A stretch of DNA of 64,000 nucleotides, from NCBI RefSeq assembly GCF_900095185.1, contig NZ_LT606948.1, forward strand, positions 124,001 through 188,000, written 5' to 3'. Numbering within the stretch: position 1 is the stretch's first letter; every line of letters starts with the position of its first letter. Made by a program: the position numbers and the translations under genes. The notes below the pieces were generated by a model that was given only the letters and a program-made list of their open reading frames with translations, was not told the origin of the DNA and made no database searches. Shown in pieces: positions 1 to 64,000 of this stretch. Origin of the DNA: Polynucleobacter necessarius (GTDB lineage Bacteria > Pseudomonadota > Gammaproteobacteria > Burkholderiales > Burkholderiaceae).

Positions 1-123
1 ATTTAAAAGAATTAAGGAAGAAACACGCTTTCACTCCTATCGGAGTGGTGAAAAATCAAATAAAAAAATTAAATTATTTGGGGAGTGGTTACTGAATGAG
101 ATGCGATCCAACTCTAAAACTAC

Positions 124-1059
124 TTAATCAAGGGCGCTGGACTGAATTTGGCTCTCTAACAATTTAACCATCGCGCAAACAGATAACTTACATAGCATCT
201 CTATTCCATAACGCTTACCGAGCGCAACGATATATCCGTTCCAATAGTTTATTTCCGTCTCTCTGCCCTTACCCAGATCTTGTGCTGTAGAGGAAATTTG
301 AGTAGCCATAGTCTTAGCAATTGACTCATTGGCTTCTCTTGCCTCGCACTCACTAATACCCACACCTTCCTTATGAGCAATTAAAAGAAATTCTTTAGTA
401 ATTTGATCAATTAAATTCCTAACCTCCAGAAATGCGACCATGTCGCCATTGGAAATGCCTCCAATTGCTGAAATTCCATTATAAGAACAGTTAACCAGAA
501 ACTTAAGCCACATCTGCTTTTTGATATCTTGAGCGATAGCGCAAGGAATCCCGGCTTCAGTAAATAATTGCCTAATCGTAGCGAAGATCTTTAAATCTTG
601 ATCTGTCATGGCATCAATAGATGCCGAGCACGAGTTTACCCCTTCCGTGATGCTTCACGGTTCGATATCCATTCATTCCAGCAGCAACATATACAACTGC
701 TGGATAAAAAGTTTTTGCCATCGGTACGATGGATACGCCATTTTGCAAACTTAAAATCACAGTATCGAATGGCAAAATTGAAGCGATCGATCGAATAACT
801 GGCTCTGTGTCTGGTGACTTAACACTTAACAAAACTAAGTTAGCATCAGCTATTAATGAGATGTCGCTACTCGCTTTTAAATGCACTACATCTTAAAAAC
901 GCTGGCAATCAAGTTCAAGCCTAAATTCATTAATCGCCTGAGCTCTATCGGGACGAACGATAAGCGTGACATCACAAGACCCGCACGAGCCAAGATACCT
1001 ACAAAGAAGCACACTACGGCACCTGCACCCAATACATAGATTTTTTTAAGTGATTTCAT
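124..1059 (-). pseudogene. 2-dehydropantoate 2-reductase family (ApbA/PanE), broken
   Basis: This was a ketopantoate reductase-family enzyme, which uses NADPH to reduce 2-dehydropantoate in pantothenate synthesis. Three pieces align end to end. The N-terminus (start at 1059) has the dinucleotide-binding motif VLGAGAV. The middle, about 886 to 614, contains VLLSVKSPDTEPVI and LQNGV. The C-terminal ApbA_C domain, 609 to 124, has the helix KQMWLKFLVNCSYN. At least three frameshifts (near 985, 886 and 610) separate them. If rejoined the protein would be close to the usual 300-330 residues. A paralogue of panE is possible, because these enzymes are often multicopy in Burkholderiales, so I give no symbol. 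The family call is firm, the exact substrate is not. Confidence 0.8.
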
Positions 1060-1543
1060 CTCAAGCTGGCGGTCACAATACTTCATTTGATCACAAACAA
1101 TAAAAAGTTAAGCGCTTGATCAAGTGGATATCCACAGAAAAACAGCTTAAGTGGGCAAAGAGCGGACCAAATGCTTTAAAAAAACAAGGCGTTCACTAAT
1201 TATTGATTTGTTTGATTATTTAATTCACTTTAATTCCTTGGACTGATAACAGATATCGGTTCAGAATCTCTCCATCGCCATTAATAAACGAAAGAATCGA
1301 GAAATGAAGAACCATTTCAACGTATCTGAGAGCTTGTACTTTCTCAATCATGAGTTTGCAAAAGACTTGACAAAATTCTTCAGCAATATCATCAATGGAG
1401 GCAAGCCATGATCATCGATGCCTTGAGAAAAACAGAACCTACTCGATTGATTATCGGCGACGCCATTGATGTTGCTGGAATCGCCATTTGCACCACCCAA
1501 TACTTACACAGTCATCATATTTTTTAATTCGAGGAGTAATACC
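1060..1543. other. Gene-free stretch
   Basis: I see no supported gene here. Short open pieces (one starting with ATG near 1302, another at 1408) encode unrecognised peptides. They may be the last traces of a deleted gene between the reductase and ohr remnants. Confidence 0.5.
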
Positions 1544-1910
1544 ATGAACACACTTGAAAAAGTAATGTAAACAGCCCATACTCACACCACTGGCGGTAGG
1601 AATGGGTGGCACCAGTATAGCAACCAATCCTGAACAACTCTTTGCCGCTGGATATTCAGCTTGCTTTATGGGAGCACTCAAGCATGTTGCTGGACTAAAA
1701 AAGGTTAAGGTGCCTGATGATGCTTCTATCGCTGCTGGTGTTGACATTGGTCCAATTCCACAAGGATTTGGTATCGCTGTCAAATCGGCCATAGCCTTAC
1801 CCGACTTAGAAAAATCAGTTGCTAAGGATTTAGTGGATACAGCTCATCAGGTTTGTCCTTATTCCAACGCAACTCGTGGAAACATTGAAGTTGATCTCTC
1901 ACTGGTTTAA
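1544..1910 (+). pseudogene. ohr: Organic hydroperoxide resistance protein (Ohr/OsmC family), broken
   Basis: Ohr is a thiol peroxidase that detoxifies organic hydroperoxides in the cytoplasm. The start MNTLEKVM, preceded by GAGGAG at 1531-1536, is followed at once by an in-frame TAA (1568-1570). The text continues TAHTHTTGGRNG, the normal Ohr N-terminus. About 25 residues then appear deleted, with a frame change, before TNPEQLFAAGYSACF, which holds the first catalytic cysteine. The second catalytic cysteine lies in HQVCPYSNATRGN near the end. The remaining length of about 120 residues compares with about 140 in intact Ohr. A re-initiated product from 1602 would lack the N-terminal strands, so I regard it as non-functional. 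A hairpin follows 16 bases after the stop. Confidence 0.85.
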
Positions 1911-1925
1911 TCAACTCAGTAAAAG

Positions 1926-1952
1926 AAGTGCCCTACATAAAATAGGGCACTT
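1926..1952 (+). terminator. Hairpin terminator after ohr
   Basis: A perfect 10-bp stem (AAGTGCCCTA with TAGGGCACTT) around a 7-base loop lies just after the ohr stop. The T tract is short, so termination may be weak. Confidence 0.6.
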
Positions 1953-2092
1953 GTTGATAGCTTAGGATATTTGACCGAGCAAGATTGCCAATCTAGTAAT
2001 GTTTGTAATAAATGCTGGTCGAATACATCTGTTGGCAAAATTCAATTGATACAGTAAATTGATGTTTCATCGGCTAAATGATACTCACACAC

Positions 2093-2113
2093 CCTAAAAA
2101 AATCGTTTTTAGG
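2093..2113. terminator. A/T-rich hairpin upstream of the GGDEF/EAL gene
   Basis: An 8-bp stem CCTAAAAA/TTTTTAGG with a 5-base loop sits in the 280-base gap between ohr and the next gene. It may be a bidirectional terminator. The rest of the gap shows nothing I can name. Confidence 0.35.
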
Positions 2114-2193
2114 CAATGTTTGCAGATTATTAACTATAGGGCTAATATATTATTACGGTTTTGCGATATTCCTCATAGTATGAGAAAACATCT

Positions 2194-4426
2194 ATGATCA
2201 AACAATTCATAGAAGCCTCAGCAATAGCACTTGTGCTGTATTGGCTCATCACTTAGACTCTTAGAGTTTGGTCTAACACCACCATTAGCAGCAGAGTCTT
2301 GGCTGGAATCGCCCTAGAAATTGTTACTGTCATTAGCATGAATAGTCCGGCATCCCTCTTTCAAGGGATTATTTTTGACATTCGCTTAATTGTCATCAAT
2401 GCAGCAACTTTGTTTTGTGGCCCCATCACTGGGGTAACGACTGCAATCATTGCCGCCGCGTTTCGGCTCTATGTGGGAGGCATCGGTGGTGATGTCAATC
2501 CTATACGCTTTTACCATTGGAGCGGCATTTCACTATGCCATTAAACAAAAATGGATTCCAGCCAAAGGAATTTCATTCTTTTTAATGGGGTTTCTTGCAC
2601 ACTCCACACTTCTTGTTCTTGTTTATCTCACCTTAACAACCACTGCCTTTCAAAACATACAGTTTTTGGCGGTTGAACGCCTCCTTCTTCCTGTCTCGCC
2701 AACCTTCTGCTCTGCCTACTCATGCAACACCAACAAAAGCAGATTACGGCTGCAGAAGAAACCAAAAGAGCCTTGGCATGCTTAAATACTATTTCTGAAG
2801 CGATACCAGACTTATTGTTAGTGCTCGATGAAAATGGAAAATACTTAGAGATATTTTCTGCCAATGAAAATTTGCTTGCTCTACCAAAAGACCAGGTCAT
2901 TGATAAAACTCTGCATGAAGTGCTGCCCAAAGAGCAAGCAGACTTTTTCTTAGTATGGGTTCGCTCTGTAATAAAGGATGGAGATACAAAACCGATTGAA
3001 TACCCAATGGTGACGTCAAATGGCACCTTGCAATTTGAAGCGCGAGGTAGGCACCTTTGGACTCCAGAAAATGGGTAAAAATCATTAGTTTTACTGACCA
3101 GAGACATTTCAGACCGTAAAAATCTTGAAACTCAGGTACACAACCTTGCCTATTTTGACCCCCCTGACTAACCTACCAAATAGAAGGTATCTTATAGAGC
3201 ATTTAGAGGATTTAGAAAAACTCAATGTAGAAGGCAAAAATGTGGGCGCTCTTCTTCATATAGATCTTGATGACTTTAGATATATCCATGAAGTTCATGG
3301 TCACTCAACCGGAGATCTGATTCTTTAAAAGTTTGTCTTTAGGCTTCAAGAAGTCCTGCATGCTAAGCATTATCTTGCACGCATTGTAAGGGATGCCTTT
3401 GCCATTCTGATAGAAGATGTGAACAAGGATCCTGCTGACGCTAAACAGCTAACAAAAGATTTTGCCAGTCATGTATTAAGGCGCATTCAAGAGCCTTTTA
3501 CGGTGTCGAACAATACAATTGCCCTCTCGACAAGTATTGGCATTGTGATGCTCGGAAGCAAATATTCCCTTCATGAATTAATGGTTTAGGCTGAGCTTGC
3601 CCTTTATGCAGCAAAAGATGATGGCAAAGATACTTCAAGATTTTTTGATCCCATCTTGCAAGAATCAGTCTCACAAAGAATCAAAATTGAAGAAGAGATT
3701 CGAGTTGCCCCAATAACCAACCAATTTCAAATTTACTATCAGCCCCAAGTCAATGCAAGAGGAGAGCTAATTGGAGTTGAGGCTCTGATACGCTGGAATC
3801 ATCTCGAGATGAGGTCTTTTATTGCCAGTAGATTTTATCCCTATAGCCGAGCATGCTGGGCTTATTTCAGAGATTGATCGTTGGGTCTTCAAACAAGCAT
3901 GTAAAGATGTTAATGAATTAGTCTCCAAATCTAATAATCCAGCCTTATTAGTGTCAAGTAATATTGGCGGCTCTCTTTTGGGACAAGCCGATCTGTTTGA
4001 GCAATTGTCAAATATGGCAGCCGAGGCATCGGTTGATCCTCATAGAATACAAATTGAAGTTACTGAAACCAGCTTAGTGAACAATTTAGAAAAATCAAAA
4101 ACTCAGATGTTAAAGCTGAAAAATATTGGTTTTAAATTTTCTCTAGATGATTTCGGTACGGGTTACTCATCATTCAATTATCTTCGCTAGTTCCCGATTG
4201 ATGAGGTAAAAATTGATCAATCCTTCGCACATGATTTACCAGATGATTTTGAGAGTCTTGCCATCAGTCAGTTGTCGCACTTGCACCAACCTTTGGCGTT
4301 ACTGTGATAGCGGAGGGAGTTGAAAGTATCGAACAAGAAAAAGCCCTCATGGAAAATGACTGCAATCACTTTCAAGGCTTCTTATATTCTAAGCCCAAAC
4401 CATTAAACATGTTATTCTCAAATTAA
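2194..4426 (+). pseudogene. 5TM-sensor/PAS/GGDEF/EAL cyclic-di-GMP protein, broken
   Basis: This was an inner-membrane cyclic-di-GMP turnover protein. In order it has a five-helix 5TMR-LYT-type sensor (about 2290-2720, with GIIFDIRLIVI and FCGPITGV), a PAS domain (about 2760-3060), a GGDEF domain opening with LTNLPNRRYL, and an EAL domain with GVEALIRWNH, a retained DDFGTGYSS and a final AEGVES motif near 4320. The GGDEF signature reads RIVRDAF, so the diguanylate cyclase half may have been inactive before the gene broke. The reading is interrupted by stops (near 2254, 3328, 3588 and 4188) and by frameshifts in the sensor, before GGDEF and in EAL near 3820. Recovered length is about 740 codons. 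It lies directly upstream of a second broken GGDEF gene. Confidence 0.88.
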
Positions 4427-4502
4427 TTACAAATTTTATCATTTAAGGCCTAAGGGCCAATATGGCGAAACCACGCTAATGTGTCTTGCATAGCAGTTCC
4501 AA

Positions 4503-5640
4503 ATGCTCTATAACAACAGTCTTCTTCTCGCTTTATGGTTAAGTCTATGCACATAGACCACCATTTTATTTGTTCTATACAAATTTAATAGAAATGTTCC
4601 CGGTTTACGGGATTGGGTTTTTGCGTTTCTACTGGACTGCTGTAATCTCTCCATTTTCCACATACAGCCCCCTTTTTTCCAAAAGTAGTATTGGTTCTGA
4701 TGAACAATCAGCATTGATGTGCGTAGGATTTTTAACGATACGCGCTTGTTATCTTCATGTCGGTGAGGTTTTTAAGCATAGCAAGATGGTTCTGACCGTT
4801 ATCGTAATTGACCTCTTACTAGCAACTTACCTGACAGTCGTTGAGCCAAATCAGCCCCTTAGATTCTTTATCGCTAGCCTGGTATCCGGAATTTTTTTAT
4901 CGCAGGCATGAAACTTACGAAAGGTGGGTTAGAAGTCTTTCCAATTCAATTTCTTTTTGGCTTCTCTCTTCTGTTGCATGGTTTATTTAATACCCTTCGC
5001 TCAAGACTATTCCAGCAGACCCGTTGCAGATGGTCTGATCAAAATTAATCAACCTTAGCCCTATACTGATGCCATCCTTTACGAACAGCTAGTAATTTCC
5101 ATTTTGTTCGCCCTAGGAATAGTCATGATTCTGAACGAATCAACAGCCAAACAACTACGTGTCTATGCTAAATTCGACAGCCTGACTAATTGATTTAATA
5201 GAAGAGTTTTTTAGGGTTATTAAAAAAGAATAAAAATGCCTTCATCTCTACTGAAGATGAGATATTGACTATTTCAAATCAATCAATGATCAATACGGTC
5301 ACCATATTGGTGATCAAGTTTTGGCTAATTTTGCATCTTTAGCAAAAAAAATTTTCGCGAAGAGGATAGCGTCTTCAGAATCGGTGGTAAAGAATTTACC
5401 ATTCTTCTACCAAATACAAGCGAGCACTCCGCGCTGCAATTTGCAGAACGTTTACGCTCTCTAGTTGAGGCAAGCGCCTGTAATATAGATCACAGGACAA
5501 TTAAATATACGATTAGTATTGGGGTCATTACCTGTGACCAAGAAATGACAGTTGATGAGGCATTAAATCCATCTGATTTAGCGATGTATCAAGCCAAGAA
5601 CAATGGTAGAAATCAAGTCAAATACTTCAATATTCAGTAA
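4503..5640 (+). pseudogene. Membrane GGDEF diguanylate cyclase, broken
   Basis: The gene is a decayed diguanylate cyclase. It opens with a hydrophobic N-terminus (MLYNNSLLLALW) carrying a stop at codon 18. The fragment RNVPGLRDWVFAFL resembles the membrane-sensor start common in such proteins. Several hydrophobic segments run to about 5170. The C-terminal GGDEF domain is readable from about 5360: [13 protein letters not shown] (GGKEF in place of GGDEF), then YTISIGV and the closing MYQAKNNGRNQV. Many stops and frameshifts lie between 4560 and 5360, more than in most genes here, so it probably broke early. With its upstream GGDEF/EAL neighbour it suggests loss of cyclic-di-GMP signalling. Confidence 0.8.
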
Positions 5641-6468
5641 GCAGGTTTCTGCTCATCATCGTAATTCATTTCATTAACTGCCAAGTCAAAATGCTTCTAA
5701 ACATATAGCTTTGAAGCATCTAGATAAGGGCAGTCTCAAGAAGTTTTTTATGACCCAGCATTTAAGTTGTCAAAAAAAATTCCATCCCAGATAGGTTGCT
5801 GGTCAGCTTACTAGGAGCCCTATTGCAATAATGCCTAACCTACTGCAAAAGTCTATTTCTTATTAGTTTGGTCCCTAGATTTATTTGTGAATTTCGCCCA
5901 AGATTACGAAATAACTGGGCCATATCTATTATGGCTCCCTTATACAATACCTTCTTGATCTGATAAACCAAGCGTCATTTAACCAGACACTCCAATTAAA
6001 CGCTGCAAATGCCATACGACCTCCACCTCCATCCAATCAAGCCAAGAAGACCAGCCGCTGATATCGCACCACTTTCCCCGCAGGTTTAAGCTAATGTCAT
6101 AACAACTGTTCAAATACAATTTCACATCATTTAATCCGTTGGTCGCGAGTGCAAAAACGTAGTTTTGACGAAGTCAATCTCGCCCGACCCACCAGCTATA
6201 CAAAGGGATCACAGCAATGCAGTCCTTTTTCTTTTTCATCTCCAAGACTTTACAGCGACTGAAGCAAGAATTCTCGTTCGACCTAAATAATATGGGTTGC
6301 CCTTTACCAAGATAGGACTAATATTAATTAAATTAAATAATTAAGCACCATAATTAGTCAAATCAATAAGGGCTTTACCGGACATAAACCATCCCACCTT
6401 CAAAAACGCTTGCACTTCTATTTTGAGAAGCCTATTCTGGAACATATAGTTCTAATTATTAAATACAT
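5641..6468. other. 828-base stretch without a gene
   Basis: No coding frame is recognisable. The only structure I can support is a repeat with a tRNA-like 3' end at about 6128-6225, listed separately. Confidence 0.5.
6128..6225 (+). repeat. Structured repeat, copy 1, with a tRNA-Lys-like 3' half
   Basis: A stem GCGAG (6145-6149) / CTCGC (6179-6183) encloses 29 bases holding an inner hairpin AAAAC/GTTTT. It is followed by CCGACCCACCAG and a hairpin region GGGATCACAGCAATG ending in a T-rich tail. A second copy at 9311-9393 has the same 29-base spacing and paired changes in both stems. Upstream, TTTAATCCGTTGGTCGCGAG, and downstream, the GACCCACCA end, match the 3' half of bacterial tRNA-Lys(UUU) as I recall it. 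The T-loop is replaced by the 29-base insert. No 5' half of a tRNA is visible. Confidence 0.55.
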
Positions 6469-7269
6469 ATGTGAAAAGCCTTGAATGCACTCATCATTAC
6501 TACGACGATGATCTCTCTCGGCTCTTCTGCACAGACAGAAAACTCACCTACCGAGTTGCTAGATAGACCTGCAATTTTTAATTCAAAACCCTATGCAGAA
6601 ATTGGTTTAAGCTATGAACGGCTAACAAACGGATATGTCCCATGGCAAAGTCAGTATTTTGATCTAATGCTACCGCTAAAACAAAATGGATTTGTTTATC
6701 TGCAAATACTGAATGCAGAGCGATTTACCCAGATAGACCAAGCCGCTTACCTCAATTATGCATATCCACTTAAATATGGCGTAGTGAATATTGAGGGATC
6801 TCACGCCCATAACCCTCAATTTCTTGCACAAAATTTTTATGGTGCTGACTTGAGCGGTAAATTGCCTTATGAATTTAATTATTGAATTTCTGGACGAGAG
6901 AGCAGTTATTTGGATGGCAGGACTAGCAATCAAAATTTGGGAATAGATAAATATATTGATCAATGGAGGATGGCTTATGTTGCAACTTATTCAACTCTAA
7001 ATAGCCAAAAAAGCGGCTGGTTAAGCAGATATCAAGTCCAATGGTTTGCAAAAAATAATCACCGCATTGGACTGACATACTCTAGCGGTCACGAACCAAC
7101 GGTAGTCAACATAGGAAATCTCACTACTATAGATACACAATAATACCTTGTAGATGGGCTCTATTGGCTAAACAATGAAATTGGACTTACCTTAGCCGCA
7201 TGGCATGCAAAACAAGGTAGTCATTACCAAAGAAATGGGTGGCAAATTGGACTTCGATTGGCTTGTTGA
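6469..7269 (+). pseudogene. YaiO-family outer-membrane beta-barrel protein, broken
   Basis: This encoded an outer-membrane beta-barrel of the YaiO type, which is often found beside a glycosyltransferase and is probably linked to polysaccharide export. A signal peptide (LNALIITTTMISLGSSAQ) is followed by amphipathic strands such as PYAEIGLSYERLTNGY and the closing strand WQIGLRLAC. The frame is continuous from 6469 to 7269. It is cut only by in-frame stops: a TGA directly after the likely ATG at 6469, a TGA at 6883-6885 and a TAA at 7141-7143. TTG at 6481 could serve as an alternative start. There are no frameshifts, so decay is recent. The 3' end overlaps the start of the HEAT-repeat gene, indicating an operon with it and the glycosyltransferase. 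Confidence 0.75.
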
Positions 7270-7921
7270 CCCTTTATTGCTTTATGCGCTTACCCTAACT
7301 GCTAGTTTATTTGGCGGAATTTTTATCCTAATACTGACTATTGTGATAAAGCATAGCCGCCTACAAAGTGAAAAAATACACAATCATTTTATTCTGTTAT
7401 TACATCAAACCGCAAAGCATTGTGAAGAGGGCAAGAATACTCAAGATCAGATAAGCCGTATTAACACTTTAATTCGACTTCATAAAATAGATATTGCATA
7501 TGGATAGGTAAGATTGCTCGAGAACACCCCTAAATCAGATCGCCCAAAATACATAGTCGTTGCAACCAAAACAAATGTACTTGAATGCATCCCTCACTGC
7601 CTCAATAGCGGAGGTTTGGAAGAGAAATGCATAGCTCTTGAAGCCATTGGACTATCCAATTTTAATAGCCATATCAATCATGTAAAACTATATACAGATC
7701 AGGAAATTGTTTCACCATATGCCTGCGTGGCACTAGCTCGCATGATTGGTAAGGAGTCACTTCCACTGATCATTCATGCCTATGAAAAAGGTGTGCTTTT
7801 AACAACCCAAGCATTGGCTGCCATAGTAGAGATTCCTGATGAGCAAATCTTTAACTATAGAAAGGACTTAACTCAAACAAATCTTCCAAATCAAATTTTT
7901 CAATATCTTGAGCTGACCTAG
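7235..7921 (+). pseudogene. Membrane-anchored HEAT-repeat protein, one in-frame stop
   Basis: The ATG at 7235 opens a protein with one N-terminal membrane helix (about residues 10-35, LLYALTLTASLFGGIF) followed by an alpha-helical region resembling HEAT repeats. Helices such as GLEEKCIALEAIGL and YACVALARMIGKESL pair in the usual way. The frame is open from 7235 to 7921 except for one TAG at 7505-7507, between the membrane part and the repeats. It sits between the YaiO-like barrel and a family 2 glycosyltransferase, overlapping the former and adjoining the latter, so it was probably a scaffold of the same polysaccharide machinery. Whether any product is made is unknown. A separate soluble HEAT fragment from a TTG at 7514 cannot be excluded. 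Confidence 0.7.
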
Positions 7922-9301
7922 ATGAACATCACCACTCTCTCATCTCAAGTAGTTCGATATATGGAGTATTTTTTCATTTGCATCTATTAGTTGCATTAAT
8001 TACCTATATTGTTGTCGCGGCTCTTCTTAGGAAACATTTACGTCACCTCGGCTACCGATCTATTAATCAGGAAAACGTACCTTTTGAAAAGTTGAGCGCC
8101 CCAAAAATGAGCGTTATTATTCCAGCTCACAACGAGGCTCAAGGAATTGTTGAGAGCATCCAGGCGGCACTCTCTGCAGACTACCCAAATTATGAAATCA
8201 TTGTTGTTGATGATGGCTCTAGCGATAAAACATTTGACTATCTTAGGGAGCACTGCGAACTTGAAGAGCACAGCATAAATCCCTCAAACGCAGTCAGTGA
8301 GTCCATAGTCTTAAGCACTTACAAATCTAAAAAATACTCACGACTTCAGGTTATTCAAAAAGACCATACCGGAAAGGCTGATAGCCTAAATGTTGGGATT
8401 CAATATAGCACCGGTGTTTATGTATGCTGCATTGATAGCGATTCAATTGTTACTCCTGATGCACTCGGGAAACTCGCTATTAAATGTATGAATGAGCCAA
8501 CATTAGTTGCGCTCGGAGCATAGCACCTAGTAATGAAATTATTGTCAAAGAAGGTAGGATTAAAAGAAAGCGGGGCTCCCAATCAGTATTTGTAGGGGTT
8601 CAAATTATTGAGTACTTACACTCTTTCACTTCATGGAGAACTGGCTGGTCATATTTAGATGGCCTACTCATTATTGAAGGTGCGCTTACTGTATTGACAA
8701 AGGATGTGCCACTCAAAGTCGGAGGCTACAAAAAAGCCGCCTTTTGTGAAGATTTGGAAATTATTCTGTCTCTTCATGATTACCATTTAAAGCATAAGCC
8801 CCCTTACAAGATATGGACCATTCCAGAAGTGATATGCTGGACTAGGGTACCCACAAAGATAAAGTCGGATTAAAAAAGCAGCATATTCGCTGGATGTGGG
8901 GCGCTTTGCAAATCTTAAGCTGGCATAAAGAACTGATGTGTAACAAGGAAGATACTCTGATAGGTTGGGTTTCTTTTCCACATATTATTTTTATTGAGAC
9001 ATTTGCTCCTGTCATTGAGCTATTAGGCATCATTTCTCTTTGGGTATGCATCGTCCTGAGCCTACTTTCTTATTACTCCTTTTTTATATACGGTCTATTG
9101 ATGTATGCAATTACAGGTTTTTATTCCTGGTATGCAATTGCAATGAATGATCATTACATCAGCAGCCTTAACTCACTCAAGCAAATATTGCGCTTAGGCG
9201 CCATTGGGTTAATTGACCCTATTGACTACAGACAAAGAGACGCTTACTGGAAGATGATTGGTTGGTGGCGCTGGCTCAGAGGTACGCCAATCAAATGGTA
9301 A
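7922..9301 (+). pseudogene. Family 2 processive glycosyltransferase, broken
   Basis: This was a membrane glycosyltransferase of the cellulose/poly-GlcNAc synthase type. The GT-A motifs are visible: MSVIIPAHNEAQGIVESI, VVDDGSSD, the DXD-like IDSDS, and FCEDLEIILSL holding the catalytic acidic residue. C-terminal membrane segments (IISLWVCIVLSLLSYYSFF) end in WWRWLRGTPIKW. Frame changes lie near 7985, 8520 and 8850, with in-frame stops at 7988 and 8521. Restored length is about 460 residues, normal for the family. The start ATG at 7922 immediately follows the HEAT gene stop. The structured repeat copy 2 begins ten bases after its stop and may have served as terminator. A specific polymer cannot be assigned. 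Confidence 0.85.
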
Positions 9302-9310
9302 TCCAATAGC

Positions 9311-9393
9311 TGTGAGTTCGGAAACAAAGTTTCGACAAAGACAAGCTCACCCATCCCACCAGTTATACGAAGGGATCACAGCAATGTGGTCCC
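9311..9393 (+). repeat. Structured repeat, copy 2, at the glycosyltransferase 3' end
   Basis: A stem GTGAG / CTCAC encloses 29 bases with an inner GAAAC/GTTTC hairpin. CCATCCCACCAG follows, and then a perfect hairpin at 9372-9393 (GGGATCACA, GCAA tetraloop, TGTGGTCCC with one T-G pair). Compared with copy 1 near 6150, the outer stem changes C-G to T-A and the inner stem changes A-T to G-C, so pairing is conserved. Its position right after a stop codon suits a terminator or a 3'-end mobile repeat. Confidence 0.6.
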
Positions 9394-9427
9394 GTTTCGA
9401 TAGCATAAAATACTCTTGAAGCTTTCC

Positions 9428-10707
9428 TTACTGCACTTTAACGATCGGAGGCGGCTCCCAGGTTCCATCAAGAATAGAAGGATTCTTAGTCCTAGGCCCA
9501 TACATTCGCATCATTGGGATGAAATTACCCTTTAGTGCTGGTAACCAGTTTGGTTCCAATGCCTTACCTGGTGATTCAGCTTGAAAATACAACGTTATCG
9601 AACCATCTGGATTTGATTTCAAATGATCTCGCGGGCTGACAGTGAACTTATTTAAAGCATTTGGCACACACCACCAACCACCAACCACCATCGATCACAT
9701 ACATGGTAATGGACCAAAAACCCTCAACTGGTGGAGTAGCTCCTTTTGTAAAAGTCAGGGTGTACTTATTAGTACCCACTAATTTTTTACCAGCACTATC
9801 CACCTCAGCATAGGGATAAACTCATCTTCCTGAAGGTTAGATGGCCATCCAAATGCAGCAACAACAGCTCGCTTCATCTATAGTCAGCGCCAAACTGTAT
9901 CTTCGGGGGCTGGTGGAGCATCTTTACACATCAAATTTGCCATTCGATTGAAATAAGCGGCCGTATCCATACCCAAAATTACATCTTACGGTTTATCCGT
10001 CATTGAAAAACCCGGCTCTGGATTGATCGCAGGCGCCTCATATTTCAACTTTTTACTAAATGCAGTCAAAGGAATTAATGAATACTTTGCCTGCAATTGA
10101 TTTACAAGCTTGCAATCAGCTGGCGTACCATCCGCGTAGGTGCGTCCCAAGATCACGGCATATCGTGTTGGAAAAAGCAATTTGAGTCATACCCTTGGGC
10201 ACTTCACCCTTCCAGTTTGGACCAGTTAATAAGGTAGTGAGCTGCTTTACCGCCGTTAGGTCGACTTCCTGGCGTTTGCACAATCGTCATCCACAAATCC
10301 ACCATCTCAAACAGAGAAAACCGTTTACCCATATCTGGGTGACTGAAAACCACAGGCTCAGCTAAATCTACCCAAGTTATTGAGTACAACGTATCTGCAT
10401 TTGGCGCGGATACCCCTCGATAATCTGCAGGTGGAGATCGAGGCACGTTGGTAAATTGCCCCATTGGTGACTTCAAGCCCTCTTGCTTAGGGACATGAGA
10501 GATCTGTACTCGCGTTACTGCAGTAGTCAGCAATAAATAACCATCCACATAGGCTTCCAATGCAATTGACTTAGCCTCTTTTACTTTTGCCTCGGCAGCT
10601 GCTGTACTCGATTTAGATGAATCTGTAGCTTCAGAAGCCTTCTTCCTGCATCCAAATAAAGTGATGGAAACAGTTCGACAAAGTATAGGAATAATTATTC
10701 GACTCAT
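9428..10707 (-). pseudogene. DUF1254/DUF1214 domain protein, broken
   Basis: The start at 10707 follows a strong ribosome-binding site (AAGGAGGG). The first residues look like a lipoprotein-type export signal (ITLFGC near residue 20). The DUF1254 half is readable to 10204, with NADTLYSITWVDLAEPVV and FSLFEMVDLWMT. The DUF1214 half is in pieces, ending in YGPRTKNPSILDGTWEPPPI at 9428. At least four frameshifts or stops lie between 10204 and 9690. Proteins of this type are secreted or periplasmic and of unknown function. Restored length is about 425 residues, somewhat below the usual 450-480. The carboxylesterase remnant lies just upstream on the same strand, only 25 bases away, so the two were probably co-transcribed. 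Confidence 0.8.
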
Positions 10708-10732
10708 AATGCCCTCCTTACATTAAGTTGAA

Positions 10733-12378
<1,646 letters not shown>

Positions 12379-12417
12379 TGGAATGCAACTGAATAGATTG
12401 GTATTTTTAAGTTCCAT

Positions 12418-12470
12418 AACGGAATCCAAACGAAGTTTCCATAGAATCAATCTCGCCCACACCACCCCTT
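12418..12470 (+). repeat. Structured repeat, copy 3, decayed
   Basis: Between the esterase start and the ppc end lies AATCCAAACGAAGTTTCC followed after eleven bases by CTCGCCC. The inner AAAC/GTTT stem, the 29-base spacing and the 3' outer strand CTCGC match copies 1 and 2. The 5' outer strand has changed, and the 3' hairpin is not preserved. Confidence 0.35.
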
Positions 12471-12483
12471 ATCAAAGAAAATA

Positions 12484-15230
12484 TCAACCAGTATTTCTAA
12501 GTCCAGCCGCGATTCCATTAATCGCAATATGGAATGCCTCTTTGCACCCGCTCATCATGCTTACCAGCTCTATATCGCCTTACTAACTCTATCTGCAAGT
12601 GATGCAATGGTCGATATAGGGGAAGCGATTGCGAATTGACCTTGCCAACGATGGATCCTTAGTCAAGCGAACTTTTTCTCCTGTAACTAAGTTCAAAGCC
12701 TCTACGGTTTTATTCCATTCAGCTTCGATAGCGGTAAATATTGTCTTGCGAAGCTTTGCATCAGGAACCAATTCGCTATAACGTGAGGCTAGCGCTAAAT
12801 CACTCTTAGCTAGAGCCATATCCATATTTGATAGCAAGGTCCCAAAGAATGGCCAATCCTGATACATTTTTTGTAAAAGAGCGAACGCAGCTTGTCTATC
12901 GGCAGCCTTGGGCTGCTTTAAGAAATTCTCTACCGCAAAACCAAAACCAAATCATCCAGGAAGTGTGAAACGGCACTGACACCAACGAAATCCCCAAGGG
13001 ATAGCCCAAGTCTTCAATCCTTTGGCTCGCCTTTCGACTAGCCGGGCGAGAGCCAATATTCAGTTTTGCAATTTCTCGAATGGGTGTTGCGTCACAAAAG
13101 TATTCGGCAAATCCTGGGGTTTCGTATACGAGACTCCGATAAGCATCCATACTAGCTTGTAAAATTTGTGCAGCAGCATCCAAAAAGGCCTTGCTTGCTT
13201 AGGTGACTTTAACAATGTAGCTTCTAATGTGGCAACTACCAAGATTTCTAGATTGCGACGACCAATCTCAGGATTGGCATACTTTGACCCAATTACTTCG
13301 CCCCCCGTTCAGTCAAACGAATTTGACCACGCACAGTGCCTGGAGGCTGTGCGCCAGAATAGCCTCATAGCTTGGACCACCTCCACGACCTACTGTACCG
13401 CCCCTGCCATGGAATAAACGAAGTTTTATTCCATGCTTTTGTTCGAAAGACTCAAATACCTTAATCAACGCAAGCTCTGCACAATACAACTCCCAATTGC
13501 TAGTGACAATTCCACCATCCCTGTTAGAGGCGGAGTAGCCCAACATAAGTCCTGCTCAGCACCAGCTAGTTTTACCAAATCGAGAATACCTGGCAACGCA
13601 TAAAATTCTTGCATGATGGGTGCGGTATTCGGAAGATCCTCAATTGTTTCAAATAATGGGACAACAATGAGGTCAGCTGAGGACTTTTTGCTTAACGTTT
13701 CATGCATTAAGCCTACGTTTTTTGGAGCAGTACAACTGCTAGCAAGTCACTAACCGTTTCTGCATGACTAATGATGTAATGGCGGATCGTTTCATCGCCA
13801 AATAGCTCGCGCATTCTCTTAGCCATTTCAAAACTCTAGCGATTTCAGAAATAGCAAAATCAGAGTATTGATGACCCACAACCCTAAGCGGTCTAGGATC
13901 TTTTAATAGAGATTGCAAGAGCTGACGTTTTTGCTCCTCCGAGAGACTAGAATAGTCCTGTTGAATGGATGCTGCGGACAGCAACTCAGAGAGGACAGCC
14001 TCATGCATATCTGAGCTTTGGCGCAAATCCACTGTAGCCAAATAAAAACCAAAGACCTCAACCGCCCTCCTCATCAAGTCACGCAAGCGGCGATCAGCTA
14101 GCGCCTTTGCACCCTGAGATACGAGAGAAGTTTCGATTGTCCTTAGATCCGATAACAATTCTTGTGCACTTGTATAGGGATTTTGTGGCGGAACCCACAT
14201 GTCGCGCAGCATCTGTACCTGTGAGCGCCCATCGGTATGGCTCATCCTGGCGATGTTCATTAGTATCTGGCGAACTAGCGGCAAGCTCTTGCATCTTTTT
14301 TGGAAAACTTAGGAGAAGTGCAGAGACAGACAACTCCCTACCCAAATAATGGACTTCAGTTAAGTAATGACGCAATACCATTTCTACCTGTCTAGAGGCA
14401 GCATACTCCAGCGTCTTAGCACTAACATTGGGATTACCATCTCGGTCACCACCGATCCATTGACCCATTTTCAGAAAACTGGCTACAGAATTTCCTGCAA
14501 GCAAGTCCTCTAGTTGTGCATATATTTTTGGAATTTCTCTCAAAAAAGTAGTTTTGTAATACGTCAGATCATTCTCAATCTCATCAGCAACAGTAAGCTT
14601 GGTAAATCTTAACAAGCAGGTATGCCATAACTGGAGTACGTGCGCACGAATTTGTTCTTCATTGGCCTTTAACGCTTAAACGAGCAAAGCGTCCTTTTGT
14701 GGGTTATTAGCCTTAGAAAATTCTTTAATTTGATCGCGAATAGTCAGCAAGTTGGCAATATCTCTCTCGGCTCCCAAAATACTGGTTCTCTGAACCTCGA
14801 TTGGATGTGCAGTGAGCACCGGTGAGATCAAGCGTTCTTCCAGTGTCTTCGAGATCATGCTGCTAGTGACACCAGCGGCGTGAAGCTTTTTCATGGCCAC
14901 TGAAATACTGCCGTCTTGATAACTACCAATTCGCTCATACGCTACTCGGCGGCAAATGTGGTGTCTATCTTCAGTCAAATGAGCTAAATGACTAAAGTAA
15001 GTAAAAGCTCGAAATACCTTTACAGCACTATCGCTACTAAGCCCTTTAAGTAGTTTTCCCAATTCTTGATTGGCCTTGTGCTTTGCATCACGGTGAAAGG
15101 CTACAGATAGTTTTTTAACTTGCTCCACTAACCCATATACCGAATCACCCTCTTGCTCACGAACGATATCGCCCAGCATTTTTCCCAATAGACGAATGTC
15201 ATCAATTAACGGCAACTCAGTATTTTTCAA
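12484..15230 (-). pseudogene. ppc: Phosphoenolpyruvate carboxylase, broken
   Basis: PEP carboxylase makes oxaloacetate from PEP and bicarbonate and refills the citrate cycle. Pieces cover the whole enzyme: N-terminus at 15230, active-site histidine region VLTAHPIEVQRTS (usually TAHPTEVQRRS), [25 protein letters not shown] (usually GYSDSNKDGG), the glycine-rich loop [16 protein letters not shown], and the C-terminus LRNTG ending at 12484. There are at least six frame changes (around 14640, 14200, 13720, 13540, 13200 and 12880) and another near the 3' end around 12530-12590. Restored length is about 915 residues, as in the family. The Asp-to-Ala and Thr-to-Ile changes in conserved motifs show that amino-acid constraint had also relaxed. 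Confidence 0.93.
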
Positions 15231-15326
15231 AAAAAGCTCCGAAAATAAATATCAGGAAGTTAAGTGTAACTATATATTGGAGATACGACATGATTATGAA
15301 TATTAGCTATTTAATAATCTGGAGCC

Positions 15327-16604
15327 TTATTGCTTACTTTGAACTTTGCCTTGGGATATATTCATGATTAGTCGCGAGAGCAAATACATTCTTGGTGTAA
15401 TGGAGCTCACCAAAATATATTCATCATCGTTTGAATGAGCACCAAACCCCTGGACACCCATACTCTCAATTACCGGGTTTTGAGTATTTAATGCCGCAAA
15501 TGCGGCATCAGTACCACCGCCAGCGGCAATGGTCCCTAAAACTAAATCACGCCCAAGCTCTGCATAGATCTTTTTCGCGTACTCAGACATTTGCAAGGCT
15601 TGCGGACTAGTCACCAAGGGCGGGCGACGGCGCTCAAACACAATGTCTACTTTAGCATCTGGTATTTGTTGTGATTGGGGACGCTCACGCACTTTGCTTT
15701 CCACGACATCAAAATCTTCTTTTTTCATTACCCGAACGTCAGCAGTGGCAAATGCAACTGAAGGTATTACATTTCGATTAGTACCAGCAGTTGCGAAAGT
15801 CCAGTTCATTTTGATTCCTACCTTGGGATCAGACAAGTCACGCATTTGTTGTATCTGAAATGAAAGGTCATCCAAGGCATTTCGACCTAACTCGGGGGCA
15901 GAGCCAGCATGGGATGCTTTGCCTATAATATTTAAATTCACGGCTCCAACTCCTGCAGTGGTCAGTGCAATGCGGTCTGACTTAACCTGTGATGCCTCAC
16001 ATGAAAAAGTTACATCATGTTCCGCGCCAAGCTTGGATAAATATGCCCTAGCTGCTGGAGGACTAATCTCTTCATCACCATTCATGAGTCCTGTAATTTT
16101 TCCATACTCATTAAATTTCAACTTATTTAAACTATCAATAGTATGCAAAATTAATGCGATCCCTTGGTTATCATCTGATATACTGAGGCCATAAGCACGA
16201 TCCCCATATAGCCTAAAAGGCTGCTTTGCTAGCATCCTCTTAAGATAAACAGTATCCATATGCGCTATCAAAAGCACTTTTTTCGTGCCAGCACCTTTGA
16301 ATTCAGCCTGTACCAGGCGTCCAGCTTTTGCAGGTGTATCGTGCATGCGATACATACTTGCATCCGGCTCAATAAATTCAACCTGCCCACCTCAGTGATT
16401 TGAGGCGATTAAAAATGAGCTTGGATAGTTTATCGAGCCCATCACGATCCCTGCTACCTGACTCAATTGACACTAATTCCTTTAGTGTTGATAGGAATGG
16501 TTTTTGCTCTTTTTCAACAACAGAATAAATTGGCTCTTGTGGCGCCGCCATACACTTCATAGAAGAAGTGATTGCAGCACAAAATGCTAGGACAATTTTT
16601 TCAT
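15327..16604 (-). pseudogene. M20-family peptidase (glutamate carboxypeptidase-like), frameshifted
   Basis: This was a secreted or periplasmic zinc aminoacylase/carboxypeptidase of the M20 family, closest to glutamate carboxypeptidase. A signal peptide follows the ATG at 16604, but a run of seven A directly after it puts the ATG out of frame with IVLAFCAAITSS. A second frame change near 16370 separates the N-terminal part from an open frame of 342 codons (16355-15327). Metal ligands are all present: AHMDTVY, SDDNQG, NGDEEISP, SCEAS and GAHSNDDEY. With only two small lesions this is a young pseudogene, and the 342-residue part could still be translated, although it would lack the signal peptide. 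It lies 97 bases upstream of ppc on the same strand. Confidence 0.85.
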
Positions 16605-16933
16605 TTATTCTTTCTGTGTTGTTCTTCCATATTACAAAAAATAATACTTTTGTGCCACCAGAGAAATACTATTAAATAAATAGATTTAAATTAATAGCAT
16701 GCAATGCTAGTCTACATACAATTGACTGAGTAAAGCTCACTAATGGTGAGGTGACAATACGCGTGTTTTAGACGTTCAGTCACCTTAACCCTCAGTCATA
16801 TAGGGTATGTCAAACTATCGCATTGCGTCGAATTTGCCATCGGCAACCGATCCTTTTATAGAAGTGCAGCCAGGCAAGATTGGCCAAAGGCTTTGATGAT
16901 GAGTCTTTACATCTGTCATAAGGTTAAGCCCCC
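16605..16933. promoter_or_regulatory. Upstream region with nested inverted repeats
   Basis: This 329-base gap between two divergent genes holds a 7-bp stem AGGTGAC (16749-16755) / GTCACCT (16779-16785). A second stem follows, ACCCT (16788-16792) / AGGGT (16802-16806). Both precede the betaine-type transporter gene. It could be a structured leader or operator. I do not recognise a known riboswitch class in it. Confidence 0.35.
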
Positions 16934-18178
16934 TTGTATTCCAGTAGAACCCTGTCTCTTTTATGCTTTAAGTTCAGCTTTTGCATTGCAATAGGCATAG
17001 GCATAGGCATAGGCAATATAGCCTTTGCACAGCCAACGGAAAAGAATATTGTGGTTGACTCAAAGCGTTTTACAGAAAGCTATGTATTGGGGAAGATACT
17101 CAATCAAACATTGCGCGATCAAAGCGTGCAATCTATTCATCGACAGGGCCTTGGTAACACCACAATTATTGTTCAAGCTCTAACGAATGGTCAGCTTGAT
17201 ATTTACCCAGAATATACCGGGCACTTGCGATGAGAGCAGAACAGGTGAAAGCGCTGGGCTTAAAACGTATCAGTGATCTTACAAAGCGGAGCACTGAGAA
17301 GCAATCCACCCTTCGAATTGCATTATCCTCAGAATTTAAGACTAGGACTGATGGCTGGCCCATGCTTGTTCAGACTTATGATTTAAAAGTAAATCCTGGA
17401 AAGGTGTTGGAACATGGTTTAGCATACGATGCTCTTGTAAGAGGCGATGCTGATCTCGTGGATGCCTACTCTACTGATGCAGCGATTAAGCAATAGGACT
17501 TAATCCTATTGGAGGATGATAGAAACGCATTTCCACGCTATGACGCAGTACTTTTAATGCGCTCCGATTTTAATGAACAGTCCTTACAAGACTTAGCAGG
17601 AAGATTAGATGAGACTTCAATGGCAGAGTTAAATGGATTAGCTGGGTCAGGCGTCAGTTTTGAAAAAGTAGCTCGTACATTTTTATAGGCATCCACAAAT
17701 GATCAATTGAAGGTATCGCAACTCTCTAGATTTTTTAAACCACTTATTGGCCCAGATTCTTTTACCGCTCTTCGTTAGTATGTTCTTCTAGTCACCATCT
17801 CTTCAGTCATAGCCCTTCTCATCGGCGTTTCTCTGGGTATTCTTGCCTATCGACGCCCTCGATATGCCGCTTAGATCTTAGGAGCTACTGGGATTTTACA
17901 AACTATCCCTTCGCTTACACTGCTGACAATATTGATTGCCCTCCTGGATCCAATAGGGGCTATCCTAGCAGTTTTAGTATTGTTTCTTTATGGCTTATTA
18001 ACGATTGTTAATGCGACCCATATTAGCTTGATAGAGGTTCCTACAAATTTAAAAGAGGCGGCCTTAGCTCTAGGTTGCAACGAATGAAAATTACTCATTT
18101 CAATAGAACTTCCATATGCTCGTCCAGTCATCATGACGGGTTTGGCATCAGCAACCGTTATTGGTGTCGGCACCTGTA
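16934..18178 (+). pseudogene. Glycine-betaine/choline-type ABC transporter, receptor-permease fusion, broken
   Basis: This encoded an osmoprotectant-type ABC transporter (OpuBC/ProX receptor fused to a ProW-type permease). The signal peptide ends in FAQPTEKN. The receptor is recognised by VVDSKRFTESYVLGKIL, HRQGLGNTTIIVQAL and DIYPEYTG. About 40 residues are missing at 17220, where EYTG jumps to MRAEQVKALGLK. The permease begins near 17780 (LLVTISSVIALLIGVSLGIL) and contains LQTIPSLTLLTIL and the EAALALGCNE contact motif. It stops abruptly after TVIGVGT near 18178, where it is joined in frame to senA sequence. In-frame stops lie at 17494, 17686, 17776, 17872 and 18085. The ligand cannot be fixed; no ATPase partner lies nearby. 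Confidence 0.82.
16991..17014 (+). repeat. Hexanucleotide tandem repeat (ATAGGC)4
   Basis: Four perfect copies of ATAGGC lie in the signal-peptide codons of the transporter pseudogene and encode alternating Ile-Gly. The unit is six bases, so slippage would change the length without shifting frame. Confidence 0.9.
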
Positions 18179-19128
18179 TTCATCGCAACGGTCAAGTGAA
18201 ACAACCCTCATTTATAGAGAAGGTCGATTGCTTATTTAATTCCTCAGAGATAGCGCATCATGATCGCTGGTCTACCCCAATTCCATCCTTAGATAGCCTG
18301 TTGGACTACAACCATAGCCATGGTTAGCAGGACCCAAGAATTGCTGTCTAAACCAATCGATCATAAAATTGCCTACTTTGTTCAACTTGCCATCCTGCAT
18401 CAGGATATGCACAATGAGGCGTTTGCGTATATGTGGCAGTCCTTGGGACGCTCCCCGCCCTTTGAACCGCTCACTAAAGTTACCACCCCTGAGATAGGTG
18501 AACAAAGCTGGACTCATTTTTCAGAATCTTCAATAGAGGCTGGCTCTAAACCTGGCTTTGGTTTTATTTTTGATAATGAAAAATGGGCGCACTCCATCGA
18601 TCTCCCTGCCTTTGATATTGCAAGTAGACCAGTCACTAATGGTGAATATCCAGAGTTTCTAGAATCGCAACCCATGCAATCTGAACTTAAACCCGTTACA
18701 CCGCCCTCTCTCTGGAAAAAAGAGGGGGGGGGTGTTTGGCTTGAGCGATTTTTTAATCAGTGGCCTCCCTTAAATCCATCATCAGCTGTACGCCATATTA
18801 TAGTTATACAGATGCCTTATGTTTTTGCGTACATCTTCATGTACGCTTACCTAATGAACATGAGCTCAGCCTATTAATGACACAAAAGCAGATAGCGTGA
18901 CAACCCTCGAATTTATGGGGGTGGACAAGTAGCACTTTCGCGCCCTTCCCTGGATTCAGCGCAAATCCCTATATCGACTATTCACAGCCCTGGTTTGATG
19001 GCACCTATCAAGTACCAAAAAGGGGAAGCCCATTTACGCCTGATCGCCTCAGGAGAGTGGGGTTTCGCAATTTTTATCAAACCCACAGAAGCGATCATTT
19101 TTGTGGGTTTCGTACGTATTTACTCTAA
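18179..19128 (+). pseudogene. senA: Selenoneine synthase SenA (EgtB-like), truncated and broken
   Basis: SenA, an EgtB-like iron enzyme with DinB and formylglycine-generating-enzyme-like domains, joins hercynine to a selenosugar in selenoneine synthesis. Visible are DCLFNSSEIAHHDRW, the DinB motif FVQLAILHQDMHNEAFAY with two of the three expected iron ligands, FNQWPPLNPSSAV in the FGE-like domain, and the closing WTSSTFAPFPGF, YIDYSQPWFDG and FRNFYQTHRSDHFCGFRTY. About 90 N-terminal residues, which should carry the third histidine, are gone because the gene is deletion-fused to the permease upstream. Frame changes lie near 18310 and 18800, and an in-frame TGA near 18897. I prefer SenA over EgtB because senB and selD are neighbours; sequence alone cannot fully separate them. 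Confidence 0.78.
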
Positions 19129-19187
19129 ATTGAGCAAGCTCATGATGTTGTGTCGATTTCCAACCTTATATAAATTATTAATCCCCT

Positions 19188-20234
19188 ATGACTACATCAT
19201 ATAACGGCCGTCTTACCTCTTTATCTCATGGCGGAGGGTGCGGCTGCAAGATTGCGCCAGGCGTATTAAGTGACATCTTGAAAGCTGCGCCGATGCGCAA
19301 TCTACCTGCTGCTCTATTAGCGGGCTCGGATAACAATGAAGATGCCGCCGTATATCAAATTAATGAAAATCAGGCGATTGTTGCTACAACTGATTTCTTT
19401 ATGCCAATTGTGGATGATCCGTTTGAATTTGGCCGTATCGCTGCAACGAATGCAATTTCTGACATTTATGCAATGGGCGCTCAACCCCTTTTTGCACTTG
19501 CACTTCTGGGCATGCCAATGCAAATTTTACCCCTAGAAGTAATCCGGCAAGTGACTTCTGGTGGAGGGTCCGTCTGTAATGATGCAGGCATCATGATTGC
19601 TGGTGGTCACTCAATTGATACAGTAGAGCCGATTTATGGCTTAGTTGCAATTGGCGTAGTTGATCCAAAAAAATTGAAGCGCAATAACGGTGCTCGAGCG
19701 GGTGATAGCATCATCCTCAGCAAGCCATTGGGCATTGGCATTCTCTCTGCGGCTCTCAAGCAAGAAGTACTCTCAGAGGAAGGCTACCAAGAAATGATTG
19801 CGCTCACTACAAAACTCAATAAACCTGGTGTTGCACTCTCGCAATTAGACGGCGTACATGCTTTGACCGATGTCACAGGCTTTGGCCTCGCGGGACACTT
19901 ACTGGAGATAGCTAGAGGATCGCACTTAAAAGCGCAAGTGAATTGGCATGCAATTCCAGTGATTCAAGAAGCGGTCGAACATGTTAAAGCCGACATCTTT
20001 ACAGGTGCCTCCACACGCAATTGGGCTGATTACGGTAATGAAATAGAGCTCGCAAGCGATATAGCCCTCTGGCAACAAAATGTCCTGACTGATCCACAAA
20101 CCAGTGGCGGATTACTAATTTCATATGCGCCAGAACAAGAGGCAGAAGTCCTTGCCATCTTGAATGCAGATGGTTTCAATAGTGCTCAAAAAATTGGTCA
20201 GTTTGTGTCAGGCAAAGGTTTATCTGTTGACTGA
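19188..20234 (+). CDS. selD: Selenide, water dikinase (selenophosphate synthetase), intact
   Basis: SelD (called SenC in selenoneine clusters) makes selenophosphate from selenide and ATP. The 348-residue frame is complete and has the normal family length (E. coli 347). The catalytic motif is HGGGCGCK, with Cys18 in the Cys/Sec position and Lys21. Next come the ATP-binding region DNNEDAAVY and TTDFFMPIVDDPFEFGRIAATNAISD, then VTDVTGFGLAGHLLE as ALTDVTGFGLAGHL. It starts at 19188, 60 bases after the senA remnant, and is followed 48 bases later by a putative selenate-binding protein gene. It is the only undamaged gene between about 15 and 31 kb, which suggests a role beyond selenoneine, for example selenouridine in tRNA or a selenoprotein. 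Confidence 0.96.
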   Translation: MTTSYNGRLTSLSHGGGCGCKIAPGVLSDILKAAPMRNLPAALLAGSDNNEDAAVYQINENQAIVATTDFFMPIVDDPFEFGRIAATNAISDIYAMGAQPLFALALLGMPMQILPLEVIRQVTSGGGSVCNDAGIMIAGGHSIDTVEPIYGLVAIGVVDPKKLKRNNGARAGDSIILSKPLGIGILSAALKQEVLSEEGYQEMIALTTKLNKPGVALSQLDGVHALTDVTGFGLAGHLLEIARGSHLKAQVNWHAIPVIQEAVEHVKADIFTGASTRNWADYGNEIELASDIALWQQNVLTDPQTSGGLLISYAPEQEAEVLAILNADGFNSAQKIGQFVSGKGLSVD

Positions 20235-20281
20235 AACCACCCTAACTCAAACCGTATCCACTTCAATAGAAAATCATTTTT

Positions 20282-21167
20282 ATGAAATCAATCAAGCTAA
20301 ACACGCTGAAGTACTTCATTCACGCATTTCTTGTAATTAGCATTGCCACTATTACAACTATTACTATTAGTCCGGCCCAAGCGCAGGAGACACTGAGAAT
20401 TTCTGCAATTCCTGATGAATCACCAACTGAGTTGCAACGCAAATTTAAACCTTTGAGTGAGTACCTCTCAACAGAAACTAGCATGAGGATTGAGTTCACA
20501 CCTGTCACTGACTACGCAGCAGCAGTAGCAGCATTGGCAGCGGAAAAGATTGATATGGCATGGCTAGGTGGCTTTACTTATGTGCAGGATAAGAACTAAT
20601 GGCACTGCAAACCCAATCATACAAAGAACTGAAGATGAAAAATTCACGAGTCTTTTTATTGTGCCAGCCGATAGCCCCTTAAAATCATTAAGTGCATTAA
20701 AAGGCAAGACGATTGCATTTGACTCGCCATCCTCAACATCAGACCACCTTATGCCAATGTATTTCCTCATGCAAGCTGGCGTAAATCCAGATAAATATTT
20801 TAAAAACATCGCCTTTTTTGGTACACATGATGCAACTGTTGCCTGTGTAGCAAGCGGCAAGGCTGATGTTGGCGCCATGAATGCATCCGTTTGGGCAAAA
20901 CTAGATGAGGAAAAAAATCCTAATGCTCTAAAGTCAAAAGTACTTTCTACTACACCCCCCTACTTTGACTACAACTGGACAGCACGCGGGGATCTTGACC
21001 CTACAACAGTCAAGAAAATCACTGAGGCATTTTTAAAGTTAGATGCAAATAATCCTAACTACAAAGACATTATGGATCTACAGCGTGCCAATAAATATGT
21101 CCCAACCAAGTCGTCAAATTATGATGATATTGAAAAGGCAGCTCGATCCGCTGGATTGATTAAGTAA
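20282..21167 (+). pseudogene. PhnD-like binding protein, putative selenate ABC transporter receptor, frameshifted
   Basis: This encoded a periplasmic phosphonate-type binding protein. I match it from memory to the family annotated as putative selenate ABC transporter receptors that lie next to selD. A signal peptide ends in AQAQETLRISAIPDESP. Typical motifs follow: EYLSTETSMRIEF, MAWLGGFTYV, GKTIAFDSPSSTSDHLMP, ASGKADVGAMNASVW. A single small deletion near 20590 shifts the frame between GGFTYVQ and RTNGTANPII. Apart from that the two halves are clean, giving about 295 residues. The companion ATPase gene follows directly, but no permease gene is visible. The selenium substrate is inferred from gene neighbourhood only. 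Confidence 0.8.
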
Positions 21168-21171
21168 TCAC

Positions 21172-21885
21172 GTAGGATTTTCATTACAGCATCTCAGGTT
21201 TGCACACAGCACTGGAACGTCGACACTTAGTCAAATTTCACTAGCAGCAGAAGCTGGCGAATGCATCGCCATTATTGGACCTTCGGGCTCAGGCAAGACT
21301 ACGCTCCTAAGCAGCAGCTTAGCCACAGCGTTGAAGCCATCACAAGGTACTGCTGCAGCACCTAGAGGAGAATCCTTAGAGACCCTCCAAATCATCGCTT
21401 AGGCTCTTGCGCTCAAAAATTGGTTTAGTTCATCAAGCACCTCCTATCACGTTGCAGCAAATCCACAATCCTGCTTAGAGTGCTTGGAGCTAGCTGATAA
21501 GCCATTCGATCGATGTGACTGCCTTTCAGGTGGTCAGCTACAACGCGTCGGAGTTGCAAGGGTAATTTATCAAGAACCTCAGCTGATATTGGCCGATGAA
21601 CCAGTATCCGCAATGGATCCAGTTCTTTCGACTCAAACTATTGGTGTACTCATTGAAGAAGCGAAGAAAAGAAATGCAACGCTAGTTGCTAGCCTGTATG
21701 CAGTCAATATTGCCCTACGCTGGTATCCTCGTATTATTGGCATTCGGGATGGTCATGTGGTCTTCGATTTACCCTCTAGCAATGTTAGTAAAAACATCTT
21801 AAAAGAGTTATATGTATCTGAGCTTGGAGAGCTTCCCATTCAAGTCAATAAACTACGTCGAGTGCAGATGCATAACTTGGGGTAA
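21172..21885 (+). pseudogene. ABC transporter ATPase (PhnC-type), one in-frame stop
   Basis: This would be the ATP-binding subunit working with the selenate-type receptor just upstream. One frame runs from about 21172 to 21885 with Walker A (IIGPSGSGKTTLL), the ABC signature (LSGGQLQRVGVAR) and Walker B (LILADEPVSAMDP). It is interrupted by TAG at 21400-21402. The stretch between Walker A and the signature is shorter and less conserved than usual, so a small deletion is likely there. No clear start codon is seen; the first recognisable codon is GTA at 21172, five bases after the receptor stop. The permease gene expected next is missing, probably deleted between here and egtD. Confidence 0.8.
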
Positions 21886-21913
21886 GCAGCCCGCTAACTG
21901 GCCTTCATAGATA

Positions 21914-22836
21914 ATGAATCACATGAACACAATGCTGACTCAGGAATTACTTCTCAGCCTTAGCGCGGACACGCCTTCGATATCGCCAAAGTTTTTTACG
22001 ATGACATTGGCTCTCATCTTTTTGATGCTATTACGCTGCTTGAAGCATACTATCCAACGCGTACAGCAAAATGGATCATGGATCAATATCAGCAAGATAT
22101 AGCTGATGCAGTAGCTCATTGTGATGTTTTAGTCGATCTTAGTGCTCGCAACTGCGGGAAAGCAAGCATGCTTTTTAACACCCTCAAGCCAAAGCAATAT
22201 AGAGCGCTTGATATTTCACAAGAATATCTGGAAATCGCCGCCGCAGATCTACAAAAGCAGTTTCCGCAAATTGAGATGTCCGCTCATGCTATCGACTTGA
22301 GTTTGTCTCTTGCATTTCCTAATATTGAAGATTTTCGTAAGGTATTTTTTTATCCAGATTCTTCGATCGGCACCTTTGACCCCGACAAAGCCGATCAGTT
22401 TTTGATCAATTTAGCTAATGAGTGTCATGGCAATGCGGGGCTTCTTATTGGCGTTGATTTAGTCAAGGATATTGAAACTCTAGATCTCGCCTACAACGAC
22501 TCCTTAGGCGTCACCGCAGCATTTAATTTAAATATACTGCTGAATAGTCACTTCCAGATTCGGGATTGGGAGCACCATGTCTTTTATGATGCCGCTCAAT
22601 CACACATTGAAATGCACTGACGAGCACGCTCAGATGTACAAATTATCATCTCAGATAAAGCGAGAGGGAATCCTATTCTTTCATTCAGTGCTGGTGATTT
22701 AATTCATACTGAAAATAGCGATAAATATATCCAAGAATATTTTGTGGAAAAGCTACGTCGCGCTGGGTTCGGCGATATTATCTGCTAAACCGACCCAAAG
22801 AAACACTTTTTAGTCTGTTTTGTAAACGCCCAGTAG
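21914..22836 (+). pseudogene. egtD: Histidine N-alpha-methyltransferase EgtD, broken
   Basis: EgtD methylates histidine three times with SAM to give hercynine, the precursor of ergothioneine and selenoneine. The N-terminus LLSLSADTPSISPKFF is cut by a frameshift in a T run near 21995. The other frame then reads YDDIGSHLFDAITLLEAYYP, as in EgtD. An open part of 180 codons follows, with VDLSARNCGKA (usually DLGSGNGEK-like), FFYPDSSIGTFDP and GLLIGVDLVKD. Two in-frame stops, TGA at 22618 and TAA near 22786, lie in an otherwise readable C-terminus ending ACFVNAQ-like at 22836. Restored length is about 307 residues against 310-330 in the family. It converges with senB, whose 3' end is 12 bases away. 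Confidence 0.85.
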
Positions 22837-22847
22837 AGTATCTGTAT

Positions 22848-23719
22848 TCAGTGATGTATTTTCAAAATTACCAATTTTCTTAATTCTTCATTAACCGGTT
22901 CATCAATTCTTGAATAGACTGCCTCTTTCGCTTTGGGCGAATGAGATCTTTTCAAATTTCGATTTGTTTTTTTGAGTGCGCTATAAAAATCTGGCACCGT
23001 CTCAGAGCGATACAGCAGACTTGCAAGAGCCACCTCGTTATCAACCGGGTAATAAGCAAGATAATCGTCTCCAAGTAGACCTCTATTACCTGGTATTTCG
23101 GAGGCTATGACCGGAATCCCTAGCGCGATTGCCTCTGATACCACGTGAGCGCCCCTCTTCCATACGACTAGAAATAACCATGAGGTGGCTATTAGCAAGC
23201 ATCTTCAACGCCTCTAAATGTCCGACCCCTCCAACCCATTGGTAACGCTCCAGAGATTCCTTATATAACTTGGCGGTGTGCTCCATTTGCTCATTCATAG
23301 CCATTCCTAAATGCTGAACGGTGATTTTAGGATTCGGTGGCAGCAAGGGAAGACGGCGAACAATGCAAAAGGGATCTTTCTCCTCCCGAAGATGGCCAAT
23401 GACCACCACCCGAAAACCTTGTCCAGCAGTGGCATTTGCAATATCAACCCGCACTGATTGGTAAATCACTTGAGCTTTATAGCGAAGGTGTACGGGAATT
23501 GATAATAGGCCTATTAGGGTGTTTTTTGTGAAACTCCATAATTGACGAATGACTGCGATAGGCATGAAGCGCCATTAATACGGCAGCATCGCTACCCGAC
23601 CAAGACTCGGTAACAAGCACTGCATAGCCAAGCTCTTCCAAGAAATCCTGCCAACGCAATGCAGTGACGCGATTACCGTGCAGACTTCCTTTGGGTGCAG
23701 GAGTAACGATTTCAATCAA
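22848..23719 (-). pseudogene. senB: Selenosugar synthase SenB (TIGR04348-type glycosyltransferase), broken
   Basis: SenB couples selenophosphate to a UDP-sugar, giving a selenosugar for SenA. The N-terminus has the family hallmark VTPAPKGSLHGNRVTALRW followed by FLEELGY. The middle reads VVIGHLREEKDPF and VQHLGMAM. The C-terminal donor site reads SEAIALGIPVIASEIPGNRGLLGDDY. Frame changes occur near 23540 and 23150. The start is taken as TTG at 23719, though an upstream start is possible. It is transcribed towards egtD, opposite to senA and selD. Identification rests on motif recall plus the neighbours senA, selD and egtD, which together make a full selenoneine set. Confidence 0.8.
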
Positions 23720-23954
23720 GGGTTTGATATTTGGTCCTTATGGCGATGCCTATTTGTTTACAAGCCCAATAGTAATAGATGAATTCAGTAAAGGTATGGA
23801 TGCTATGTGCATCCAATAAATACTCCTAATCATTCACCTTGAATCCGTTTATCACCAGTTTAAGAATAATGTTTAGGCGTATCTCACCTTAACTGAGACC
23901 TGAGTAGTGAAAGCAAAAAGCCGCTATTTCTAATACAATCGCCAACTTTAATTA

Positions 23955-24701
23955 TCACTGCAAAGGGCCAGACTTTCCTGTTATCCTTGACGATGGGTCG
24001 GCTATTAGACCTTGGCATACAAGATTATTATCTTTTAGGTGCTGATTCGCTAGCTTGACCCGCTCATCAATATCGGGATGAGCATATAAATACGTTAGCG
24101 CACGAGAAACCGCAAAATTTTTTCCCCCTCGACACTTTGCAATACACAACGCAACAATCCCAAGGCCAACTGGACTGCAGCTAAGCGATCACTGAATGCA
24201 AGCCAGACTTTAAAGATACCAGTTAGAAAAGTTTGTACACCAAAGTAGAAGACCGCACCAAAATCAGCCAAGACCTCCATTAATTGAGAAGGTCCAGATA
24301 GCACCAGCCATTGATCTTGGATCAGGAAAGAATCAAAGAGACTCCATATTGAGCATTACCCTAAGAGCTGTCTAAATAGGTCCAGAAAACTGCAGAAGAT
24401 CTACAAAAAGATAAGCCATCACATACGTGGGGACTGCCAAGGGAAGGATTAACACTCACTCCAAGACTCTCTTACCAGGAAAATCATAGCTCGCAATAAT
24501 CCAAGCGTTACCCACGCCCAATATAAAACCCCCTACACCAACCCCGATAATTAGGATGAGGGTTGAAACAATAGAACCACGGAGAACATAGTTCCATAAA
24601 TGACTCAACGTTCCAGAGGCCAATACTCCTGTACTGCCTCCAGATGGGAAAAGGAATGGCAAAAATAAAAACAAGGCAATTGGCACCACTACACGTTTCA
24701 T
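23955..24701 (-). pseudogene. Iron(III)-type ABC transporter permease (FbpB-like), internally deleted
   Basis: The N-terminal start region (24701-24456) has a hydrophobic first helix and TLILIIGVGVGGFILGVGNA followed by ASYDFPGKR, typical of FbpB-like Fe3+ permeases. It continues as LPLAVPTYVMAYLFVDLLQFSGP in another frame. The sequence then jumps to the C-terminal transmembrane domain LMEVLADFGAVFYFGVQTF and TGIFKVWLAF. Some 300 residues of a normally 500-560-residue permease are missing. Further stops and shifts follow. It is divergent from the ATPase remnant at 24785, an arrangement that may itself reflect rearrangement. Iron as substrate is inferred from family similarity only. Confidence 0.7.
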
Positions 24702-24784
24702 GAATTCGGTAATCCGTTTAGACTCTTGATATGCATTAAACCACCAGCATAGATGAGAAAATTATAGGGCTGCACTCAGCGCAC

Positions 24785-25519
24785 GTACTGCTTTCTGTCA
24801 AAGAATTAAAAATTGACTATCCAAGCCGAGATAGTCAAAGCCGAGTTATTGCCGTTAACGGTCTCAATCTCGATCTCGATCGCATGGAAGGTGAGATTGG
24901 CTGCCTGTTAGTCTCCTCAGGCTATGGTAAAGCTACCATATTGAGGGCGATCTGTGGGTTTGAGCCAGTTAATCCAGTTTAGACATTGAACTTCGGGAGC
25001 GACTTGCAGTGGAGATGCGCGATATTCTCAAAGCAAATAACCATTACTGCCCTACTGGTCACTCATGATCAATTTGAGGCATTTGCAATTACAGACAAAA
25101 TTGGTGTCATAGCAGACGGTAAAGTTCTTCTATGGGATATGCCTTATGAACTCTATCATCAACCAGCCAACCGCTATGTCGCTGATTTCATAGGACGAGG
25201 GGTGTTCATGAAAGGCATCATTCAATCTGGCAATAAGATCAAACTTGAAATTGGCGAACTACCACTCGAGCGCGACCACAGCAATGATATTGGCAAGGAA
25301 ATATAAGTGTTACTCCGAGCAGATGATATCCAGCATGATGACAATAGCCCCATGCTTGCAGAAGTTGTTCGCAAAACATTTAGAGGTGCAGATTTTCTCT
25401 ATACCCTCAAACTCCAATCAGGCGCAGAAATATTAGCCCTTGTGCCAAGCCACCACAATCATGGCATTGGCGAAAAGATTAGAATTACTTTAGCTCTGGA
25501 TCACGTTGTTACTTTGTAA
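24785..25519 (+). pseudogene. Iron/putrescine-type ABC ATPase (FbpC-like), core deleted
   Basis: The N-terminus reads LKIDYPSRDS and VIAVNGLNLDL, then a degenerate Walker A, LVSSGYGKATILRAI (usually GPSGCGKTT). After GFEPVNP the text jumps to ELRERLAVEMRDIL and LLVTHDQFEAFAITDKIGVI, so the Q-loop, signature and Walker B regions are deleted. The H-loop VTHDQFEAF and the C-terminal TOBE-like domain (ADFIGRGVFMKG, RADDIQHD) remain. In-frame stops lie at 24979 and 25304-25306. It was probably the ATPase for the permease on the opposite strand. No ATP hydrolysis can be expected from this product. Confidence 0.75.
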
Positions 25520-25638
25520 TCCACTTTAGTTCTTTGACCCCTAGCAGGGCTGGCAATATTGAACTAAAAAATCGGAAAGGTAATCACCAGATCAAGAAAA
25601 TCTTTTTAATTACTAGAGAAGTTCTGTTAACCATTTAA

Positions 25639-26615
25639 TTATTCAGCGGTAATGCTTGCGCTTTTAATAACCTTACCCCAAAGGTCATATTCTTTCTTCG
25701 TAAAAGTATCGAGCTGCGCTGGAGTCATTTGCTCAACAAAAGTTCCAGAATCCTCTGCCTTTTTTGAATATCAGGTCGAGCTAAACTTTTATTAATTTCA
25801 GAATTAAACTTCTTCATAATTGCTGGAGGCATTCCCGCAGGCGCATACTTGGCAAACCAAGAGTCAATATTACAGTTTTTAATGCCTTGTTCACTTGCCG
25901 TTGGCAGATTTGGTAATGCGCTAAGTCTTATTGCACTCGTTACCGCCCAAGCTTTTAGCTTGTCGCCTTTAATTTGCCCAATCACAGAAGCTGGAGTTGT
26001 AATAAAGAGGTCAACCTGCCCCGCCATCAAATCCTGAACTGCGGGCCACGCTCCCTTGTAGAGAATGTGGGCCATTTGTGCACCGGTAATTTGCTTCAAT
26101 AATTCTGCGGCAATATGTTGAACTGATCCGTTTCCAGATGAAGCGTAATTGAGCTTTCCTGGATTTACTTTGGCGTATGCAACCAACTCTGTTAAGTCAT
26201 TTACTGGCAGACCTGGAGTGGCAACAATGCCTTGTGGTGCCGTAGTTAAAATGCTATATGAGCAAAGTCTTTGATAGGGTCCCATGGCGCCTTCTTAAAA
26301 AGGTGTGGGTTACCGACCTGATAGCCACTTATAAGCAACTAGTAAGGTGTAGCCATCAGGTTTAACAACTGCAACAGCCTGCCCCCCAATGTTTCCTAAG
26401 GCACGGCCCTTACTGTCAACGATCACGGGTTGGCCGAGCGCTCTAGATCATGGCTCGGCGATGAAGCGTGCCGTAACGTTTGTTGTGCCGCCGACTGGAC
26501 TAGGGACAATTAATGTAATTGGCCTGTTTGGAGAGGATTCCTGCGCAATACAGATTGAAGTAATGCCAACTAATGCAAGAACTGCTAAATTTTTTATAAA
26601 TCAATACTTTTTCAT
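25639..26615 (-). pseudogene. Tripartite tricarboxylate transporter receptor (Bug/TctC family), broken
   Basis: Bug-family periplasmic receptors bind carboxylates, and are very abundant in Burkholderiales. The ATG at 26615 is preceded by AGAGGAA. An in-frame TGA comes at codon 5 of the signal peptide. The body reads PITLIVPSPVGGTTNVTARFIAE, then after several lesions LPVNDLTELVAYAKVNPGKLNYASSG, VDLFITTPASVIGQI and LPNLPTASEQG. A frameshift near 25745 moves the end into FVEQMTPAQLD. Restored length is about 320 residues, as in the family. It is the last gene of a minus-strand set with a VOC protein, an HMG-CoA-lyase-like enzyme and a CoA transferase. The ligand was probably the organic acid that this set degraded. 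Confidence 0.87.
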
Positions 26616-26641
26616 TTCCTCTCGATTATTTTCTATTACAT

Positions 26642-27028
26642 TCATTCAGAAATGTCAATCAGGTTCTGGTCTGGATCACGAACATAAATGGCATTGATTT
26701 TTTGAGTAGCACCAGTGCGGATGACTGGACCATCAATGATGGGCCAAGCTTCTACTTTTAATTTTTCAATCACCTGCTCTAGCGGACGATCTGCAATAAA
26801 ACAAAGATCGAGCGCTCCAGGCGTTGGAATATCAGCTTTAGACTAAAACTCTTTACCTTTAAGATGCAGATTGATCTTTTGATTGCCAAGCTTAAACGCT
26901 TTTCGCGCAACTGGTGGGGTCCCACCAATAAATGACTCTAGCTTCATACCCATAACACGAGTATACAAATCAACGCACTCCGACTCCTTTGCGGTAGTCA
27001 ACACCAAATGATCTAAATGGTCAATCAT
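26642..27028 (-). pseudogene. VOC-family (glyoxalase/dioxygenase) protein, one in-frame stop
   Basis: The 128-codon frame starts MIDHLDHLVLTT, the classic first strand with a metal-binding His, and ends DPDQNLIDISE, which carries the usual C-terminal motif. It is open throughout except for one TAG at about 26841 directly after HLKGKEF. VOC proteins include glyoxalase I, fosfomycin-resistance and extradiol dioxygenase types, and the sequence alone does not tell which. Twenty bases separate it from the HMG-CoA-lyase-like gene upstream, so it belonged to that operon. The lesion is a single substitution and therefore recent. Confidence 0.8.
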
Positions 27029-27048
27029 ATCTATCCTTTGAATAGAAT

Positions 27049-27954
27049 TTATTGCGCACGACGGAGTTTATCAACGGAACTTGGCTCAGGATGTGATGTG
27101 AACGTACTTCCTGCTTTAGCAACTTGCCCTGGCACTGCATGTCCAACAATTTTTGGCAACTCCTTAGTCAGTGTCATAACCCATAGCGTCGAGCATATGA
27201 ATCGCATCTTCACTGGAGATATTCCCGCTTGCACCTGGAGCATATGGGCAGCCACCTAAGCCACCCAAAGACCCATCAAAGCGCACAATTCCTGTTTGCA
27301 CAGCCGCCAAGATATTAGCTAAACCCATACCCCTGGCGTTATGAAAGTGCAAGGTTAGCTGTAAATTCGGGAACCGCTTTTGCAATCCTTCACACATCTT
27401 GTTCACTTGATCTGGGTTAGTCATACCAGTTGTGTCGCAAATTTTTATACCCCTCACCCCAAGGTCTGCAAAACGCTGAGCAAATTCTTCCACAACCACT
27501 TGAGGAGCTTCCCCCTCCATAGGACAACCAAAGCAAGTGGAGAGCGAAACATTAATCGGTGTTCTGCCATGAACAAACTTGATGACCTCCGCTAGTCCAG
27601 CAAAGCTCTTTTTTCGTCCCATTCTGAGGTTAGCTAAGTTATGAGTTTTAGAAGTGGACAGCACCAAGTTAAATTCATCTGCCTCGATTCAAAAGCACGC
27701 TCAGCGCCACGTAAATTGGGTACCAATACAGTGTATTCGACACCAGGGGCACGTTTGATTCGTCCCATCACCTCTTCGGCATCACGCAACATCGGTATTG
27801 CTTTAGTCGATGCGAAGGAGGTGACCTCAATCTTGACGAAGCCACAATCACTCAGCTCATCAATCAATCTCACTTTATCGTCAGTAGGAATGAAGTTCGG
27901 TTCAATTTGACATCCATCTCTTGTTACAACATCGTTGAAATATATTCTGGTCAT
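27049..27954 (-). pseudogene. Hydroxymethylglutaryl-CoA lyase family enzyme, broken
   Basis: HMG-CoA-lyase-type enzymes cleave 3-hydroxyacyl-CoA esters. Visible are the N-terminal NDVVTRDGCQIEPNFI (usually VxxRDGLQ), KIEVTSFAS, the middle NVSLSTCFGCPMEGEAP and IKICDTTGM, the metal site LHFHNARGMGLAN, and FDGSLGGLGGCPYAPGASGN with the active-site cysteine loop. Two frame changes, near 27650 and 27165, break it. The start ATG overlaps the stop of the CoA transferase gene as ATGA, evidence of translational coupling. Together these suggest a route such as breakdown of an itaconate-, citramalate- or HMG-like acid through its CoA ester. The exact substrate is not determined. Confidence 0.88.
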
Positions 27955-29191
27955 AGTTGTTTCTTGCTCCCGGGATATTCTTTTATATTTTTGAATTGAT
28001 TATTTATTTCGTGCAGGCAATCCCTGCGCTCTTTTAGAGAGGCGACTTGCGAGTCATTCAAACCGATACTTTTGAGAATCTCATCAGTGTTCTCGCCAAT
28101 ATCTGGGGCCAGAGTTTTGATGAAGTCATTGGTGCGAGAGAGTGTTGGTATAATTCCAGGCGCATCTAATTTTGAGCCATCCTGCATTTGAATCGTCTGA
28201 ATATTTTCTCGAGCTTTGTCATGTGGATCATTAGCTATATCTGCCACGGTATAAATTCGGTCTGCAGGTACGACAACAGAATTTAACATTTCTAAAGTCT
28301 TATCTGTGTTAACTGTTTTTGCCCATTCACCAATCGCTCGATCAGGTTCGACCACGCACTTAACGCGACCATCGTTATTCTCTAACTCAGGATCATTGCC
28401 TAGATCATCCCGTCCAATGACTGTCATGAGGCGTTTAAAATACCATCCACATTCCCTGCTACTAATACATATCCGCTATCAGCGCATTGATAGGCGTTAG
28501 TTGGGGCAATGCCTACTAGCAAGGCGCTACCGGCAGCTTGCCTCACTTCTCCAAAAGCGCTGGATTCAGGCAACAAACTCTCCATGCAATTAAAAACTGC
28601 CTCATACAGAGCAAGATCAATGATCTAACCCTTACCACTGTTCCAAGACTGACATATATGGCGCTCTTGTAATGCCAGCAAAATTCCAAGCACACCATGT
28701 ACTGATTCCCACACGCACCGGCACCCTTCCAAGTTCAGCCATCAGATGCCGTAAACCGCCCATTGCTTCAGCTACCACACCAAATCCAGGCTTATCTTTA
28801 TAAGGACCTGTTTGGCCGTCACCACTAATTCGTAAAACAATTAATTTTGAATGGAGTTCAAGCAATTCTTGTGGATCAAGACCCCAGCCCTCTAATGTCC
28901 CAGGACGAAAGTTTTCAATTAAAACATCCGCTTCCTTAACTAAGGTCCTAACGATTTCTTGTGCTTCGACTTGTCTGAGATCTAGTGATAAGGATTTTGT
29001 CGTACGCGACTACACTTGCCACCAAATAGATGTACCGTCTTTAATAGTCGCCACTTTCATAATGCATCACCCACTTTTGGCGGCTCAATCTTAATCACAT
29101 CAGCGCCAACATCAGCCAAGGTTTTAGCAGCAAACGGCCCAGCAATGAGTTGCCCCATTTCGACTACTTTTATCTTCGCTAGCGGCTCCAT
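27951..29191 (-). pseudogene. Family III CoA transferase (CaiB/BaiF), broken
   Basis: Family III CoA transferases move CoA between carboxylic acids. The start at 29191, behind GGAGAGGTC, gives MEPLAKIKVVEMGQLIAGPFAA. Then follow VGADVIKIEPP, VLIENFRPGTLEGWGLDP, the core LIVLRISGDGQTGPYKDKPGF (usual pattern ISGFGQTGP) and a C-terminal part of 158 codons from 28427. Lesions occur near 29040, 28850, 28640 and 28430. Restored length is about 410 residues, as expected. It leads a minus-strand operon (CoA transferase, lyase-like, VOC, Bug receptor) and faces a divergent LysR gene 106 bases away. Confidence 0.87.
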
Positions 29192-29297
29192 GACCTCTCC
29201 TAAATTTGTATTTACCTCAAGTTACCTCGCTGCATTCCGCTTGAAAATTGCTATTTGGAGATATAGCCTGCTCATTTTTCGAAGGTATGGTAAGCCT

Positions 29298-30190
29298 ATG
29301 ACATCCCTTCTAAACCCCGCCAGAGTCGACTTTGTTACCCTCAAGCTATTCTGTGCGATTGTCCACCATCTGGCAGCATTACCAAAAGTGCCAATGAATG
29401 TAATCTAGCCCTCTCTGCGACTAGCAGAAGGATCTCTGAGTTCGAAGAAACCATCGGTATGGCGCGCTCCTAGACCGATTAGTTAAGGGGGGCACATTGA
29501 CGCATGCTGGTCACGCAGTGATGTAACACGCATTGAGACTGTTTCAGGGGTTTGAGCAGCTTAGCAATGAGTTTAGCGAATATTCCACAAAAAAAAGGGG
29601 GGGTCAAAGGGCATGTGCAACTCTGGGCCCATATGTCTGCTTTAACCGAATTTCTACCAGCGGAATTGACTAGCTTCCTAAAGTCTTACCCAGACATCCA
29701 AGTAGAAGTTGAGGAGCAGATCAGTGGTGATATCGTCATAGCACTCATGGATATGGCATAAGCCGATATCGGCGTTTTTACTGATGGGCCCACCAATACC
29801 GCTGGTCTTGATACAAGAGTTATGGGTAGCGATCAATAAAAGAAAAAGTATCTCGTTTGAGGAATCTCTTTAATATGACTTTATTGGCCTCAATCGAGGC
29901 AGCTCCCTTCTGTAACTCACCTCTCGAAGCGCCGAAAGGTTAGAGGCAAACAAATGCGGCTACGCATTCAGGTACGTAGCTATGATGCAATGTGTCAAAT
30001 GATTGCAGTAAATCTCGGCATTGGTGTATTACCTATTCAAGCCTGTGCAGCCCAAATTAAAGCCATGGGACTCAAGACAGTGCTACTAGAGGATCCATGG
30101 GCTAAGAGAAACCTACTGGTAGCCACTAAAGCAGGCATTAATCATTCCCCCGCTACAACACTATTCAGCCAACATTTCTTGAGGCAATAA
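29298..30190 (+). pseudogene. LysR-family regulator, broken
   Basis: The N-terminal winged helix is read across frames as FVTLKLFCAIV, CNLALSATSRRISEFEETIG and RLVKGGTLTHAGHAV. The effector domain has LWAHMSALTEFLPAELTSFLKSYPDI and the C-terminal MCQMIAVNLGIGVLPIQA. Stops and shifts lie at about 29400, 29590, 29760, 29838 and 29916. It is divergent from the CoA transferase operon with a 106-base gap, the standard LysR arrangement, so it probably controlled that operon in response to its substrate. Regulator and operon are both dead. Confidence 0.87.
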
Positions 30191-30599
30191 ATTAGGTAAT
30201 CAGACTATTTTATTTGTAATATTTGACTGAATTCCTCAAGCGCTCATTTGCATGACAAGTCTTTTAAATGAGCATGAGATGAAAGCATGACATTAATATT
30301 TTTACTTCTTTCTTCCGCATTATTTGCAATCTTTTAGATCATCCGACTTCAAATATGCTCATCACGTCGAAGACATCTGGTGGATACCTATAGTATTGAC
30401 CCCCCAAGAAGCTCAGAAAAATGAACTGCAGAGAGGTCGGCAAACTGAGAAAGCATATCGATGCAATGGGAGACAAAGATGATGCATATGGTCTTGAAGA
30501 GATCATTAGGCCATATAGATCTTAAAACAATGATGGTTCACGCTCTGTATTTGGCTGAAACTAAAAATATATTAATGAATCAAGAAAGAGTAATAAGAA
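30191..30599. other. 409-base stretch without a clear gene
   Basis: An inverted repeat GCTCATTT ... AAATGAGC lies at about 30242-30274. A short frame at 30287 (MTLIFLLLSSALFAIF then TAG) and basic residues after it may be the debris of a small membrane protein. I cannot name it. Confidence 0.4.
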
Positions 30600-30951
30600 A
30601 TGAAAGTATTGCTGCCAATAGATGGATCTAAATCCTCTTGAAATGCCGTCAAATACGTTGCTAATAAGCTTGCCAAGAATTCACGTAGCCCTGTGAATGT
30701 GACTTTAGTCAGTGTCCATGATGATGTTGGTCTTGGTCACGTTAAGCAATTCGTTGAGCAGGCGTCAAACACAATATGGTGATCAGACGCGGGCCTATCT
30801 CACAAGAGATTATTGCTTTGGCGAACAAAGACAAGGTAGACATCATCGCAATGGGCGCCAAAGGTCGCAGTGGTTTACTAGATGTGTTGATTGGCTCAGT
30901 AGCACAGCGAGTTTCTAGCTCTGCAAAACAGCCTGTTTATTGGTCAAATAA
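30600..30951 (+). pseudogene. Universal stress protein, broken
   Basis: The UspA fold is recognised by the start MKVLLPIDGSKSS, NAVKYVANKLAKN and VTLVSVHDDVGLGHVKQF, and by the ATP-loop part DIIAMGAKGRSGLLDVLIGSVAQRV. An in-frame TGA stands at codon 14. About 35 residues are deleted between VKQF and AGVKHNMVIRRGP. A lost T near 30938 turns PVLLVK-stop into a shifted tail. Restored length without the deletion would be the normal 140-150 residues. Unlike the intact UspA at 38451-38933, this one keeps the canonical GxxGRSG nucleotide loop. Two strong hairpins follow it. Confidence 0.85.
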
Positions 30952-30965
30952 TATCGGCGAACCTC

Positions 30966-31020
30966 TGTGCTGGTCGTCATTGGCGACCAGCACACTAACA
31001 CCCTTCATTTTCGAGAAGGG
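30966..31020 (+). terminator. Two consecutive hairpins after the USP remnant
   Basis: An 11-bp perfect stem (TGTGCTGGTCG/CGACCAGCACA, 30966-30994) and a 6-bp stem (CCCTTC/GAAGGG, 31001-31020) follow the USP gene. There is no T tract, so this could be a weak terminator or a regulatory hairpin ahead of the isochorismatase gene. Confidence 0.55.
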
Positions 31021-31089
31021 TTCCCACACCAGGCACTCCAACTCCTTCAGGTTGAATTGATTGGCATCTGCCTGAACCATACTGCATTC

Positions 31090-31623
31090 ATGAAATTAAC
31101 CCCAAAACAATCAAGTCTGATTTGAATCGATTTACAAAGTGACTTGATGCCCTCAATTTATGAGGAAAAGAAAGTGCTACAACAATGTATCAGGATTGCG
31201 AAGATTGCCACACTTCTTGGGGTTCCTATTGTTGGAACGGAGCAAAGCCCTCAAAGCCTTGGAAATAATGCGGCGGAAATTACTCCATTTTGCGAACAAA
31301 TGATTTCAAAAGAGTATTTTGACGGCCGCCAAAACGGTCTTGTCAATGTACTCTCCAAAAATCGAGAGCACCTCATTTTCGCTGGCTGCGAAACTCATGT
31401 TTACGTCATGCAAACCGCTTTAGAGCGATTGCGTCAAAACTTTCGGGTTTCAATTTTGGTTGATGCAGTTGGTTCACGCAGACCACTGGATCGAGATATT
31501 GCACTTCATCGGCTAGCCTCAGCTAGCGCAATTTTTTTAACAACAGAGATGCTGGCGTTTGAGTGGCTCGGATCTGCAGAAAATCCTCTATTCAAAGAAG
31601 CCTTGGGGATTATTAAATCCTAA
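31090..31623 (+). pseudogene. Isochorismatase-family hydrolase, one in-frame stop
   Basis: The family hydrolyses nicotinamide, biuret, isochorismate and similar substrates. The frame from ATG 31090 to 31623 is open except for TGA at 31123-31125 (codon 12), directly before the catalytic Asp of IDLQSDLMPS. The rest is perfect for the family: VPIVGTEQSPQSLG, the catalytic Cys in IFAGCETHVYVMQTAL, LVDAVGSRRP and TTEMLAFEWLG. Restart at 31144 would give 159 residues without the catalytic Asp, so the product should be inactive. Its 3' end overlaps the convergent PII-like gene by four bases. Confidence 0.85.
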
Positions 31624-31943
31624 GTAGATGATTTGGCAATAAAGTATGCCTTTGGTACTTCGGTGCACCACACTACACCATCACCTACTTGCCCCGTTTG
31701 GCAAACCATTACGATCCTATCCATCAGTACTTCAGCAATGTCATTATTGCCAATAATCTCTATTCTAACCTTGGCAGAGTACTCAGTCAGCTCATCTTTA
31801 ATGTTTGCCTTGTTGGTTTTGGAAGGCGCACTACAGCCCTCGACTTTAGCAACAGCCAGGCCTGGCAAACCAGGCGTCTCCATCAGGGCCGTGCGCAGAG
31901 CTGGTAATTTATTAGGGCGAATGACCGCTTTCACTTCCATCAT
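31620..31943 (-). CDS. PII-family signalling protein (GlnB-like), intact
   Basis: The 107-residue frame is complete: MMEVKAVIRPNKLPALRTAL, the T-loop region, VRIEIIGNNDIAEVLMDRI and the nucleotide-binding B-loop TGQVGDGVVW. PII proteins are small trimers that sense ATP/ADP and 2-oxoglutarate and switch transporters or enzymes. The T-loop here (GCSAPSKTNKANIKDEL) lacks the tyrosine region that is uridylylated in GlnB, so this is probably a specialised PII-like protein. Its ATGATG start overlaps the stop of cusA (ATGA), so it was the last gene of the metal-efflux operon. It is the only intact member of that operon. A function in metal homeostasis is inferred from position only. Confidence 0.85.
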   Translation of the reverse strand: MMEVKAVIRPNKLPALRTALMETPGLPGLAVAKVEGCSAPSKTNKANIKDELTEYSAKVRIEIIGNNDIAEVLMDRIVMVCQTGQVGDGVVWCTEVPKAYFIAKSST

Positions 31944-34900
31944 GCTTCCACCTCTTTCTCTTCAAACCATCTATATCAGACAGGCAATACCAATAAACTT
32001 AATGCTGTTGAAGTAATCAAGCCAGCAATCACAACCGCTGCAAGGGGACGAGTCACCTCTGATCCAGGGCCGCCCGAGAACAACATCGGCACAAGCGCTA
32101 GCATCGCAACAGCAGCAGGCATCATTACCGGTCTAAAACGGTGTCCGCATCCATGAAGTAATGCCTCTTCCATGCTGTAGCCGTCCTCGCGCATTTGCTT
32201 AATAAAGGAAATCAACTCAACGCCGTTGAGAACTGCGATACCCCGCAAGTTAATAAATCCTACGGCTGCCGGGACGGATAAATATTCGCCAGTAATAAAC
32301 AAGCCAAATACCCCGCCGATCGATGCGAATGGTAAAACCATAATGATGAGACCAGTCAGTCTAACAGACTTCAATAGCTTAAAGAGCAAAAAGAAGATGG
32401 CCAAAATAGTTAATGGGATGATGATCAAGCGAGCCATAGCACGCTGCATATTTTCAAACTGACCACCCCATTGCAATTTGTACCCTTGAGGTAAATCAAC
32501 ATTCTTAGCAATTAGCTCTTGAGCCTCGTTTACAAAACCACCTAAATCACGCCCCTGAACATTCACACCAACAACTAGTCGACGCTTACCAGATTCACGT
32601 GAAATTTGAGCGGGGCCCTCAACCAAACTAATTTCTGCCAAATCGCGCATCAGCACCTGCGCTCCATCTGGAGCATGCAGAATAATGCTATTTTGAATAG
32701 CATCAATATTATTCCTATAGGGACTAGGGTAACGAAGTACTCATGGAAAGCGGCGCTCACCCTCATAGACTGCACTTGCTTGCTTCCCTCCACTTGCAGT
32801 CTCTATCGCCTCATGTACGTCCTGAAACATTGATACCGTAACAAACAATCGCATCTCGATCAATTTTGATATTAAGATAGTTTTATCCTGAAGCCTGTTC
32901 GATACAAAGATCATTGCTACCCTTCATTTTGGTCAGGATTTGATTAATTTGCGAGCCCAATTTTTGTAATACCGCGAGATCATCGCCAAAGATCTTGATG
33001 GCAACTTGAGAACGCACACCAGAAACCATCTCATCTACCCTAGCAGCAATCGGCTGCGAGATTGCGAGCTCTATATACCTGGGAGAGTGTTTAGCTTTTC
33101 ACGAATCTGCTGGGCAATTGCTTCTTGGCTGAGATCGCGGTCGCCTCAAGGCTTTAGAGGCACGATGGGATCGGACTCATTAGGTTGACCCGGATCAGCT
33201 GGCGATTCACCTTTACCCAAACACGATACTGCCATTTCAACACCGAGAATAGTCATGATACGTTTGATCGCCTCAAACTCCAACTTAATCGACTTATCTA
33301 ACGAAATATTTGGTGCTCGGACGATCACAGGAGTAATAGGACCCCTCTTGCATCACAGGGATAAACGCTTTACCAAGCAAAACAAACCCCACCAAGCTGA
33401 TGCCCAGCACTATCAAAGAGTGCTTCACAACTAATTTAGGATGAGACAAACTCCAATGAAGCCAACGCTCATAAGGGCCACGTAGTTTTTTTAACTACTT
33501 TGGTGTCATCCCCGCTACCACCCTTCAAGATGTAGGAACACAGCACTGGAGATAAAGTAAAAGACACAATCAATGAGATTGTTAACGCAATTGCAATCGT
33601 AATTGCCATCGGGGCGAATATTTTGCCCTCCATCCCCTCAAGCGAGAGGAGGGGCATAAATACCAAGATAATGATGCCTACACCAAAAAGCACTGGCTTT
33701 CCTACCTCGGTAGCAGCCTCTAAGATGATCCTGCTCTTGGATTCGTCCGACTTGAGACGTTCACCCAATTTTGCAAATGTATTCTCAACCACTACGACTG
33801 AGCCATCAACCATAATGCCGATCGCAATTGCTAAACCTCCCAATGACATCAGGTTTGCGGATATTCCGTAACGATTCATCACTAAAAACGTCTACAGCGG
33901 TGTAAGTAATAAGGTAGCAACGACTATTAATGAAGAGCGCACCTCGCCCAAGCAAAGGAAGAGCAAAATAATGACAAGAATGACACCCTCCAGTAGAACC
34001 TTCGCCACATTAAATATGGCGGCATTGACTAGATCAGCACGGTCATAGAAGGGGATAATCTGCAAACCATCGGGCAACAACTTTCCTGCATTAATTTCGT
34101 CGACTTTCAGTGTGATACTGATTCACCACCTCTTGCGCATTACCACCCTGCATCATCTGGATAATTCCGGCGACACTTGCGGTGTAGCCGTTTTTAATCG
34201 CAGCACCCTGTCGGATTTCACGACCAATTGTCACTTCAGCAACGTTTCTAACGTATACCGGTATACCTTTCACTTCTTGAAGAATAATCCCTCGTGTTTG
34301 TTAATTAAACCCAAACCACGAATAAGATATCGCTCTGCATAAGTGGGTAATTGGCCGCCACCAGAATTGGCATTGTTTCTTGCAAGGGTTTGATAGACCT
34401 CCTGCAAACTAATTTGATAGTGGCGTAAGCGCTCTGGGTTAACCAGAACTTGATACTCTCGCGCATATGCGCGTTGAGTATTAATTTCAGCTACACCAGG
34501 AATCAAGCGCAACATTGGACGCACACTCCAATCTTGCACTGCACGTCGATCCGAGAGCTCATCCACAGTAAGCTCACACTCTTGGTCCAATGGGTGGTCT
34601 AGTGTGTACTGATAAATCTCACCCAAACCAGTAGACGGTAGGGCTAAAACAGGTGTGATACCCACTGGCATTTTTGAGGCAACTTTAATCAGTCTCTCGG
34701 TAACTAATTGACACGCGAAATAGATATCTGTTTTCTCGGTAAATACCAAAGTAATGATCGAAAGACCATGGCGATTGAAAGAGCGCATCTCTGTTAAACC
34801 TGGTAAACCAGTCATACCTAATTCAATAGGAATGGTCACAAAGCGCTCAACTGCTTCTGGAGATTTACCAGGCGCCTCTGAAGCTACTTGTACTTGGACA

Positions 34901-35043
34901 TTGGTGACATCAGGGAACGCATCAACTGATAAACGTTTCGTTGCTAATAATCCAGCGATAAATAATGCAATGGCAATAACAACCACCTGAAGGCGGTGCT
35001 GTAGCGATAGACGAACGATTCTTTCAATCATGCTAACCACCAC
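31940..35043 (-). pseudogene. Heavy-metal RND efflux pump (CusA/CzcA), broken
   Basis: This inner-membrane pump would export metal ions such as Cu, Ag, Co, Zn or Cd using the proton gradient. The N-terminal 258 codons are open (MIERIVRLSLQHRLQVVVIAIALF-type helix, DAFPDVTNVQVQVASEAPGKSP). Further pieces show MVDGSVVVVENTFAKLGE, SFTLSPVLCSYIL and the C-terminal VLNGVELISFIKQMREDGYS, FRPVMMPAAVAMLALVPML. Frame changes occur near 34270, 34085, 33885, 33470, 33330, 33140 and 32660-32870, with a TGA just before the end. Restored length is about 1,034 residues, exact for the family. It overlaps cusB by 11 bases and the PII-like gene by four. Metal specificity cannot be read safely. Confidence 0.92.
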
Positions 35044-36388
35044 GTAACTGACGTTTACGTTCAGTATTTAGATGGTAGGCTACGTGTACTGCAATTTCTT
35101 GACCTTCTTTTAAACCAGAAATCACTGGACGACAACCTTTTCCTTCGGGGCCAAGCTTAACGGGCACCATGCGATAAAGCTCATCATCTAATTTCACAAA
35201 AACATGGTCATGGTCATGGTTATCCTCGCGCACCACCGCACTGCCTGGTACCACTAATTTATCAATAGGCTTACTCTCAATAAGCATGGTTGCCAACATG
35301 CCCGACTTAATCTGGCCATCATGATTGGGAAGCTCCATTCGCACTACAATTGTTCGAGTTTGAGGGTTCACAATCGAATCAACATGCGCAATAACACCCA
35401 CGATATCTTGATTTCGCAATGCAGGAATAATTACCGAAGCTTTTTAACCCTTGCGAATCAAATATAAGTTACTTTCTGGAACTTCAGAAATTACCCATAA
35501 GGTATCAAGGTCAGCAACGGTGAATAATGCATCTGATGGCTGCACAACTTGGCCCTTGTTGATCTTGCGCTCTACTATTTCACCGGGAATGATAGCAATC
35601 ACATTATTAATGGACTCAATTACACCGGATTTAGCAAGCTTATCAATACTGACCTGATCCATACCTTGCACTCTCAACTGATCATTAGTAGCACGGACTT
35701 CAGCTTTAGCACTACTGGATTCGGCTTCACGTCTTTGCAACTCAGCCAATGCAATCACGTCTTCTTTATAGAGAATCTTAGCGCGATTCGCCGTCTGATC
35801 AGCTAGCTGCCTGGCACTCTTGGCTTTTAGATATGCCAATTGAGATTGGGTTAATTCAGTAGAAGTAATCTTGGCCAGAATGTGCCCCCTGCTTCACCAT
35901 CTGATCCGGTACAGCTAAAATTTCAGAGACACATCCTGTAACATTTGCACCAATGCGCGAGAGAAAACGTTCGTTGAAATCAATTCTTCCCGAGGTACGT
36001 AACTCCTCTACAAAAGGTGATATCTGGGCTTTGCCATCGGTAACCGTCTTTTGCAAATCAGTATTTACAACAACCACATTGGGGGGTCCTGGACTGACTT
36101 AACAGGAGGCTTTAGATCGAAGACGTTGAAGTAATTTAAGACAAGGATAAATGCAACAAACCAAGGCAGATAAAATATCCCCCTCTTAAACCATGGAGGG
36201 GTTTTGTCATAACGAGTACCGACTGCAGGCACATGACTTGCAATCTATTGGTGGCCCTTTTCATATAGCTGTGTTTGGGTCTGCAGAATTTGGCTAGACA
36301 AGTCCTTTGTATGAACTTTAAGCTTTCGAACCAAAAAGGTCTTTCAGACTTTTACCTTTCTAATTATTTTTTTCAGTTTTTGCTTCAT
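35033..36388 (-). pseudogene. Heavy-metal efflux periplasmic adaptor (CusB/CzcB), broken
   Basis: The adaptor links the RND pump to the outer-membrane channel. The start at 36388 overlaps the cusC stop (ATGA). The first 40 codons are basic, with in-frame TGA and TAG, leading to a single membrane helix (FVAFILVLNYFNVF). The biotin-lipoyl/barrel-sandwich parts are seen as AVPDQMVKQGA, INKGQVVQPSDALFTVADLDTLWV and SVIAHVDSIVNPQTRTIVVRMEL-like sequence. A His/Asp run (DNHDHDHVF, 35203-35222) may bind metal. Breaks lie near 36070, 35850 and 35440. Restored length is about 450 residues. The 3' end overlaps cusA by 11 bases, so the order cusC-cusB-cusA-PII forms one tightly packed operon. Confidence 0.88.
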
Positions 36389-37653
36389 TGCATTCCACTT
36401 TCTATCTTCGCAAGCCATTCTGGACTTGCTCTCAATCTTTGAATCTCGGTCGTTACCGATACCAAATCAAAACGCGCTTTAATCAAATCATTTCTAGCAG
36501 CACGAAACGTTCTTTGTGCATCTAAATACTCAAGCATTCCACGCTGCTCCCCATAACGATATGAGACCTCTGCGATACGCTGCGCACTAGCCGCCAATTG
36601 CACTACCTCTTGACTGAGTACCTTCACTTGATAACTCGTCATTTGATAAAGCTTGTAAGCAGTTTCCATGTACTGATCTAAAGTTTGACTTTGGGCATTG
36701 AATTGCTTCTTAGCTTTTGAAGCATTAGCTGCAGCCTCGGCGACTTGACCAGCCTTAAAATCCCAAATTGGAAGACTGACCTGCAACCCATAGAGACGAT
36801 CAGTAAAGTTAGGGGCGTTGTATTAAGAAACCTTAAAAGCCAAATGGGGTAAGCGAGCATTGTTTCAAAACTGAGCTTTGATTCGGCAGCCTCTACCTCC
36901 GCTTTAGCTTTTTGTAACTCTGGACTTTGTGCCTGAGCCTCACCTAAAAGGCTAGTTAAAGAAGGTAATACTTCGGTCTTAGGTTGCTCTATAACAACAG
37001 TGAAGTCTGCGGGTAGCTGATGACCTACTGATTGACGTAGCTGACTGCGAGCCTACTCCACACGTAACTTACTCGACTCTGCTGCAATTTGTGCATTGAA
37101 AAATTCTGTTTAAACACGAATGAGCTCAAAGCGAGCTGTTTCCCCTACGTCATAGCGAATTTGCATACGGTCACGAATTTGCTTTGTCAGACTCATATCT
37201 TCCTCAGCAGCTTTTTGCTCTGCTTCACGACGCATTAATTCATAGCAACGTTGCTGCACTCGAGATATAGCCTCAATCTCACAAGCAATCCTAGTTGCCT
37301 CAGCTGCGCGCAAATTTGCTTCAGCAGCATTCACCCTGAGATAAGCGAGTATAAGGCATATTTAATGGCTGCGTAACAGCCCATGAAGAAACACTGCCCA
37401 TGGTTAATGGGCCGGTTGCAGAGCGTTGCTGCCCAGTGCCAACTTCAAAGTCAGGATTTGGAATTGCTCTGGCTGTGGATAATTGTCTTTTAATCGCCTT
37501 GACTTGCTCACGCGCAGCCAAAACTTGGGGACTGGATTCCAAAGAAATTACAATCAGCTCATTCATCGTGAATGACTTCTTGGTCTGTGCGCTGACATTA
37601 GCGATCATTAATGCGCCAATAAAAGTTAAAGCCAGCCAACGAGACAGCGCCAT
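36385..37653 (-). pseudogene. Outer-membrane efflux channel (CusC/TolC family), broken
   Basis: The start at 37653 gives a signal peptide MALSRWLALTFIGALMIANVSAQ; a TTG at 37692 would add 13 residues. The TolC-type coiled-coil repeats follow: MNELIVISLESSPQVLAAREQVK, RYDVGETARFELIRV, VSLPIWDFKAGQVAEAAANASK and YRYGEQRGMLEYLDAQRTFRAARNDL. Frame changes and stops lie near 37340, 37110, 37060, 36860 and 36790. Restored length is about 420 residues, as in heavy-metal channels. It is the first gene of the efflux operon, and a hairpin precedes it at 37717-37737. Confidence 0.88.
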
Positions 37654-37716
37654 TCGAGTAACTCGTAAAGAATGTAAACGAGAATTATCCAACCTACTCG
37701 ATTGCTGAGCAAGAAA

Positions 37717-37737
37717 ATGCCCCTATTTTCGGGGCAT
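37717..37737. terminator. GC-rich hairpin between the HPF-like gene and cusC
   Basis: A 7-bp stem ATGCCCC/GGGGCAT with a 7-base loop (TATTTTC) lies 64 bases before the cusC start. It may end transcription from the HPF-like gene region upstream, or be a bidirectional terminator. Confidence 0.5.
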
Positions 37738-37789
37738 GAGCTCGTAGGGGTCTACGGAAGCAGACAGTTTTCAGATGAAGAATCAATAT

Positions 37790-37876
37790 TTAGCCATTTA
37801 ATAAAAAGTAAATGGTCTTGCCTTCATAGCTCACATACTGGACCAATTGATCGTAATGACGAAATGTGAGATCCAT
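37790..37876 (-). CDS. Possible 28-residue ORF or gene fragment
   Basis: A short frame (MDLTFRHYDQLVQYVSYEGK...) with an aromatic, ordered-looking composition lies downstream of the HPF-like gene on the same strand. No good ribosome-binding site precedes it. It may be the tail of a deleted gene or a small protein. I do not recognise it. Confidence 0.25.
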   Translation of the reverse strand: MDLTFRHYDQLVQYVSYEGKTIYFLLNG

Positions 37877-37945
37877 TGCGGGGCAGGCTACTCCCCGTTT
37901 ATTCATTTAATTAGATCACATTTAACTACATCGTAGATTTCTAGA

Positions 37946-38278
37946 CTAAACATAGACATGCCTAGATAAACGGCCATATCTCTGAGCTTTATTAAATGCC
38001 TTCTGTATATGTTTATAGACCTTTTTCAAACCCATCTCTAAAGCGGTACGGCGATCTCTAGCAGTAAAGCTCACTTCAATCTGGCGGTTATCAAAAGTTT
38101 GCAACTCAATGATGCAGTTTTGGTTGCAACGCGATTTGGCGTGATCCACTGAAGAATATTTCACCTTAATTTTGCGCACCAACCAAAATAGTCTTTTGAG
38201 TGAAAACTTGACGCGATTCTCGGTAAACACCTTAAAGTCTGACTCTATCTGATCCTTAGTTTCTAATATGACATCCAT
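37946..38278 (-). CDS. HPF/RaiA-family ribosome-associated protein, intact
   Basis: The 110-residue frame follows a good ribosome-binding site (GGAGAT). Its composition and pattern, a basic strand FSLKRLFWLVRKIKVKYS followed by VSFTARDRRTALEMGLKKVYKHIQ, match the HPF/RaiA (sigma-54 modulation) fold used to silence ribosomes in stationary phase. It has the short-form length and no C-terminal dimerisation domain. It is intact and lies beside an intact UspA gene transcribed in the same direction, so the pair may be a stress-survival unit. The assignment is by pattern and is less certain than for housekeeping genes nearby. Confidence 0.65.
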   Translation of the reverse strand: MDVILETKDQIESDFKVFTENRVKFSLKRLFWLVRKIKVKYSSVDHAKSRCNQNCIIELQTFDNRQIEVSFTARDRRTALEMGLKKVYKHIQKAFNKAQRYGRLSRHVYV

Positions 38279-38383
38279 CTTTCATCTCCTTTGTAGTGAA
38301 TGTAGGATCAATATAAAGACATCTTTATTCTTAATAAAGCAGAATATTATTGACCTATACTCTGTTTTTAACTGAGTATTTAA

Positions 38384-38411
38384 CCAAAAAAATGCCCTCA
38401 CGGAGAGGGCA
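38384..38411 (-). terminator. Rho-independent terminator of uspA
   Basis: Read on the minus strand, a 7-bp stem (TGCCCTC/GAGGGCA) is followed by a run of seven T. It lies 40 bases after the uspA stop, in the right orientation. Confidence 0.8.
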
Positions 38412-38450
38412 AAAAGAACAGCAGGATTTACAGCTAATCGATAACAGCAG

Positions 38451-38933
38451 TCATGAGGGCGGTTGCTGCGCTAGCGCCAACTGCTGGGATGCCCCACAAC
38501 GCTCTAGAGTAGTTAAAAACTTTCCAGTAATCACCTCGCTGATTTCTAGCAATTTAGCAGTGGTCGAATTTTCAAACAAACGACTTAGCGTATTTTTCTT
38601 TGCTGTGCCGATCACAATACGATTGCAAGCTAGACGATGCGCTTCATCTCGCAATGCCTCACCTTTATCGCCAATCACGTATGTGAATGAGAAATTCACA
38701 CCAGCCTTTTCTAGGTAATCTGCAGCAGCCTGGGCAGCCATCTTTGCACGCTCTGCTTGCCACTCCACAATAGTCTTCTTCTTCAGAAACTTTCGAATGT
38801 GGGTATACAAGGTTGGCTGAACATTGCAAATATGGAATTGCGCTTGTGGATCTCTGTCATAAGTATTAACAGCATGCGTGAGAGCCATCATTGAATTGCT
38901 TGATTCATCTACCGGCACAAGAATTTTGTTCAT
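38451..38933 (-). CDS. Universal stress protein UspA, intact
   Basis: The start at 38933 is chosen because MNKILVPVDESSNS is the canonical USP first strand and AGGAGG lies seven bases upstream. A longer reading to 39059 is only the remnant of an upstream terC gene left in the same frame. The 160-residue protein has HICNVQPTLYTHIRKFL, AAADYLEKAGVNFSFTYVIGDKGEAL and RIVIGTAKKNTLSRLFENSTTAKLLE. The last region corresponds to the ATP loop, but it reads GTAKKNT in place of GxxGxxx, so nucleotide binding is doubtful. A clear terminator follows. It could act in stress survival with the adjacent HPF-like gene. Confidence 0.88.
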   Translation of the reverse strand: MNKILVPVDESSNSMMALTHAVNTYDRDPQAQFHICNVQPTLYTHIRKFLKKKTIVEWQAERAKMAAQAAADYLEKAGVNFSFTYVIGDKGEALRDEAHRLACNRIVIGTAKKNTLSRLFENSTTAKLLEISEVITGKFLTTLERCGASQQLALAQQPPS

Positions 38934-38944
38934 TGAACTACCTC

Positions 38945-39172
38945 CTAAGATTTGGGACTGCTCGTTAGGCAGTGTTTGGGATACAGCGGGTTCTACTGCG
39001 GCTAGCGCAATTGTCTCCTCTAGTGCCAGCTTGCTTCTAATACAGCCTCCAAACAACACTCCCAGAATGACCAGTATTTATTCAGTGTTCTGAAACACTT
39101 GCAAATCACGTACAAAAGGCTCTGAAATTATCATCTTGGCGGCAGTCCAAACCAACACACCTGCGCCCAATA
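38945..39172 (-). pseudogene. TerC-family membrane protein, 3' fragment
   Basis: Read on the minus strand, GAGVLVWTAAKMIISEPFVRDLQVF followed by a TAA and ILVILGVLFGG resembles the C-terminal part of TerC/YjbE-type membrane proteins. The upstream part is missing. At about 39172 the fragment meets an SbtA fragment on the other strand, which marks a deletion junction. It merges in frame into uspA. Because only about 60 residues remain, the family call is tentative. Confidence 0.45.
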
Positions 39173-39453
39173 TTTGAATATAAGCCTCATGGCAACAAGA
39201 AACTTTAGTGGCTTAAGAGGAAAACCATCATCAATTACCTTGCTTTATGCGATCGGCCCACCTCTATCACATGCTTTACTTGCGCTAGTATTTTGTAAGC
39301 TACTTGGACTAGCCTTAGGTAATACTATCTTGCTCATGGTGCTGGCATCCAGCGCATCCTATATCGCAGTGCCAACAGTCCTTCGGCATGCGCTACCTGA
39401 AGTTAACCCAGCCTTATATATGGGCATGTCATTAGGAATCACTTTCCCGCTCT
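39173..39453 (+). pseudogene. Sodium-dependent bicarbonate transporter-like permease (SbtA), fragment
   Basis: A run of hydrophobic segments ITLLYAIGPPLSHALLALVFC and LLGLALGNTILLMVLASSASYIAVP followed by LRHALPEVNPALYMGMSLGITFPL matches the C-terminal half of SbtA-like (DUF897) permeases. Such permeases import bicarbonate or similar anions with sodium. The N-terminal half is absent, and the sequence is cut at TFPL, where it joins a DUF6671 gene without the normal end. At least two deletions made this fragment. Confidence 0.65.
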
Positions 39454-39455
39454 AG

Positions 39456-40050
39456 ACGCTGCCCGTAAAAAGGCAGTCATCGGTATGGATCTTCTCAAGC
39501 TTGATTTGGGACTCGCTAATGAGGGCGCTTTTGTCAGCGACCCCTATGTGCGGGAATGCTGGCTTGGAATAATGAGCTATTGGTCCTAATTGATCAAAAA
39601 CATGGCCTGGAAATCACTGGGTTTTCTAGTGCGCCAGCACAAAATGAACATAGCTATACAGGCCATTGGGAGGAATCGCAAAAGTTTGCTGAATCCGTAC
39701 TCTTTCCCTCACACTATTTGGTGGTGAAGCCTACCGATGAATATCATCCTCAATCCAAAAAAGGAATTGTCTACGTAGAAAATGATTTACGCGCCTTTGC
39801 TAATCCCACCAGAATGGAAAACATTTTTAAAGCTGCTGAAGATCTAGCAAATAAGATAATCTCCCGCTACCCCCAATGTCAAACACCTGGGTTTTGGATT
39901 AAAGACATTAAACGCGGGCTCCCGTGTAATGCATGTGGGCTCGCAACTGAACAAGAAATTACTCAAATTTAGGGGTGCACTCAGTGCGGGCATAAAGACA
40001 TGGAAGGTCTGAAGATTTTGAAGTGTGCAGACCCCTCAAAATGCCATTGA
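39456..40050 (+). pseudogene. DUF6671-type zinc-ribbon protein, truncated and broken
   Basis: The part AARKKAVIGMDLLKLDLGLANEGAF continues, after a frameshift near 39560, as NELLVLIDQKHGLEITGFSS. It then runs to FANPTRMENIFKAAEDLANKI, GFWIKDIKRGLPCNACGLATE and a final CTQCGHKDMEGLKI. The two CxxC pairs would bind zinc. Stops occur before the last cysteine pair (TAG at 39970-39972). The first 60 or so residues of the family are missing because of fusion to the SbtA remnant. The function of DUF6671 is unknown. Confidence 0.65.
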
Positions 40051-40561
40051 CCGCCCCCTCAGGGTTACCCTCTATCTAGCAACATATGATGCTTTTTGCG
40101 CATCAAACGATAGAAATACTCTAACCTAAGCTCTTTCTTGTTTGCCGCCCAATCAATAAACTTCTGTCGAGTGCAATAAAAATGCTCATCCTCACCCATC
40201 TCAAGCTCTAATTGAAGCTCTTTTGCCAATGCTTCAATGGCGAGCTTAAGACGCCACTCGCCAGGCTCAACACAAACCAGGCGCTAAACTCCCCTCTTTA
40301 AGATGTGCTCTTTGAGAGCCTGCACAATCGGAAGTGGTGATTCTTGTATATAAGCAATTGGATAGTTTTGTCTTTTTAACTCATCCGCAAAATGACGCAT
40401 TGCTGTCAGGAATAAAGCAATCTTAGCCTTATGGGTCCGGCCTCATTCGCCGATTCAATCATGATGATCTCATCTGCCTTGCAATCAAAGTTTTTTAAGG
40501 CAGCGCTTTGTAAATCTAGCTGATCTCCTAGAATCAGAATTAAACGCTTAAGGTGCTTCAT
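40030..40561 (-). pseudogene. Deoxyribodipyrimidine photolyase-related protein (cryptochrome/photolyase superfamily), 5' part only
   Basis: The start at 40561 gives MKHLKRLILILGDQLDLQSAAL, the first strand of the FeS-type photolyase-related family, then KADEIIMIESANE, HKAKIALFLTAMRHFADELK, YPIAYIQES, WRLKLAIEALAKEL and YCTRQKFIDWAANKKELRLEYFYRLMRKKHHMLLDRG. Stops and shifts occur near 40440, 40290 and 40075, and the rest (about 330 residues, including the FAD domain) is missing. Enzymes of this family repair (6-4) photoproducts. The start overlaps the TIGR03643-like gene by ATGA, a pairing seen in relatives. A light-repair gene is plausibly dispensable inside a host. Confidence 0.75.
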
Positions 40562-40829
40562 TTGTTTTTATATTGAGTTGGACAATACACCCGGGTCACA
40601 TCTTCACCCCGTAAAGCATGATGCTTTGTTGCGCTGCCCGTTACTCTTTTCGCCACCACTCAAAGGAGCTACGCTTTAATGATGTATGCATGATCGCAAT
40701 CACCTGTGGCTCCCCTATTCCAAAGTTTTTCTCGATGACATCAAACGGCGTACGATCTTCCCATGCCATTTCAATAAGACGTGATAAGTCTGGCTCAGTG
40801 AGGTTTTTGGGATTTATTTTTGGCATCAA
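40558..40829 (-). pseudogene. TIGR03643-type small protein, frameshifted near its end
   Basis: The frame MMPKINPKNLTEPDLSRLIEMAWEDRTPFDVIEKNFGI, then VIAIMHTSLKRSSFEWWRK, is the TIGR03643 pattern. The lost base in an A run at about 40654 diverts the end. In the other frame RVTGSATKHHALRGEDV continues to a TGA that overlaps the photolyase-related start. Restored length is about 89 residues. Its helix-turn-helix-like region (FDVIEKNFGIGEPQVIAIM) suggests DNA binding, but no function is established. The pairing with a photolyase-like gene suggests a light- or DNA-repair-linked role. Confidence 0.75.
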
Positions 40830-40902
40830 GCAAGTTTAAGACTTATTTACCAAACTAGCTTGAACCCATTTACCTGACCCCTCACACCATCAAACTGATT
40901 TC

Positions 40903-41244
40903 ATGATTGGCAAAATTCGTCAAAAACTGATCGCCTTAGACCGTCCACAAATGTAGAAGGCCTCAGTAATAATTTGCCCGATTTGCGATCGGCCTATTCC
41001 TGATTCCCAGAAAGACGCTCATCACCTAATCCCAAAATCAAAAGATGGAAAGACGACTGAATTTCTTCACCGTATCTGTCACGAACAAATTCATGCACTT
41101 TTTACAGAAACTGAGTTAGCACAGCAATACCATCACGCCCAAATCCTAAAAGAACATCCAAAGATGAAAAAATTTATTCAATGGGTATCTTCTAAGCCAG
41201 ATGCCTTCTATGAGAAGACTCGCAAAAGCGCTAAACCGAAGTAA
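40903..41244 (+). pseudogene. Small HNH endonuclease-like protein, one in-frame stop
   Basis: The 113-codon frame opens MIGKIRQKLIALDRPQM, with TAG at codon 18 (40954-40956). It then has CPICDRPIPDSQKDAHHLIPKSKDGKT, LHRICHEQIHALFTETELA and a C-terminal WVSSKPDAFYEKTRK. The CxxC, AHHL and CHxxxH arrangement is the HNH nuclease zinc/metal motif. No ATG, GTG or TTG lies between the stop and the domain, so a short form from a normal start codon is unlikely. Such small HNH proteins are common in proteobacteria, but their target is unknown. The gene is otherwise pristine, so decay is recent. Confidence 0.75.
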
Positions 41245-41329
41245 ATTAGCAAAAATCCGGGATGCACTTAATGAGTGCACATTCCAGGCTGCCAGGTCAA
41301 ATCGGCATGCAAAAACACAGTTTTATTAA

Positions 41330-41647
41330 TTGTCCAAGGGGGCTCAATCAAACACCGAAATGGTGCGAATAGTTTTTACTTTGTGCAAACCTAAGTATCG
41401 ATTCGATAACGAAAACTTAAGATGCCTTATGCGCATCAAAATTACAAAAAACTTGGTTTTGCCAGCCCAATTATTTGATACAGAGAGCGTTCCAGAAGCC
41501 CTTTTTCCCGAGGGGGATTACCTTGCTAATCTGACTCCCGAGGGAAAAATTGAGGTGATGAATACACGGAAAACAAAAGCGCTCTTTTCATTCTCCCAAT
41601 TGAGAGAGAAAGTATCACTTGGTGAGTTTGTTGTAGTAGAAATCTAA
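41330..41647 (+). CDS. Hypothetical protein, intact
   Basis: The frame has starts at TTG 41330, ATG 41360 and ATG 41429; the last gives 72 residues beginning MRIKITKNLVLPAQLFDTES and is my preference. Acidic and hydrophobic residues alternate (ALFPEGDYLANLTPEG), and it ends LGEFVVVEI. I recognise no family. Its 3' end overlaps the convergent hypothetical gene by four bases. The frame is clean in a region of decayed genes, so it may be real. Confidence 0.5.
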   Translation: MSKGAQSNTEMVRIVFTLCKPKYRFDNENLRCLMRIKITKNLVLPAQLFDTESVPEALFPEGDYLANLTPEGKIEVMNTRKTKALFSFSQLREKVSLGEFVVVEI

Positions 41648-42021
41648 TGCGCTAAATCTAAACTCTCAACTACAGCAGTCAATGTCACAACAGATTCAAA
41701 CGCTTTTGAGCACTTTCCATGCGTATCAACATCTTCCCAATTAAACTCAAGTGAGAAGTGGGCAGACTCTACGATCAGCTCATAACTCAACGCAGGCTTA
41801 TTACCCTCAATGGTTTCGGGCTCTTCGCTAACCGGAACGCTGAGCGATTCAATTGCAGCAATCAGAGTACTCACTTCATTGCCAGATAAATCTCTTGTGC
41901 GTAATACATCATCGGTACGTTTGATTGAAATTTTAGAAACCTCGTCAATAGTCACCTCGTATTGATTGAGACCAAGATCTTCCCAAACAGTTAACTCTAA
42001 AGCAATAGGGTAGGATTTCAT
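41644..42021 (-). CDS. Hypothetical acidic protein, intact
   Basis: A 125-residue cytosolic protein with strand-rich pattern: ALELTVWEDLGLNQYEVTIDEVSKI, NEVSTLIAAIESLSVP and YELIVESAHFSLEFNWED. No signal peptide or membrane segment is seen. I do not know the family. It has a complete reading frame in a well-preserved segment next to the carboxylesterase gene, so it is probably expressed. Confidence 0.6.
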   Translation of the reverse strand: MKSYPIALELTVWEDLGLNQYEVTIDEVSKISIKRTDDVLRTRDLSGNEVSTLIAAIESLSVPVSEEPETIEGNKPALSYELIVESAHFSLEFNWEDVDTHGKCSKAFESVVTLTAVVESLDLAH

Positions 42022-42146
42022 GCATACACCTTATCGAGATTAATTCTATAAAATGATCTTACACCCATACGGCCACTGATTATCAAGAACAAATTAAATG
42101 CCTTAAATGAGCTTTACCCCTCAAACAACACTACTGAGACTGAAAT

Positions 42147-42812
42147 ATGCTTCCTTGTCTCGAATTAGAAACTAGCCCAAACCCATCGGCCGCAGTGATC
42201 TGGCTACATGGTCTCGGAGCTGATGGTAATGACTTTGTTCCAATCGTTCCAGAGTTAAAGCTAGCTGGATGTCCTGGTATTCGCTTTGTGTTTCCCAGTG
42301 CACCTAGTATGCCTGTCACAGTGAATAGTGGATACGTCATGCCTGCTTGGTACGACATTATTGGAAGAAATCTGATGGATCAGGAGGATTCTGTAGGGAT
42401 ACAAAAATCAGCAGTGTCGGTTGTTCAATTGATCGAAAAAGAAGCTAGTCGTGGTATCGCTTATGACAAGATTGTTCTTGCGGGATTTTCACAAGGCTGT
42501 GCAATGGCATTACACATTGGCTTACGCTTTCCTCATAAACTTGCAGGCATCATTGCCCTTTCAGGGTACCTACCCCTTGCAATCACAGTCAATTTAGAAA
42601 AGCACTCTGCTAACACTAATACACCCATCTTCATGGCGCATGGCACGTATGATCCAGTCGTGACACTAGATCGTGCACAGGCATCCGAAGCCATGTTAGA
42701 ACAAATGGGTTACCAGGTGGACTGGAATGAATATCCCATGGAGCACTCAGTTCATCAGGAGGAGCTCATGGATATTTCACGTTTCTTGGAAGACGTACTA
42801 GCAGCTCAATAA
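42147..42812 (+). CDS. Carboxylesterase/phospholipase of the Abhydrolase_2 family, intact
   Basis: The 221-residue alpha/beta hydrolase resembles bacterial carboxylesterase EstB/YpfH relatives of acyl-protein thioesterase. Motifs: IWLHGLGADGNDF oxyanion region, nucleophile Ser in VLAGFSQGCAMALH, Asp in HGTYDPVV, and His in PMEHSVHQEE. It acts on short-chain esters or lysophospholipids, by family. Length is normal (215-230). Its last 47 bases overlap the 3' end of the frameshifted tauE gene on the other strand. The start ATG at 42147 gives MLPCLELE. Confidence 0.9.
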   Translation: MLPCLELETSPNPSAAVIWLHGLGADGNDFVPIVPELKLAGCPGIRFVFPSAPSMPVTVNSGYVMPAWYDIIGRNLMDQEDSVGIQKSAVSVVQLIEKEASRGIAYDKIVLAGFSQGCAMALHIGLRFPHKLAGIIALSGYLPLAITVNLEKHSANTNTPIFMAHGTYDPVVTLDRAQASEAMLEQMGYQVDWNEYPMEHSVHQEELMDISRFLEDVLAAQ

Positions 42813-43589
42813 GGCCATCTGCAATTAATTTAATACTGGCAATCAGTAAAAAGAATTGGACTATACGGCAATACCATTTCATGGAAATTCTATTGGCTAA
42901 GTAGAAGCCAAAATAAACCCCAATGGGAACGCAGGGCAATAAAATAATCGAGGTTGCAAATTGTTTGTAATTCACTAGATCCAAATAGGCATAAGGCGCT
43001 AGCTTTCCAACATTAATAATCGTAAAAAAATTCCTAAGGTTGAGGTATAAACCATCGGTATTAGTTTTTTCCTCAACATATACACTGTGATTGGGGGTCC
43101 ACCGATATGAGCAACAAATGAAGTGAATCCTGCAGTTAACCCCATTAAGCGTCCCAGCCAGAGATAAGACTTTGTCTCCTTTAATTCCAACCGTGACATC
43201 GCTAGATTCTGAATCAAAAATAGTAGGGTAAATATACCGATTAAGAGCGTGAATATCTGAGGGGTAATTGCAGTAAAGAAAATCATTCCCATCAGAAAAC
43301 CCACTATGGCTGGGGGAATAATGATTTTCAGAATACGCCAATCAGCGTTACGCACAAAACGGCGTAAGCCCACTAAATCTATGGCGATCAAGAGCGACAA
43401 TAAGATTGCTAAAGCTTCATTGATGCGAGATTGACTAGCCATTAAAGGCAAAGACAAAACACCTAGCCCAGCACCAAAGCCACTTTTGGAAATACCAACA
43501 ATAATGACGCTAATGACTGCACATACAAAAAATATCAATGAATGCGCATGAAAAGACTGAGTTAGGGGTTGAACAACTAGATCGAGCAT
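42766..43589 (-). pseudogene. TauE/SafE-family anion exporter, single frameshift
   Basis: The family exports sulfite, sulfoacetate or similar anions. From 43589 the first 185 or so codons read MLDLVVQPLTQSFHAHSL, GISKSGFGAGLGVLSLPLM and FVAHIGGPPITVYMLRKK, with typical hydrophobic helices. A run of seven A near 43024 shifts the frame. The second half continues FTIINVGKLAPYAYLDLVNY and IILLPCVPIGVYFGFYLANRIS in another frame, ending at 42766. Restored length is about 274 residues, normal for the family. One homopolymer indel is the only lesion, so it is either a very young pseudogene or a sequencing error. It overlaps the esterase 3' end. Confidence 0.85.
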
Positions 43590-43611
43590 TGTTTGATACT
43601 AACAAACAAAA

Positions 43612-43630
43612 AGGGCTCCCAAGGAGCCCT
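43612..43630 (-). terminator. Rho-independent terminator of the dctP remnant
   Basis: Stem AGGGCTCC/GGAGCCCT with a CAA loop, followed on the minus strand by TTTTT, 20 bases after the dctP region. It separates dctP from tauE. Confidence 0.75.
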
Positions 43631-43650
43631 CTTGTAAAGAACGATGCTTT

Positions 43651-44677
<1,027 letters not shown>

Positions 44678-44737
44678 GACCGTCACCTCTAGAAAAATAA
44701 TGGAACTGAGTTTTGTTATAGGTTGAAGATTCTGTGC

Positions 44738-46084
44738 TTATTTTCCACCAACTGTCATGGAGCCAATTAATATTGAGCCAGTCTCTTTGGTGCCACGTAT
44801 GAGTGTATCGCTTCCGATAAGCTGAATATCCATGAGCATATCGCGCAAGTTACCAGCAATTGTGATCTCTTCAACAGGATACTGAATTTCACCATTCTCA
44901 ACCCAATAGCCAAATGCACCTCGTGAATAATCACCCGTAATGTAATTGACGCCCTGACCCATTAATTCTGTGACTAATAAGCCAGTGCCCATCTCTTTCA
45001 ATAAACCCGGCAAGCCCCTTTTAGGGGTTTTCTTACTCTGCAAAGTGAGATGGTGTGAACCACCAGCATTACCAGTAGTTTGCATACCCAATTTACGAGC
45101 AGAGTATGTCGATAAAAAATATCCTTGTAATACTCCCTTATCAACAACAGTTCGAGCCGATGTTTTGACGCCCTCCCCATCGAATGGCGCGCTACCAGTC
45201 ATCGACTTCAGATGCGGATTTTCAAACACACTGAGATGCTTGGGCAATACTTGCTTACCCAGACTATCTAACAAAAAACTCGAACGCCGATATAAAGCCC
45301 CGCCTGAAACTGCTTGCACTAAGCTACCGAGTAAACCCGCAGCCAATGGTGCTTCAAAAATCACAGGGCAACGTCGAGTAGTTAACGATCTTGCTTTGAG
45401 GCGTGACAATGCACGCTGCGCTGCATATCGACCAATCGCAGCAGGCTCTGCCAACTCGCTAGGTATGCGTGAACTGGAGTACCAATCATCACGCTGCATA
45501 AGCGCATGCTTACCACCCTGACTTGCTATCGGTGCACAGGAAAGATAGTGCCGCGAGCATGGATAACCACCCATAAAACCATGAGATGTACCCATCATAA
45601 AATGGGCATGATGGGCCGATACCGATGCTCCATCGGTATTCTGAATTTGCTTGCTGACAGAAAAAGCAGCGCCCTCAGCGCTCCTAGCAATTTCTACTGC
45701 ATGAGCTGCATCGATATTCCATGGGTGAAATAAATCTAAATCTAGAGGATTTTTCTCCAATAGTCTAGCTTCAGCTAGACCAGCGCAAACATCCTCAGCT
45801 GTATGTTGTGCAATGTGATATGCGGCATCTACAGTAGCCTTCAAGGACTCCTTTGAGAAATCGCTAGTATTAGCGTTGCCACGATGATATCCCAAAAATA
45901 GCGTAACCCCGACTTGCTTATCTAGACTTTGCTCAATAGTATCGACCTCACCTTTACGAACGATGACGGACAGGCCTTGTCCTTCGGAAATCTCTGCTAC
46001 GGCATCTGAGGCACCCCTTTTTTTGGCCTCTTTAAGCATGAAATCGATGATTTCTTGAAACTGATTGGATGTATATGTAAACAT
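44738..46084 (-). CDS. pmbA: Metalloprotease PmbA (TldE), intact
   Basis: PmbA works with TldD in a zinc protease that matures peptides such as microcins and degrades CcdA-type antitoxins. The start at 46084 (MFTYTSNQFQEII) gives 448 residues, the usual length (E. coli 450); an upstream reading to 46147 adds a non-conserved hydrophobic stretch. Visible are RKGEVDTIEQSLDKQVGVTLFLGYHRGNA, GASVSAHHAHFMMGTSHGFMGGYP, VIFEAPLAAGLLGSLVQAVSGGALY and the C-terminal GVNYITGDYSRGAFGYWVENGEIQYPVEE. No lesion is seen. It is divergent from the mog remnant, 26 bases apart, so the two promoters must overlap. Confidence 0.95.
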   Translation of the reverse strand: MFTYTSNQFQEIIDFMLKEAKKRGASDAVAEISEGQGLSVIVRKGEVDTIEQSLDKQVGVTLFLGYHRGNANTSDFSKESLKATVDAAYHIAQHTAEDVCAGLAEARLLEKNPLDLDLFHPWNIDAAHAVEIARSAEGAAFSVSKQIQNTDGASVSAHHAHFMMGTSHGFMGGYPCSRHYLSCAPIASQGGKHALMQRDDWYSSSRIPSELAEPAAIGRYAAQRALSRLKARSLTTRRCPVIFEAPLAAGLLGSLVQAVSGGALYRRSSFLLDSLGKQVLPKHLSVFENPHLKSMTGSAPFDGEGVKTSARTVVDKGVLQGYFLSTYSARKLGMQTTGNAGGSHHLTLQSKKTPKRGLPGLLKEMGTGLLVTELMGQGVNYITGDYSRGAFGYWVENGEIQYPVEEITIAGNLRDMLMDIQLIGSDTLIRGTKETGSILIGSMTVGGK

Positions 46085-46110
46085 ACCCCAATAATAGCTA
46101 GAATAGAAAC

Positions 46111-46751
46111 ATGAAGCATACAGAAGCCCTAAAGTGAAATAGTCCAAATGAGGTCAAAATTGGTCTCATCTCCATATCAAATCGCGCTAATAAAGGCGTC
46201 CATTAGGATGAAGGTATTCCCGCCCTCCAAACCTGGCTAATGAAAGCAATTTGCAATCCCTGCGCTTTTCATGAGCGCCTGATTGCAGACGAATCAGAAG
46301 TCATCACGGAAACTGTCGTAAAGTTAGTCGATGAGCTAGGATGCGACCTTCTTCTTACTACAGGCGGTACAGGCCACATCCAGAAGCGATGTCACCCCAC
46401 AAGAGGCTACGCGCGTGATGCAGGAACCCGAGAAATGCCTGGATTTGGGGAACAAATGCGTCAAATTAGTCTGAATTTTGTACCTACTGCAATTCTATCC
46501 AGACAAACTGCCGTCCTCAGGGAAATCGACAGTCACGCAGCCCTAATTATCAATCTTCCTGGCCAACCGAAAGCGATTGCCGAAACGCTCGAGGGCCTTA
46601 AGGATGAGAATGGTAAATCCATCGTTCCCCGCATCTTTGCGGCGGTATACCCTACTGTATTAATTTAATCGGCGGGCCTTATATCGAAACTAATGAAACA
46701 GTGGTGAAAGTTTTTAGACCAAAAAGTGCGATTAAAAAATCTCAGACTTGA
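46111..46751 (+). pseudogene. mog: Molybdopterin adenylyltransferase Mog, broken
   Basis: Mog adenylylates molybdopterin before molybdate insertion. The ATG at 46111 is followed by a TGA at codon 9. Then NEVKIGLISISNRANKGV leads, after a stop near 46208, into EGIPALQTWLMKAICNPC. The core TTGGTG-type motif (LLTTGGTGHI) is present. Next to it QKRCHPTRGYARDAGTREMPG is scrambled where SKRDVTPEATLAV is expected, through two compensating shifts. The end has LINLPGQPKAIAETLEGL and, after a shift near 46650, PYIETNETVVKVFRPK. Restored length is about 210 residues. Loss of Mog fits loss of molybdenum enzymes in the symbiont. Confidence 0.88.
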
Positions 46752-46819
46752 TTTGCTGCGTGACCAAGCAAAAGGTCCACATTGCGCACATTTTTTACTC
46801 CATCTGAATGGATCATTTT

Positions 46820-47416
46820 TTATTGAGGCAAGGGAACAATAAATTGTTCACGATAGTACTTTAACTCTTCGATTGATTCCTCAATGTCTGCTAAAGCAGT
46901 GTGAGCCTGTTTCTTAGTAAAGCCTTTTACTAATTCGGGATGCCAACGTTTGCAAAGCTCTTTTAAAGAGGATACATCGATATTTCGATAGTGGAAGTAC
47001 GCCTCTAACTTAGGCATGTACTTTGCCATAAACTGCCTGTCTTGCCCGATCGTGTTCCCACACATTGGCGCAATACCTGCCTTGATATATTGCTTTAAGA
47101 ACGCAATACACTGGGCTTCGACAGTTGCCTCATCCAACGTGGATGCCTTTACTTTATCAATCAAACCAGATCGACCGTGCGTACCCTTATTCCAAGCATC
47201 CATGACATCCAAAACGGCATCCTCCTGATGAACAACCCAAACGGGCGCCGTGGCAATAGTATTGAGGTGTGCATCAGTCACAATAATGGCAATTTCCAGA
47301 ATCCGCTCAGTTTCTAAATCTAAACCGGACATCTCCATATCCACCCAAATCAGGTGCTCATTAGGTGATACCGTCTTGGTCGCTTCGGACGCTGTAATGT
47401 TTGTTTGCTCGCTCAT
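46820..47416 (-). CDS. orn: Oligoribonuclease, intact
   Basis: Orn is the 3'-5' exonuclease that destroys 2-5-nt RNA, including pGpG from cyclic-di-GMP breakdown, and is essential in many proteobacteria. The 198-residue frame has all DEDDh motifs: [12 protein letters not shown] as [31 protein letters not shown], and [21 protein letters not shown]. Length is slightly over the 180-190 norm because of an N-terminal stretch ([20 protein letters not shown]). It is divergent from the M48 protease gene; the two starts are within 20 bases. It remains intact although the cyclic-di-GMP genes in this window are dead. Confidence 0.96.
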
Positions 47417-47431
47417 ATCTATAATGATCTC

Positions 47432-48679
47432 ATGACATTCACAATGATTTTTCTAATCGCCTTTATTGCTAATTTTAGCTTACGCCACTGGCTTTCCCAA
47501 CGTCAAATTCGCTATGTAGCATCGCATCGAAATGCTGTGCCTATAGATTTTGCGGAACAGGTGACCCTAGTCGAACATCAAAAGGCAGCCGACTACACCA
47601 TCGCTAAATTACGCCTTGGTATTTTAGAAAATGGGGTCAGCGCGATTATTTTAATTGGCTTCACCTTGTTAGGTGGATTACAGATGATTAACATGGCACT
47701 CCTCCAGTTATTTGGCGAGGGCATTGCTCAGCAAATCGCCTTACTCGTATCGATTGTCCTCATCTCCGGAATATTGGACATCCCATTCTCTTGGTACAAG
47801 CAATTCCATCTTGAAGAGCGATTTGATTTTAATCGTATGACTAAAACACTCTTCTTCTCTGATATGTTCAAGGGTGTATCAGTGGGTGGCGCTCTTGGCA
47901 TTCCACTTCTTTGGGTCATCTTGACTTTAATGGCTAAAGCAGGTGATTTATGGTGGCTTTGGTCATGGGTAGTGCTAACCGTTTTTAGCTTACTCATGCA
48001 ATGGATTTTCCCAACCTTTATTGCGCCGCTGTTCAATAAATTTCAATCCTTAGAGGATGGTCCACTAAAAACTCAGATTGAAGCTCTATTGACGCGCTGT
48101 GATTTTTCTAGTCAAGGTCTATTTGTCATGGATGGCAGCAAGCGAAGTGCGCATGGCAATGCATTTTTTGCTGGCATGGGCAAGGCTAAACGCATTGTCT
48201 TTTTTGACACCCTCATTGAAAAACTCACCCCAGGAGAAGTCGAGGCAGTGCTGGCACATGAACTGGGTCATTTCAAATGCAAGCATATTCGTAAGCGCCT
48301 CTTCATTTCGTTTGTCTTGAGCTTTGCTATGTTTGCGTTGCTTGGTTGGATTAGCACAAAGGTTTGGTTTTATACCGATCTTGGTGTCACGCCCAATCTT
48401 AATGGCTATAACGGTGGGCTAGCTCTGGCTCTCTTTATGCTGGTATCCCCAGTATTTAGCTTCTTTTTTACCCCTCTATCGAGCTTGGCATCACGTACAC
48501 ATGAATACGAGGCCGATGGCTTTGCTGCTGAAAAATCTTCTGCACAAGATTTAATCACTGCACTTGTAAAGTTATATCAAGACAATGCATCAACATTGAC
48601 ACCCGATCCCATCTACACCGCTTTTTACAGCTCACACCCACCTGCGCCCTTGCGTATTGCCAACCTTCAAACGATTTAG
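47432..48679 (+). CDS. M48-family membrane zinc metalloprotease (Ste24/HtpX-like), intact
   Basis: The start ATG at 47432 ([15 protein letters not shown]) gives 415 residues; a slightly earlier frame start at 47405 looks unlikely. Several membrane helices are followed by the zinc motif in [14 protein letters not shown] and the third ligand in [10 protein letters not shown]. The C-terminus [20 protein letters not shown] matches Ste24-type proteases, which process or clear membrane proteins. No lesion is seen. It is co-directional with rsgA, starting nine bases later, and probably co-transcribed. CAAX-type cleavage is only inferred from family resemblance. Confidence 0.93.
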
Positions 48680-48688
48680 CTCATAACG

Positions 48689-49738
48689 ATGGAACAGTTT
48701 CATGCGCTACTCATTGCCTCATACGGAAGGCATTACTTAGCGCAGCGTTTGATAGAGAATTCCAGCGGTCATGAATCTCCTGATGGCCCATTAATTCAGG
48801 TGAGCACTCCAGCTAAACTGCACATTGGTGCAGTTGGGGATCGTATGCTGTTAGAAATGACTTCAGCCGATCAAGCACGCATCATCCAAATAGAAGCCCG
48901 AGAAAATCTTCTGTATCGCTCAGATGCCTTCAAGAGTAAGTTGATTGCCTCAAATGTTGATCAAATCTTAGTAGTGCTTGCGACTCAACCCGCTTTCTCG
49001 CCTGATCTATTGGGTAGAGCCATGGTGGTAGCTGAAGCGAATCAAATCAGCCTACATATTTTACTGAATAAATGCGATCTTAAGGATAACTTAGATCATG
49101 CCCGCAAAATCATCGCTCCTTATGCCCGCATGGGCTATCAAGTGAGTGAGGTTTCTGCCAAATTTGACCCTGGATCTATTGATGCGTTACGCACCACCCT
49201 CCAAGGCAAAGTCTCAGTACTTGTTGGACAGTCAGGTATGGGCAAATCTAGTCTTTTAAATGCTTGGATTCCAAATGCTGCCGCGCTCACGCAGGAATAT
49301 TCCGTTCGCCTGGATGCTGGCAAGCACACTACTACCGCATGTCGTTACTTTGAATTACCCGAAGCCTGGGGTGGAGATGCTTCAGGCAAGCTTGGCGCCC
49401 TGATCGACTCACCAGGCTTTCAAGAGTTTGGCCTAGCGCATATGTCTGTGAGTGAGCTACAACATGCTTTTCGAGAATTTAAAGAGCTTTTAGGGAAGTG
49501 TCGCTTTCATAACTGTGTACACTTATCTGAACCAGATTGCGCCATTCGTAATGCTGTAGACAGAAACGAAATAGCGCCAGTCTTTCTGGCGCTATTTAGA
49601 CAATTGCACTCTGATTCAAAAACAGCTGATGTGCAAATTCAGGGCATTAGCCAAGCCAAAGAGCGATGGTCAGCATTAGCAACAAAGCCATCCAAGCGAT
49701 CACTAAGCGCCAGACTAATCCTACCGCTAAACGCATAG
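48689..49738 (+). CDS. rsgA: Ribosome small-subunit-dependent GTPase RsgA, intact
   Basis: RsgA matures the 30S subunit by testing the decoding site with GTP. The 349-residue frame has an N-terminal OB-like domain, then the circularly permuted G domain in order G4 (LLNKCDL), G1 (VGQSGMGKSSLLNAW), G3 (IDSPGFQEFGL) and the zinc motif CRFHNCVHLSEPDC. The C-terminal 30 residues (ALATKPSKRSLSARLILPLNA) overlap the convergent cobD-like gene by 92 bases. They look unlike normal RsgA tails, so the stop codon may have been lost and the protein extended. The core is intact and should be functional. Confidence 0.94.
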   Translation: MEQFHALLIASYGRHYLAQRLIENSSGHESPDGPLIQVSTPAKLHIGAVGDRMLLEMTSADQARIIQIEARENLLYRSDAFKSKLIASNVDQILVVLATQPAFSPDLLGRAMVVAEANQISLHILLNKCDLKDNLDHARKIIAPYARMGYQVSEVSAKFDPGSIDALRTTLQGKVSVLVGQSGMGKSSLLNAWIPNAAALTQEYSVRLDAGKHTTTACRYFELPEAWGGDASGKLGALIDSPGFQEFGLAHMSVSELQHAFREFKELLGKCRFHNCVHLSEPDCAIRNAVDRNEIAPVFLALFRQLHSDSKTADVQIQGISQAKERWSALATKPSKRSLSARLILPLNA

Positions 49739-50606
49739 TGCGCTCAGTTGGCTCAAGACCAACCTCATAAACTACAGGCTCTCCTGCTTCAGCCATACGA
49801 AGAGCTTCGTCGCTATCTGGCTCACTCATTGGCTCACCTAGACGAACACCCAGCGCACCGCTGCCAGCCGCCAAAATGACTGCTGATAAAGAGTCTGACC
49901 ATTTTTGAGTAAGGTAGCGCCAGCCATAAACTGCACCTTCGAAGTTTCCGACGATAGCAAAACCCATTGCAGTAATACGTGCAGGCACCCAATCCAAAAC
50001 ATAGAAGAAATGACGCGCTGATTCACTGAGATTAAAGTCACCGCGCTCAGACCAGCGCTGCGAAGCAATATCTGCCAAGCGATATAACACTACGCCTGCG
50101 GGACCCATTGGCATCATGAACCAAAATAAAACACCGAATACATGATGATGAGATCCGATGATGGCTCGCTCTAAGGCCAAAGAAATTACTTCCGTTTCAG
50201 TGAAATTGGAGGCGTCTAACTCTGGGCCGTACCACTCACCCAAAGCTGCGCGTGCAGCTGGTAAATCATGCGCTTCAATTGCTTCGTGAACTGCAGTAAA
50301 AGAATGACTGAATTGACGAAAGCCAAAAAATAAGTAAACAATGACAATATTCCAAATGAATCCCAAAATTGGGTATATCACCATGCAAACCACATACACA
50401 ATAAAGACGAGGAAGGTAGGCAGAATAAATGCCACCAAGCAGGCCATACGCGCACCCACTGGACTTGCACCCTCTTCAGTTTTCCCACCAAATTCTGCGG
50501 CAACCCAATCTAACCAACGAGCACAGGCACGCGCAATCCAATGGCTTGAAGTCACTGGGCGATATTGCTCAGCGATGAGGGCGAAGAAAATAGAAAAGAA
50601 AGTCAT
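49647..50606 (-). CDS. CobD/CbiB-family integral membrane protein (AmpE-like), intact
   Basis: The 319-residue protein starts MTFFSIFFALIAEQYRPV and has several membrane helices (MACLVAFILPTFLVFIVYVVC and the last, AWMALLLMLTIALWLG). Burkholderiales homologues are annotated CobD/CbiB family, but the sequence also resembles AmpE, a signalling modulator. A role in cobalamin synthesis is therefore not assured. The start overlaps the nudL stop as ATGA, the classic coupling. Its 3' end overlaps rsgA by 92 bases on the other strand. The frame is complete. Confidence 0.85.
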   Translation of the reverse strand: MTFFSIFFALIAEQYRPVTSSHWIARACARWLDWVAAEFGGKTEEGASPVGARMACLVAFILPTFLVFIVYVVCMVIYPILGFIWNIVIVYLFFGFRQFSHSFTAVHEAIEAHDLPAARAALGEWYGPELDASNFTETEVISLALERAIIGSHHHVFGVLFWFMMPMGPAGVVLYRLADIASQRWSERGDFNLSESARHFFYVLDWVPARITAMGFAIVGNFEGAVYGWRYLTQKWSDSLSAVILAAGSGALGVRLGEPMSEPDSDEALRMAEAGEPVVYEVGLEPTERTMRLAVGLVWRLVIAWMALLLMLTIALWLG

Positions 50607-51263
50607 ACTTTTAGTAAATAATACAGGTTACGCAACATGCCCGCAGTAGCACCCAAAATAAAGCGGTTCTCATAAGGCATCGAATAAAAACGATGTCCAC
50701 CCTGCTCACTTTGCCACAACCTCAGCTGGTGATTGGCGGGATCAAGTAAAAAAACTCAGGGGCACTTCAAATACATCGGCCACCTCAAACGCATCTAAGA
50801 CATACTCTGCCTGAGCTTGAACCAATCCCACGACCGGAGTAACGCTATAGCCAGAAACCGTTAAATATTGAGATAAGTGACTAATAATTGCCACTCGCTG
50901 TGGATCCAGCCCGATCTCTTCTTTACTCTCACGCAAGGCAGAGTCATCTGGACTTTGATCCTCAGAATCCATACGTCCACCTGGGAAGCTGATTTGACCG
51001 GCATGGTCTCTTAGGTGATTCGTTCTTTGTGTCAACACGACCGAAAGGCCTTCGTCTTTTAATAAAAGTGGAATGAGTACAGCAGCCTTGGTGACTTTTC
51101 CCACGGCTTGACGCTTAGCAATAATAGCCGCTGCAATGACATAACGATTTTCATCAGTAATTTCCGGTTGCCATATTGGTGGCGACTGAAAACGCGCCCT
51201 TAAACTTTCAGGCTCAAGGAGTTCTCTTGCCACCTTCTTTTCATGTGAGAGTACTTCATGCAT
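50603..51263 (-). pseudogene. NUDIX CoA pyrophosphatase (NudL-like), C-terminal frameshift
   Basis: NudL-type enzymes hydrolyse CoA and acyl-CoA to phosphopantetheine. From ATG 51263 the Nudix domain is complete: VLIPLLLKDEGLSVVLTQRT, the Nudix box ISFPGGRMDSEDQSPDDSALRESKEEIGLD and VEYVLDAFEVADVFEVP. A run of seven T near 50746 (PLSFF) shifts the frame, giving an early stop. In the other frame the normal tail follows (HQLRLWQSEQGGHRFYSMPYENRF) to a stop overlapping cobD. One base is the only lesion, and 45 C-terminal residues are lost from a protein of about 220. The truncated enzyme may still fold, so function is uncertain. It lies between rplS and cobD-like, as in relatives. Confidence 0.85.
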
Positions 51264-51362
51264 TGGCACTGCCTGCGCATCAAATCCCGGAGGTGCAGCA
51301 CAACATTCATTGGGTAGCCTTCAGGGCTTGAGGTCTTGGGCATGTTTCTATTTTAAGGTAAC

Positions 51363-51388
51363 AAAAAAGGCGACCTAGGCCGCCTTTC
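51363..51388 (-). terminator. Rho-independent terminator after rplS
   Basis: Read on the minus strand, AAAGGCG/CGCCTTT pairs around an 8-base loop and is followed by six T. It ends the rpsP-rimM-trmD-rplS operon. Confidence 0.85.
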
Positions 51389-51408
51389 TGTTTGTATCAA
51401 AGCAGCGA

Positions 51409-51804
51409 TTACTCAGCAGCTACAGCAGCTGTAGGCTTAACACGCGCTTGAAGCTTTTCTTTAATACGTGCTGACTTACCAGAACGATCACGCAAGTAGT
51501 ACAACTTCGCGCGACGCACATCACCACGACGCTTCACTTCAACGCTAGCAATCAATGGTGAGTATGTTTGGAAAGTACGCTCAACGCCTTCACCAGAAGA
51601 AATCTTACGCACGATAAAACTGGAATTAAGTCCGCGATTGCGTTTAGCAATCACAACGCCTTCAAAGGCTTGGGTACGCTTACGTGTTCCTTCTACAACG
51701 TTCACGCTAACAACTACTGTGTCGCCAGGAGTAAAGCTTGGCAATACTTTGTTAACACTTAAGCGAGCAATTTCTTCTCGCTCAATTTTTGCAATTAAAT
51801 TCAT
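51409..51804 (-). CDS. rplS: 50S ribosomal protein L19, intact
   Basis: L19 sits at the 30S-50S interface. The 131-residue frame has [30 protein letters not shown] and [50 protein letters not shown]. It is the last gene of the rpsP-rimM-trmD-rplS operon and ends 21 bases before the terminator. The alanine-rich tail (KPTAAVAAE) is short and usual in Burkholderiales. The core is undamaged. Confidence 0.98.
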
Positions 51805-51939
51805 TTTTAATCCTTAAACATCGTATTAGCGTTTAATCCCGAGACTGCAGTCAACGGACCTAATGGAGGATGCAGTTAAAACAATTTCACTAAACCAAAA
51901 ACGAAACCACCTATCCACCGCTGCACTCTTTAAGAGTAT

Positions 51940-52695
51940 TTACAGAGAGCGAAGAAATTGTTCATCTTCTCGGGTTAGCAACCCTTTGGCTCTGGCCGTT
52001 GCAATTAAATCCGGCCTTAACCTGAACGTCAGCTCCAAAGACTTTTGCCGACGCCAATCTGCTATTTTAGCGTGATGTCCGCCTAAAAGCACGTCCGGAA
52101 CAGATAAATTTTCGTATATTTCAGGACGAGTGTAGTGTGGATAGTCCAAAAGGCCATTCATAAAGCTATCCTGGGCTGCAGACTCACCGTCCCCTAGAGC
52201 CCCCGGAATGAGCCTCATCACGGCGTCCATCATCGCCATCGCGGGAATTTCACCACCTGAAAGCACAAAATCCCCTATAGAAAGCTGCAAATCCACATTT
52301 CGGTCAACAAAACGCTGGTCTACAGCCTCATAGCGACCACAAATCAAGCTTAAATTACCGTAACTGATAATATCTGTCGCTATCTTCTGTGAAAATTGCT
52401 CTCCTTGAGGAGATAACAAGCAAATTGGTCCACTTTTAATGCCAGCCACCTGATGAGAAGCTTTAATTCCATAAACGGCATCTTCTAAAGGCTTGGCCAT
52501 CATAACCATGCCCGGGCCCCCACCGTAAGCACGATCATCTACAGTTTTGCGAGGATCAGTGCAAAAATCGCGGGGATTCCACAAATGAACGCTAGCCAAG
52601 GATTGTTCGCAGGCGCGGCCCGTAATACCCCACTTCGTTAAAGCGGAGAACATTTCTGAAAACAAGGTCACAACATCAAAGCGCATATTAGCCAC
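51940..52695 (-). CDS. trmD: tRNA (guanine-37-N1)-methyltransferase, intact
   Basis: TrmD methylates G37 of tRNAs reading CNN codons, preventing frameshifts. The 251-residue frame contains the trefoil-knot motifs: MRFDVVTLFSEMFSALTKWGITGRA, YGGGPGMVMMAKPLEDAV, ICGRYEAVDQRFVDR, SIGDFVLSGGEIPAMAMMDAV and RPDLIATARAKGL. It lies between rimM (24 bases away) and rplS in the standard operon. The gap to rplS of about 135 bases is normal. No lesion is seen; it is essential and preserved. Confidence 0.98.
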   Translation of the reverse strand: MANMRFDVVTLFSEMFSALTKWGITGRACEQSLASVHLWNPRDFCTDPRKTVDDRAYGGGPGMVMMAKPLEDAVYGIKASHQVAGIKSGPICLLSPQGEQFSQKIATDIISYGNLSLICGRYEAVDQRFVDRNVDLQLSIGDFVLSGGEIPAMAMMDAVMRLIPGALGDGESAAQDSFMNGLLDYPHYTRPEIYENLSVPDVLLGGHHAKIADWRRQKSLELTFRLRPDLIATARAKGLLTREDEQFLRSL

Positions 52696-52719
52696 TATTT
52701 TTAATTCGTCTTTAAATGG

Positions 52720-53298
52720 TTATTGCCAATCAGACTGCCAATCGAGAGTAATGGTTTTATGAGGCAAATCGACGTTTTGGACAACCTCTTTTACAAAGGG
52801 CACCAAATACTGCATCGTCTTCGTTTGTGCATCACCGATAGCAATAACACCATGCGCACCATTTTCAGTAACATCAATCACCTCACCAAGCACTTCCCCT
52901 TGAAGATTGAATGCATTACATCCTATGAGATCTACCCAGTAATAGGAATCACTCTCTACTTTTGGAAAAGCAACCCGTGTCACTAATATTCGGGCACCCT
53001 TTAATGCAAGTGCTTGATCACGATCACCGATACCCTCGAGTGTCATCACTACATTACTGCTGTGCATCTTAGCGCTTTTGACTTTGTATTGAGTCAAAGA
53101 AGCATTATCTGCAGTGGCAATAGCGCCACCCCCCCTGCGAGGGATGAGTGACAGCCAAACGAATTTCGAAGAGAGAAGTGCTACAGGCTCGGTAGAGTGA
53201 GGCCTAACCTTTACTTGGCCCTGCAATCCTTGCGCCTCAGAAATGGCGCCTAGTTCGATTAAATCGGTAAGGGAAGGTGTACTCATTTGTAATGACAC
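52720..53298 (-). CDS. rimM: Ribosome maturation factor RimM, intact
   Basis: RimM assists 30S head assembly, binding S19. The 192-residue frame has the N-terminal TrmE-like motif ELGAISEAQGLQGQVKVRPHST, EGIGDRDQALALKGARILV and the PRC domain SYYWVDLIGCNAFN, GEVIDVTENGAHGVIAI and LVPFVKEVV, ending LDWQSDWQ. It starts MSLQMSTPSLTD, with an alternative ATG four codons later. It lies 80 bases after rpsP in the canonical operon. Intact. Confidence 0.97.
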   Translation of the reverse strand: MSLQMSTPSLTDLIELGAISEAQGLQGQVKVRPHSTEPVALLSSKFVWLSLIPRRGGGAIATADNASLTQYKVKSAKMHSSNVVMTLEGIGDRDQALALKGARILVTRVAFPKVESDSYYWVDLIGCNAFNLQGEVLGEVIDVTENGAHGVIAIGDAQTKTMQYLVPFVKEVVQNVDLPHKTITLDWQSDWQ

Positions 53299-53378
53299 CT
53301 AATTTTCCCGAAATAGAACTACTGGATATTTGAATACTAAAAACCCCATCACGATGATGAAGTTTTTAGCAGCGAATA

Positions 53379-53624
53379 TTAAACAGCTGAATTGTTCTTG
53401 ATCAGACGTACAACTGTTGGTGAGATTTGCGCACCAACACCAGTCCAGTAAGTCAAACGATCTTGAGCGATGCGCATTGCTTGCTCAGATGCTGCTGCTT
53501 GTGGGTTGAAATAGCCGATACGCTCGATAAAGTTCGAATCACGACGGTTGCGCTTATCAGTAGCAACGATGCTGTAAAAAAGGCGCTTCTTAGAACCGCC
53601 GCGTGCCAGTCGAATGACGACCAT
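53379..53624 (-). CDS. rpsP: 30S ribosomal protein S16, intact
   Basis: S16 is a 30S assembly protein. The 81-residue frame has the hallmark [41 protein letters not shown] and the C-terminal [20 protein letters not shown]. It opens the rpsP-rimM-trmD-rplS operon, and its promoter should lie upstream in about 53625-53780, where no gene is seen. Intact. Confidence 0.98.
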
Positions 53625-53846
53625 ACTTATTCCTTAAAATCTAAAATGAAAACAGGTTGATTACAACCCAATGAAATTTCTACAAAAAATCTTGGTCTCC
53701 AGCTCACCAAATAAAGATACGGTGAAGCGGAAAACCTCATATTTTAGACGAAAACCCCTACTTCTTCCACCTATTTGAGAACCCAAGCCAGTAGAATAGA
53801 ATGCAGCCTTTTAGAAAAAGTTTTAAAAACAATAACTTATATAAAT

Positions 53847-54377
53847 ATGCCTCATAAAATCCATGTTTTAGCCGCTTTCAGAACCCGTATAAATCGACTC
53901 TTGCTGGTGTTTTCTTGCTTGGGCCTTGGCCTGATTACCGGTTGTGCCAGCGTCATTCCTCCTTGTGGAGCCAAAACTAGCCCACCTAGTAGTGAACTCA
54001 AAAATACCAAATGGGAGCTTACTCGTTGGAACTTGCCTCCCAATAGCAATGGAGAGGTGCGCGTCCGTCAAATTCCCCTTGGAGATGCGAGCAATCCTAT
54101 CCAAATCATTGTTGATGCTGATGGACAACGTCTAAGCGGCTCGACAGGATGCAATCGTTTTACTGCAACGCTCGACGAAGATGCGCGTGGCTTTACTCTC
54201 AAACACATTACCAGGACCAAAATGGCCTGCACTCCGCAGCGTATGGAATTAGAAAATGACTTCTTATATCAGCTCAATGACTATCGCAGCATAGTCCGCA
54301 ATGGCGATCAATTACTAATGATTGGGGTCGATCGTGAGGTGTTAAGTTTTACTCAAAAATCCATCTCGAAGCAATAA
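53847..54377 (+). CDS. META-domain lipoprotein, intact
   Basis: The start ATG at 53847 gives a signal sequence ending in a lipobox (LGLGLITGC), so the protein is likely anchored in a membrane. After the acylated Cys, a META/DUF306-type domain follows: NTKWELTRWN, IIVDADGQRLSGSTGCNRFTATL, LKHITRTKMACTPQRMELENDF and a closing strand LLMIGVDREVLSFT. HslJ-like proteins with this fold are linked to heat or novobiocin stress, but the function is not known. It has 176 residues and is divergent from rpsP, with which it may share an intergenic promoter zone. Intact. Confidence 0.88.
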   Translation: MPHKIHVLAAFRTRINRLLLVFSCLGLGLITGCASVIPPCGAKTSPPSSELKNTKWELTRWNLPPNSNGEVRVRQIPLGDASNPIQIIVDADGQRLSGSTGCNRFTATLDEDARGFTLKHITRTKMACTPQRMELENDFLYQLNDYRSIVRNGDQLLMIGVDREVLSFTQKSISKQ

Positions 54378-54455
54378 TTTAGACAATCTATTTGCAACCT
54401 GATGGAAAGTTTAATGAAAAAATCCAACTTCCTATTTTGCGCACTCGGATTATTT

Positions 54456-56230
54456 CTACCTAGAAGCGGTTTTATTAGTAGAGTAACCGCTCTCGACAAC
54501 TGAAGTAGCTAAGGCTTGAGTTTGAGGCATGAGTTTCTCGGCAAAGAAACGTGCTGTAGCAATTTTTGCATCATAAAATTTTTAGGATCTGCATCACGCA
54601 GATGCTCTGCCGCTAAGAGCGACCTTGCTATTTGCCAGCCGCCCAATAACAAGCCAGATCAACGTAGGTAGGCAACACTACCGGCATACACCGCCTTGAT
54701 ATCGGTCTTCGCATTTGCAACAATGTACGCAACCGCTTGATCAAATACAGCACGCGCCAGAATAAGCTACTTGAGGACTGCCTTGGCATTTTCTTCACTA
54801 CCACTTGCTGCCAGCTCCTTTTCAGTGGCGGCAATTTTTCTGAGAAAGCTCTTTTGCAACAACCCCACCATCGCGCACTGTTTTTCTACCAACTAAGTCA
54901 TTCCCTTAAATCGCAGTAGTACCTTCATAAATTGTTAGGATGCGCGCATTACGGTAGTGCTGTGCAGCACCGGTCTTTTCAATAAAGCCCATTCCAACAT
55001 GAACTTGTATACCCAGACCGGCAACTTCGATCGACTTCCCTGTAGAGAAGCCCTTAACGATAGGCGCTAAAAATTCATAAATTGATTGATTGATCGTACG
55101 AACTGCTTCATCCGGGGCGGCGTGTTGAGCATCATCGTATGCAGAGGCAGCGTAGTAGGCGAGTGCGCGAGATGCCTCAGTATAGGCGCGAATTGTCATT
55201 AACATGCGCTTTTCATCGGGCTGATGAATGCTCGCCACAGAACCAGGTGAGCCAGCTAAATCGCGACTTTGTACGCGGTCTTTGGCATATTGAACCGCCC
55301 TTTTGATATGCACGCTCTGCTACCGCTTACGCCTTGCATACCGACTGCAAAGCGGGCAGCATTCATCATGATCAACATATATTCCAAACCACGGTTTTCT
55401 TCACCAACCAGCCAACCAATCGCTCCACCATGATCACCAAACTGGAGCACGGCTGTTGGGCTGTCTTTAATACCGAGCTTATGTTCAGTAGAGACGCAAT
55501 GCACATCATTGCGCTCGCCCAATGAACCATTCGCATTCACTAAAAATTTCAGTATTACAAACAATAAAATACCTTTCACACCTTCCGGAGTATCTGGCGT
55601 TCTAGCCAGCACCAAATGGCTAATATTCTTAGCCCTATCGTGCTCACCATAGGTGATATAAATCTTGGTACCAAAAATCTTAAACGTACCATCACCCTCG
55701 GGGACAGCACGGGCACGAACCATTGATCAGTCCGAGCCAGCTTGCGGCTCTGTTAAACACATGGATCCCGTCCATTCACCAACAATCATTTGCGGTACAA
55801 AACGCTCTTGTAACTCAGAATCAGCAATTGTGAGGAGTGCCTCAATCGCCCCATCCGTGAGCATGGGGCATAAGGCAAACGAGAGGCTTGCTGAGTGAAC
55901 CATTTCAAAGCAAACAGTAGCAATATAAGTTTAGGCAGTCCTTGACCGCCAAATTCTGCGCGATATACAACGCCTTGCCAACCTGCGGCACCAAACCCCT
56001 TGGTTGTGGTAACCACCCCTTTTTTTAAAGAGCTAGGATTTTGATCCCCCAACCCACTTCAGAGGAGCGACGACGTCTTGATTAAATTTTGCAGACTCTT
56101 TCAAAATAGCTGGGGCTAACTCAACATCTGCACGAGCTTCTGCATAAGAGGGATAAGCAACAACTTCCGATAACCCTACTAGTTCGTTCATCACAAACAA
56201 CATATCCTTTACTGGGGCTACGTATGGCAT
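54456..56230 (-). pseudogene. Acyl-CoA dehydrogenase (C-terminal-extended family), broken
   Basis: The enzyme would oxidise acyl-CoA with FAD, passing electrons to EtfAB, whose intact genes lie next upstream. From 56230: MPYVAPVKDMLFVMNELVGLSEVV, then GFGAAGWQGVVYRAEFGGQGLPKL, TDGAIEALLTIADSELQERF-like text in another frame, FGTKIYITYGEHD (usual GTKIFITxGEHD), EHKLGIKDSPTAVLQFGDHGGA and, near the end, IQVHVGMGFIEKTGAAQHYRNARILTIYEGTTAI. The tail, read across lesions, has AKTDIKAVYAGSVAYL. Frame changes occur near 56040, 55760, 55300, 54900 and 54770. Restored length is about 590 residues, matching the C-terminally extended subfamily. A hairpin AGCGGTT/AACCGCT lies at its end. Confidence 0.9.
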
Positions 56231-56286
56231 TACAACTCCTCTTTATTTGGTACTAAATCACGCGATGTAAACGCTGCTTAGGGCTA

Positions 56287-57222
56287 CTAACCAAGCGCTT
56301 TGGTTAATTCTGGCACAGCGGTATTCAAATCAGCTACTAACCCATAATCAGCAACGCCAAAAATCGGTGCTTCTGGATCTTTATTAATTGCCACGATCAC
56401 CTTGGAGTCTTTCATACCTGCCAAGTGCTGAATCGCACCAGAGATGCCTACAGCGATATAGAGCTGAGGAGCTACGATCTTGCCGGTTTGACCTACTTGA
56501 TAGTCATTGGGAACATAACCTGCATCTACCGCAGCACGAGATGCGCCCAGGGCAGCGCCAAGCTTATCAGCCAATGGCGCAATCAATTCCTGATATTTCT
56601 CGCCCGAACCTAAACCACGACCACCAGAGACAATAATCTTTGCTGTGGTGAGTTCCGGACGATCCAACTTAGTCAGCTCACGACCAACAAACGAAGATGA
56701 TGCCTTACTCGCAACAGCAGCCGCCTTCTCAAGCGTAGCCGAGCCCCCAGTAGGGGCTACCGGATCAAACCCAGTAGTACGTACAGTAATCACTTTCACT
56801 GGATCAGCGCTTTGCACAGTCGCAATGGCATTGCCAGCATAAATAGGCCGCTCAAAAGTATCTGGAGAAATCACTTTAGTAATGTCAGATAACTGAGCTA
56901 CATCCAATTCTGCGGCAACACGGGGTAACACATTCTTGCCATTAGTAGTTGCTGGGGCAAGAATGTGGCTGTAGTTGTTAGCAATAGAGAGGATTTGTAC
57001 AGTCAAAGGTTCGGCCAATTGATCAGCAAGATTTGGAGCATCAACTTGAATCACTTTGCGTACACCCGAAATTTGCGCAGCAGCAAAAGCGGCAGCATCA
57101 ACGTTGCTACCAACCACCACAACATCGACCTCTGGTGAACACTGTAATGCAGCGGCTACGGTATTTAATGTGGCTACTTTTAATGTTTGATTATCGTGTT
57201 CAGCAATAACAAGTGCGGCCAT
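56287..57222 (-). CDS. etfA: Electron transfer flavoprotein alpha subunit, intact
   Basis: EtfA with EtfB carries electrons from acyl-CoA and other dehydrogenases to the quinone pool. The 311-residue frame has the N-terminal ALVIAEHDNQTLKVATLNTVAAAL and the FAD-binding C-terminus: IIVSGGRGLGSGEKYQ, VDAGYVPNDYQVGQTGKIVAPQLYIAVGISGAIQH and VIVAINKDPEAPIFGVADYGLVADL. It begins directly after etfB, with no gap. Intact, although the acyl-CoA dehydrogenase gene 57 bases downstream is dead, so another dehydrogenase must supply it. Confidence 0.97.
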   Translation of the reverse strand: MAALVIAEHDNQTLKVATLNTVAAALQCSPEVDVVVVGSNVDAAAFAAAQISGVRKVIQVDAPNLADQLAEPLTVQILSIANNYSHILAPATTNGKNVLPRVAAELDVAQLSDITKVISPDTFERPIYAGNAIATVQSADPVKVITVRTTGFDPVAPTGGSATLEKAAAVASKASSSFVGRELTKLDRPELTTAKIIVSGGRGLGSGEKYQELIAPLADKLGAALGASRAAVDAGYVPNDYQVGQTGKIVAPQLYIAVGISGAIQHLAGMKDSKVIVAINKDPEAPIFGVADYGLVADLNTAVPELTKALG

Positions 57223-57972
57223 TTAGATCACCTTCGCTTCATTTTTAAGTTTTTCCACAAGAGCTGCAACATCAGCAACCATCACACCAGCAGCGCGCTT
57301 AGGAGGCTCTTCTACTTTGATTGTTTTCAGGCGTGGGGCAATATCTACACCCAATTCTTCCGGCTTCACGATATCGATTGTCTTTTTCTTAGCCTTCATA
57401 ATATTCGGCAAAGTCACGTAGCGTGGCTCGTTCAAGCGCAAATCAGCAGTAATCACTGCAGGCAAAGTCAGAGCAATCGTTTCTAGACCGCCATCTACTT
57501 CACGAGTTACTATTGCCTTACCGTCAGCTATCAACACTTTAGACGCGAAGGTTGCCTGTGGGATATCCATTAAGCTTGCTAACATTTGCCCCGTTTGATT
57601 ACTATCGTCATCAATTGCTTGCTTCCCTAGCATGATGATTTGGGCCTGCTCTTTTTCCGATAGGGCCTTCAGAATCTTCGCCACTGCTAAAGGCTGTAAG
57701 TCAGCATCGGTTTCAACTAGAATTGCGCGGTCTGCACCAATCGCTAAGGCAGTACGGAGAGTTTCTTGACATTGCGTTACACCAGCAGAAACAACTACTA
57801 CTTTAGTTGCAACACCTGACTCTTTGAGACGTACTACTTCCTCTACAGCAATTTCATCAAAGGGGTTCATGCTCATTTTGACATTAGCCAGATCAACACC
57901 AGAATTATCTGATTTCACCCGAATTTTGACGTTGTAATCAACAACGCGTTTTACGGCAACTAAGATTTTCAT
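57223..57972 (-). CDS. etfB: Electron transfer flavoprotein beta subunit, intact
   Basis: The 249-residue frame starts [20 protein letters not shown] and has the family motif [21 protein letters not shown], the AMP-binding part [18 protein letters not shown]-like sequence, [22 protein letters not shown] and the ETF signature [28 protein letters not shown]. Length is normal (E. coli-type about 250-260). It abuts etfA. Both are intact although the neighbouring acyl-CoA dehydrogenase and acyl-CoA synthetase genes are broken. Confidence 0.97.
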
Positions 57973-58027
57973 TTGGAATACTCAATAATGGTTAACGATC
58001 TATTTTATCCGTCCAGCAAACCAAACT

Positions 58028-59533
58028 CTAGACATCAATCGCTCTGGGAGCCTTAAATCCAGTCAAATACTGCTTGCAGTGAGCAACAATTTCTTCAGCA
58101 GTGACATTCACGCCAGACTTAATCTCTAAAAAAGAGTACGGAGTTTCACCCCATTTAGGATCGGGTTTAGCAACAATAGCAGCAGCATTAATCGCGGAAT
58201 GGCGGTACAGTACATCCTCCACTTCAACCGAGGAGATAGTGTCTCCCCCAGAAATAATGATGTCTTTGCTACGATCTTTCATCTTGATGTAGCCGTCAGG
58301 ATTCATGACTGCTAAATCACCCGAATTAAACCACCCACCTTCAAAGGCTTCTTGAGTTGCCTTTTCGTTCTTTAGGTAGCCCTTCATAGCGATATTGCTC
58401 TTAAACATAATTTCGCCCATGGTTTCACCATCCGGTGGAACTGACTTCATAGTTTCAGGATCAAGCACAGCGATTGCTTGCTGCATGTGATAGCGCACAC
58501 CTTGACGCGCATTTAAGCGAGCACGTTCGCCAATATCTAAATCATTCCACTCGTCTTGTTTGATACAGACAGATGCTGAACCATATACCTCAGTTAATCC
58601 ATAAACATGCGTCAAATCAAATCCGAGCTTTTCCATACCCTCAATAATCGATGCAGGTGGCGCAGCTCCGGCTATCAAGCCTTTCACGCCGGCTGGTACG
58701 CCAGCTTTCAACTCATCAGGAGCATTTACTAACAAGTTATGAACAATTGGAGCGGCGCAATAGTGTGTGACACCATGCTCTTTAATGGCGGCAAACATGT
58801 GCTGAGCATCTACGCGACGTAAGCACACATTCACCCCAGCACGGACAGCAATAGTCTACGGAAAGCACCAGCCATTGCAGTGAAACATGGGTAGCGTCCA
58901 CAAGTAAATTGGGTGTTTATTAATATCCCAATCCAATACAGTTGATACCGCATTAATCGCTGCACCCCGATGGTGATACACCACCCCTTTAGGATTACCG
59001 GTAGTGCCAGAGGTGTATTCAAGCAGATGGCTTGCCACTCATCAGCTGGCACCTGCCATGCAAAGTGAGGATCCCCTTCTGCAAGCAACTTTTCGTAAGT
59101 TAATTTACCCAACCTCTCACCAGGCACATCAAATTCATTTTCCTCAACATCAATCACTAAAAACTCACGGCCAGAATCCTTTTTAGCTATCTCTAGAGCC
59201 TTTTTCATTACCCCTGAGAACTCGGGATCAACAATAACAACCTTATTAGCCTCGCCATGATTCAGCATGAATGCAATTGAGTCTGCATCTAGGCGGGGTA
59301 TTGGGCAATATCACGGCAACTGTATCTCCCAATCCAATACCATGCTTCTGTAGGGCACTAGCTAAACGGCGGCAACGCTCATAAGTTTGCTTCCAAGTTT
59401 GGCGTAGCTTCCCATGAATTATGGCGATCTTGTTGGGATAAACTTCTGCTGAACGCTCTAAGAATAAGAGCGGAGTTATTGGAGTGTAAGTGGCTGGATT
59501 ACGATCCAAACCTTGTTCATAAATATTTGCCAT
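58028..59533 (-). pseudogene. AMP-forming acyl-CoA synthetase (medium/long-chain type), broken
   Basis: The ligase would activate fatty acids to acyl-CoA. The start at 59533 gives MANIYEQGLDRNPATYTPITPLLFLERSAEVYP. Next come VAVILPNTPP, the AMP-binding loop [21 protein letters not shown] (in its own frame at about 59038), and a long open part from 58834: LTHVYGLTEVYGSASV, FNSGDLAVMNPDGYIKMKDRSKDIIISGGDTISSVEVEDVL and GWNSGDLAV-type adenylation motif. Three frame changes lie near 59265, 59040 and 58850. Restored length is about 545 residues. It lies upstream of etfBA and the dehydrogenase remnant on the same strand, forming a former beta-oxidation set. Confidence 0.92.
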
Positions 59534-59587
59534 CTTCAGCTTTCGATTTTCGTTTTACTAAATTACTTAATTGATAAATGAGATTAA

Positions 59588-60510
59588 TTAAATATCTGCA
59601 AGTGCTTTGATGTGCGCTACCACACTACGTCCCACAGCAGAAAGGTTATAACCTCCCTCTAAACCACTCACAATGCGCCCTTGCGCATTGTCCTTCGCAA
59701 TTTCTTGTAAGCGCTTTGTAATCCAAGCCTAGTCATTTTCCACTAGGCCCATCTGACCTAGATCATCCTCACGATGCGCATCAAAGCCTGCTGAAAGAAT
59801 GATGAGCTCAGGCTCAAAATTGCGTAAAGCAGGTAACCAACGCTCCTCTACAATAGAACGCACCACATCACCACGATGTAGCTGCAGGCAATGGAATGTT
59901 TACCATATTCTCAGCATGATCTAAGCCACTATATGGGTAGAAAGGATGCTGAAAAAACTACACATCAGAACATTGGGGTCATTGAAAAATGCTGCCTCTG
60001 TGCCATTGCCGTGATGCAGATCAAAGTCAATAATCGCTACGCGATCAATATTGTAGGTTTCCATCGCATAACGAGCGGCAATCGCTACGTTATCAAACAA
60101 ACAAAATCTCATTGAACGCGTTGGTTCTGCATGATGTCCAGGGGTCTGACCGCACAAAAGACATTTTCAACTTCCCCCTTCAATTACCGCATCAACGCCC
60201 GCGATTGCGGCACCAGCAGCTCTTAATGAAGCCCTATAGGTATGGGGATTCATAATCGTGTCACCATCGAGCATGAAGTAACCAGTTTCTGGCGCACGAT
60301 CTCGAACAAAAGAAACATGATCTGGACTATGAACCAACTCCAGCTGATCCTCGCTCGTTAATGGTGCATCTAAATGATGCGAGAAGAGATCCATACCACT
60401 ACGGATCAATTGATCATTGATCGCTTGAATGCGCTCGGGGCATTCTGGATGATGTGGCTTCCCATCTCGTGTTTTAGAAAGCCTGGATGAGTTATGTATC
60501 CTGTTGTCAT
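59588..60510 (-). pseudogene. Histone-deacetylase-family amidohydrolase (AcuC/polyamine-type), broken
   Basis: Zinc amidohydrolases of this family deacetylate acetoin-linked enzymes, polyamines or other substrates. The ATG at 60510 reads MTTGYITHPGFLKHEMGSH, then a two-base insertion. The other frame gives HPECPERIQAINDQLI, then PETGYFMLDGDTIMNPHTYRASLRAAGAAI. Next come a lesion near 60165, GHHAEPTRSMRFCLFDNVAIAARYA, the metal site IDFDLHHGNGTEAAF, and after a shift near 59920 IILSAGFDAHREDD and EGGYNL. Three or more lesions. Restored length is about 307 residues, normal for the family. The conserved GHHAE and DFDLHHGNG catalytic residues are still legible. Confidence 0.9.
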
Positions 60511-60592
60511 TACCTAAATCCTCAATAGCAAATTTATAGTTTTTATAATCTAAACAAACATACTCAATGCTCGAACACCCAATCATTCACGC

Positions 60593-61837
60593 ATGAGCCT
60601 TCGTATCACCTATATGCTTTTTGCCCTTGCGCTAGCAGAGTGCTTAAGCGCCCCCATTCAGTCAGCCCAATCGCAACAGCCCATCGTAAACCAGACCGAT
60701 GATGCCGTCGCAGAAGCGCGTTTTAGACAAAACCTGAACGAACTACTGAGCCAGATCTCCCAGACCCAAAAAATATCCCTCCCTGCTCTAGAAACGGGCT
60801 TTCTAGATGCTAAAACGGTTCCTTCTATTCGTAAATTGGTATTACCCCCATCAGGTACCTTTAAAAAGAATTGGCTGGCGTATCGCAAGCGCTTCATAGA
60901 GCCAGTCCGACTCAAGGCTGGGAGGGTATTTTGGGATCAAAACCAGACCTTTCTGAGCCAAGTTGAGCAAGATTCAGGGGTCCCTGCCGAGATTATTGTG
61001 GCCATTATTGGTATCGAGACGATCTACGGACGCCAAACCGGTAATTTCAGGGTTAAAGATGTACTTTCAACCCTGGCCTTCAGCTACCCAGATACACCCA
61101 ACAAAGCTGCACGCGAGCAACTCTTCAAAGACCAGCTCAAAGAACTCATCCTCCTATGCTGGACAGAAGCTGGGGGCAAATTGCCATCTCAGAATAGTAT
61201 CGATAGTACTCGCTTTAACACCTGCTTAAATCAAAACAGCTCCTATGCTGGCGCCATTGGTCTTCCCCAATTTATGCCTGGAAGTATCCGCAACTATGCT
61301 GTTGATGGCGATGGGGACGGCCGAATTGATCTCAAGCAAAGTCCTAAAGATGCCATTGCAAGCGTGGCTAACTTCATGAAAAAACATGGTTGGCAAACAG
61401 GCATGCCGATTTCCTTCCCAGTTCAAGTCAACGCCGTAAGCGAGGCAAAGGCACTTGCTGACGGTGAACCGCAGCTGAAATACACGGTACAAGGGCTGAT
61501 TGAAAAAGGCATTCTAACCAAGCAACAAGGGGATTTACAAAGTGGCGGTGTCGAGCCCCACAGCAAAGTTTTCATCGTTGATCTCCTTTATCTCGATAAG
61601 GACGGCTTAGACCAGGTGCAATATTTTGTAGGCTTAAATAATTTTCTGACGATTGTGCAATACAACCTTAGTTATTTCTATGCACAAAGCGTAGCTGAGT
61701 TTGCAGAAGCTTTGGGTTATAAAAATCAGAGCGTAGTTCCCGCAGAAAACTCAGCTAAGGCAAACTCGAGTCCAAAATCTTCGGAGCAAGCTAAACCAAA
61801 AAAGGTAAGCGCAAAGAAAAAACAAAAACCTAACTGA
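60593..61837 (+). CDS. mltB: Lytic murein transglycosylase B, intact
   Basis: MltB cleaves peptidoglycan between MurNAc and GlcNAc. The 414-residue frame opens with a signal peptide (ITYMLFALALAECLSA). The catalytic glutamate lies in IIVAIIGIETIYGRQTGNFRV. NSSYAGAIGLPQFMPGSIRNYAVDGDGDGRIDL and SVANFMKKHGWQ follow, as in MltB. The last 35 residues (SAKANSSPKSSEQAKPKKVSAKKKQKPN) are a basic low-complexity tail beyond the usual 360-370 residues. No canonical lipobox is seen, so it may be soluble periplasmic. The gene is intact and divergent from the HDAC remnant, with starts 83 bases apart. Confidence 0.94.
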   Translation: MSLRITYMLFALALAECLSAPIQSAQSQQPIVNQTDDAVAEARFRQNLNELLSQISQTQKISLPALETGFLDAKTVPSIRKLVLPPSGTFKKNWLAYRKRFIEPVRLKAGRVFWDQNQTFLSQVEQDSGVPAEIIVAIIGIETIYGRQTGNFRVKDVLSTLAFSYPDTPNKAAREQLFKDQLKELILLCWTEAGGKLPSQNSIDSTRFNTCLNQNSSYAGAIGLPQFMPGSIRNYAVDGDGDGRIDLKQSPKDAIASVANFMKKHGWQTGMPISFPVQVNAVSEAKALADGEPQLKYTVQGLIEKGILTKQQGDLQSGGVEPHSKVFIVDLLYLDKDGLDQVQYFVGLNNFLTIVQYNLSYFYAQSVAEFAEALGYKNQSVVPAENSAKANSSPKSSEQAKPKKVSAKKKQKPN

Positions 61838-61851
61838 TTCATAGGAATTAG

Positions 61852-62170
61852 TTAGACTGAAAAAACTCCAGTTGATAAGTAGCGGTCACCGCGATCGCAA
61901 ACAATGAAGACGATCGTTGCATTCTCTACCTGACGAGCGATACGCAGAGCCGCCACAAAAGCACCGCCAGCAGAGAGATGCCCTCTTCGACCGCCAGGCG
62001 ACGTGCCATCTCCTCGGTGTTAGCTTGCGATACATATTCAATCAGATCTACCTTGTCACCTTGATAACTCTTTAGCAAATACTCTGGGGCCCACTTCCGA
62101 ATACCTGGAGAAATCATTGACAGCGCGGGTCGGTCTTTTACTGACCCGGCTGGGTTGTTACCCTCCAATT
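61852..62170 (-). pseudogene. cysM: Cysteine synthase CysM, internally deleted and fused to comEA
   Basis: CysM makes cysteine from O-acetylserine and sulfide or thiosulfate. Only the motif LGKLEGNNPAGSVKDRPALSMI, which bears the PLP lysine, and the C-terminal PGIRKWAPEYLLKSYQGDKVDLIEYVSQANTEEM remain. About 165 residues between them are missing. The final part (SAGGAFVAALRIARQ, VENATIVFIVCDRGDRYLSTGVFS) lies in another frame. The 5' end is fused in frame to the tail of the comEA-like gene. A functional enzyme is impossible. Cysteine must come from another synthase or from the host. Confidence 0.85.
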
Positions 62171-62578
62171 TACCCAAAATCACATTATTGCGATTCTCAT
62201 TTTTTCGGCGACTTACTTCCGCACGCTCCGACTGATTGCGAGGATTAGCTTGATTACGAGAATTACGTCGGCTAGAAGACCCGTCCTCTTTTTTGGTCCG
62301 ACCATTTGGCTCACGAAATGAGCTGGGAGCTTCAATTGTTAGACCGTTATCCATCATTTTCTCTACAGACTTCATGCCCATTCCACGTACGCGGTTTTGT
62401 AGATCATTGGCGTCTTGGAAATGACCGCCATCCAAGCGTGCGGCAATGATTGTTTTTGCCTTTGCTGGACCAATTCCTTTAATGCTTTCGAACTAGCAGT
62501 ATTCACATGAATTGGCAATGCAGTCGCCATACCAAAACCAGACCCTAACAAAGATAGAGCTACTGTCGCTGCTCTCAA
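62171..62578 (-). pseudogene. ComEA-like helix-hairpin-helix DNA-binding protein, broken
   Basis: A signal-anchor (LRAATVALSLLGSGFGMATA) precedes INVNTAS-type helix-hairpin-helix sequence: HVNTASSKALKEL, then in the other frame AKTIIAARLDGGHFQDANDLQNRVRGMGMKSVEKM. It is followed by a basic tail (NGRTKKEDGSSSRRNSRN). ComEA binds DNA in natural transformation. A frameshift near 62460-62490 and fusion to the cysM remnant break the gene. TTG at 62578, behind GGAGAAAAG, is the likely start. Its basic tail of about 60 residues is longer than in typical ComEA. A terminator for an upstream gene lies at 62616-62640. Confidence 0.75.
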
Positions 62579-62615
62579 TACATTCCATATCTTTTCTCCA
62601 TCAGCAAACAAAAAA

Positions 62616-62640
62616 TCCACGAACACAAAGTGTGCGTGGA
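62616..62640 (-). terminator. Rho-independent terminator upstream of the comEA remnant
   Basis: The stem TCCACG-ACAC/GTGT-CGTGGA with one mismatch around AAA is followed on the minus strand by a run of T. It ends transcription from the alpha/beta hydrolase remnant at its right. Confidence 0.75.
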
Positions 62641-62724
62641 TCGTTTACAACGAGTGGATCAGAGTGAGGTTGACTTGTTTTTTAAGAAGACATTTGAATC
62701 AGTATCCTCTGATAAACCATTGAA

Positions 62725-63200
62725 CTAATGCGTCAGCATAAATTGTGCAGCTCGTTTAATGAACTCCGGTTCAGTCTGGTCAAAATCATGATAGGCAAAG
62801 GATTCGCATACATTACCCTCACTTATTCCACCTTCAATCACTTCTAAACGAGAAATGGTATTTTGAGGTCTAGATGAGATGACACTCTCAGAAGCAGATG
62901 GTGGGGTGCCTGCACATTGGCCATTGGAGTGATGAATCGCCAGAACGGGTAACTTCACATCATCACTTACTCTTGCCGTGCGAACAGTGCCAGCAATAAT
63001 GATCCCAGCCAGCGAATTGGTATCCATGCGATTAACAAAGTAGGTAGCCGTAGAAGTACCCATGCTATGGCCAAATATCCATACAGGAAGATTAAATTTT
63101 TTCCTATAAAACTCGACAACCTCACCTCCTCTAGTCTCTTGTCAGGTTTTCATCAAACCATGTACATTTTTAAGGGACGCACCGCCATCTTTTAAATTCA
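62725..63200 (-). pseudogene. Alpha/beta hydrolase, broken
   Basis: The C-terminal 112 codons are open and carry the nucleophile elbow GHSMGTST, read as WIFGHSMGTSTATYFVNRM, then IAGTVRTARVSDDVKLPVLAIHHSN and ESFAYHDFDQTEPEFIKRAAQF with the final region of the catalytic triad. Upstream, FYRKKFNLPV joins HGLMKT after a TGA near 63143. The N-terminal part is lost, probably by deletion. Secreted or cytosolic location cannot be decided. The gene ends 85 bases before the hairpin terminator, which probably belonged to it. Confidence 0.7.
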
Positions 63201-64000
63201 AGGCAGCGACGTTTATCATTGAATTCACTAAACCAGCTCTTCTTACCCTTAGCTTGGCTGAATAAGAAACCTTACCAACCAACATGCCGGTTAAAAAGTT
63301 AAATGCAATACTCGCTGAATACTCTAGAACCTCTCTCCATTCAAATAGAATGCGCGGTAAAACTGGGGATTGGTCAACTAAACTCGTTATCCAACTCATA
63401 CTGATTGAGTATTGCCTGCCTCAGCAGCACCAGCCTTACTGGTGCCTTGAGCTTTTTGCTGATTTCTAAGAAGATCAGTCATCATTGCTCTAGAGATGAG
63501 AGGGGCTAATGCGAGCTGCGTCAAGCCATTTAACTCACCCGGAACCAATCCGTGAGTAGAAAACATAATGACTTTACGGTCTGATAGGTCCATTGAAGTG
63601 GCTTGCTTTACGCTAGCCTGCTTATGCAAAAAGATATGTGCATAGTACTCGGCATCCATCAACTTGAGAGCCGCTATTTTTTTACCTGCTCAGACTGCAT
63701 CTCAAGTAAATGAATTGCTTTTCTGAGGGCGCGCTCGCTTTCAATCCATTGACCTTGGGAGGAATAATAAATACCTCGCGCACTCTCAAAATTCGACTCC
63801 AAAAAAGATCCATAATTTGAGAATCCACGAGATCTTCTAAGAGAATTTAAGGCATTTTCGAGGTCATGTAAAGTCTTTTTAGCAGCATCAAAATTACCTG
63901 AGTTGGCATAAAAAGTAGTTAGCAACCTTCCATTCCCATGGTGACTGGAGCACCAGTTAAATTGGGTAATGCAGATAACTGATATGCCTGCGCTTTCTGA
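63142..64000 (-). pseudogene. TPR-CHAT protein, fragments, cut by the window end
   Basis: CHAT is a caspase-like protease domain that, with tetratricopeptide repeats, occurs in bacterial defence and signalling. From the window end, LLTTFYANSGNFDAAKKTLHDLENALNSL, ARGIYYSSQGQWIESERALRKAIHLLE reads as two TPR motifs. A stop follows near 63674. Then KVIMFSTHGLVPGELNGLTQLALA carries the CHAT histidine. The catalytic cysteine region is not visible. A further open piece, 63399-63142 (ILFEWREVLEYSASIAFNF), is unrecognised. Large deletions have collapsed the gene. The rest extends beyond the window. Confidence 0.7.

Follow-up and report, generated by a model that had tools for sequence, protein, structure and literature searches.

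Remains of a putative selenoneine cluster with an intact selD gene in Polynucleobacter necessarius

Gene content and decay of the locus

The window analyzed here is a 64,000-nt stretch of the P. necessarius genome (assembly GCF_900095185.1, contig NZ_LT606948.1). Family models and alignment to intact clusters showed that positions 16,934-23,737 are the remains of a putative Polynucleobacter selenoneine cluster, in which selD is the sole intact gene and the remaining genes are all broken (Table 1). The relatives' loci L151 and L180 were collinear with positions 16,868-23,738, in blocks at 69-78% DNA identity. The ancestral order is fusion transporter gene, senA, selD, TIGR04553 binding protein gene, phnC, phnE1, phnE2, and egtD, with senB on the opposite strand. 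Among 40 loci around SenB or its neighbours, selected for SenB (whole, or broken in G035; G050 was selected for EgtD and the binding protein), the complete order was found with the fusion gene preceding senA in 5 and with the fusion gene absent from the stretch in 11, counts that are skewed towards the cluster because of the selection on SenB. In L155, one of the latter, the reading frames of SelD and SenB are broken.

Table 1. Features of the cluster remains, in window coordinates
Feature	Position	Strand	State
Fusion pseudogene: quaternary-amine-type (OsmF/ProX-like) binding domain and ProW/ChoW-type permease	16934..18177	+	about aa 1-92 and 133-451 of about 505; ~121 nt missing at 17220/17221; five in-frame stops; C-terminus lost
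Deletion junction	18176..18179	.	~490 nt missing relative to L151: fusion-gene end, intergenic stretch, first ~69 senA codons
senA pseudogene	18178..19125	+	aa ~70-383 remain; reading frame changes near 18318 and 18790; a single in-frame stop
selD	19188..20234	+	intact, 348 aa
TIGR04553 "putative selenate" substrate-binding protein pseudogene	20282..21167	+	stop and frame change near 20593-20599
PhnC-type ATPase pseudogene	21172..21850	+	one in-frame stop; at 21447-21463, 15 nt stand in place of ~106 nt
Scar	21846..21885	+	last ~13 PhnE2 codons fused to the phnC end
egtD pseudogene	21923..22827	+	frame change near 21990; two in-frame stops
senB pseudogene	22883..23737	-	spread over at least three frames; aa ~82-119 lost

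Across window positions 18176/18179, the reverse complement of L151 jumps from 4129 to 4619. One deletion of ~1.6 kb took phnE1 and nearly all of phnE2, with its scar at 21,846-21,850, and the same phnE2 tail is present in phnE2 of L004. Non-overlapping ORFs of at least 250 aa numbered 11 in the window versus 39 per 64 kb in the relatives' loci of at least 17 kb. The frame breaks might be taken for sequencing errors in a functional cluster, a reading favoured by a single-contig assembly of undocumented method; however, the clean scar where two permeases were deleted, the four smaller losses mapped, and the five in-frame stops in the fusion gene alone, while SelD and MnmH are clean, make it extremely improbable.

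An earlier note, made from the sequence alone, had described SenA, SelD, the TIGR04553 binding protein, a PhnC-type ATPase, EgtD, and SenB as a cluster in decay; with the NCBIfam models these pieces and their coordinates proved correct, and so did the decay, all genes but SelD being broken. The proposed extent held for the genes, but not for the 5' limit, as the true start lies near 16,934 and position 18179, taken for the start of SenA, belongs to a deletion junction (18,178/18,179). The upstream fusion gene had been overlooked, as had the loss of both permeases, SelD as the lone intact gene, and the reason for its survival. An intact cluster had been expected in free-living relatives; collinear copies were found in Polynucleobacter genomes that are assumed to come from free-living bacteria.

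SenB, SenA, and the product of the pathway

SenB (TIGR04348) was detected on the minus strand in three pieces of 80, 108, and 84 bits, and the earlier assignment of 23719-22848 to this family was thereby confirmed. The generic glycosyltransferase reading was dropped, as the best alternative model reached 23 bits. One senB frame change falls inside the EGGAHV sugar-donor motif, according to a by-eye reading of the frames. EgtD (TIGR03438) scored 158 bits at 22078-22617. Across the genus, SenB exceeded the 300-bit cut-off in 57 of 186 genomes, and the control genomes all gave matches below the cut-off (14/14) and none over it. The addition of five genomes with partial or decayed SenB (G179, G035, G048, G019, and G000) brought the SenB genomes to 62.

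In the window, positions 18320-18874 scored 119 bits with the SenA model (NF041186) and 58 bits with the EgtB model, in agreement with the earlier view of 18179-19128 as SenA rather than ordinary EgtB. For full-length proteins of relatives, SenA was the best family in 11/11 (352-398 bits, under the curated cut-off of 420), and the EgtB model gave 168-213 bits on the same proteins. The plain EgtB reading was dropped, since the SenA model outscored EgtB in the window and in all 11 relatives. When compared with solved structures, SenA of L151 gave 181 bits with OvsA (8ux5), 180.6 bits with SenA 8ryz, and 180.4 bits with SenA 8k5i; the alignment ran in one piece to 8ryz and in three pieces around inserts to 8ux5.

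If the SenA-like enzyme were an OvsA or EgtB, the product would be ovoselenol or plain ergothioneine. The equal similarity of L151 SenA to OvsA and SenA structures points that way, and so does the SenA cut-off, which none of the 11 full-length proteins reached. This is nevertheless quite improbable in view of the SenA and EgtB scores of those same proteins, the OvsA alignment that is broken where the SenA alignment is whole, and the hercynine maker EgtD, which was present (whole, partial, or decayed) in 54 of the 62 SenB genomes. Among the 8 SenB genomes without EgtD, the SenB regions of G054, G111, G127, and G128 were examined and also contained no SenA in the stretch. The assignment to SenA and not OvsA, and hence selenoneine as the predicted product, leans largely on the co-occurrence of EgtD. 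The earlier proposal that the ancestor made selenoneine is favoured by family scores, EgtD, and the intact clusters, within the limit set by a SenA that scores under its cut-off and lies equally near OvsA.

Transporter genes of the cluster

The TIGR04553 binding protein was recovered in two frames (20282-20596, 96 bits; 20568-21164, 223 bits), and the PhnC model TIGR02315 gave 111 bits at 21484-21882. TIGR04553 is a 'hypoth_equivalog' model, in which "selenate" is the database label. The binding protein exceeded the 250-bit cut-off in 43 of 186 genus genomes, of which 41 were also SenB genomes (whole or partial); the genomes are related and not independent, so that the Fisher value of 4e-23 is overstated. 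The genome sets for this and the other co-occurrence counts were compiled by hand from search tables.

The TIGR04553 PhnCDE-type system is a putative selenium oxyanion importer. Alternatively, it could import phosphite, phosphonate, or phosphate and be placed here by chance or for phosphorus supply: the solved structures that match it best in sequence are phosphonate/phosphite binders (7s6g, 5lq5, and PtxB 5o2j), the model is of the hypoth_equivalog kind, G052 carries the binding protein without SenB and distant from its listed SelD, and in G005, G014, G017, and G070 it is distant from the sen genes. We consider this unlikely, given the co-occurrence with SenB among these related genomes and the position of the binding protein next to SelD, without SenB, in L006 (P. 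kasalickyi), L071 (a Variovorax MAG), and G021. Binders named ArrX and Aio (PtxB-like), which are presumably linked to arsenic, are among its sequence relatives, which indicates that the group is not restricted to phosphorus.

The fusion gene is intact in L151, L157, L169, L171, L180, and L182. It was found in 35 Polynucleobacter genomes, including the source genome and leaving out weak matches in G004, G009, and G125 (30-35% identity). SenB was present, whole, partial, or decayed, in 32 of the 35, the remaining carriers being G177, G173, and G151; the Fisher value of 2e-15 is again overstated by relatedness. No more than 10 kb separated the fusion gene from the cluster in 28 of the 29 genomes whose contigs permit the check, the source genome included (counted from coordinates by hand, with G055, G057, and G048 set aside as their genes are on different contigs), and two further contigs from Burkholderiales also have it alongside sen genes. 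A search for a partner ATPase gave no clear candidate, with matches to the ProV model over the cut-off in 0/6 genomes and many weaker ATPases. The substrate is probably a pathway-linked trimethylammonium compound, such as hercynine, selenoneine, or a related betaine. Identity with EgtU was rejected, because the specificity residues G244 and F293/Y337, as given in the available part of the EgtU source, are not matched (F, Y, and F in L151 and L177).

Retention of SelD and relation to known systems

SelD scored 507 bits with NF002098 at 19188-20231 (cut-off 299). The genome search gave one copy over the cut-off (415 bits), and the only other match had 22.6 bits. The tRNA 2-selenouridine synthase MnmH is intact (357 aa, 488 bits, cut-off 266), and SelA was not detected in the source genome (0/1), E. 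coli being among the control genomes that did match. In the genus, SelD was over the cut-off in 181/186 genomes and MnmH in 176/186, versus 57/186 for SenB; matches below the cut-offs were excluded for all three because control genomes match there too. SelD was 88.5-89.9% identical to that of three relatives, which were themselves 90.8-91.7% identical to L153, and the identity of the binding protein was down to 79% versus 90-91% among relatives. EgtD showed no acceleration in this comparison, and SenB of the window is nearer to those of L151, L180, and L182 than these are to the diverged SenB of L153. The pS values were 0.53-0.73 for window pairs and up to 0.77 between relatives, and dN/dS is only indicative because synonymous sites are near saturation.

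SelD is most likely kept for tRNA use, since it is the sole copy, MnmH is intact, and SelA is absent. Its retention could also be a mere matter of time, if the decay is recent and SelD has so far been unhit by chance; a single intact gene amid remains is not improbable by itself, and near-saturated synonymous sites leave selection on SelD not sharply measurable. Moreover, SelD is not over the cut-off in 5 genomes, and 4 of these (G016, G147, G150, and G154; drafts of 130-290 contigs) carry MnmH over its own cut-off, which counts against retention for MnmH. Chance survival is still rather unlikely, as all other remaining genes are lesioned and phnE1 and phnE2 are gone, SelD identity to the relatives nearly equals that among them, and the sole SelD stands with its user MnmH intact. 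By contrast, in G035 the cluster SelD and SenB are frameshifted, which could reflect assembly errors, and the genome has another SelD (425.6 bits) outside the cluster.

In summary, the locus appears to be a decayed selenoneine cluster with two putative transporters, in which SelD was kept for MnmH, an explanation to which we give a probability of roughly 0.85. Selenoneine is a selenium antioxidant. In the ancestor, the PhnD-like ABC importer would have brought in a selenium oxyanion, from which SelD would have made selenophosphate and SenB a selenosugar, as in the published enzyme chemistry; EgtD would have supplied hercynine and SenA would have coupled it to the selenosugar, giving selenoneine. 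The fusion transporter probably handled hercynine, selenoneine, or some other trimethylammonium betaine linked to the pathway. In the reduced genome, everything save SelD was wrecked by point changes and some five deletions; SelD would most likely be under selection as the only selenophosphate synthetase, which MnmH needs for 2-selenouridine in tRNA.

The decayed copy shows which selenium use was given up (the antioxidant) and which was probably retained (SelD and MnmH, for tRNA). The intact relatives, from a freshwater genus of which some members are in culture, supply a concrete transporter candidate that is repeatedly sited with a selenium pathway; the fusion transporter adjoins sen genes in more than one arrangement and might transport selenoneine or hercynine. 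More tentatively, Burkholderiales clusters might carry a selenium supply and recycling kit, with the TIGR04553 system as the missing high-affinity selenium oxyanion importer of bacteria, the fusion as a selenoneine or hercynine transporter whose ProX-like pocket differs from that of EgtU, and the reduced genome as a natural knock-out parting the antioxidant pathway from the use of selenium in tRNA.

The sen pathway itself is already published, and the sen cluster of Variovorax paradoxus was reportedly described by Kayrouz in 2022. Judged by titles and abstracts, none of the open-licence papers matched for TIGR04553 or selenate ABC transporters dealt with the sen cluster; Polynucleobacter was absent among the matches listed for the genus with selenium or ergothioneine terms, and nothing relevant was among those listed for ovoselenol or OvsA.

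The V. paradoxus cluster comprises senA, senB, and senC (selD), so that a SenA-like synthase, a TIGR04348 SenB, and SelD stand together as here (PMC9814287); the pathway is also treated in the available parts of PMC10702425 and PMC10891094. By eye, SenB of L151 keeps N20, T23, K158, and EGGAHV of the Variovorax-type SenB, as far as the accessible text of PMC10891094 gives them. In contrast to the V. paradoxus cluster, egtD is included here, many loci contain the PhnCDE-type importer and the betaine-type fusion transporter, and the source-genome copy is decayed. The ovoselenol pathway, to which OvsA is tied by PDB titles and the available part of PMC13188914, has a related enzyme at a similar sequence distance from L151 SenA, whereas here EgtD is present in the cluster and the SenA-like enzyme lacks the OvsA inserts. 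PhnCDE and PtxABC, which import phosphonate and phosphite, likewise consist of a binding protein, an ATPase, and two PhnE-type permeases; here the binding protein is of the TIGR04553 subfamily and mostly adjoins selD in the examined loci, and the substrate is putative. EgtU carries its binding domain last. In the fusion gene, unlike EgtU, the binding domain comes first, and no ATPase gene was seen adjoining. EgtU, the ergothioneine transporter of Streptococcus pneumoniae, is also a fused quaternary-amine-class binding domain and permease, as described in the available part of PMC9732360. With numbering transferred by eye from there, EgtU residues Y341, Y419, Y443, N339, K242, R379, E375, and T275 are conserved in the fusion of L151 and L177, whereas I243, G244, F293, and Y337 are replaced by R, F, Y, and F, the G244 and F293/Y337 positions being as in ProX.

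Identity and lesions of the window cluster

The pieces that the earlier note had assigned to a decayed selenoneine (sen) locus at 18179-23719 were each identified by NCBIfam models. SelD was complete, at 348 aa and 507 bits; the SenA model exceeded the EgtB model by 61 bits on the SenA piece, and TIGR04348 was far ahead of every other model for the SenB pieces. The DNA alignment revealed that window 16,871-23,738 is collinear with L151, an intact reference locus from a relative (G011), in which every cluster part was scanned with family models; the fusion gene, encoding the binding domain and permease of a second transporter in one protein, was present there. The proposed gene order was likewise borne out by intact clusters in relatives. 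The piece beginning at 18179 is SenA as claimed, but this position is a deletion junction and not a gene start; SenA had appeared to start there because the deletion removed its 5' part.

Scores of the cluster parts in L151 and lesions in the window (deletions by DNA alignment with L151)
Feature	L151 score (bits)	Cut-off (bits)	Lesion in the window	Window position
Fusion gene			about 121 nt missing	17220/17221
Fusion gene			five stops	
Fusion gene/senA junction			about 490 nt missing; truncated fusion gene joined to senA codon ~70	18176/18179
SenA	398	420		
SelD	507			
TIGR04553 binding protein	360	250	one stop and a frame change	
PhnC	204	266	about 106 nt swapped for 15 nt	
PhnE1, PhnE2	200 and 248	217	phnE1 and nearly all phnE2 deleted (about 1.6 kb); last ~13 phnE2 codons directly 3' of phnC	21846-21850
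EgtD	342	291	two stops	
SenB	385	300	additional stretch lost; three reading frames	

The window covers bases 124001-188000 of a Polynucleobacter genome that is one contig of 1,655,757 bases, and non-overlapping ORFs of at least 250 aa numbered 11 in the window versus 39 per 64 kb in relatives' loci of at least 17 kb. PMC5018217 describes P. necessarius-type ciliate endosymbionts with genomes of about 1.6 Mb and many pseudogenes; the size and decay observed here fit such an organism, from which we infer the endosymbiosis itself. Further ABC transporter remains were detected at 24456-25520, comprising an ATPase piece nearest to the PhnT2/PotA models and an opposite-strand permease-like piece with no family match.

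Retention of SelD

No SelD other than that of the cluster exceeds the cut-off in this genome; the second-best match reaches 22.6 bits. The cluster SelD was 88.5-89.9% identical to three relatives, versus 90.8-91.7% between those relatives and the locus L153, and the same comparison gave 79% versus 90-91% for the binding protein and 72-73% versus 85-87% for PhnC. The gaps were smaller for SenA and the fusion gene and nearly absent for EgtD; that of SenB was reversed because its comparison pair had itself diverged. MnmH, the tRNA 2-selenouridine synthase that uses the SelD product, is intact in this genome and carries the CWRGG and P-loop motifs. The family search of the same genome found no SelA, and therefore no selenocysteine route is evident. 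Among the 186 Polynucleobacter genomes, SelD exceeded the cut-off in 181, MnmH in 176, and SenB in 57. We think that SelD was kept on account of MnmH; as counter-evidence, four of the five genomes without SelD above the cut-off (drafts G016, G147, G150, and G154) keep MnmH above it, and survival of SelD by chance is possible.

These four drafts may simply have gaps where SelD would be, or MnmH may have a function that needs no selenium. The SelD in the cluster of G035 carries a frameshift, and this genome encodes another SelD at C1:1070160-1071089.

Arrangement and predicted product of intact clusters

Arrangements were counted in 40 loci taken around SenB or its neighbours. The complete order was found with the fusion gene 5' of senA in 5 loci and with no fusion gene in the stretch in 11; the fusion gene was present without the putative selenate importer in 4, neither was in the stretch in 6, and 14 showed the remaining arrangements. 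Of these 40 stretches, 21 contained the TIGR04553 binding protein. Among 80 loci picked by SelD similarity, several on short contigs, SenB was found in 19, seven of which also had the binding protein (L004, L035, L053, L058, L068, L075, and L078); it adjoined SelD, with SenB absent, in L006, L071, and G021. Its distance from the sen genes in G005, G014, G017, and G070, and its presence without SenB in G052, count against a fixed arrangement.

In L155 (G035), one of the 11 loci, SenB has frame changes and so does SelD, close to the GCGC stretch of the latter, in a cluster that is otherwise open; these changes may represent early decay or assembly error. L144 (G126) carries an ATP-grasp-like gene of 428 aa (6621-7907), with weak family matches only, immediately 5' of SenA.

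The L151 SenA was equally close in sequence to solved OvsA and solved SenA. EgtD, which is needed for hercynine, was found in 54 of the 62 SenB genomes, partial matches of both being counted. Eight lack EgtD (G019, G049, G054, G111, G127, G128, G155, and G174); the SenB region was inspected in four of them (G054, G111, G127, and G128), and no SenA was found in the stretch. This distribution favours selenoneine rather than ovoselenol as the predicted product.

SenB exceeded the cut-off in L146 (G127), L148 (G054), and L174 (G128), with neither SenA nor EgtD in the stretch, and may be a remnant or serve a different selenosugar product; a 397-aa MFS-type transporter adjoins SenB in L148, L174, and the SenA-bearing L144. 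L159 (G111; 2403-8380) holds a SelD-SenB pair, also with no SenA or EgtD in the stretch, and the genes 5' of it are, judging by translation, presumably cysD, cysN, and siroheme synthase.

The sen pathway has already been described (PMC9814287), and TIGR04553 is an already named model. In the open-licence papers searched, no report was found of the importer as a recurrent sen-cluster part, of a fusion transporter with sen genes, or of sen decay with SelD kept.

The fusion transporter

In the fusion protein, family models placed a ProW/ChoW-like permease after an OsmF/ProX-like binding domain. Matches were found in 38 of the 186 genomes, 35 of them at no less than 46% identity (the window's own and the query's genome included), and 32 of these 35 carry a whole, partial, or decayed SenB. 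At least one of senA, selD, egtD, senB, and the binding-protein gene lay no more than 10 kb from the fusion gene in 28 of 29 genomes with checkable contigs, the exception being G005 (SelD and SenB at 715,708-717,693, fusion gene at 1,003,151). Its placement varies, one form being 5' of senA in the same direction. It is divergent from senA in L171, with three other ORFs between, 5' of senB in L160 and L156, 5' of egtD in L177 (stop 13005, next start 13022), and close to the importer in L035; in L065, an Alcaligenaceae contig, it starts on the last base of selD. In drafts of varied completeness, G173, G151, and G177, the fusion gene occurs without SenB, and G173 also lacks SelD above the cut-off.

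No clear partner ATPase was matched: the ProV model exceeded the cut-off in 0 of 6 genomes, which hold many weaker ATPases. Pocket residues were read by eye from the alignments, with numbering from PMC9732360. Like EgtU, the fusion protein retains the trimethylammonium cage and carboxylate contacts; however, at the positions described there as giving EgtU its ergothioneine specificity it is in the ProX state. With the cage kept and these positions in the ProX state, the protein looks like a betaine-type importer and, by the published criteria, is not an EgtU, and hercynine, selenoneine, or a simple betaine may be its substrate.
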